Positions 1-35,497 of a DNA stretch of 35,497 nt are shown piece after piece; the first letter of the stretch is position 1, and each line of letters begins with the position of its first letter. A program made the translations under genes and the position numbers. Source of the DNA: Oscillospiraceae bacterium (lineage in GTDB: Bacteria > Bacillota > Clostridia > Oscillospirales > Acutalibacteraceae). Under the pieces are notes generated by a model that did not search any database, had not been told where the DNA came from, and worked only from the letters and a program-made list of their open reading frames with translations. The stretch covers positions 18,148-53,644 of the forward strand of contig JAFLUK010000001.1 in the NCBI GenBank assembly GCA_022508865.1. The letters are read 5' to 3'.

Positions 1-228
1 ACAGTTGTTAAAACAGAAGAAATAATAGGAATTTTTGATATGGATACATCTACAATATCAAAATGGACTAAAAAATATCTTTCTAATGCAACAAAGAATG
101 GCAGAGTAATTAATGTTACTATGGAATTGCCCAAAAGCTATGTTGTGTGTAACGAAAAAAATGAAATTAAGGTTTATATCAGCCAGATAAGCAGTACAAC
201 ACTTATGAAACGAAAAAATCAGATATAA
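1..228 (+). CDS. remB: RemB/DUF370 family regulator, 5'-truncated by window edge
   Basis: The reading frame is open from base 1 to a TAA at 226-228, so 75 codons are visible and the start lies outside the window. The visible part begins TVVKTEEIIGIFD and carries the ELPKSYVV and SSTTLMKR signatures of the small RemA/RemB (DUF370) family. Family members are about 80-90 residues, so only the first few residues are missing. RemA is a DNA-binding regulator of biofilm-matrix and osmoprotectant genes in Bacillus; RemB (YaaB) is its paralogue, encoded between recF and gyrB, which is the position here. The in-frame ATG at 40 in the ORF track is internal. Family assignment is firm; a biofilm role in this organism is not shown. 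Confidence 0.85.
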   Translation, partial: TVVKTEEIIGIFDMDTSTISKWTKKYLSNATKNGRVINVTMELPKSYVVCNEKNEIKVYISQISSTTLMKRKNQI

Positions 229-273
229 AATATACTGTAAAAAAGATATAAAAAGGTGGAAAGGAATAATATT

Positions 274-885
274 ATGAAGCTGGATAAATGCCCCTACTGC
301 GGCAGAAGACTTTCCTATCCCTCGGCATTTATGAATAAATCAAAGGGAGAATACAAGTGTACAAGATGTAAAAAGGAAAGTAATATAAACATTAAAAAAA
401 TAATATGGCTTGCATTTACTTTGACAATGCTGGTTGCTTTGATAATTATGATTTTAATAATTATGTATCTAAAAGATAAAAGCCCATTTATGTTTTTGCT
501 TGTAATGATACCTTTTATGATTTTTTATCTTTTTGTACCATTCTTTATAAAGCTCAGGCCGCTGAAAAAGTATCGTGACTTTGTAAGTCAGCAGCAAAAA
601 TATATGAAGTCTGAAATTCTTGACCCTATTACTCAAAGTGATGTAGAGCTTAACGGTCCTATGATAAATACAGATGTATTCAATCAGATAAAAGCAAAAC
701 GTAAGATAATTACAGAGGAAGAGTCTGCAAGAACAAAGGCCTTTATAGAAGTTGATGAAACAAAAAAATTTACTACAGATACAATATCGGGAGATTTGCT
801 CAAAGAAAAAACAGCAGCTTTTTCTATAAAAGATATAAAGGACAGTTCGTTAAGAGAAGACTTCTTTGATGAATTTATTGATTGA
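274..885 (+). CDS. Zinc-ribbon, two-TM membrane protein (paralogue 1)
   Basis: This encodes 203 residues from ATG 274, with the site GGTGGAAAGGA upstream; the GTG at 256 in the ORF track lies inside that ribosome site and is rejected. Residues 6-34 form a zinc ribbon (CPYCGRR, then CTRCKK). Two hydrophobic segments follow at about 43-67 and 72-92, then a basic stop (IKLRPLKKYRD) and a polar cytoplasmic tail of about 110 residues rich in Glu, Lys and Thr. I do not recognise a named family. The gene lies between remB and gyrB and is probably co-transcribed with them. The next gene has the same architecture, so the two look like an old tandem duplication. Function unknown. Confidence 0.75.
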   Translation: MKLDKCPYCGRRLSYPSAFMNKSKGEYKCTRCKKESNINIKKIIWLAFTLTMLVALIIMILIIMYLKDKSPFMFLLVMIPFMIFYLFVPFFIKLRPLKKYRDFVSQQQKYMKSEILDPITQSDVELNGPMINTDVFNQIKAKRKIITEEESARTKAFIEVDETKKFTTDTISGDLLKEKTAAFSIKDIKDSSLREDFFDEFID

Positions 886-942
886 GAATAGTGAAAAAAT
901 ATATAATATTTGTTTGCGGGCGGAAAGGCTATAGAATTTAAA

Positions 943-3277
<2,335 letters not shown>

Positions 3278-3289
3278 GGAGGGATAATA

Positions 3290-5800
3290 ATGGCTGATAA
3301 TGAAAACAAGGATATAACAATGCCGCAGACAAAAATTATAAATGTAGACATTGACAGAGAAATGAGAAAATCTTTTCTTGATTACTCTATGTCAGTTATT
3401 GTATCCCGTGCACTTCCTGATGTAAGGGATGGATTAAAGCCTGTTCACAGAAGAATACTCTATACTATGCACGAAAAGGGTCTTGAACCAAACAAGCCTT
3501 ATCACAAATGTGCAGATACCGTTGGTGCTGTGCTGGGTTCATATCATCCCCACGGTGATGCATCTGTTTATGATGCACTGGTAAGACTTGCACAAACTTT
3601 CTCTATGAGATATATGCTGGTGGACGGTCACGGTAACTTTGGTTCTGTTGACGGAGACCCGCCTGCTGCATACAGATATACAGAAGCCAGAATGAGCAAA
3701 ATTTCAACAGAAATGCTTACAGATATTGAAAAAAATACTGTTGATTTTATGCCAAACTACGATGACAGACTGGAAGAACCTACAGTTCTGCCTGCAAAAT
3801 TTCCTAATCTGTTAGTTAACGGCTCATCAGGTATTGCTGTTGGTATGGCTACAAACATTCCTCCTCATAATCTTGGTGAAGTAGTTGACGCAATGTGCCT
3901 CTTGATTGATAATCCTGATGCAGAGGTTGCTGACCTTATGGAATGTATGCCGGGACCGGACTTTCCCACAGGCGCAATGATAATGGGCAGAAGCGGCATA
4001 AGAGCTGCATACGCAACAGGTCGTGGCAAAATTATTCTTCGTGCAAAGACAGAAATAGAAGAGCAGAAAAACGGCAGATTTAAAATTATTGTTTCTGAAC
4101 TTCCATATCAGGTTAACAAGGCAAGATTGATTGAATCTATTGCAGATATGGTAAGGGACAAAAAACTTGAGGGTATTTCCAATATTGAGGACCACTCTGA
4201 CAGAAACGGTATGCATATTGAAATCGACATCAAGAGAGAAGCTTCTCCTCAGGTTGTGCTTAATATGCTGTTCAAAAATTCTCAACTTCAGACAACCTTT
4301 GGTGTAATTAACCTTGCTATTGTTAACGGCGAGCCAAAAATCCTTACTTTAAAGGAAATGCTCCAGCATTACATTGATTTTCAGGTTGATGTAATTGTAA
4401 GAAGAACAGAATTTGATTTAAAAAAAGCCAAGGAAAGATGTCATATCCTAGAGGGTTTGAAGATAGCACAAGATAATATTGATGAGGTTATTAAGGTTAT
4501 CAGAGAGTCAAAGGACCAATCAACAGCAAAAGAAAGACTTTGTGAAAAATTCGGTCTTGATGAGGTACAGGCACAGGCTATTGTTCAAATGCGTCTTGGT
4601 CAGCTCACAGGTCTTGAAAGAGAGAAAATAGAAAATGAAATTGCAGAATTGCACCTGAAGATTGATGACCTGGAGAATATTCTTGTAAGTCGTGAAAGAC
4701 AGCTTACAATTGTTAAAGAAGAAACTATTGCAGTGCGTAACAAATATTCCGACCCTAGAAGAACAGAAATATGCGCTGTTTCCGGTGAGGTTGATATTGA
4801 AGATTTAATCCCACAGGAGGATTGTGTTCTTACTCTTACACAGTTTGGTTATATCAAGCGTATTCCTGCCGATACCTACAAAATTCAGCACAGAGGAGGC
4901 AGAGGTGTTTCCGGTATGTCACGACGTGAGGAAGATGTAGCAAAGGAAATGTTTGTTATAAATTCTCACGATTTAGTACTTTTCTTTACTGATAAGGGAA
5001 AGGTTTACAGAATTAAATGCTATGAAGTACCGGAGGGCTCACGTCAGAGCAAGGGTATGAATATTGCTAACCTGCTTCCTATTGAACAGGACGAAAAAGT
5101 TACCTCAATGATTAAGGTTAACAGTATGGAAGAGGACAAGTACCTCATTATGGTAACAAAGCAGGGTATCATTAAGAGAATAAAACTTTCTGCATACAAT
5201 ACAGCCCGTAAGGGTGGACTTATTGCCCTTGATATTAACGAGGGCGACGAGCTTGCCTGGGTAAAAATGACAGAGGGTAATGATAATATTATTGTTGCCA
5301 CAAAGAATGGTATGGCTATCCGTTTTAACGAAAATGATGTTCGTCCAATGGGAAGACAGGCACGTGGTGTAAAGGCTATGAAGCTGTCGGAGGGTGACGA
5401 AATTGTTGGTATGTGTGTAGCATCAGATGAAGATTTAATTCTTACAGTATCTGAAACAGGCTACGGCAGACTTTCCTATGGCAGTGATTACAGAGTTCAA
5501 TCCAGAGGCGGTAAGGGTCTTACAAATTACCACATCAGCAAATACGGCAACGTTGCCACTGTTCAGTCGGTTAGTCTTGATGATGATCTTATCCTCATTT
5601 CAAAATCAGGTATAGTTATCAGAATTGAGGCTTCCACCGTAAGAATTTGCAACAGACCTTCAAAGGGTGTTACTCTTATGAAGCCTGTTGAGGATGATAT
5701 GGTTGTAACAGTTGCTACTGCTCCTCACGAAAATGATGAAAAAACCGAAAACACAGAAGAAGCAGAAAATCATAATGAAGCCGATACTACAGCAGAATAA
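3290..5800 (+). CDS. gyrA: DNA gyrase subunit A
   Basis: GyrA is the DNA-breaking and wrapping subunit of gyrase, 836 residues. It shows the winged-helix/breakage domain with catalytic Tyr 130 in AAYRYTE, a coiled-coil region, and a C-terminal beta-pinwheel with the GyrA box QHRGGRG, which argues for GyrA rather than ParC. The quinolone-determining stretch reads [10 protein letters not shown], so the position equivalent to E. coli Ser83 is Ala 91, while the Asp87 equivalent is kept (Asp 95). The acidic tail ([13 protein letters not shown]) is normal for the subunit. It ends nine bases before the lipoprotein gene and probably shares a transcript with it. Confidence 0.98.
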
Positions 5801-5809
5801 GGAGAATTT

Positions 5810-6580
5810 ATGAAAAAGATTATAATTACTTTTGTTTCTGTTTTGCTTGTTGCTCTTATGCTGACCGCCTGTTCAAATAAAGAGGAAAAAAAGTCCACAG
5901 ACGACAGTAAGTATCCTACAGCAAACAATACTATTGAGGGAAAAAATCAAACAGAACAGTGCTATAATATGGATATGTCCTCCTTCACAGAAAGGTTCAA
6001 CAAGCTTTATAAGGAAAAGACAGATAGTGAAGGCCCTGTTATTGATATAGACGGAAATTATCATCCCCTTGATAAGGATAACTGGCAGGTTGTTGGTGAT
6101 AAAAAACAAAAGGATGGAGAAACAAGCTATACTGCATATTCTCAAAACACAGAAAAAGCAGAGATTATTCTTTCAATTGACGATACAACAAAAAAAATAA
6201 TTACATTTTCCACAGCAACCACAAACGGTGTGTGGAAAAAATCTGCAAATGATGTAAAAGCAATTGCAATAATAGGCTCAATTGTTTTGGGAGATTATGG
6301 TATAAAGACTTACGATTTCTTTAATGATTTGTTTGATACTGCAATCAGCGGTATGTGTTATTACGACAATGTTGCCTATAGGATTTCCGGAACTAATTAT
6401 AATAAGAAGGCAGAAGATGATATGGTAATCAAACTGATGTCTATTCCGACCACAGTACACGCTCTCCGTGTAACAGCTTATACAGATTATAAAATGTATA
6501 AAGAAGGCAAATGTGATTTTGGCCAGCATACTGAAAAAACCACTGTATCTGAAACTACCAAAAAGGCTGATGCAAAGTAA
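5810..6580 (+). CDS. Predicted lipoprotein of unknown function
   Basis: This encodes 256 residues. The N-terminus is a lipoprotein signal peptide: MKKI, a hydrophobic run, then the lipobox LTAC with Cys 21 as the lipidated residue, followed by a charged linker (SNKEEKKSTDD). The mature protein should be anchored to the outer face of the membrane. I recognise no domain in the body; it appears to be a soluble mixed alpha/beta fold ending in a Lys/Thr-rich tail. GGAG lies seven bases before the ATG. The gene follows gyrA by nine bases and precedes a strong terminator, so it seems to be the last gene of the gyrase transcript. No functional link to gyrase can be inferred. Confidence 0.8.
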   Translation: MKKIIITFVSVLLVALMLTACSNKEEKKSTDDSKYPTANNTIEGKNQTEQCYNMDMSSFTERFNKLYKEKTDSEGPVIDIDGNYHPLDKDNWQVVGDKKQKDGETSYTAYSQNTEKAEIILSIDDTTKKIITFSTATTNGVWKKSANDVKAIAIIGSIVLGDYGIKTYDFFNDLFDTAISGMCYYDNVAYRISGTNYNKKAEDDMVIKLMSIPTTVHALRVTAYTDYKMYKEGKCDFGQHTEKTTVSETTKKADAK

Positions 6581-6592
6581 AAAATGTTAATC

Positions 6593-6617
6593 AAACCACC
6601 CTTTAAGGGTGGTTTTT
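6593..6617 (+). terminator. Rho-independent terminator of the gyrBA-lipoprotein transcript
   Basis: A perfect nine-base-pair stem, AAACCACCC with GGGTGGTTT, closes the five-base loop TTTAA and runs into five Ts. It starts 12 bases after the lipoprotein stop codon. Confidence 0.9.
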
Positions 6618-6628
6618 GCTATGTATTA

Positions 6629-6650
6629 CTAATTTGTTATTACAAATTAG
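6629..6650. repeat. Perfect inverted repeat upstream of zapA
   Basis: CTAATTTGT and ACAAATTAG flank the four bases TATT: nine perfect base pairs between the gyrase-transcript terminator and the zapA promoter. No T-run follows, so it is not an obvious terminator. It could be an operator or a weak RNA hairpin. Confidence 0.5.
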
Positions 6651-6680
6651 ATAAAATAATTACAATGTTAAAATATTACT

Positions 6681-6708
6681 TTTAGTTTTTAAGAAAACAA
6701 ACTATAAT
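6681..6708 (+). promoter_or_regulatory. Candidate sigma-A promoter for zapA-U32
   Basis: A perfect -10 (TATAAT, 6703-6708) has a weak -35 (TTTAGT, 6681-6686) 16 bases upstream. It lies 40 bases before the zapA ATG and downstream of the terminator at 6593, where a new promoter is needed. Confidence 0.55.
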
Positions 6709-6747
6709 GTAAAATAGAAAAATAGGATTAGAAAGGTTGTATCAAAT

Positions 6748-7239
6748 ATGGGAAAGCAGGTTATTTTTGTTGGAGGTAAACGCTTCATTATCAGAACAGA
6801 AGAAAGCGAAGCGTATATGAAAAAGGTTGTGGAGCGTGTTGACACAAAGCTAAAGTCAATTATAGCTTCAAATCCTTTAATAGATAAGGAGTCTGCTGCC
6901 ATTTTGGCATCCCTTGATTACTGTGATGAGGAATATAAAATCCGAGAAAGATTGGAAGAAATTAAGGAGCAGATTAAAGATTATCTGGAAGAAACAGAAG
7001 AACTCCACAAGGAAATAAAGGATTTAGAAACAAAAAATATGGAGCTTCAGGCAGCTTTGGAAAGATATAATAAAATTGCAGATCCCAAAGATACTATTCC
7101 TAAAGATGATATTAAAAACAAAGAGGAAAAGACTGTAAAAGGAAAAAAAGTTCTTGCAACAGGAAAAATAGAGAATAAAACCCCCACCGTAATTGACGGC
7201 GCCATTCAGCAAAGCCTGTTTCATATGGAAGAAATATGA
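6748..7239 (+). CDS. zapA: Cell division protein ZapA
   Basis: ZapA binds FtsZ and bundles its filaments at the division site in the cytoplasm. The protein has 163 residues. The N-terminal ZapA head is visible (KQVIFVGGKRFIIRT, then EEYMKKV-like and VDTKLKSI stretches), followed by a long coiled coil rich in Glu/Lys/Leu (about residues 70-120). The Lys-rich tail makes it longer than the roughly 85-110 residues of many ZapA proteins. Its TGA overlaps the ATG of the U32 gene in an ATGA, so the two are translationally coupled. Family assignment is good; the extended tail is unexplained. Confidence 0.88.
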   Translation: MGKQVIFVGGKRFIIRTEESEAYMKKVVERVDTKLKSIIASNPLIDKESAAILASLDYCDEEYKIRERLEEIKEQIKDYLEETEELHKEIKDLETKNMELQAALERYNKIADPKDTIPKDDIKNKEEKTVKGKKVLATGKIENKTPTVIDGAIQQSLFHMEEI

Positions 7240-9290
7240 ATAATAAAATAGAAATTTTAGCCCCTGCAGGGGGATTTGACTCTGTATATGCCGCTGTAAA
7301 CAGCGGTGCAGATGCAATATACCTTGGTTTGCAGGATTTCTCGGCAAGAAAAGACGCAAAAAACTTTTCCTTTGAAGAGCTTAAAAGTACCACATCATAC
7401 TGTCATATTCGTGGTGTAAAGGTTTATGTAACAATGAATACCTTGTTGTTTGATGAAGAGATGGAAAGTGCTCTGAAAGCGGTGAAAAAGGCTGTAAAAT
7501 GTAATATTGATGCTCTTATTGTGCAGGATATTGGCTTTGCAACTGCTGTTCACACCGCCTGTCCGAAATTACCTCTTCATGGCTCTACCCAAATGAGCAT
7601 TCATTCTGTAAGCGGAGCAAAGCTGTTAAAAGAATTGGGTTTTAAGCGTGTTGTCCTCAGCAGAGAAATGTCAAAAGAAGAAATTAAGGAAATAGCCGAC
7701 AATGTGGACATAGAGCTGGAGGTTTTTGTTCACGGAGCTCTTTGTATGAGCGTCAGCGGTCAGTGTTATTTTTCTGCAATGCTTGGTGGCAGAAGCGGTA
7801 ATCGGGGGCGTTGCGCTCAGACATGCCGGCTTCCCTTTAAGGTTGAGGGTTGTGATTATGCTTTAAGTCTTAAAGATAATTCCATAATATATTATCTTGA
7901 TGAGTTGAAAAAAATAGGTGTAACCTCTGCAAAAATTGAGGGCAGAATGAAGCGTCCCGAATATGTTGCCTCTGCTGTCAGAGCCTGCTATGAAAAGCGT
8001 GAAAAAGGCTTTATTTCTACAGACACAATGGAAAAGCTGAAAAATGTTTTTTCACGAACAGGTTTTACAGAAGGCTATTTTAAAGGGGAACTTGGACACA
8101 ATATGTTTGGTTACAGACAAAAAGAGGATGTTGTGTCTGCAACAGAAGGTCTTTTTAAGGAAATCCGAAATGATTATAAAGATGAAATGAAAAGAATTTC
8201 CCTATCAGGAAAATTTTCTGCAAAATTTAACGAAGCACCTGTTTTCGCCATTTCCGACGAACATAACAGTGTTATAATAGAAGCCCAAATCCTTTGTGAA
8301 AGGGCAGAGAACATACCACTGACTACAGAAAAGGCAGAAAAACAGCTGAATAAAACCGGTGGTACGCCCTACTTTTTTGAAAATATAAGCCTTGATATAG
8401 AGGACAACCTTAGTATACCTCTGTCTGTGTTGAACAAAATTAGACGTGAGGCCTTGGAGCAGATAAGCGAAAAAAGAGATTTTGACTATAATTATAGTTT
8501 TGAAATGCCCCGGCTGAATTTAAAACCTGTTAAAAGACAAATGACAGAAAAAAGGGCAGAAGTTAAGAAAATTGACGGTATCGGCAAGGGTGACTATGAC
8601 CTTGTGTTTGTACCCATTGATATAAGCGAAGGAGATTTCGATGCCCTGAATGATAAAGAAATTAAGTTTGGCATTTCTGTTCCCAGAGGTCTTTTTGACA
8701 GAGAGAAAAAGATAATCAATCGCCTTAAGGAATTTAAGAACAAAGGTGTAAGAGATGTTCTTTGCAATAATCTCGGTGCAGTTTATTTTTGTAAAGAGTT
8801 GGGGTTTGATGTTCACGGTGGAGAATTTCTTAATTTTACCAATACCCTGTCACTAAACTGGGCAGAAAATTTTGGGTTAAAGGACGTTACTCTTTCCTTG
8901 GAGCTTACGGATAATCAAATAAATGCATTGGGCGGAAATATCAAAACAGGGATTATAAGCTATGGTTATATACCTTTAATGCTAACCAGAAACTGCCCTG
9001 TAAAAAGCGGCAACAAGGATTGCAAATCCTGCAAAAAAAAGGAAAAATTGCAAGACCGCAAAAATTTTCAATTTTCCCTTTTTTGCGACGGAGTTTGCAC
9101 AGAGGTGTTAAATTCCGTTCCTCTTAATATTCTAAATCAGATTAATAAAAAGTTTTCAACATCTTTTTATACAAACAAGTTTTATGTGGAAAACTATGTT
9201 GAAAAGGTGGAAAACTACGGCGAAAACCATAGTGATTTACAATCAAAAACCAAATATACAAGAGGAATGTATTTTCGTGGTGTGAAATAG
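7236..9290 (+). CDS. Peptidase U32 family protein, long RlhA/TrhP-type RNA hydroxylase
   Basis: This encodes 684 residues. Although named peptidases, U32 proteins in E. coli and Bacillus (RlhA, TrhP) are needed for prephenate-dependent hydroxylation of 23S rRNA C2501 or of tRNA wobble uridines. The N-terminal barrel begins IEILAPAGG, and the family signature GGRSGNRGRCAQTCR is present with four clustered cysteines (ALC, GQC, GRC, QTC). The length and the C-terminal half match the long form with a collagenase-like extension, as in RlhA. A further Cys group lies near the end (RNCPVKSGNKDCKSC). It overlaps zapA by four bases; pairing with zapA is common in Clostridia. Which RNA is modified cannot be told from sequence. 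Confidence 0.87.
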   Translation: MNNKIEILAPAGGFDSVYAAVNSGADAIYLGLQDFSARKDAKNFSFEELKSTTSYCHIRGVKVYVTMNTLLFDEEMESALKAVKKAVKCNIDALIVQDIGFATAVHTACPKLPLHGSTQMSIHSVSGAKLLKELGFKRVVLSREMSKEEIKEIADNVDIELEVFVHGALCMSVSGQCYFSAMLGGRSGNRGRCAQTCRLPFKVEGCDYALSLKDNSIIYYLDELKKIGVTSAKIEGRMKRPEYVASAVRACYEKREKGFISTDTMEKLKNVFSRTGFTEGYFKGELGHNMFGYRQKEDVVSATEGLFKEIRNDYKDEMKRISLSGKFSAKFNEAPVFAISDEHNSVIIEAQILCERAENIPLTTEKAEKQLNKTGGTPYFFENISLDIEDNLSIPLSVLNKIRREALEQISEKRDFDYNYSFEMPRLNLKPVKRQMTEKRAEVKKIDGIGKGDYDLVFVPIDISEGDFDALNDKEIKFGISVPRGLFDREKKIINRLKEFKNKGVRDVLCNNLGAVYFCKELGFDVHGGEFLNFTNTLSLNWAENFGLKDVTLSLELTDNQINALGGNIKTGIISYGYIPLMLTRNCPVKSGNKDCKSCKKKEKLQDRKNFQFSLFCDGVCTEVLNSVPLNILNQINKKFSTSFYTNKFYVENYVEKVENYGENHSDLQSKTKYTRGMYFRGVK

Positions 9291-9315
9291 AGTAAAAAAT
9301 TTAATTTGTTTTTTT

Positions 9316-9346
9316 GGAAAATTAAAGTGGAAAACTTTAAATTTCC
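9316..9346. repeat. Long imperfect hairpin downstream of the U32 gene
   Basis: GGAAAATTAAAGT (9316-9328) pairs with ACTTTAAATTTCC (9334-9346) at 12 of 13 positions around a five-base loop. A T-run precedes rather than follows it, so on the plus strand it is a poor terminator. It lies 26 bases after the U32 stop and may mark the transcript end or an RNA-stability element. Confidence 0.5.
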
Positions 9347-9392
9347 TACAAAGAAGAAAGAATTTGTCATATTTTTTTAAGAGAAAAATCAT

Positions 9393-9411
9393 TATTTCCT
9401 ACGAGGAAATA
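9393..9411. repeat. Inverted repeat upstream of dut
   Basis: TATTTCCT and AGGAAATA flank the three bases ACG. It shares TTTCCTAC with the right arm of the hairpin 50 bases upstream. No T-run follows. It is 61 bases before the dut start and could be an operator; the evidence is only the symmetry. Confidence 0.4.
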
Positions 9412-9471
9412 AAGGTTTCATAAATATTACAAAATGCAGGACGGTGTGAAATTTTGCAGGAAAGGACGCAT

Positions 9472-9915
9472 ATGGAATTACTAAAAATAAAAAAGCTTAA
9501 ACCAAATTCAGTTGTGCCGAAAAGAGCAACAAACGGCTCGGCAGGAATGGATTTATATGCTTGTATAGAGGATGAAATAACAATAAATCCCGGAGATTTG
9601 GCAGTTGTTCCCACAGGTATTGCTATTGAGCTACCATCAACAGGCTATATGGCTAATATTATTGCCAGAAGCGGACTTGGTGTAAAACACGGTATTTGTC
9701 TTTCCAATGGTGTTGGTGTGGTAGACAGCGACTACAGGGGAGAGGTTTGCGTGGGTCTTTGTAATGTTTCAAATGTTCCATATACAATAAAACCACTGGA
9801 AAGGGTGGCGCAGCTTGTGATTGTTCCCGTTGCTGTTATGGATACTGTTGAGGTGGAAAGTCTGGAGGATACTGCAAGAGGCGCAGGCGGCTTTGGTTCA
9901 ACAGGAAAGAATTAA
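9472..9915 (+). CDS. dut: dUTP diphosphatase
   Basis: This enzyme hydrolyses dUTP to dUMP and diphosphate, keeping uracil out of DNA and feeding thymidylate synthesis. It has 147 residues from ATG 9472. The TTG at 9454 in the ORF track is rejected because AAAGGA sits five bases before 9472. All five motifs of trimeric dUTPases are visible in order: SAGMDLYA, ARSGLG, GVVDSDYRGE (with the catalytic Asp), RVAQLVI, and the C-terminal GAGGFGSTG that closes over the nucleotide. It ends seven bases before the mreB-cluster promoter. I see no convincing promoter of its own in the 181 bases upstream. Confidence 0.96.
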   Translation: MELLKIKKLKPNSVVPKRATNGSAGMDLYACIEDEITINPGDLAVVPTGIAIELPSTGYMANIIARSGLGVKHGICLSNGVGVVDSDYRGEVCVGLCNVSNVPYTIKPLERVAQLVIVPVAVMDTVEVESLEDTARGAGGFGSTGKN

Positions 9916-9921
9916 ATATAG

Positions 9922-9950
9922 TTGAAAAATATGGAGATATGGAGTATAAT
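9922..9950 (+). promoter_or_regulatory. Strong sigma-A promoter for mreB cluster
   Basis: TTGAAA (9922-9927) and a perfect TATAAT (9945-9950) are separated by exactly 17 bases, starting seven bases after the dut stop codon. It implies a leader of about 115 nucleotides before mreB. No recognised riboswitch is visible in that leader. Confidence 0.8.
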
Positions 9951-10072
9951 CATTTGTACTTATATTGTATATCATCAGCAAAATTGCAAACACAAATAAT
10001 GTAGAAATATTTACATAACATATAGTATGTATTATTTTATAAAAACCCCATTATTTTGAAAGGTTGATAAAT

Positions 10073-11080
10073 ATGTTTTCAAAGGATATTGGAATAGATT
10101 TAGGAACAGCTAACACTCTTGTATATATGAAGGGCAAGGGAATTGTTCTTCGTGAGCCCTCTGTTGTTGCAGTTGATATCAGGGAAGATTCTGTCCTTGC
10201 AGTCGGTGCACAGGCAAAGGAAATGATTGGCAGAACTCCCGGTTCCATTGCGGCTATCAGACCCCTTAAGGACGGAGTTATTGCAGACTTTGAAATTACA
10301 GCTATTATGCTTAAACACTTCATCAGAAAAGTTGTACGCAGTAACTTTTTTTCCCGTCCCAGAATTGTAATTTGTATTCCCAGCGGCGTTACACAAGTTG
10401 AAAGAAGAGCCGTTGAGGACGCTGCACGTCAGGCAGGGGGAAAGGATGTTGAGCTGATAGAGGAACCAATGGCAGCGGCTATCGGCGCAGGGCTTCCTGT
10501 TGCAGAGCCTACAGGCAGTATGGTGCTTGATATTGGCGGCGGTACTTCTGAAGTGGCGGTAATCTCACTGGGTGACATTGTTGCCCACAATTCTGTTCGT
10601 GTTGCAGGAGATAAATTTGACGAAGCAATTATGACATATATAAAGAAAAAGTACGGTCTTACAATTGGTGAAAGAACTGCAGAAGAAATAAAAATGGAAA
10701 TCGGTTCTGCATTCCCTCACAAAAATGAGGGTAGTATGACAGTAAAGGGCAGAAATACAGCCGACGGACTTCCAAAGGACGTTACAATTACTGCAGAAGA
10801 AGTGAGAAATGCCCTTGCTTCGCCTCTTGCAGCAATTATTGACGGTGTTCTTGATACGCTTGAAAAAACTCCGCCGGAGCTTGCTGCTGACATTATTGAC
10901 AGAGGTATTACCTTAACAGGCGGCGGTGCACTTCTTAAGGGTCTTGATTTGCTTATTTCAAAGCAGACAGGAATGCCTGTGCACATTGCAGACAGACCTC
11001 TTGACTGTGTAGCCGACGGTGCAGGCAAAAGACTTGAAACCGTAATGCCAAAGGATTATTACAGAGACAGAAGAAGATAA
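10073..11080 (+). CDS. mreB: Rod-shape-determining actin homologue MreB/Mbl
   Basis: MreB forms membrane-bound actin-like filaments that guide lateral wall synthesis. It has 335 residues from ATG 10073; AAAGG lies nine bases upstream, and the TTG at 10064 falls inside that site. The actin-fold signatures are clear: phosphate-1 loop DLGTANT near the N-terminus, the connecting [15 protein letters not shown], phosphate-2 [14 protein letters not shown], and the adenosine-binding [11 protein letters not shown]. The N-terminal MFSKDIGI is typical. It leads the mreB-mreC-mreD-mrdA cluster. MreB and Mbl cannot be separated from sequence alone, but adjacency to mreCD favours MreB. Confidence 0.96.
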
Positions 11081-11140
11081 ATTGTTACAGTCTTAAAGGT
11101 ATTAAGGGTGACATTTCAACCAACAGGAGAATAATATTTT

Positions 11141-12007
11141 ATGAAGGAAATATTTAAAACAAAGAGCTTTAAAACGTTAATAATAACACTGATAATATTA
11201 ATAATGTTATCAGGCTTTTCTGCTGTTTTTGATACAAATATTATCTCCTCCTCTGTGGGTTTTTTGACAGTTGGAATGCAAAGGGTATCTGCGGCTGTTA
11301 CAGAGAATAACACAGAAAAATCTTATGATGAATTACTGTATGAAAATCAACAGCTTAAAAAGGAACTGTCAAACCTGAGAACACAGCTTTCAGACTATAT
11401 GGATGTTAAAGAAGAGAACGCTCGTCTTTGGAAGTATTACGATTTAAAAAAGAAAAATGACAAATACAACTTTGTTCCTGTTTCTGTTATAAGAAGAGAT
11501 GCTTCTGCGGAATTTTATTCCTTTACAGTTGACAGAGGCAGTAACGAGAATATTTCCGTAAACGACCCTGTTGTTTCAGAAAACGGTCTGGTGGGATATG
11601 TAAAGGAAGTAAGCGTTACATACTGTATTGTCACCACAATTTTGTCCCCTGATTTATCGGCAGGCGCCAAGGATGTAATATCTAAAGATACAGGAATTAT
11701 TACAGGCGACGCAGAATACAGCGACAAAAACCTTGTTACAATGAAAAAACTGGCTGAAAACAATAAGATAAAAGTTGGTGACCAAATTTCTACAACAGGC
11801 ATCGGAGGAATGTTTCCCGAAAATGTTTCTGTGGGTACTGTTAAAGAACTGAAGTATGACGATTTTGATACATCCCTTTACGCTGTGATAGAGCCATATG
11901 AAGATATTCAGAATGTTACAGATGTGGTTATTGTGACCTCCTTTGAGGGACAGGGAGAAATTGCGCCCGCAAAGGATAAGGAAGCATCAACCAAATCGGA
12001 GGAATAG
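11141..12007 (+). CDS. mreC: Rod-shape-determining protein MreC
   Basis: MreC links the cytoplasmic MreB filaments to PBP2 outside the membrane and activates the elongasome. It has 288 residues. After a basic N-terminus there is one membrane helix (about residues 11-30), a coiled coil (KSYDELLYENQQLKKEL onward, about 60-95), and two beta-barrel halves typical of MreC, with VDRGSNENISVNDPVV and GVGGMFPENVSVG-like stretches. The tail after about 270 is a charged low-complexity segment (PAKDKEASTKSEE). CAGGAGAATAA precedes the ATG. One base separates its stop from the mreD start, so translation is coupled. Confidence 0.94.
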   Translation: MKEIFKTKSFKTLIITLIILIMLSGFSAVFDTNIISSSVGFLTVGMQRVSAAVTENNTEKSYDELLYENQQLKKELSNLRTQLSDYMDVKEENARLWKYYDLKKKNDKYNFVPVSVIRRDASAEFYSFTVDRGSNENISVNDPVVSENGLVGYVKEVSVTYCIVTTILSPDLSAGAKDVISKDTGIITGDAEYSDKNLVTMKKLAENNKIKVGDQISTTGIGGMFPENVSVGTVKELKYDDFDTSLYAVIEPYEDIQNVTDVVIVTSFEGQGEIAPAKDKEASTKSEE

Positions 12008-12008
12008 T

Positions 12009-12524
12009 ATGGACGAAAAAAGAAACAGAGTTGTTCGGTACATAGCCTTTGGTCTGGAAATATTGATTTTCTTTGTTATTCAGGGTGTTCCAAATCTGAT
12101 TCCCCCTATTCTGGGAGGTAAGCCTGTTTTGCTGTTGGGAATAGCTCTTACTATTGCCTGCTTTGAAAACGAAGTACCTGCAATGGCTTTTGGTATAGCC
12201 TGTGGAGCAATGTTGGATTTTGGTTCCCACACACACATTGGTTTTTACACAATAACACTGGCTGTTGTGTGCTTCTTTTTAGGATATTTTTCAGAGAATT
12301 ATTTTAACACAAGCTTTTTGATGACGCTGGTGATTTGTGTAATTTTTATTCCCATCATTTTGAGCCTTGATTTCCTTATTTCTTATGTAATGAAAGGCTA
12401 CGGCAGTGTAGGATATTACTTTGTCAATCATATCCTTACCAATATGGGATATACATTTGTTACAATTCCTGTTTTTTACGGAATTAACCGTGCACTCAGC
12501 AGGGGGTTTGTTTCCGGTTTTTGA
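12009..12524 (+). CDS. mreD: Rod-shape-determining protein MreD
   Basis: MreD is a polytopic membrane partner of MreC in the elongasome. It has 171 residues from ATG 12009, one base after the mreC stop. The ORF track begins at 11943 inside mreC, but GGAGGAA at 11998-12004 fixes the later start. About five hydrophobic segments span nearly the whole length, with PPILGGKPVLLLGIALTIAC early and AFGIACGAMLDFGSHTHIG in the middle, the usual MreD pattern. The gene order mreC-mreD-mrdA supports the call, since MreD proteins are poorly conserved. Confidence 0.92.
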   Translation: MDEKRNRVVRYIAFGLEILIFFVIQGVPNLIPPILGGKPVLLLGIALTIACFENEVPAMAFGIACGAMLDFGSHTHIGFYTITLAVVCFFLGYFSENYFNTSFLMTLVICVIFIPIILSLDFLISYVMKGYGSVGYYFVNHILTNMGYTFVTIPVFYGINRALSRGFVSGF

Positions 12525-12558
12525 TTATAAATTATAAATGTATGAAAGAGGTGATTAT

Positions 12559-14574
12559 ATGGATAACAGTACTGTGTTTAAACGCAGAGGTATACTTTGT
12601 CTTATAATCGCCCTTATTATTTTTGGTGCATATGTTGCAAGGCTTTTTGTCTGGCAGATTGTTGATGGAGAGAAATATAAAGACATAGCCAAAAACAACA
12701 GTACATATTCCCTTGTTTCCGACAGAACAAGGGGAGAAATTCTTACTGCCGACGGCAAGCCTCTGGCAACAAACAGAACTCTCTATAATGTAGCCCTTAA
12801 AAAGGCATATATAAAGGAGGGTACAACAAACAGCACTATAATTAAGGTGCTGGATTTATTGAAAACAAGAAATGAAGAGTGGAGAGATATGCTCCCTATC
12901 ATATATAAAGATGGTAAATATTCCTTTGCAGAGAGCGACACCGCAGAGGAGTATCTTTCTTATTTGCAAAGCGAGGCAATGCTGGACACAGGTGTTTACA
13001 CTATGCCTGACGAATATATGAAAGAGCTTATCAAAAGATATGAGTGTAAGGATATAGAAGACAAGGAGCTTCAGAGAAACATTATTTCTATTAGATTTAA
13101 TATGGAAAGAGAAAATTTCAGTACCGTTAATGATTACATTGTTGCAGAGGATGTCAGCAATGATATGATGCAGATTGTTTCCGAAAACGCTCAAAAAATC
13201 AGCGGTGTTGAGATTACCACCAATGTGGAAAGGGAATATAAAAACGGCACTTTAGCTCCTCATATTGTAGGTATTATCGGCAAAATAAATCAAGAGGAAT
13301 ATGAGGTAAAGGAAAGTCAGGGCTACGGCTATAACGACTTTATCGGCAAATTCGGAATTGAAAGAGTTTTTGAAGGTCAGTTAAGGGGCGAGGTTGGCAA
13401 GGCTTATGTTGAAAAGAACGTAAACGGTACTGTTGTTCGTACTGTTGAAACAGAGAATGCAAAGCCAGGCAACACTGTTTGGCTAACTTTAGACAGTGGA
13501 TTGCAGAAGGTTGCCAATGAGTCTTTGGCTTATAACGTTAACCTCAGTCATTCAGAAGAAGCAAAGGATTGTGTGGCCGGTGCAGTTGTAATGCTTGATG
13601 TAAGCGATTTTTCCGTCCTTGCAGCAGCAACCTATCCCACATATGATTTATCAAAATACAGCAATTATAAATATTATTCAAAGCTGGCTAATGACGAAAC
13701 AAGCCCTTTGTATTCAAGAGCCTTTGACGGTGCCTTTGCTCCCGGCTCGGTGTTCAAGCCATGTGTCGCACTTGCAGGTCTTGAAGAAGGAAAAATAACA
13801 GAAAATTCAACAATTGTCTGTACCCAGAATTATGACTATTACCCCACTGATGTTGTAAGATGTTTGGGCTACCACAACGGTATTAGTCTAAATACGGCAC
13901 TGGAAGTTTCCTGCAACTACTATTTTGCAGATTTGGGCAGACGTTTGGGTATCAGTACAATTTACGGTTATGCGGAAAAATTCGGTCTCGGTCTTAATAC
14001 AGGTGTAGAAATAGACGAAAACACAGGATTTCTTGCCGGACGTGACAGTACACAATGGACAGCAGGTAATACTGTTCAGGCGGCTATCGGACAGAGTGAC
14101 AATACCTTTACCCCTGTTCAGCTTGCTACCTATGCTGCTACAATAGCTAACAATGGCACAAGACTTAAAACTCACCTTGTAAAAAAGATTACAAGCTACG
14201 ACAGAAAGACAACTATAGAAGAAAATACCAAGGACAACATAGAAACAATGTCCTCTCTTAAGGTAAAGGAAAAAAATCTGAAAATTGTTCAGCAGGGTAT
14301 GAGAAGCGTTTGCAGTGAAGAAAACGGCACAGCCTATGGCATTTTTGGAAACTATGGAATTGATGTGGCCGCAAAGACAGGTACTGCGGAAAACAGCGGT
14401 ACTGACCACACTGTGTTTATGTGCTATGCTCCCTATGACAAACCACAAGTTGCCGTTGCTGTTGTTATTGAACACGGCGCAAAGACAAAATATTCTGCAA
14501 GTATTGCAAAGGATTTACTGGACAAGTACTTTTTTGATAAGGATTTTAATGAAAAGAAAACAAATCCTTATTAG
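12559..14574 (+). CDS. mrdA: Penicillin-binding protein 2, class B transpeptidase
   Basis: This is the elongation-specific DD-transpeptidase that cross-links lateral wall peptidoglycan outside the membrane. It has 671 residues from ATG 12559, placed by AAAGAGGTGAT; the ATG at 12538 has no ribosome site. It has one N-terminal membrane anchor (about 14-36), a dimerisation/pedestal region with TRGEILTADGKPLA, and the transpeptidase domain. Active-site motifs: SVFK with the nucleophile Ser 397, SCN at 451-453, and KTGT from Lys 606. RodA, the usual glycosyltransferase partner, is not in the window. A terminator follows. Confidence 0.95.
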   Translation: MDNSTVFKRRGILCLIIALIIFGAYVARLFVWQIVDGEKYKDIAKNNSTYSLVSDRTRGEILTADGKPLATNRTLYNVALKKAYIKEGTTNSTIIKVLDLLKTRNEEWRDMLPIIYKDGKYSFAESDTAEEYLSYLQSEAMLDTGVYTMPDEYMKELIKRYECKDIEDKELQRNIISIRFNMERENFSTVNDYIVAEDVSNDMMQIVSENAQKISGVEITTNVEREYKNGTLAPHIVGIIGKINQEEYEVKESQGYGYNDFIGKFGIERVFEGQLRGEVGKAYVEKNVNGTVVRTVETENAKPGNTVWLTLDSGLQKVANESLAYNVNLSHSEEAKDCVAGAVVMLDVSDFSVLAAATYPTYDLSKYSNYKYYSKLANDETSPLYSRAFDGAFAPGSVFKPCVALAGLEEGKITENSTIVCTQNYDYYPTDVVRCLGYHNGISLNTALEVSCNYYFADLGRRLGISTIYGYAEKFGLGLNTGVEIDENTGFLAGRDSTQWTAGNTVQAAIGQSDNTFTPVQLATYAATIANNGTRLKTHLVKKITSYDRKTTIEENTKDNIETMSSLKVKEKNLKIVQQGMRSVCSEENGTAYGIFGNYGIDVAAKTGTAENSGTDHTVFMCYAPYDKPQVAVAVVIEHGAKTKYSASIAKDLLDKYFFDKDFNEKKTNPY

Positions 14575-14586
14575 TTTTTCATCTCG

Positions 14587-14612
14587 GCTGTGGAGAAATC
14601 CACAGCTTTTTT
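14587..14612 (+). terminator. Terminator after mrdA
   Basis: GCTGTGGA and TCCACAGC form a perfect eight-base-pair stem around a GAAA tetraloop, followed by TTTTTT. It separates mreBCD-mrdA from minD. Confidence 0.92.
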
Positions 14613-14745
14613 CTTTCTTTTATCCCAAAAAGCATAAAATTTATAATTTTTTATGAAATATGCCCAAATTTTTGCCTATTTATTCTACACTCTGATTTGT
14701 TTTTTTTCACTTGATTTTGTGATAGAATATGGTTAGAGGTGTATT

Positions 14746-15492
14746 ATGAGTAAAATTATCGTTTTTGCGTCAGGCAAGGGTGGAACAGGAAAAACCACCG
14801 TTACCGCTAATTTGGCAATTGCACTATGTAAAAAGAATAATAAGGTTTTGCTCATTGACTGTGATTGCGGAATGAGAGGTCTTGACCTTATGCTGGGTCT
14901 GGATAAAAATCTTGTTTACGACACAGGGGATATTATTGCAGGTAACTGCTTTACAGGTGATGCTGTTTACCCTTATCAATCTGTACCGGGACTGTTTCTT
15001 CTTCCTGCTCCGATGAATGCAGAGGACGAAATTTCTCCAAAGGTTATGAAACAGTTTATACACACCATAGAAGAAAACTACGATTATATACTAATTGATT
15101 CCCCTGCAGGTGTAGGAAGCGGGTTTGAAACAGCAATGGCTTCTGCCCGGAGCTGTGTTATTGTAATCAACCCTGAACCTACAAGCATCAGAGGAGCTCT
15201 CAACATCAGAAGCGCTCTGCAAAAAAATGATATTACAGACATCAGGCTGATAATAAACAGATTTAATGAGAAGAATTTTAAGGAACTTAATCTCTTTAAG
15301 GATTTGGATGAAGTAATTGATTTGTGTGAAACACAGCTCATCGGTGTTATTCCCGACGATTACCGCCTTGTAAGTCTTTCTCAACAGGGTAAGCCAAATT
15401 TGAACACATCAGCAACAGCAGAGGTGTTCAGCAGAATTGCCGACAGAATTGCAGGCAAAAGTGTTCAGCTTGGTTTTCCAAAGAAGATGTAG
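14746..15492 (+). CDS. minD: MinD-like deviant-Walker-A ATPase
   Basis: MinD-type ATPases bind the membrane in the ATP form and position the division inhibitor MinC. This protein has 248 residues with the deviant Walker A KGGTGKTT (residues 11-18), the switch region LLIDCDCGMRGLDLMLGL, and Walker B-like YILIDSPAGVGSG. The usual MinD fold is complete up to VFSRIADRI, but the protein ends in FPKKM and lacks the amphipathic membrane-targeting helix (of the FLKRLF type) that ends canonical MinD. No minC or minE is next to it. It could be a Min-system ATPase that works differently or a MinD-related positioning ATPase. The mre-cluster position favours division or shape. Confidence 0.85.
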   Translation: MSKIIVFASGKGGTGKTTVTANLAIALCKKNNKVLLIDCDCGMRGLDLMLGLDKNLVYDTGDIIAGNCFTGDAVYPYQSVPGLFLLPAPMNAEDEISPKVMKQFIHTIEENYDYILIDSPAGVGSGFETAMASARSCVIVINPEPTSIRGALNIRSALQKNDITDIRLIINRFNEKNFKELNLFKDLDEVIDLCETQLIGVIPDDYRLVSLSQQGKPNLNTSATAEVFSRIADRIAGKSVQLGFPKKM

Positions 15493-15520
15493 GAAACTCT
15501 GTAAAACTAATTATGTTGTT

Positions 15521-15550
15521 TTGTAAAACATAGGCAAATACACATAAAAT
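15521..15550 (+). promoter_or_regulatory. Weak candidate promoter for mgsA
   Basis: TTGTAA and TAAAAT are spaced by 18 bases in the 102-base gap between minD and mgsA. Neither box is perfect and there is no other support. Confidence 0.3.
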
Positions 15551-15594
15551 TGTGAGAAAAAAGATACATATTAAGGATTGTGAGGAATTCATAT

Positions 15595-15990
15595 ATGAAT
15601 ATAGCACTTATTGCCCACGACGAAAAAAAAGAACTTATGGTTCAGTTCTGTATAGCATATTGCGGTGTACTCAGCAGACATACTATTTGTGCAACAGGTA
15701 CAACAGGTACATTGGTTGAGGAAGCTACAGGTCTGAAAATTCAGAAATTCCTTGGTGGACGTCAGGGCGGCGACCAGCAGATTATATCACGAATTTCATA
15801 TGACGAGATTGATATGCTGCTGTTTTTCCGTGACCCTCTTACTGCTAAACCACAGGAGTCAAACGATATGAATTTGCTTCGTCTTTGTGATATGCACAAT
15901 ATTCCTGTTGCCACAAATATTGCAACAGCGGAGGTGCTTATTCACGGTCTTGAAAGAGGCGACCTTGACTGGAGAAATGTTTTAAAATAA
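15595..15990 (+). CDS. mgsA: Methylglyoxal synthase family protein with active-site substitutions
   Basis: Methylglyoxal synthase converts dihydroxyacetone phosphate to methylglyoxal and phosphate, a bypass of lower glycolysis. It has 131 residues from ATG 15595, with GAGGAA seven bases upstream; the GTG at 15580 is rejected. Conserved parts: IALIAHD (His 8, Asp 9), the phosphate loop TGTTGT, GGDQQI with the catalytic Asp 60 (Asp71 in E. coli), FFRDPL, and HNIPVATNIATAE. Ungapped alignment of DPLTAKPQESNDMNLLRL to the E. coli stretch puts Gln 87 at the His98 position and Asn 90 at the Asp101 position, both active-site residues. The fold is certain; full catalytic activity is therefore open. 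It follows minD, an order seen in other Clostridia. Confidence 0.88.
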   Translation: MNIALIAHDEKKELMVQFCIAYCGVLSRHTICATGTTGTLVEEATGLKIQKFLGGRQGGDQQIISRISYDEIDMLLFFRDPLTAKPQESNDMNLLRLCDMHNIPVATNIATAEVLIHGLERGDLDWRNVLK

Positions 15991-16092
15991 TGGCTTTATA
16001 GCAAAACATTTGCAATATCTGCAGGAATGGCAAGTGTTGCACAGGGAAAATTGAGGTTAAAATTAAGATTAATATTTTATCAAGCATTTAAT

Positions 16093-16117
16093 GGGCGGCG
16101 TTTGCTGCCCTTTACTT
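16093..16117 (+). terminator. Probable terminator after mgsA
   Basis: GGGCGGC and GCTGCCC form seven base pairs (one G-T) around GTTT, followed by the T-rich stretch TTTACTT. It sits in the 176-base gap before hisS. The rest of the gap shows no clear promoter boxes and no T-box sequence. Confidence 0.65.
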
Positions 16118-16166
16118 GCCTTTATTTATTGGATTTTTTCAATAGAAAAGGGAAAGGAACATTGAA

Positions 16167-17465
16167 ATGGCACAATTAATTAAGAAAATTAAGGGCACAG
16201 AGGATATAATGCCAAAGGAAAGTTACCGCTGGCAATTTCTCGAAAATCTTATGCGCCGTCAGGCAAATGCCTATGGCTACAAGGAGGTAAGAACACCTGT
16301 ATTTGAACAGACAAGTCTGTTTGCAAGAGGTGTGGGAGAAACTACAGACGTAGTGCAAAAGGAAATGTACACCTTCTCAACCAAGGGAGATGACAGCATT
16401 ACACTGCGTCCGGAGGGAACAGCAGGTGCGGCAAGAGCATTTCTTGAACACGGCGTATACAACGATGGTTTACCCTCAAAGCAATACTACCTTACAACCT
16501 GCTATCGCTACGAAAAACCACAGGCAGGCAGGCAAAGAGAGTTTCACCAATTTGGTATTGAGGTATTCGGTACAAAAAATCCTGCCGCAGACGCAGAGGT
16601 TATTTGCCTTGTAAAGGGTCTTTTTGACCTTTTGGGTCTTACGGGGATTAGGTTGGAAATCAATTCAATCGGATGTCCTCATTGCAGGGAAAAATATCAC
16701 CAAAAACTGAAGGAATATTTTTCTCAATACAAGGATAGGCTATGTGAAACCTGCCTTGGCAGACTTGACAGAAATCCAATGCGTATTATAGATTGCAAAA
16801 GTCCTGTTTGCAGTGAAGTTGCAAAGGACGCTCCAAGAATGCTTGATTTTCTTTGTGACGAATGTAAGGAGCATTTTGATAGTGTAAAGAGCTTTCTTGA
16901 TACAGCAGGAGTGGAATATGAAATTAACCCCTCAATAGTAAGAGGTCTTGATTACTATACAAAGACGGTTTTTGAATTTGTTTCCGACAATATCGGTGCA
17001 CAGGGAACTGTCTGCGGCGGAGGAAGATATGATGGTCTGTTAGAGGAGCTTGGCGGTCAGCCCACTCCGTCTTTGGGTTGTGCAATGGGTATGGAAAGAC
17101 TGCTTCTTTTAATGGACAACAGCGGTATAGAAATTCCACAGCCTGACACAACAGACCTTTACATAGCTTCAATGGGAGAAATCGCACAGCTAAAGGCTTT
17201 TGAGCTGGCAGACAAAGTAAGAAAAACAGGTCTTTCGGCACAGTGCGACATTGTGGGCAGAGGGTTGAGACCCCAGATGAAGTTTGCAGACAAAATCGGA
17301 GCAAAATTCTCTTTGGTTATCGGAGATAATGAGATTGCAGAAAACAAGGCAGAGGTAAAAAATATGGAAACAGGAGAAAAATTTTCTGTTTCTCTTAATC
17401 AATTTGATAAGGATTTTACTGCAATAGTAATTGAAACACAAACACAAAAAATAGCGGGAATATAG
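16167..17465 (+). CDS. hisS: Histidyl-tRNA synthetase
   Basis: This class II synthetase charges tRNA-His in the cytoplasm. It has 432 residues, normal length. The start follows GGGAAAGGA. Motifs: KIKGTEDIMP at the N-terminus, motif 2 YEKPQAGRQREFHQFGIEVFG, the histidine-specific RGLDYYTKTVFEF, motif 3 region GCAMGMERLLLLM, and a C-terminal anticodon-binding domain (DLYIASMGE onward). It lies 22 bases before aspS, the usual Firmicutes pair. The Bacillus pair is preceded by a T-box; no T-box specifier/antiterminator consensus is visible upstream here. Confidence 0.97.
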   Translation: MAQLIKKIKGTEDIMPKESYRWQFLENLMRRQANAYGYKEVRTPVFEQTSLFARGVGETTDVVQKEMYTFSTKGDDSITLRPEGTAGAARAFLEHGVYNDGLPSKQYYLTTCYRYEKPQAGRQREFHQFGIEVFGTKNPAADAEVICLVKGLFDLLGLTGIRLEINSIGCPHCREKYHQKLKEYFSQYKDRLCETCLGRLDRNPMRIIDCKSPVCSEVAKDAPRMLDFLCDECKEHFDSVKSFLDTAGVEYEINPSIVRGLDYYTKTVFEFVSDNIGAQGTVCGGGRYDGLLEELGGQPTPSLGCAMGMERLLLLMDNSGIEIPQPDTTDLYIASMGEIAQLKAFELADKVRKTGLSAQCDIVGRGLRPQMKFADKIGAKFSLVIGDNEIAENKAEVKNMETGEKFSVSLNQFDKDFTAIVIETQTQKIAGI

Positions 17466-17487
17466 AAAAAAGAAACAGGAGAAAATT

Positions 17488-19263
17488 ATGGCAGAATATA
17501 TGGGTAATCTTCGCAGAAGTAACTACTGCGGCGATTTGCGAATGGAGCACATCGGCAGTGAAGTTGTTGTCTGCGGTTGGGTAGCAAAGCAGAGAGATTT
17601 GGGTCAGCTTATCTTTATTGATTTGCGTGACAGAACAGGTATTGTACAACTTGCATTTGACCAAAGCACAGACAAGGATATTTTTGAAAAGGCATTTACC
17701 GCAAGGGCAGAATTTGTTCTTTGCGCAAAGGGGATAGTTCAGGAAAGGTCATCAAAGAATCCCGATATTCCCACAGGTGATGTGGAAATTTTAGTAAATG
17801 AGCTGAAAGTTCTTTCAAAGGCGCAGACGCCGCCTTTTGAAATTGTTGATGACAGCAAAACATCAGAAGAATTAAGACTTAAATATCGTTATCTTGATTT
17901 AAGAAGAAAACCTTTGCAGGATAACCTGATTATGCGTTCAAAAATAGCAAAGGTTGCCCGTGACTATTTCTACGAAAAGGGTTTTATAGAGATAGAAACA
18001 CCAATGATGATAAAGTCTACTCCCGAGGGAGCTCGTGACTATCTTGTACCATCCAGAATTCACAAAGGCTCCTTCTATGCTCTTCCTCAATCGCCACAGA
18101 TTTATAAGCAGCTTTTGATGTTATCGGGCTTTGACAGATATATTCAGCTTGCAAGGTGCTTCCGTGACGAGGACTTAAGAGCAGATCGTCAGCCTGAATT
18201 TACCCAGATTGATATGGAGCTGTCTTTTGCATCTGAAGAAGAGATTATGGAAATCAACGAGGGTCTTTTCAAAAGACTTTTCAGCGAGGTGTTGAACAAG
18301 GAGCTGAAAACTCCCTTTGAAAAGCTTACATATGATGAGGCTATGAATCGCTTTGGCAGCGACAAGCCTGATATTCGATTTGGTATGGAAATTACAGATG
18401 TTTCCGATGTAGTTGCAGAAAGCGGCTTTGGTGTGTTCTCGGGGGCTGTGAAAAACGGGGGCAGTGTAAGGGCTATTGTTGCAAAGAATGCCGCTTCTGT
18501 CCTTACCAGAAAAGAAATTGATAAACTGACAGAATACGTTAAAGGTATTGGCGCAAAAGGACTTGCCTTTATTCGCTGGGTAGAGGATGAACCTTCCTGC
18601 GGATTCAGAAAATTCCTTACAGATGATGAATTTAACGGCATCATCTCAAGGACCAAAGCAGAAAAAGGAGACGTTGTCCTCTTTGTTGCGGACAAAAATT
18701 CCGTTGTTCTGCCAACACTGGGCGCCCTCAGACTTACCGTTGCGAAAAAATTGGATATTATCCCTGACGAGTTCAGGTTTGTGTGGATAGTAGACTTCCC
18801 ATTCTTTGAAAAGGACGAAGAAACAGGTGAGTGGGTTGCAATGCACCACCCCTTTACAATGCCAAAGGAGGATTGCCTGCAATATCTTGACAGTGACAAG
18901 GGTAAGGTGGTTGCAAAGGCATATGACCTTACACTTAACGGCACAGAGCTTTCTTCCGGCTCAATCCGTATTACAGACTACGAACTTCAGCAAAAGATGT
19001 TTAAGGCACTGAACCTTACAGAGGAAGAAATTGAAGCCAAATTCGGCTTTCTTGTGGAAGCCTACAAGTATGGTGCGCCACCCCACGGCGGTATGGGAAT
19101 CGGCCTTGACAGAATAGCAATGCTGTTAAGCGGAGCAGATAGCTTGAGAGATGTAACCGCCTTCCCAAAGGTGCAAAATGCTTCCGAGCTTATGAGCGAA
19201 AGTCCCTCTCCTGTTGACCAAGATAGCCTTGACGTGCTGGGCATAAAAGTGGTTTCGGAATAA
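17488..19263 (+). CDS. aspS: Aspartyl-tRNA synthetase (bacterial type)
   Basis: This class II synthetase charges tRNA-Asp (or also tRNA-Asn when the organism uses the transamidation route; not decidable here). It has 591 residues, normal for the bacterial type. Order: OB-fold anticodon domain (VVVCGWVAKQRDLGQLIFIDLRD), catalytic core with motif 2 CFRDEDLRADRQPEFTQID, the GAD insertion (about residues 300-410), and motif 3 GGMGIGLDRIAMLL. CAGGAGAAAATT precedes the ATG. It is the second gene of the hisS-aspS pair. No strong terminator is visible in the 149 bases after it. Confidence 0.97.
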   Translation: MAEYMGNLRRSNYCGDLRMEHIGSEVVVCGWVAKQRDLGQLIFIDLRDRTGIVQLAFDQSTDKDIFEKAFTARAEFVLCAKGIVQERSSKNPDIPTGDVEILVNELKVLSKAQTPPFEIVDDSKTSEELRLKYRYLDLRRKPLQDNLIMRSKIAKVARDYFYEKGFIEIETPMMIKSTPEGARDYLVPSRIHKGSFYALPQSPQIYKQLLMLSGFDRYIQLARCFRDEDLRADRQPEFTQIDMELSFASEEEIMEINEGLFKRLFSEVLNKELKTPFEKLTYDEAMNRFGSDKPDIRFGMEITDVSDVVAESGFGVFSGAVKNGGSVRAIVAKNAASVLTRKEIDKLTEYVKGIGAKGLAFIRWVEDEPSCGFRKFLTDDEFNGIISRTKAEKGDVVLFVADKNSVVLPTLGALRLTVAKKLDIIPDEFRFVWIVDFPFFEKDEETGEWVAMHHPFTMPKEDCLQYLDSDKGKVVAKAYDLTLNGTELSSGSIRITDYELQQKMFKALNLTEEEIEAKFGFLVEAYKYGAPPHGGMGIGLDRIAMLLSGADSLRDVTAFPKVQNASELMSESPSPVDQDSLDVLGIKVVSE

Positions 19264-19336
19264 TAGACAAATAATCACTTGTTTAATAGTGCAAAACTAC
19301 CAATCGTACATAAAAATTTAACATTTTTTCTGCAAT

Positions 19337-19366
19337 TTGAGGTAGATTTTTACGCACAGATATTAT
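19337..19366 (+). promoter_or_regulatory. Candidate promoter for the secreted Big_2 protein
   Basis: TTGAGG (19337-19342) and TATTAT (19361-19366) are 18 bases apart; a perfect TATAAT overlaps at 19366-19371 but has a weaker -35 (TAGATT). One of these probably starts transcription about 40 bases before the ATG. Confidence 0.5.
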
Positions 19367-19412
19367 ATAATATATACACTGATAGATATTATTTTTTAGG
19401 ATGTGAAAAAAT

Positions 19413-20678
19413 ATGAAAAAAACACTTTCCTTGTTTCTTGTTCTGGTTATGGCATTGTCTGTAATCACAGTGGCAGGAACAGCAGCATCCGCAGCAGAAA
19501 CAGCATCAGTTAATGGTGTGGATTGCTATGTGGGAAATACTGTTATTGTCACCTATGACTTAAAGACACCCGGTAAGGCAGAAAACTTCCAGGGTCAGCT
19601 GAACTACTCTTCAGGTCTTAAGCTCGTAGAGTGTCTTCTCGGTGAAGAGGCAGGCGTTATGACAGAAACAGAAATTCCAAACATTGTTTACTACAGTGGC
19701 TCCACCACAGAAAATCCTTACGATTTTACAACAATGAAAAATCTTGTTACTGCAAAATTTGAAGTTGTTGGAGCAGGTGCACAAACTGTTGAAAACAAAA
19801 TGTACATAATCTCGGGTGTTGACGGCACAGATTATTACAACAGAGGCGAAAATAACGGTACAGAAGAAAAGACTTCTGTAGAAATTGTTAAGGTAGATGC
19901 AGAATCTGTTACTCTTAATATTAACGCAGCAACAGTAAAAGCAGGCGCAACCTTCACACTTACAGCTACAGTTGCACCTGAACTCACATCAGACAAAACT
20001 GTTACCTTTACCTCCGACAACGAAGCAGTTGCAACAGTTGATGCAAACGGTGTGGTTACAGCTGTTGGTCCCGGTAAGGCAACAATCACAGCAACATGCG
20101 GCAGCGCTACAGCGACTTGCGTAGTAACAGTTAAACAGCCTGTATCAAAAATTAAGATTTCAGGTCCGACTTCCGTAAAGAACGGCAAGACAGTTACACT
20201 TAAGGCAACAGTTACTCCTGCAGATGCTGACAACAAGACAGTTACTTGGTCAACAAGCAACAAGAATATTGCTAAAGTTTCAGCTAATGGTGTAGTTACA
20301 GGTGTTAAGCCCGGTAAGGTTACAATCACAGCTAAAGCTAATGACGGTTCAGGCGTTAAGGAAACATACACAGTTACTGTTAAGCAGCAGAAGTCAGCAA
20401 AGATTACAGGAGTTAAGAAGTCCTATACATTAAAGATTAAGAAATCTACAACAGTTAAGCCTACATTATCTCCAAAGAACACTTATAACAAGAACATCAC
20501 TGTTACACTTGATAAGAAGGCTAAGAAGATTGTTAAGGTTTCTGCTAAAACTGTAAAGTCAGGTAAGACTGTTAAAATAACTGCTCTTAAGAAGACAGGT
20601 AACGGTAAAATAACATTCAAGGCAAAAGACAACTCAAAGGTAAAGGTTGTTGCTAAAATTACAGTTAGGAAAAAGTAA
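19413..20678 (+). CDS. Secreted cohesin-like/Big_2 modular protein
   Basis: This encodes 421 residues. Residues 1-28 are a signal peptide ending ASAAE. Next comes a module of about 130 residues starting SVNGVDCYVGNTVIVTYDL, with NPYDFTTMKNLVTAKFEV and SGVDGTDYY; its pattern resembles a cohesin-like beta-sandwich and recurs in the next gene. Two Big_2 immunoglobulin-like domains follow (about 161-245 and 246-327), each with the ATVDANGVVTAVGPGKATIT-type signature. The last 95 residues are very rich in Lys and probably form another beta domain. No LPXTG, SLH or dockerin motif is seen, so wall attachment is unexplained; the strong positive charge may bind anionic polymers. The codons strongly favour ACA, GTT and AAG, suggesting high expression. 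Confidence 0.85.
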   Translation: MKKTLSLFLVLVMALSVITVAGTAASAAETASVNGVDCYVGNTVIVTYDLKTPGKAENFQGQLNYSSGLKLVECLLGEEAGVMTETEIPNIVYYSGSTTENPYDFTTMKNLVTAKFEVVGAGAQTVENKMYIISGVDGTDYYNRGENNGTEEKTSVEIVKVDAESVTLNINAATVKAGATFTLTATVAPELTSDKTVTFTSDNEAVATVDANGVVTAVGPGKATITATCGSATATCVVTVKQPVSKIKISGPTSVKNGKTVTLKATVTPADADNKTVTWSTSNKNIAKVSANGVVTGVKPGKVTITAKANDGSGVKETYTVTVKQQKSAKITGVKKSYTLKIKKSTTVKPTLSPKNTYNKNITVTLDKKAKKIVKVSAKTVKSGKTVKITALKKTGNGKITFKAKDNSKVKVVAKITVRKK

Positions 20679-20713
20679 TTTTTATTATTATAGAAGTAAT
20701 TTTTATTATTATA
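20674..20713. repeat. 21-base tandem duplication across a stop codon
   Basis: AGTAATTTTTATTATTATA occurs at 20674-20692 and again at 20695-20713, a 21-base period. The first copy contains the TAA stop of the upstream gene, so the duplication sits at the 3' end and leaves the protein unaltered. Confidence 0.9.
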
Positions 20714-20719
20714 AAATAA

Positions 20720-20740
20720 CCTTCCAAGCGTTTTGGGAGG
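20720..20740 (+). other. Hairpin between the two secreted-protein genes
   Basis: CCTTCCAA pairs with TTGGGAGG (eight pairs, one T-G) around GCGTT. No T-run follows, so termination is doubtful; it may protect or attenuate the mRNA between two co-transcribed genes. It is 44 bases before the next ATG. Confidence 0.5.
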
Positions 20741-20784
20741 TTGTACTTCCGCAAAAAACAAAAAACAGAAAGGAACAAAAATCT

Positions 20785-23700
20785 ATGAAAAGATTAGTAT
20801 CAATTCTACTTTCAATTTTGATGCTTACATCCCTTTTTGTGACAGGTACAGTTATGGATGCATCCGCAGCTTCTGCAACTGTTAATGGTGTACCTTGTGA
20901 TGTTGGTGACACCGTTACTTTCACAGTGAAGGCGAATTTTGGCGATAAATTGGAAAACTACCAGGCAGACATCCTCTATTCCGAGGAAGGTCTATCTCTG
21001 ATTCCAAATCCTGATTATGACCCGGTTTGGGACGAGGAAACAGAAAAGTATAAATACACAGCATACGATCAAGGTTGTATTTTCAATCCGAACAATACAA
21101 GAGACTATCCGGGTCGTCATGCAATTTCTTACAATCATTCCATTCCAAGCGGTGGCTTTGACTATAGAACAGAAAGAGAAATGGTTTCTATTCCGTTTAA
21201 GGTTACAAAGGCCGGCTCATGGACTATTGATAACAAATTCCTTGTTGCAACAGGTGTAAGAGGCACAGAGTATGTAGCAGGTGGAGTAGTTATAACACCT
21301 TTTACAGTTAATCCGATTGTAGAGGTTACAGAAAAGGGAGTTGTTGATCCTCCTGTTCCCGGCGGTAAAGCAACAGTTAACGGCATTGAATTTAATGTTG
21401 GCGACTATATTCTCTTTGATCTTAGAATGAACTTTAACTCAAAGCTTGAGAACTATCAGGGCTATATTGTTTATTCAGAAGAAGGTCTTGAACTTGTTCC
21501 GGATCCTGAGTATGATCCTGATTGGGATGAATATACAGAAGAATTTATCTACACACCGGGCGACTCTGGTTTTGTATTTAACCCTGTAGACACAAAGACT
21601 ATACCGGGAAGAACAGTTATTTCCTACAATGCTTCTATTCCAACCGGCGGCTTTGATTACAGAACAGAAAAATCTGTTGTTACAATTCCTTTCCATATTA
21701 CAAAGGCCGGTACATGGACAATCAATAACAATCTTAAGATTGCTACAAGCATTAAGGGTGAAGACTTTGTTGGAGAGGACGGCTCAAAGCTCAAGCCATT
21801 TACAGAAAATCCGGTAATTACAGCTGACCCTGATCATCAGCAGCCATCTTCATCTTCCAGTTCTTCATCATCCAGCTCATCTTCAAGCAGCTCAAGCAGC
21901 TCAAGTAGCTCAAGCACAACTCCAAAGCCAACAAAGGCTACATTTAACGGAATAGATGTTTCAGTTGGTGACATTGTAACATACAAATATATGCTGAAGG
22001 TACCACAGAAGATAGAGGACTTCCAGCATACTATTGAATACGGCAACAGTGCAACAGGCAACACAACAGGAGTTACTATTCTTTCAGTTGCACTCAGCGA
22101 TGATATTAACACAGATTATGCAACTCATATTCCTGGTTACATTTACTCATCAGGTTTCTCTGCAAAGTATCCTTATGACTACACAACAGAGAGAGCTCTT
22201 ATTACTGTAAAATTCAAGGTTGAGCAGATTGGTACATACTATGCTCACGGTAAAATGGAATTTATGACAGGTGTTGACGGCACAGACTATTCTCATATGT
22301 ATGAAATGGTAGTTCCGTTTGATGAAGAAGATGTTATCGAGATTGAGTCAACTACATCATCTTCATCATCATCTTCGTCCTCATCCTCATCTTCCTCATC
22401 AACGGCTCCAACGACATATTCTATCACATATAATCTTACAAATGTAACATCATCCAGTTCGGCAACATCACTTGCGAAGGGCGATTCTTATACAACAACA
22501 CTTACACCTGCAGCAAATTATGAAATTTCAAATGTAACTGTAATGATGGGTTCACAGGCTGTTACACCTACAAAGAACAGCAATGGTACATATACAGTTG
22601 CAATTGCTAATGTAACAGATAACATCGTTATTGTTGCTTCTGCAACAAAGAAGGATGATCCGATTATTAACCGCACTGTTACACTCAACGTTGTAAATGC
22701 ACAGTCAACAAACATAGCAAAAACTGTTATTGATGGCACAACATATACAACAACTCTCGTTCCAAACGAAGGATATGAATTCAAGACAGCTCCAACAGTA
22801 GTTGGCGGTACAAATGTATCCATTGTTAAGAGCGGCGACAATTATATCATCACATTAACAGCTACAAGTGACATTACTATCGTTGCTATTGCAGATAAGA
22901 AGGCAGTAACTTCATCATCTTCATCATCTTCATCTGCTTCATCAGCACCTGCTCCAAAGACATTTAATGTTACAAATAGTCTTACAAATGCAAAGAACTC
23001 AAATACAGCAACAACTGTTAAGGAAGGCGACCAGTATGTAGCAATGATTTCTGCAAATGATGGTTACACAATGCAGAGCGTTGTTGTTACAATGGGTGGT
23101 CAGACTGTTACACCAACAATTGTAAATGGTGTTTACACAATCAATGTTAAGGTAACAGGCGACATCGTAATTGTTGCTATTGCAAACAAGGATGATGTTG
23201 TAACACCTGGCACATTCTCAATTACTAATGTATTGGACAATGCTGTTAACTCAAATAGTGCAACATCCATTAAGGAAGGCGAGACATACACAGCCCTCAT
23301 TTCTGCAAAGGAAGGCTATGAGATGCAGTCCGTAGTTGTAACTGTTAACGGTGTGAATGTTGCAGTACAGGAAATCGGCGGCGTATATTCTATTAATGTT
23401 AAGGCTACAGGTCCGATTATTATCATAGCAAAAGCTACACCTAAGGCAACAACTCCACCACCTACAACAGCTTCAACACCTACAGCTACAAAACCATCAG
23501 AAACTGTTGCTCCCACAACTCCACCACAGAATGTGCAAGAAGCAGAAAAGAATATTACAAATGCAAATGCCGATAAGGGCGACATTAAGGGCTCAACATT
23601 CGGTAAGCTTAAGATGAAGGGCGTAGGCGGCAACAAGAAGGTTACACTTAAGTGGTCTAAAGTTTCCGGCGCAAAGGGCTATATCATCTACGGCTCACCT

Positions 23701-24159
23701 TGCGGTAAGAACAATAAGCTTAAGAAGATTAAGACAGTAGGCGCAAGCAAGAAGTCATTTGTAAACAAGAAGCTCAAGAAGGGCACATACTACAAGTATG
23801 TTGTTATGGCTTATAAGGTAGTCGGCGGTAAGAAGGTTGTTATAGCTATCTCTAAGGTTGCTCATGTTACAACTAACGGCGGCAAGTGGGGTAACCCTGC
23901 TAAGATGTCTGTTAATAAGGCAAAGGTATCACTGAAGGTTAAGAAGACCTTTACTGTTAAGCCAAAGGTTACAAAGGTAACTAAGTGCAAGAAAAAGAAG
24001 GTTAAGAACCACATTAAGATCCGTTATGAATCCAGCAACACAAAGGTTGCAACAGTTAACGCAAAGGGTAAGATTACCGCTAAGAAGAAGGGTACATGTA
24101 CAGTATACGTATATGCTCAGAACGGTATCTACAAGACAGTTAAGGTAACTGTTAAGTAA
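20785..24159 (+). CDS. Large secreted modular protein: three cohesin-like modules, four beta repeats, Fn3-like and Big_2
   Basis: This encodes 1124 residues from ATG 20785 (site AGAAAGGAA). The ORF track's start at 20647 lies in the upstream gene. Order: signal peptide (1-29, ending ASAAS); module A1 (about 30-180) and A2 (195-345), close copies sharing LENYQ, YSEEGL and GGFDYRTE; a 23-Ser linker (355-377); module A3 (384-515), closer to the module in the upstream protein; a 15-Ser linker (525-539); four repeats of about 80 residues (from 543, 629, 725 and 809) with a TGDIVIVA-type ending; a third Ser linker (710-720) between repeats 2 and 3; a Thr/Pro linker (885-930); a Lys-rich Fn3-like domain (940-1035); and a terminal Big_2 domain. 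No sortase or SLH signal is visible. Probably a surface or extracellular scaffold/adhesin; function unknown. Confidence 0.85.
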   Translation: MKRLVSILLSILMLTSLFVTGTVMDASAASATVNGVPCDVGDTVTFTVKANFGDKLENYQADILYSEEGLSLIPNPDYDPVWDEETEKYKYTAYDQGCIFNPNNTRDYPGRHAISYNHSIPSGGFDYRTEREMVSIPFKVTKAGSWTIDNKFLVATGVRGTEYVAGGVVITPFTVNPIVEVTEKGVVDPPVPGGKATVNGIEFNVGDYILFDLRMNFNSKLENYQGYIVYSEEGLELVPDPEYDPDWDEYTEEFIYTPGDSGFVFNPVDTKTIPGRTVISYNASIPTGGFDYRTEKSVVTIPFHITKAGTWTINNNLKIATSIKGEDFVGEDGSKLKPFTENPVITADPDHQQPSSSSSSSSSSSSSSSSSSSSSSSTTPKPTKATFNGIDVSVGDIVTYKYMLKVPQKIEDFQHTIEYGNSATGNTTGVTILSVALSDDINTDYATHIPGYIYSSGFSAKYPYDYTTERALITVKFKVEQIGTYYAHGKMEFMTGVDGTDYSHMYEMVVPFDEEDVIEIESTTSSSSSSSSSSSSSSSTAPTTYSITYNLTNVTSSSSATSLAKGDSYTTTLTPAANYEISNVTVMMGSQAVTPTKNSNGTYTVAIANVTDNIVIVASATKKDDPIINRTVTLNVVNAQSTNIAKTVIDGTTYTTTLVPNEGYEFKTAPTVVGGTNVSIVKSGDNYIITLTATSDITIVAIADKKAVTSSSSSSSSASSAPAPKTFNVTNSLTNAKNSNTATTVKEGDQYVAMISANDGYTMQSVVVTMGGQTVTPTIVNGVYTINVKVTGDIVIVAIANKDDVVTPGTFSITNVLDNAVNSNSATSIKEGETYTALISAKEGYEMQSVVVTVNGVNVAVQEIGGVYSINVKATGPIIIIAKATPKATTPPPTTASTPTATKPSETVAPTTPPQNVQEAEKNITNANADKGDIKGSTFGKLKMKGVGGNKKVTLKWSKVSGAKGYIIYGSPCGKNNKLKKIKTVGASKKSFVNKKLKKGTYYKYVVMAYKVVGGKKVVIAISKVAHVTTNGGKWGNPAKMSVNKAKVSLKVKKTFTVKPKVTKVTKCKKKKVKNHIKIRYESSNTKVATVNAKGKITAKKKGTCTVYVYAQNGIYKTVKVTVK
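21847..21915 (+). repeat. Ser tract 1 (23 codons, mixed codons)
   Basis: Twenty-three consecutive serine codons use TCT, TCA, TCC, AGC and AGT in mixed order. It links module A2 to A3 of the secreted protein. Confidence 0.95.
22357..22401 (+). repeat. Ser tract 2 (15 TCN codons)
   Basis: Fifteen consecutive serine codons, all of the TCN class, link module A3 to the first beta repeat. Confidence 0.95.
22912..22944 (+). repeat. Ser tract 3 (TCA/TCT repeats)
   Basis: Eight TCN serine codons, one Ala, then two more Ser codons form the linker between the second and third beta repeats. The DNA is a near-perfect TCATCATCT repeat. Confidence 0.9.
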
Positions 24160-24188
24160 TTTAACTCATACGCTGATTAACAAAAATT

Positions 24189-24220
24189 ATCCCCACAGTC
24201 ATTGACTGTGGGGATTTTTT
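24189..24220 (+). terminator. Strong terminator after the secreted-protein genes
   Basis: ATCCCCACAGTC pairs perfectly with GACTGTGGGGAT around ATT and runs into TTTTTT. It begins 29 bases after the stop codon. Confidence 0.95.
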
Positions 24221-24248
24221 CTGGTAAAAACTGAACAAAAAAAGACAA

Positions 24249-24294
24249 TAAAAAAGCTGTAAAGAAAGATTTTTAAAATTTCTTTCTTTACAGC
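24249..24294 (-). terminator. Terminator of the perR-rbr-rubredoxin operon
   Basis: A perfect 14-base-pair stem (GCTGTAAAGAAAGA at 24256-24269 with TCTTTCTTTACAGC at 24281-24294) is followed on the minus strand by CTTTTTTATT. It lies 18 bases beyond the rubredoxin stop codon. Confidence 0.9.
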
Positions 24295-24312
24295 AATTCT
24301 TTTTATTTAGAC

Positions 24313-24468
24313 TTATTCTGTTGTAAAGACTTCCTTGCCAAGTCCGCAGATTGGGCAAACAAAATCTTCAGGAACATCTTCCCAAGGTGTGCCGGGGGCA
24401 ATGCCGTTTTCAGGATCGCCTACAGCAGGATCGTAAACATAGCCGCAAGGGCAAACATATTTTTCCAT
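24313..24468 (-). CDS. Rubredoxin with a shortened first cysteine knuckle
   Basis: This 51-residue protein is too short for the ORF track. It is a small cytoplasmic electron carrier with one iron held by four cysteines. The body is classic rubredoxin: [18 protein letters not shown], then [14 protein letters not shown]. The N-terminal knuckle reads VCPCGY, that is Cys-Pro-Cys-Gly (Cys 6 and Cys 8), where rubredoxins normally have Cys-x-x-Cys-Gly; the second knuckle CPICG is normal. AAAGGTG lies upstream of the ATG and 17 bases separate it from the rubrerythrin gene, so it is co-transcribed. It probably passes electrons to the reverse rubrerythrin. Confidence 0.92.
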
Positions 24469-24485
24469 TGTATTACACCTTTATA

Positions 24486-25028
24486 TTAGCCGAAATATCT
24501 CTTTAAGAGACCTGCAAAGCCTGCGCCGTGGCGAGCTTCGTCCTTTGCCATTTCGTGAACTGTGTCGTGGATAGCATCAAGGTTAGCTTTCTTTGCTCTT
24601 GTAGCAAGGTCAAGTTTACCCTCGCAAGCACCAGCTTCTGCTTCAGCTCTCATCTGTAAATTCTTCTTTGTGGAGTCAGTAACAACCTCACCAAGAATTT
24701 CTGCAAATTTTGCTGCATGCTCTGCTTCTTCAAATGCATACTTTGTGAAAGCAGCTGAAACTTCAGGATAACCCTCTCTGTCAGCTACTCTTGCCATTGC
24801 AAGATACATACCAACTTCGCTGCATTCGCCGTTGAAGTTTGCTCTTAAATCAGCAATAATATCCTCGGAAACACCCTCTGTAATACCTACCTGATGTTCA
24901 CAAGCAAAGCCTGCTCCTTCTTTAATTTCGTTGAATTTTGATGCCGGTGCATTGCACTGTGGACATTTTTCCGGTGGTTCAGGACCTTCGTGTATATATC
25001 CGCAGATTGCACAAACCCATTTTGCCAT
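24486..25028 (-). CDS. Reverse rubrerythrin (NADH peroxidase component)
   Basis: This encodes 180 residues. Reverse rubrerythrins carry the rubredoxin domain at the N-terminus and reduce hydrogen peroxide to water in anaerobes. Residues 1-35 hold the rubredoxin-type iron site (CAICGY and CPQCNA). The ferritin-like diiron domain follows, with Glu-rich helices including [33 protein letters not shown] and [10 protein letters not shown], giving the expected Glu/His ligands. AGGAGGAATTT precedes the ATG. It lies between perR and rubredoxin in one minus-strand operon, which fits peroxide-induced expression. Confidence 0.95.
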
Positions 25029-25078
25029 AGTAAATTCCTCCTAAATATTAAAAATAAAAAATAAATAATGTATTTAAA

Positions 25079-25450
25079 TTATCTGCACTTTGCACATAAA
25101 CCATAGTATGTTACAAATTTTCTTTCAACAAGAAAATCCTTGGTTTCAATAGTGGAAGGTACAGTTAATTTCTCTTCAAAAAAATCAGAAATAGAGCCAC
25201 ATTTTGTGCATACAAGATGTGTGTGTGGTTCTGTGTTGCCGTCAAAATGCTCTTCGCCGTTAATACTGCACACAGTGGTTACAGTTCCTTCTTTTTTGAA
25301 TAGAGCAAGATTGCGGTATACAGTACCAAGACTTAAATCGGGATAGTCACCCTTCAGGTCATCATAAATAGCTTTTGCACAGGGATGGTCCTTACGGGAT
25401 ATTAGCATTTCGTGTATAGCTTGACGTTTACAACTGAAATTATGCTTCAT
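25079..25450 (-). CDS. perR: Peroxide-responsive Fur-family repressor PerR
   Basis: This encodes 123 residues from ATG 25450, which has GGAG at suitable spacing; the upstream ATG in the ORF track (25474) has none. The winged helix contains HPCAKAIYDDL and LGTVYRNLALFKKEG. Metal-site residues match PerR of Bacillus: the His of HPCA, the Asp of HFDG, both His of PHTH, and the Asp of ISDFF. Two zinc pairs are present, CTKCG and the terminal CAKCR. PerR senses peroxide by iron-catalysed oxidation of its histidines. Leading a rubrerythrin-rubredoxin operon supports PerR over Fur or Zur. A candidate operator lies in its leader, suggesting autoregulation. Confidence 0.9.
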   Translation of the reverse strand: MKHNFSCKRQAIHEMLISRKDHPCAKAIYDDLKGDYPDLSLGTVYRNLALFKKEGTVTTVCSINGEEHFDGNTEPHTHLVCTKCGSISDFFEEKLTVPSTIETKDFLVERKFVTYYGLCAKCR

Positions 25451-25464
25451 AACTAACTCCAAAA

Positions 25465-25479
25465 TAATAATCATTACTG
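25465..25479. promoter_or_regulatory. Candidate PerR box
   Basis: TAATAATCATTACTG matches 10 of 14 specified positions of the Bacillus PerR box TTATAATnATTATAA. It sits between the -10 and the perR start codon, where binding would block transcription. AT-richness makes chance matches likely. Confidence 0.4.
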
Positions 25480-25489
25480 ATTTAGGAAA

Positions 25490-25518
25490 ATTATACCATA
25501 TTCTAATTCTTTTGTAAA
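25490..25518 (-). promoter_or_regulatory. Sigma-A promoter of the perR operon
   Basis: Read on the minus strand, TTTACA and a perfect TATAAT are separated by exactly 17 bases. The -10 is 40 bases upstream of the perR ATG. Confidence 0.85.
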
Positions 25519-25547
25519 TAGATATTTCAGTAATATTATTGAATATT

Positions 25548-25576
25548 TTGAATAATTATTAAGTATACAATATAGC
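25548..25576 (+). promoter_or_regulatory. Candidate promoter for the amidase gene
   Basis: TTGAAT and TATAGC are 17 bases apart, and the -10 ends 38 bases before the amidase ATG. Both boxes match the consensus only partly. Confidence 0.4.
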
Positions 25577-25614
25577 ATAGTTGCAATATTATTATGATTT
25601 TTTGGAGGTAAATT

Positions 25615-26160
25615 ATGCCAACAGTATTTTTAAGCCCATCGGTGCAGGATTTTAACCCATACATAGACGGGGGTAACGAGGAATATTATATGAATTTAAT
25701 TGCTGATGCAATGGAGCCATATCTTGCGGCATCAGGAATTAATTATGTGCGGAATAATCCTAACGAATCTACCAAGCAGGCTATTGTGGACAGCAACAAG
25801 GGCAACTACGATTTGCACCTTGCAATACATTCCAATGCTTCTCCCGACAACATAAGAGGACAGCAGACAGGTACTGATATTTATTACTATCCAACATCAA
25901 CACAAGGAAGAGCTTTTGCTGAAATTATTGAAAAAAATTTCAAAACAATTTACCCTAATCCAAACAAGGTAAGAATTCTTTCTACAACCAAGCTGGGAGA
26001 AGTTCGTCAGACTTCTGCCCCTTCTGTGCTGGTGGAGGTTGCATATCATGACAACAGGCAGGACGCCCAATGGATAAGAGATAATATAGGAAATATTGCA
26101 AGGGTGCTTGCCCAAAGTGTTGCAGAATATTTTGGTGTGCCCTTTGTTGAGCCAAAATGA
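25615..26160 (+). CDS. N-acetylmuramoyl-L-alanine amidase family (Amidase_3-like) with atypical zinc site
   Basis: This encodes 181 residues with GGAGG before the ATG and no signal peptide or wall-binding repeats. Amidase_3 enzymes are zinc hydrolases cutting the bond between MurNAc and the stem peptide. Recognisable parts: an early Glu in GGNEEYYMNLIADAMEPYL, LHLAIHSNAS with a zinc His, and VLVEVAYHDN with the catalytic Glu. The first zinc ligand, normally His in a DPGHGG loop, is missing; the sequence there is LSPSVQDFN. The protein may use another ligand, or be a divergent member acting on a different substrate, for example in sporulation or lysis. Cytoplasmic or holin-dependent unless secreted by another route. 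Confidence 0.75.
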   Translation: MPTVFLSPSVQDFNPYIDGGNEEYYMNLIADAMEPYLAASGINYVRNNPNESTKQAIVDSNKGNYDLHLAIHSNASPDNIRGQQTGTDIYYYPTSTQGRAFAEIIEKNFKTIYPNPNKVRILSTTKLGEVRQTSAPSVLVEVAYHDNRQDAQWIRDNIGNIARVLAQSVAEYFGVPFVEPK

Positions 26161-26164
26161 AAGA

Positions 26165-26193
26165 TTGATTTAGCACTGCACTTCTGTTATAAT
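26165..26193 (+). promoter_or_regulatory. Strong promoter for the LUD-domain gene
   Basis: TTGATT and a perfect TATAAT are 17 bases apart, and TG one base before the -10 makes it an extended -10 (TGTTATAAT). It begins five bases after the amidase stop. Confidence 0.88.
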
Positions 26194-26228
26194 ATGGCTA
26201 TAGGATAAATTAAAAAGGATGTATTGCT

Positions 26229-26882
26229 ATGGATAGGAAAATTATAGAAAAAACCATTGAAAATCTTAAAAAGAACAATATGCAGGCATATTTCTGTGAA
26301 ACCCCTGAAGAGGCACAGGCTCTTGTAAAAACTCTTATTAAAAAGGGTGAAACAATTTCCTCCGGTGGTTCTCAAACACTTAAGGAAACAGGCATAATGG
26401 ATATTATTAAAGGTGGCGACTACAACTATCTTGACCGTGCCGTTGAGGGCTACACAAGAGATGATGTAGAAAAAGTATACAGACAAACCTATAGCTGTGA
26501 CACCTACTTTGCTTCATCCAATGCAGTAACAGAAAGCGGATATCTTTACAATGTTGACGGCAATTCTAACAGAGTGTCGGCAATTTTGTACGGCCCAAAG
26601 AGTGTTATTCTGGTTTGCGGGGTAAATAAAATTGTTAAAAATATTGATGAGGCCGTAGAGAGAGTAAAGACAAAGGCAGCTCCTCCAAATACAGTACGTT
26701 TAAGCTGTGATACCTACTGCGCAGAAAAGGGTCACTGCTTGAGCCTTGACAATAACAGCGCAGAAATCTGTGACGGTTGCCACAGTGACGGCAGAATATG
26801 CTGCAATTTCGTTATCAGTGCTCAACAAAGACACAAGGACAGAATTAAAGTAATTTTTATTAACGAGAATTTCGGATACTAA
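26229..26882 (+). CDS. LUD-domain (LutC/YkgG-like) protein with Cys-rich C-terminus
   Basis: This encodes 217 residues. The LUD domain is found in LutB/LutC lactate-utilisation proteins and in many stand-alone anaerobe proteins of unknown substrate. Visible signatures: GETISSGGSQTLKETGI, YFASSNAVTESGYLYNVDG, and GPKSVILVCGVNKIVKNIDEAVERV. The last 50 residues hold a cysteine cluster (CDTYCAEKGHC, then CDGCHSDGRICCNF) that could bind an iron-sulphur cluster or zinc. No lutA or lutB neighbour is present, so lactate oxidation cannot be inferred. It has its own strong promoter and is probably monocistronic, ending at the hairpin at 26905. Confidence 0.82.
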   Translation: MDRKIIEKTIENLKKNNMQAYFCETPEEAQALVKTLIKKGETISSGGSQTLKETGIMDIIKGGDYNYLDRAVEGYTRDDVEKVYRQTYSCDTYFASSNAVTESGYLYNVDGNSNRVSAILYGPKSVILVCGVNKIVKNIDEAVERVKTKAAPPNTVRLSCDTYCAEKGHCLSLDNNSAEICDGCHSDGRICCNFVISAQQRHKDRIKVIFINENFGY

Positions 26883-26904
26883 TTGCACTTGTTCAAAAAT
26901 ATGT

Positions 26905-26936
26905 AAATGTGTGAACCTTTTTGGCTTCACACATTT
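26905..26936. terminator. Hairpin between convergent genes, possible bidirectional terminator
   Basis: AAATGTGTGAA and TTCACACATTT form 11 perfect pairs around a ten-base loop. T-runs on both sides are weak. It lies between the ends of the LUD gene (plus) and the Asn/Gln-rich small gene (minus), where both transcripts should stop. Confidence 0.6.
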
Positions 26937-26954
26937 GCTTTGTAGGTAATAGAC

Positions 26955-27068
26955 TTATCTGTTATTACTATTCTGGTTGCTATTCTGGTTCTGGCTGTTC
27001 TTGCTGTTTTTGCTATTCTGATTTTGGTTCTGGTTGTTATTCTGGTTATTGTTCTGATTGTTGCTCAT
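26955..27068 (-). CDS. 37-residue Asn/Gln-rich microprotein
   Basis: This is absent from the ORF track because it is short. On the minus strand the start ATG follows GGGAGGTGTTATT, a near-ideal ribosome site. The peptide starts MSNNQNNNQNNNQ and ends SNNR: 19 Asn, 8 Gln, 6 Ser, 2 Lys, 1 Arg and Met, with no hydrophobic residue after the Met. It has no signal peptide or membrane segment and should be disordered, like prion-type low-complexity segments. It is divergent from the RsmF-like gene (55 bases between starts) and convergent with the LUD gene. The ribosome site, an intact frame and a downstream hairpin support a real gene. Function unknown; small Asn/Gln-rich proteins occur among spore-associated proteins, but that link is only a guess. 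Confidence 0.7.
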   Translation of the reverse strand: MSNNQNNNQNNNQNQNQNSKNSKNSQNQNSNQNSNNR

Positions 27069-27123
27069 AATAACACCTCCCTTTAATATGATTATTTGCC
27101 TATAAAAAGGAAATATACAAGTA

Positions 27124-28452
27124 ATGGATAAATTTTTTTCAGAAATTAAAAATTTAATACCTGATGATTATGAGGATTTTTTGCACTATTATGAACAAGA
27201 GCCCTATAAGGGGCTAAGAGTAAACACTCTCAAATGCTCGGTAAGTAAGTTGAAAGAATTGCTTGATTTTGACTTGACAGAAACACCCTTTTGCAGTGTG
27301 GGTTTTTACTATCCTAATGAAGAAAAGGGTCTTGGAAAACATCCTTTGCACCATGCAGGAGCCTTTTATATTCAGGAACCCTCGGCAACCTCTGCTGTTA
27401 CAATGCTTGATGTAAGGGAGGGTGACACAGTTCTTGATATGTGTGCCGCCCCCGGTGGAAAAAGTACTCAAATTGCCGCATTGCTCAATGGAAAGGGCCT
27501 TTTGGTTTCCAATGAAATTGTAAAAAGCAGAGCAAATATTCTTCTTTCTAATATAGAAAGAATGGGTGTCAGGAACAGCGTGGTGTTAAGCAATCACCCT
27601 AAATGTATTGCAGACCATCTGAAAGGATTTTTCGACAAAATTTTGGTTGACGCCCCCTGCTCGGGAGAGGGAATGTTCAGAAAGGATAGCGGCGCAAAGT
27701 CAGAGTGGAGCTACCAGCATACCGTTACTTGTGCCGCAAGACAACTTGAAATTCTTAACAGTGCAAAGCACTGCCTGAAAGAGAACGGGATTTTGGTGTA
27801 TTCCACCTGCACCTATAACAAAAGAGAAAACGAGGAAGTTATTCTGAAATTTATTGAGGAAAATCCCGAATTTGTAATAGAGGACAGCGGACAAGCCTTT
27901 GGCAGAAATACCCTTGGTTACGCTAAAAGAATATTTATAAATGACGGCGGAGAGGGTCACTTCTGTTGCAGATTGAGAAAAACTTCGTTTGAAATGGGCT
28001 ATACACAGCCCTATAGGTACAATGAAATTAAAGACAAAAAGCTGAAGGGCATGATAAATGATATTTATGATAGTCTTTTTGTCAATCGTCCCTTTGGTGA
28101 AAATTTTCAGATGATCGGGGACAAGGTGTATATTCTGCCTGATAATATGCCGGATATAAAAGGACTAAATGTCATTAGAAGCGGTATTTTGCTTGGTGAA
28201 ATTAAGAAAAACAGAATTGAGCCCAGCCATAGCGCCTTTATGGCTGCTAATGTTGAGGATTGCAGAAATATTGTTGATTTAAAAGCCTGCAGTGAGGAAA
28301 TAAAAAGATATCTCCATGGAGAAGAAATCCCTGTTGACAGCAGTATTAAGGGTTATACTGCTGTGGCGGTAGAGGGTGTTGTTACAGGCTTTGGCAAGGC
28401 AAGCAACGGAACTTTAAAGAATAAATATCCAAAAGGATTAAGAAATTTATAA
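27124..28452 (+). CDS. RsmF-like 16S rRNA m5C methyltransferase (NOL1/NOP2/Sun family)
   Basis: This encodes 442 residues and transfers methyl groups from SAM to cytosine C5 in rRNA. Motifs: SAM-binding DMCAAPGGKSTQ, the catalytic-loop cysteine in DAPCSGEGMFRK, and the second cysteine in YSTCTYNKRENEE. The N-terminal ferredoxin-like segment (PYKGLRVNTLK) and a C-terminal RNA-binding region of about 150 residues ending in NKYPKGLRNL match RsmF/YebU rather than RsmB. The start lies 11 bases after AAAAAGGAAA. It is followed after 33 bases by rsmA, another 16S methyltransferase, so the two probably form an rRNA-modification operon. The exact target cytosine is not deducible. Confidence 0.9.
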   Translation: MDKFFSEIKNLIPDDYEDFLHYYEQEPYKGLRVNTLKCSVSKLKELLDFDLTETPFCSVGFYYPNEEKGLGKHPLHHAGAFYIQEPSATSAVTMLDVREGDTVLDMCAAPGGKSTQIAALLNGKGLLVSNEIVKSRANILLSNIERMGVRNSVVLSNHPKCIADHLKGFFDKILVDAPCSGEGMFRKDSGAKSEWSYQHTVTCAARQLEILNSAKHCLKENGILVYSTCTYNKRENEEVILKFIEENPEFVIEDSGQAFGRNTLGYAKRIFINDGGEGHFCCRLRKTSFEMGYTQPYRYNEIKDKKLKGMINDIYDSLFVNRPFGENFQMIGDKVYILPDNMPDIKGLNVIRSGILLGEIKKNRIEPSHSAFMAANVEDCRNIVDLKACSEEIKRYLHGEEIPVDSSIKGYTAVAVEGVVTGFGKASNGTLKNKYPKGLRNL

Positions 28453-28485
28453 TACTTATGTAAGTTATAAAAAAAGGAACAAATT

Positions 28486-29358
28486 ATGGAAGGTCTTTCA
28501 AACATAGGAACAATTAAAGAAATTCTGAATTCATATGGCTTTAAATTCAGCAAAAGTATGGGTCAGAACTTTCTTATCAATCCCTCTGTGTGCCCCAGAA
28601 TGGCAGAGATGTGCGGTGCAGGCAAGGGGGTTGGTGTTCTGGAGGTAGGTCCCGGCATAGGGGTGCTTACAAATGAACTATGCAAGTTGGCTGACAAAGT
28701 TGTATCTGTTGAGTTGGACAAAAGGCTGATTCCTGTTTTGGGAGAAACGTTGGCGGAGTACAACAACTTTAAGCTGATAAACGGCGACATTATGGAAATA
28801 GATTTGCAAAAGCTGATACAAGAGGAATTTGCAAATCTTGATGTGGTGGTGTGTGCAAATCTTCCGTACTACATAACCTCGCCTGTAATTATGAAATTTC
28901 TTGAAGAAAAACTACCTATAAAATCCTTAACTGTTATGGTACAAAAGGAGGCGGCAGACAGATTGACAGCTCCTGTTGGCTCAAGAGAAAGCGGTGCGGT
29001 TACAGTATCAGTTGCCTATTACAGTAAACCGGAGTTTTTATTTAATGTTTCACGAGGGTCTTTTATGCCAAGCCCCAATGTAGACAGTGCAGTTATCAGG
29101 CTGAATATTGACGAAAAGCCAAATGTTTTGGTAAAAAAGGAAAATGACCTTAAAAGGATTATAAGAGCAGGCTTTTCCCAGAGAAGAAAAACACTTTCAA
29201 ATTGCCTTTCTTCGTCCCTTGGAATGGATAAAGCGACTGTTAACAGCCTTATAGAAAGAGCAGGGCTAACATCTGCTGTACGTGCAGAGAAGTTGAGTTT
29301 AGAGGATTTTGGCAGACTGGCAGACTGCCTGACGGAGTATGAGAGTAATGAAAAATAA
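28486..29358 (+). CDS. rsmA: 16S rRNA adenine dimethyltransferase RsmA (KsgA)
   Basis: RsmA dimethylates two adjacent adenines near the 3' end of 16S rRNA, a late step of 30S maturation. It has 290 residues. Motifs: FSKSMGQNFLINP at the N-terminus, SAM-binding VLEVGPGIGVLT, acidic VVSVELD, INGDIMEID, and the catalytic NLPYYITSP. The C-terminal helical domain carries AGFSQRRKTLSNCL. AAAAAAGGAAC precedes the ATG. Its last 11 bases overlap the start of the following small membrane-protein gene. Confidence 0.96.
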   Translation: MEGLSNIGTIKEILNSYGFKFSKSMGQNFLINPSVCPRMAEMCGAGKGVGVLEVGPGIGVLTNELCKLADKVVSVELDKRLIPVLGETLAEYNNFKLINGDIMEIDLQKLIQEEFANLDVVVCANLPYYITSPVIMKFLEEKLPIKSLTVMVQKEAADRLTAPVGSRESGAVTVSVAYYSKPEFLFNVSRGSFMPSPNVDSAVIRLNIDEKPNVLVKKENDLKRIIRAGFSQRRKTLSNCLSSSLGMDKATVNSLIERAGLTSAVRAEKLSLEDFGRLADCLTEYESNEK

Positions 29359-29626
29359 GCTGAAAAAACTATTACTGATTCACTTTACAAAAAAAGAAAA
29401 AACAACAAAGTGGAATTGGATTTTAAGAATAGGGGTAATTCTATTTTTAACAGGAGCACTTCTTACTGTATCTGCAATTGTTTTAACAATACTTGCAAAC
29501 AATGAGGAGCTTAAATTTTTTGGAATGGAAATGAACGATGCCTCAACATATATGGGAATGGCATCCTGCCTTTTTGCTACTACAGGAATGTTCTTTATCT
29601 TTTGCGGTAAAAAAGAAAACATATAG
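29348..29626 (+). CDS. Small two-TM membrane protein of unknown function
   Basis: This encodes 92 residues from ATG 29348, with GGAG ten bases upstream; the ATG at 29339 is too close to that site. A basic N-terminus (KNKLKKLLLIHFTKKEKTTK) is followed by a first hydrophobic helix (about 27-49), a polar loop containing NDASTYMG, and a second helix (about 67-86) ending CGKKENI. I recognise no family. The 11-base overlap with rsmA implies translational coupling. It is the last gene before a strong bidirectional terminator. Confidence 0.65.
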   Translation: MKNKLKKLLLIHFTKKEKTTKWNWILRIGVILFLTGALLTVSAIVLTILANNEELKFFGMEMNDASTYMGMASCLFATTGMFFIFCGKKENI

Positions 29627-29650
29627 TTAAGTTCTGAAAATAATATAACA

Positions 29651-29694
29651 AAAACCGACTATCCTAATGAATTAAAGGATAGTCGGTTTTTCTC
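29651..29694. terminator. Bidirectional terminator between convergent transcripts
   Basis: AAAACCGACTATCCT and AGGATAGTCGGTTTT form a perfect 15-base-pair stem with A-run and T-run flanks, so it works in both directions. It separates the rsmA transcript (plus) from the YfhO gene (minus). Confidence 0.95.
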
Positions 29695-29762
29695 TTATGT
29701 AAAACACTAAAGGTTAGCTGTTTTCAGGTGACAGCCGTGTTCTTCATATATTCAATTTTTCC

Positions 29763-32700
29763 TTAATAGGCTTTGAATTTTTTCTTTTTCTTCTTAATAA
29801 TTCGGGAAATATCGTTGTCGAAGATATATAGATTTACAATTCGCAGAATAATGCCTAAGCCAAGGCAGAAAATGCAAATACTCAATGAAATTCCCGTGGG
29901 CAGAAGTGTTACTGTTGGTTCGGGAGGGGTTCCTCCGCTGGAAAGAATACTCTCACGGGTCTTTAATTCTGATAAATACTGGTCCAAATTGTCTATCAGA
30001 TTAATAGCCACAGTAAGAACAGATACCAGTATACCACAGCTTGCTCCAAGCTCCAAAGCCATATGATTAAAGGCGCTTGTAACTTTTAAATCCTCTGTCT
30101 TTGCAAGCTGCTTTTTCTTAATGCTGTATTTGTATACCACATATACAAAATAGAAAGGAACAATAAGTGACAGTACAATATCTGTTGTATAAGATGTGTT
30201 TTCCTGTGTAAGAATTTTTATCTTCTTAATAAGACCTGCAAACCACACAGCAAAGTAGAATGGTAACAGCACTATAGACAACAGTATCTTTGCTGTAAGA
30301 GAAAGTTCTTTTTCTTTGTTATTCTCTGCTGTTGCTTCAGGTAATACAATGGTGTTCTCGTCCTCTAATTCATCATCAAATCTGTCGGGATTTGCGTCAG
30401 GGTGAGTTTTGTATTTAAACAGGAATGTTTTGCTAAGGTGTGTCCTGTACAGGAAAGCTGCGGCAATCAGCATAAATATTCCAAGTATACTTGCCACTGT
30501 GCCGACGATAAAGCCTGACGGAATATAGGACATTTCCACCGTATGAGTACCGGCAGTAATATCAAAGGCAAGCATTGCGCCGCCAACCTTCTTTGTTTCC
30601 ACCTTTTCGCCGTCAACCTTAACAGTCCAGCCGTCCTCGTATACCACTGAAGTATAGAAAAGTCCGTCTCTGTTGCAGTCAATAGTGCCCTCAATGGCTG
30701 TGTCGGTAACCTTTGTTGCGGTCATAGAGTTTGCTGCAAGCTTTTCGTAACCGGTTTTAAATACATCATCATTCAGCTTTGCAACATAGCAGATAAAGTT
30801 GGTGGCTATGTTAATAGGAATATTTTCCAGACTTACGGTGAGTTTTTGACCGCTCTCGTATCTGCCGGCATTGATGATATACGGTCTGCCAATATCGCCG
30901 TCGTTCTTTACAGATATGCCGTCTCTTTTAATGTTCACAGCCTTTGTATCCAAACCGCCACTGTAATAGAGAGGATATACAAAGTAGTTGCCTGCTTCAT
31001 TAATTTCATAATTAAATTCAATTGTCTTTAACTCTGTAGCACCTGTGGTGTTGATGTTAAAGTCATAGCCGTGGTCAGAGTCAGGGAACAGCTTGTTAAT
31101 TGTTACAGGATTTGCACCTGCATATGAGGCAACTGTTTCCATAGGCTCTATAATTTTGTAAACATCCTCTGTAACGCCTGTTGCTTTAGCAAAAAACTCA
31201 TTCTGCTTGTCAAAGGTGTTCAGATTGCTGAAATCATCGGGGTCTCTGTCTTCAAGTGTATAGTTGAGAAGTCCCTTATCAGTTACAAAGCCCATTGGCA
31301 GATAGTAATTGTTCTTTAGCAGTACCTCGGAGCCATTCTGATAAACAGGGCTGACATATTCTGTGGCAGAGTAAATACCATCTCGTGAAATAAGGTACTT
31401 AAGATTAAGGAACAGATTTGTAATAGGAGAGCTTTCTCTGTAGGTGTATCTGTTACCGCTTTGCCAACCCTGACAGCCAAATTCCTCAAGGAATTTTGTT
31501 ACAGAAACATTACTCATTGATGAGAACTGGGAAATACCTCTGTAGCCGTTAAGGCTTGCATCGTTAAGGGTTTGTGTTTTTGTCATTTCTGCACGCCACA
31601 TATCGGTGGTGTTTGTTTCCATATTGTTCATTGCCCTTATCAGATCGGCAGTTACTTCCTTGCCCTCCGGATAAGTAGATGTAGAAGTGGAGCCCACAGC
31701 CTTAATACCAAGTCCGGCTGTAATGAACATTTCTGCAGATACAAGTAAGAAAATCAAAAGGTCAAGTACAACCTTTGGGTAAATTTTAAAGATATAAAGT
31801 CCTGTTACTACAGTAAGAATACAGATTAACAGGAACGAACCCCATAGCGGAGTTCCTGCCTGAAACAGTGAAGAAACCACAATAAGCAGAGAAGCCCCGA
31901 AAAAGCCCAGCAGAATGTTCCATATTTTTGCTTTTTCTATCAGAGTATATGCTCTGTATGCCATTACAAGGAGAACAAAGCTGAACAGAAAAGCAAATCT
32001 GTGGGGAATCATATTTGTTGCGTGGAAACCGTGCCAGATGTAGTCAAGCATATTTACATTGAAGCTGACTACAAGAAAAGCCAACATAGAAACAGAGAAG
32101 GCCTTTGCTCTCCAGCTTATTTTTCTTGTGGTAAGAAAGATAATACCAAAGAACAAAGCAGCCATACCACAGGCAATGTTGGGCAGGTTTTCTTTTGTAG
32201 AAGGTGGAATAAAGTCAAGTGTCTGTGACATAACCTCTGACCAGTGGTAATATACATTCCAATAATCAGGGAAATGATTGTTTGTACTGTAAGTAAGATT
32301 CAGCCCATTATATGCAGGCAGTGACAAAAAGGCTGTTATCATTAGCGCAATGGCAGTGAAGAGTCCTGTTCTCAGGAGCCTTGCAACAAAATCTCTCCAT
32401 CCGTTCCAATACATTATACTGTAGCCTATGAAGCAAAGCAATGTGAAGATACAGATAAAGAAGCCTACATAGTAGTTGGCAATAATGGAAAGTGCAAGGG
32501 CAATAGTGTAAAGACAGAACTTACCCTCTCTCCACAGATATACCATACCCAGCGCCATAAGGGGCAGCATAGCAACGGTATTCAGCCAAATTACATTCCA
32601 ATAGTAACCCATAAAGAATGCACAGCAGCCGTATCCCATTGAGAAAAATACCAGCGGTAAGCCGTTTTTGTGGAATGTCTTTTTCAGGAATATAGCCATA

Positions 32701-33119
32701 AAGCCTGATGCACAGCCTATCTCAACACAGACAGAAAGCATCAGAAATTCCACAAGGAAACTACTTGGCACAAACGCCGTCAGGAAATTGATGGGACTTG
32801 CCACATAGTATGAAATCAGCGCAAGATAGTTGCCGCCCATACCGTTAGTCCAGGAGTGGAGCATACTTTGACCATCAATTATTTTATCCTGAAAATCCAC
32901 AAGGAATGGATAATATTGATGCCAAAGGTCAATAACAAGAATTTGCAGATCTCCAAAGGGAGCGAACTTTTTTACTGCAAAGTTTATCAGCATTATCAGA
33001 AAAGGCAGGATAAACGCCAGTAAAACAAAGGCGTTGTTTGAAAAAAATCTTCCCAAGCCTTTTTTAGCCTGACTACACATTCTTGAAGTGTTAATCAATT
33101 GTTTTGTTTTTTTAGACAT
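29763..33119 (-). CDS. yfhO: YfhO-family polytopic membrane glycosyltransferase with C-terminal extension
   Basis: This encodes 1118 residues. YfhO proteins have a GT-C-type fold; in Bacillus and Listeria they take a sugar from a lipid carrier and add it to lipoteichoic acid outside the membrane. Here an N-terminal helix precedes FGDLQILVIDLWHQYYPF, with the acidic residue expected of the active site, then SWTNGMGGNYLALISYYVASPIN, a family signature. About 12 membrane helices are followed by a long extracytoplasmic region and a last helix near 875-895. Beyond the usual end lies an extra segment of about 220 residues: an acidic linker (DRFDDELEDENT) and about four more membrane helices, distantly like DUF4234. 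GGAGG precedes the ATG. It is divergent from its probable partners, the GT2 and GtrA genes. Confidence 0.88.
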   Translation of the reverse strand: MSKKTKQLINTSRMCSQAKKGLGRFFSNNAFVLLAFILPFLIMLINFAVKKFAPFGDLQILVIDLWHQYYPFLVDFQDKIIDGQSMLHSWTNGMGGNYLALISYYVASPINFLTAFVPSSFLVEFLMLSVCVEIGCASGFMAIFLKKTFHKNGLPLVFFSMGYGCCAFFMGYYWNVIWLNTVAMLPLMALGMVYLWREGKFCLYTIALALSIIANYYVGFFICIFTLLCFIGYSIMYWNGWRDFVARLLRTGLFTAIALMITAFLSLPAYNGLNLTYSTNNHFPDYWNVYYHWSEVMSQTLDFIPPSTKENLPNIACGMAALFFGIIFLTTRKISWRAKAFSVSMLAFLVVSFNVNMLDYIWHGFHATNMIPHRFAFLFSFVLLVMAYRAYTLIEKAKIWNILLGFFGASLLIVVSSLFQAGTPLWGSFLLICILTVVTGLYIFKIYPKVVLDLLIFLLVSAEMFITAGLGIKAVGSTSTSTYPEGKEVTADLIRAMNNMETNTTDMWRAEMTKTQTLNDASLNGYRGISQFSSMSNVSVTKFLEEFGCQGWQSGNRYTYRESSPITNLFLNLKYLISRDGIYSATEYVSPVYQNGSEVLLKNNYYLPMGFVTDKGLLNYTLEDRDPDDFSNLNTFDKQNEFFAKATGVTEDVYKIIEPMETVASYAGANPVTINKLFPDSDHGYDFNINTTGATELKTIEFNYEINEAGNYFVYPLYYSGGLDTKAVNIKRDGISVKNDGDIGRPYIINAGRYESGQKLTVSLENIPINIATNFICYVAKLNDDVFKTGYEKLAANSMTATKVTDTAIEGTIDCNRDGLFYTSVVYEDGWTVKVDGEKVETKKVGGAMLAFDITAGTHTVEMSYIPSGFIVGTVASILGIFMLIAAAFLYRTHLSKTFLFKYKTHPDANPDRFDDELEDENTIVLPEATAENNKEKELSLTAKILLSIVLLPFYFAVWFAGLIKKIKILTQENTSYTTDIVLSLIVPFYFVYVVYKYSIKKKQLAKTEDLKVTSAFNHMALELGASCGILVSVLTVAINLIDNLDQYLSELKTRESILSSGGTPPEPTVTLLPTGISLSICIFCLGLGIILRIVNLYIFDNDISRIIKKKKKKFKAY

Positions 33120-33175
33120 AATTTGTCCTCCATATGTAAATGAAGTATATTAACTAGGAAAACCTATACTCTACT

Positions 33176-33204
33176 ATTCTACCATTTTTCACACAGAAGG
33201 TAAA
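33176..33204 (-). promoter_or_regulatory. Promoter for yfhO
   Basis: On the minus strand TTTACC and TAGAAT are separated by 17 bases, and TG before the -10 gives an extended -10 (TGGTAGAAT). The -10 is 57 bases before the start codon. Confidence 0.65.
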
Positions 33205-33240
33205 TATGTTTTTTTAAATTTTTTATGAATAATAAAATAA

Positions 33241-33269
33241 TAGACTTTTATGTTATTTGTTGTTATAAT
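33241..33269 (+). promoter_or_regulatory. Promoter for the GT2-gtrA pair
   Basis: A perfect TATAAT with extended TG (TGTTATAAT) lies 17 bases after TAGACT, a 4-of-6 match to the -35. With the yfhO promoter it makes the 182-base gap a divergent control region. Confidence 0.75.
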
Positions 33270-33301
33270 AAAGGTGATTGGTAATGATAGGAGGCAAAGA
33301 T

Positions 33302-34261
33302 ATGCCATTGATTGATATAGTAGTGCCCTGCTATAACGAAGAAGCAGGGTTGAGAAATTTTGTTGAGGTAACAAATTCGGTTATAGATACACTGCCTCAA
33401 TATGATTTTAGATATATTCTGGTAAACGACGGAAGTAAAGATAAGACATATCTTGTTATGAAGGAGCTTGCCAATAAGTATGACAATGTAAAGTACATTT
33501 CTTTTTCCCGTAATTTTGGCAAGGAGGCGGCAATGTTTGCCGGTTTTCAGCATACAACAGGAGATTATGTAATTGTAATGGACGCAGATTTGCAGCATCC
33601 TCCCCAGATGTTCCCACAAATGATTGATGAGGTTGCAAACAAGGGATACGACTGCTGTGCGCTGCAAAGAACAGCAAGAGAGGGCGAAAGCAAGTTCAGA
33701 GGAGTTTTTTCAAAGCTGTTCTTCCGCTTGCAGAATGCAATGTCAGATGTAAAAATGCCTTATGGCGCAGTTGATTACAGAATCATGACAAGACAAATGG
33801 TGGATTCTATCATTGAGCTTTCTGAAGTTCAGCGTTTCAGCAAGGGCCTTTTCAGTTGGGTAGGCTTTAATACCAAGTGGCTGCCTTTTCAGACTGTTGA
33901 CAGAGAACTGGGAACCACCACATGGAGCTTTTGGAAACTCTTTAAATATGCCCTTGACGGTATTACCAGTTTTTCAATAGCACCTTTGAGATTTATCAGT
34001 GTAATGGGTATTGTAATCTTCTTTATTGCCTTTATTTACATTATAATCACACTGATACAGACAATAATTTTCGGTATCGATGTTCCCGGATATGCCACAA
34101 CCCTTATGGTAACTCTTTTTATGGGCGGTATTATGGAATTTTCCATTGGTATTTTGGGGGAATATTTAGGCAGAGTTTTCATAGAGTCGAAAGACAGACC
34201 TATTTACATCATTCACCATACAAATTTTGATGAGGATAAATCTGAAGAGGACAAGCAATGA
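33302..34261 (+). CDS. Polyprenyl-phosphate glycosyltransferase, GT2 (CsbB/GtrB-like)
   Basis: This encodes 319 residues from ATG 33302, with GGAGG seven bases upstream; the earlier starts in the ORF track have no site. Such enzymes move a sugar from a nucleotide donor to undecaprenyl phosphate on the cytoplasmic face. The GT2 domain shows IDIVVPCYNEE, LVNDGSKDKT, the metal-binding MDADLQHPP, and the acceptor-side QRFSKGLFSWVGF. Two C-terminal membrane helices follow (about 230-255 and 265-290). In Bacillus, CsbB makes lipid-linked GlcNAc for YfhO; the sugar here is not deducible. The stop overlaps the gtrA start (ATGA). Confidence 0.92.
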   Translation: MPLIDIVVPCYNEEAGLRNFVEVTNSVIDTLPQYDFRYILVNDGSKDKTYLVMKELANKYDNVKYISFSRNFGKEAAMFAGFQHTTGDYVIVMDADLQHPPQMFPQMIDEVANKGYDCCALQRTAREGESKFRGVFSKLFFRLQNAMSDVKMPYGAVDYRIMTRQMVDSIIELSEVQRFSKGLFSWVGFNTKWLPFQTVDRELGTTTWSFWKLFKYALDGITSFSIAPLRFISVMGIVIFFIAFIYIIITLIQTIIFGIDVPGYATTLMVTLFMGGIMEFSIGILGEYLGRVFIESKDRPIYIIHHTNFDEDKSEEDKQ

Positions 34262-34701
34262 TAGGTTTCTTCAAAAAATTTATTGATATTAAGCTGTTAA
34301 AATTCATTCTTGTAGGTATTATAAACACTGTTGTGGGTATGGGAATACAGTTTTTGTTGTATAACCTTTGGTGGCATACCTATAGCTGGGGAGATGTGGT
34401 TTCCTCGGTTGTCAGCTATATAATAGGCAGTGTGGTTAGCTACTTTTTGAATAAGTACTTTACCTTTAAAAACAAGGAAAAAGGCTGGAGGCCTGTGTTC
34501 CGCTTTGCGCTTAATATTGCAGTGTGCTGGACCCTTGCCTATGTAGTGGCAAAGTGGGGCGCAACATTGATACTTGCAGAGACTTCCCTTTCTCAGCAGT
34601 GGCAGGGTAACATTGTGCTGATGGTTGTCAGTGTGCTGTTTGTAGCCTTTAACTACTTTGGTCAAAGATTTTTTGCCTTTAAGGAAAAGGAAGAAAAGTG
34701 A
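34258..34701 (+). CDS. GtrA-family polyprenyl-phosphate-sugar flippase
   Basis: This encodes 147 residues. GtrA-like proteins are small four-helix membrane proteins thought to flip undecaprenyl-phosphate-linked sugars outward. The family pattern is visible: LLKFILVGIINTVVGMGIQF in helix 1, YIIGSVVSYFLNKYFTFKNK in helix 2 and the loop after it, and a last helix ending FNYFGQRFFAFKEK. It overlaps the GT2 gene by four bases, so the enzyme and flippase are made together. With YfhO it completes the synthesis-flip-transfer chain. A terminator follows 31 bases later. Confidence 0.92.
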   Translation: MIGFFKKFIDIKLLKFILVGIINTVVGMGIQFLLYNLWWHTYSWGDVVSSVVSYIIGSVVSYFLNKYFTFKNKEKGWRPVFRFALNIAVCWTLAYVVAKWGATLILAETSLSQQWQGNIVLMVVSVLFVAFNYFGQRFFAFKEKEEK

Positions 34702-34732
34702 TAAAATATACCCTAAAGTGGGTTGAAGTACC

Positions 34733-34764
34733 AAAAACCATCGGTTTACCGGTGGTTTTTATTT
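34733..34764 (+). terminator. Terminator after gtrA
   Basis: AAAAACCATCGG and CCGGTGGTTTTT pair over 12 positions (one T-G) around TTTA and lead into a T-rich stretch. Confidence 0.9.
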
Positions 34765-34814
34765 GTTTGTTTTAAAATTGTTAATAATTTGTTATAAAAA
34801 ACTTACAAAATATA

Positions 34815-34843
34815 TTGAAAAAATCACAGTTTTTTGGTATAGT
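34815..34843 (+). promoter_or_regulatory. Strong promoter for the starch-binding protein gene
   Basis: TTGAAA and TATAGT are exactly 17 bases apart with an extended TG (TGGTATAGT). It implies a leader of about 100 nucleotides before the start codon. Confidence 0.82.
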
Positions 34844-34866
34844 GTAGGTACTGGAAGTTTATTTAG

Positions 34867-34916
34867 CAAATGCATTCTAAAGGCATTTGACAAGTGATTT
34901 TCCTTTGTGTTTACGC
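34867..34916 (+). other. Structured 5' leader with two hairpins
   Basis: Hairpin 1 pairs CAAATGC with GCATTTG (34867-34889) around nine bases. Hairpin 2 pairs TTTGTG with CACAAG around TTTACG, just upstream of the ribosome site GAAGGAGGAT. It matches no riboswitch I recognise; it may be a stability or translation-control element. Confidence 0.45.
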
Positions 34917-34949
34917 ACAAGTCAAAACAATTAAAGAAGGAGGATAAAT

Positions 34950-35497
34950 TTGCGTAGTATTATGAAAAAATCATACTTTGTAAAGAAAAGAATCTTACCT
35001 GTTTTATTGATATTACCGGTAGTATTTTTTGGTATGATATCAATATTTTCCTTAAACGGCGTTAATGCGGCTTCAGACACTGCAACAGAAAACGAAATAT
35101 TTTATATTGATGTTTCTCAAAACACCAAATGGAATGTTTCAGCAAGTAATACTTATGATTTGTATGCATCTTTTGTAAAAGGCAATACTATTTTGGCAAA
35201 TCAGGTATGTACATATAATGTAGGCGGAAACAGCAATATTTGTTCTGTTAAAACACCTGCCGCTGCAGTCGGTGCAGACAAAATTAATCTGTTTGTTGCA
35301 CCAAAGGGAACAACCTTCCCAAGTACTACCAGTGATACCGGTTATACCAGAGTGTATTTCCGGAACACTGCAAATTGGAGCTCTGTATATGCATATGCTT
35401 GGGACAACAGCGGAAGTTATAATCAAGCTTTCCCGGGTGTTGCTATGACAAGGGTTTCAAGTACTTCAAATTATTACTATTATGATATTGATAATAG
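34950..35497 (+). CDS. Secreted CBM26-like starch-binding protein, 3'-truncated by window edge
   Basis: The frame is open to the window end; 182 residues are visible. It is not in the ORF track because no stop is reached. The likely start is TTG 34950, six bases after GAAGGAGGAT; the ATG at 34962 is a less well-spaced alternative. A signal peptide (basic MKKSYFVKKR, hydrophobic core, NAAS) ends near residue 35. A beta-rich domain of about 85 residues follows, then a segment beginning RVYFRNTANWSSVYAYAWD and AFPGVAMTRV, characteristic of starch-binding module CBM26. It is probably an extracellular starch-binding protein or amylase; the catalytic part, if any, lies outside. Promoter and leader are strong, suggesting high expression. 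Confidence 0.8.
   Translation, partial: MRSIMKKSYFVKKRILPVLLILPVVFFGMISIFSLNGVNAASDTATENEIFYIDVSQNTKWNVSASNTYDLYASFVKGNTILANQVCTYNVGGNSNICSVKTPAAAVGADKINLFVAPKGTTFPSTTSDTGYTRVYFRNTANWSSVYAYAWDNSGSYNQAFPGVAMTRVSSTSNYYYYDIDN

Follow-up and report, generated by a model that had tools for sequence, protein, structure and literature searches.

An Asn/Gln-rich microprotein gene facing rsmF in Acutalibacteraceae and its predicted forespore-type promoter

The window analyzed here, the whole 35,497-nucleotide stretch of DNA introduced above, carries on its minus strand a 37-residue frame, a protein-coding gene conserved in a family of gut and rumen clostridia and headed by a predicted promoter of the sigma-F/G class (Table 1). 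The explanation that we consider best, with confidence only a little past the midpoint, is that this single-copy gene, expressed in the forespore under sigma-F and/or sigma-G, encodes a small, disordered, basic protein rich in Asn, Gln, Ser, and Lys that would act as a storage-type or minor SASP-like protein of the spore core. The host assembly is an incomplete draft genome of 1.55 Mb in 199 contigs.

Table 1. Features of the microprotein gene and its immediate surroundings in the window
Feature	Position	Strand	Basis or remark
rsmF, 16S rRNA m5C methyltransferase RsmF-like, divergent neighbor	27124-28452	plus	PF01189, PF17125, PF17126, PF13636
-35 element GTATA, predicted sigma-F/G type GHATR	27114-27118	minus	pattern before 39/52 relatives versus shuffles
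-10 element AATAATC, predicted	27090-27096	minus	AATAATA, AATACTA, CATAATA in relatives; AATAATC/CATAATC also before spoIIR in the genus
Shine-Dalgarno site GGGAGGTG	27081-27074	minus	5' of ATG 27068; (A)GGAGGTG kept in most relatives
Microprotein ORF, Asn/Gln-rich, basic, 37 aa	26955-27068	minus	translation, position kept, third-position divergence
Terminator-like hairpin 3' of the stop, lying between the LUD gene and the convergent microprotein gene	26936-26905	minus	folding energy
LUD-domain protein gene, convergent neighbor	26229-26882	plus	PF02589, 1.7e-49

The microprotein gene and its conservation

The frame translates as MSNNQNNNQNNNQNQNQNSKNSKNSQNQNSNQNSNNR followed by a stop, with 27 Asn/Gln in 37 residues (73%), so the original prediction of an intact Asn/Gln-rich minus-strand frame was correct. 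The ribosome site placed ahead of it is real, the hairpin placed behind its stop is present (minus strand: -14.7 kcal/mol, z -1.9), and the rRNA methyltransferase gene that it was said to face is rsmF. On the plus strand the same hairpin lies within a -20.8 kcal/mol structure (z -3.2) and is common to the convergent LUD gene. The rsmF and LUD genes served as synteny anchors only and lie outside the microprotein unit. In a pattern search for paralogues, all QN-X-NQN sites of the genome fell inside the microprotein gene. Farther out, an N-acetylmuramoyl-L-alanine amidase gene (25615-26160; Pfam Amidase_3, 9.7e-17; weak CwlD match) stays beside the LUD gene also in L210, a relative's locus without rsmF. 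The window also encodes a large secreted protein (20647-24159) with two long serine runs (S-repeat linkers) between repeated domains, adjoining another secreted, Big-domain-like protein (19413-20678).

To survey conservation, 59 relatives were scanned with rsmF as the anchor; the frame chosen at each locus was the most N/Q-rich one with a Shine-Dalgarno-like site, while position, promoter, and finer ribosome-site features played no part in the choice. In 25 of 30 rsmF-containing loci of the genus, the same divergent position facing rsmF is occupied by a short, hydrophilic ORF led by an (A)GGAGGTG-type site. Counted by assessable genome, 25 of 29 carry such an ORF, mostly N/Q-rich, and 1 more has it elsewhere. 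This recurrence of ORF and ribosome site at one place exceeds chance; the search for sister frames proposed with the original prediction thus returned them in 25 genus genomes, and the overlooked microprotein held up as a real gene. A further locus (L028, G010) is cut off at the ribosome site but still shows the promoter, and in another genome (G026, L025) the rsmF arrangement is lost and the microprotein is kept between LUD and rsmA (L210). No microprotein was found at this locus in three genus genomes (L004 in G019, L017 in G027, and L020 in G021); these keep spoIIR, and G021 also keeps SASP, a comparison of microprotein and SASP presence in which genome completeness varies and the microprotein's neighbors can change, as in G026. 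In G019 (L004:1811-2870), the gene opposite rsmF encodes an AbrB/SpoVT-like regulator, and probable SpmA/SpmB-like spore-maturation genes come after it.

Outside the genus, the microprotein occurs in the named or labelled MAG loci L122-L148 and in the cultured Pseudoruminococcus massiliensis Marseille-P3876 (gene at L127:2618-2821; Acutalibacteraceae by NCBI placement). Families f1 (seven other genomes: L233-L237, L239, L240) and f18 (L202, L259) have it too. The same scan found none in the negative controls, namely rsmF loci L151-L201 (Bacilli, Lachnospiraceae, other clostridia) and loci L242-L258, L260, and L261. Sporulation of P. massiliensis was not demonstrated in the ethanol-stool paper on this species (PMC7089995).

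Substitution patterns bear on whether the frame is translated. Counted over 13 orthologue pairs, first, second, and third codon positions show 49, 45, and 142 nucleotide differences; as these concentrate at third positions, the frame is a protein gene. Synonymous and nonsynonymous codon changes number 6 and 0 between L016 and L022 and 5 and 3 between L010 and L011, together 11 and 3. The contrary reading, that the frame is untranslated and represents a small RNA or a repeat-derived tract open by accident, draws on the low-complexity A/C/G repeat and on its not being traceable by HMM searches, and we judge it extremely improbable: start and ribosome site are retained together with the third-position divergence, frames are full length in 52 loci, and in those 52 sequences CAC/CAT codons are nearly absent (21, versus 445 CAA/CAG), with 1012 AAC/AAT versus 253 AAA/AAG codons. 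A search of Rfam gave no match.

The 52 microproteins are 30 to 83 aa long with almost no hydrophobic residues and overall comprise 38.4% Asn, 16.9% Gln, 12.7% Ser, and 9.6% Lys (Ile, Leu, and Val together 0.5%), figures that lean N/Q-ward through the choice of frame. Asn outnumbers Gln about 2:1, and the N/Q share runs from 26% to 88%, with S/T/K-rich versions at 26 to 40%. Nearly all orthologues are basic and K/R rich, with net charges mostly of +3 to +6, though a few relatives (L145, L136) have a charge of 0 or -1. The conserved trait is thus a hydrophilic, basic, low-complexity chain, rich in N/Q in the majority of members but not in every one.

A forespore-type promoter ahead of the frame

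The original prediction left the promoter unknown; we find the putative sigma-F/G pair GTATA-N17-AATAATC just upstream of the ORF. It had pointed to CATATTA as a sporulation-type -10, and the connection to sporulation stands, while the box itself does not: CATATTA (27090-27084) has no -35 at 17 to 18 nt and is not the conserved box, and the predicted -10 lies one hexamer upstream. The pattern GHATA-N(16-18)-nAnAhT precedes the ORF in 39 of 52 relatives, the regex missing the other 13, versus a mean of 1.17 and a maximum of 4 in dinucleotide shuffles and 1 of 52 on the complementary (rsmF) strand, exact counts that are to be read with the tuning of the pattern in mind. A first regex, which asked for A or G as the last -10 base and a G-first -35, had missed the alpha/beta-SASP promoters and the window's own, whose -10 ends in C where A is usual. 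It was relaxed once, after the spoIIR and SASP leaders had been viewed, so the data helped to shape the pattern; controls by spacer, shuffling, and the reverse strand act as safeguards, and the enrichment is too large for regex tuning to explain. Spacer counts peak at 17 (26 cases) and 18 (13 cases).

For sigma-F and sigma-G in Clostridioides difficile, consensus sequences closely resembling each other and their B. subtilis counterparts have been reported (PMC3789822), and we predict the promoter class as sigma-F/G jointly. An ordinary sigma-A promoter of a vegetative gene could be imagined instead, with the boxes belonging to the divergent rsmF promoter or matching by chance, given that the two start codons are only 55 bp apart in an A+T-rich region and that the rsmF 5' leader and the boxes overlap. 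The distribution of the boxes makes this very unlikely. They travel with the microprotein gene to a position facing rsmA (L210) and to places beside unrelated genes (L202, L294-L302), and the pattern is found in 0 of 4 scanned loci without the gene; because the promoter stays with the gene under changed neighbors and is missing where the gene is missing, it is not part of the rsmF promoter. The spacing fixed at 17 or 18 and the contrast between the two strands argue in the same direction, and a generic sigma-70 scan gave nothing above shuffles. Transcription of the microprotein gene in the forespore is very probable.

As yardsticks, known sporulation genes of the same genomes were compared. 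spoIIR is controlled by sigma-F in both B. subtilis and C. difficile, and its leaders carry GHATA-N17/18-nATAhT in 10 of 24 loci (shuffle mean, 0.14), with the window's own -10 form and CATAATC among the variants. Alpha/beta-SASP leaders read, by inspection, [TC]HATA-N17-CA[CT]AATA, and the SASP promoter of the genome under study is TCATA-N17-TACAATA. By these comparisons, the promoters of spoIIR and alpha/beta-SASP genes appear to be of the same form as the microprotein's or a closely related one. Among the sporulation genes of the genome under study are one for an alpha/beta-SASP (G000:C31, 1.5e-28) and one for a sigma-G-like factor (G000:C60, 4.8e-121), whose score falls short of the curated threshold of its family here and in all 59 relatives alike. 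No spoIIR turned up in this incomplete assembly, but 55 of 59 relatives have it.

Two further features of these leaders were seen. In spoIIR leaders L062-L091 the sigma-F-type -10 is part of a conserved CCTGCC...GGCAGG inverted repeat with a T run after it, immediately 5' of the start codon; this arrangement could be the upstream gene's terminator or a spoIIR-leader attenuator. In alpha/beta-SASP leaders L032-L060 (e.g., L033 and L047), a conserved inverted repeat, ACTATTGCGGCGA ... CGCCGC, comes right after the -10 and suggests a 5' hairpin in the SASP mRNA.

Relation to known families and possible function

The gamma-SASP SspE (PF04259) of Bacillus is rich in Asn and Gln, and the microprotein resembles it in being small, hydrophilic, and Asn/Gln-rich, with a forespore-type promoter (a likeness at the promoter level only). 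It differs in often having about half the length and in lacking gamma repeats and visible GPR sites: no repeated cleavage site of the E-(F/I)-A type and no gamma-SASP repeat could be seen by eye in the 52 microproteins. Neither the window microprotein itself nor any protein in 39 relatives, its own genome included, matches PF04259, while the B. subtilis control does, so the microprotein is not a gamma-SASP by membership. SASPs are shorter than 100 aa and made in the forespore (PMC8452069, PMC3533761); gamma-SASP is hypothesized to be an amino acid reservoir (PMC8452069), and in clostridia it is reported absent and minor SASPs are few (PMC3533761, PMC8452069). The minor SASPs (SspH, SspI, SspJ-SspP, Tlp) are likewise small hydrophilic forespore proteins of narrow taxonomic range (PMC3533761), and under a broad description of that group the microprotein is under 100 aa and hydrophilic, its forespore character being read at the promoter level only; it differs in its N/Q-repeat composition and in having no Pfam or NCBIfam match. 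With the alpha/beta-SASP (PF00269) of its own genome it shares the promoter class, but neither sequence relation nor the conserved DNA-binding SASP sequence.

The family is absent from the protein-family libraries searched: no Pfam or NCBIfam model matches the microproteins, which is a weak negative given HMMER's handling of bias. When the order was searched with an HMM of the microprotein alignment, there was one match and the window's own gene was missed, probably through bias correction removing low-complexity matches; relatives were instead traced by way of rsmF, the ribosome site, and the promoter.

In the mechanism that we propose, sigma-F and/or sigma-G RNA polymerase would transcribe the gene in the forespore during sporulation, and the product would be deposited in the spore core, a location that is likely; its abundance there is presumed. 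Our best guess at its role, put forward tentatively and somewhat doubtfully, is that of an Asn/Gln nitrogen reserve and hydrophilic packing material or protectant, made in the forespore and used at germination, which by analogy would make it a clostridial functional counterpart of SspE. Against a reserve speaks the size, as a protein of 37 aa would have to be very abundant to serve as a reservoir. The missing GPR sites and gamma-SASP repeats, the 13 relatives that the promoter regex misses, the three genus genomes that keep spoIIR but not the microprotein at this locus, and the C that ends the window's own -10 likewise count against the proposed mechanism.

Two rival readings likewise place the protein in the forespore. 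The chain might be a nucleic-acid-associated minor SASP that binds and protects DNA, RNA, or ribosomes in the core; a net positive charge in nearly all orthologues, K/R evenly spaced in QNKNQ repeats, and the forespore-type promoter fit such a role, yet the charge is modest, vanishing or turning negative in the relatives named above, and no motif is conserved beyond composition, leaving it rather unlikely. Unlikely too, and rated slightly lower, is a structural or phase-separating (prion-like) function, in which the N/Q tracts, by assembling or gelling at the forespore membrane or within the core as it dehydrates, would aid dormancy instead of serving as a reserve. Low complexity rich in N/Q invites this idea, as does GerG (CD0311) of C. 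difficile, a lineage-specific clostridial sporulation protein whose Asn-rich low-complexity repeats gel in vitro (PMC5241399). GerG, however, is larger, belongs to the mother-cell sigma-E regulon, has Met/Pro-rich repeats that are dispensable, and acts on Csp germination proteins (PMC5241399). Bacterial prion-like domains such as that of C. botulinum Rho share the N/Q-rich low complexity but sit inside large proteins, whereas the microprotein is wholly low complexity, short, basic, and variable in N/Q, with some orthologues rich in S/K/T. Because of the excess of Asn over Gln, the basic character, the small size, and the S/T/K-rich orthologues, an amyloid reading is less favored; the composition would better fit selection for a hydrophilic, basic, disordered chain, and the "prion-like" label is unsupported so far.

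If a storage-type or minor SASP-like protein is what the gene encodes, an N/Q-rich forespore-type gene would fill the clostridial gamma-type/minor SASP gap in published surveys (PMC3533761, PMC8452069) and explain how a low-complexity gene escaped homology searches. It would also be a rare instance of a nearly pure N/Q protein maintained by natural selection in bacteria, and it offers a defined, testable object, with promoter, start, and neighbors in a cultured isolate.

Similar microproteins in other clostridial families

A loose class-wide pattern matched mostly ordinary proteins, and only short N/Q ORFs were retained. Near-consensus sigma-G promoters precede 5 of the 11 such ORFs from other orders or families, versus a mean of 0.03 and a maximum of 1 in 1000 shuffles: GTATA-N17-CACAATA in L294, GAATA-N17-CATAATA in L295 and L296, GCATA-N17-CATACTA in L301, and GTATA-N17-TATAATA in L302. 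Several clostridial families may thus carry undescribed, forespore-transcribed, nearly pure Asn/Gln microproteins that are functional equivalents of gamma-SASP, evolved independently through the growth of repeats and having promoter, ribosome site, and composition, not an alignable sequence, as their defining features, a proposal that we hold to be almost evenly balanced, leaning slightly against, and for which low-complexity sequence cannot separate homology from convergence. Microproteins made of N and Q only were seen in L305 and L295/L296 (G358, G557, G336), e.g., MNNNNNQNNNKNNNNNQ..., several of them with near-consensus sigma-G promoters.
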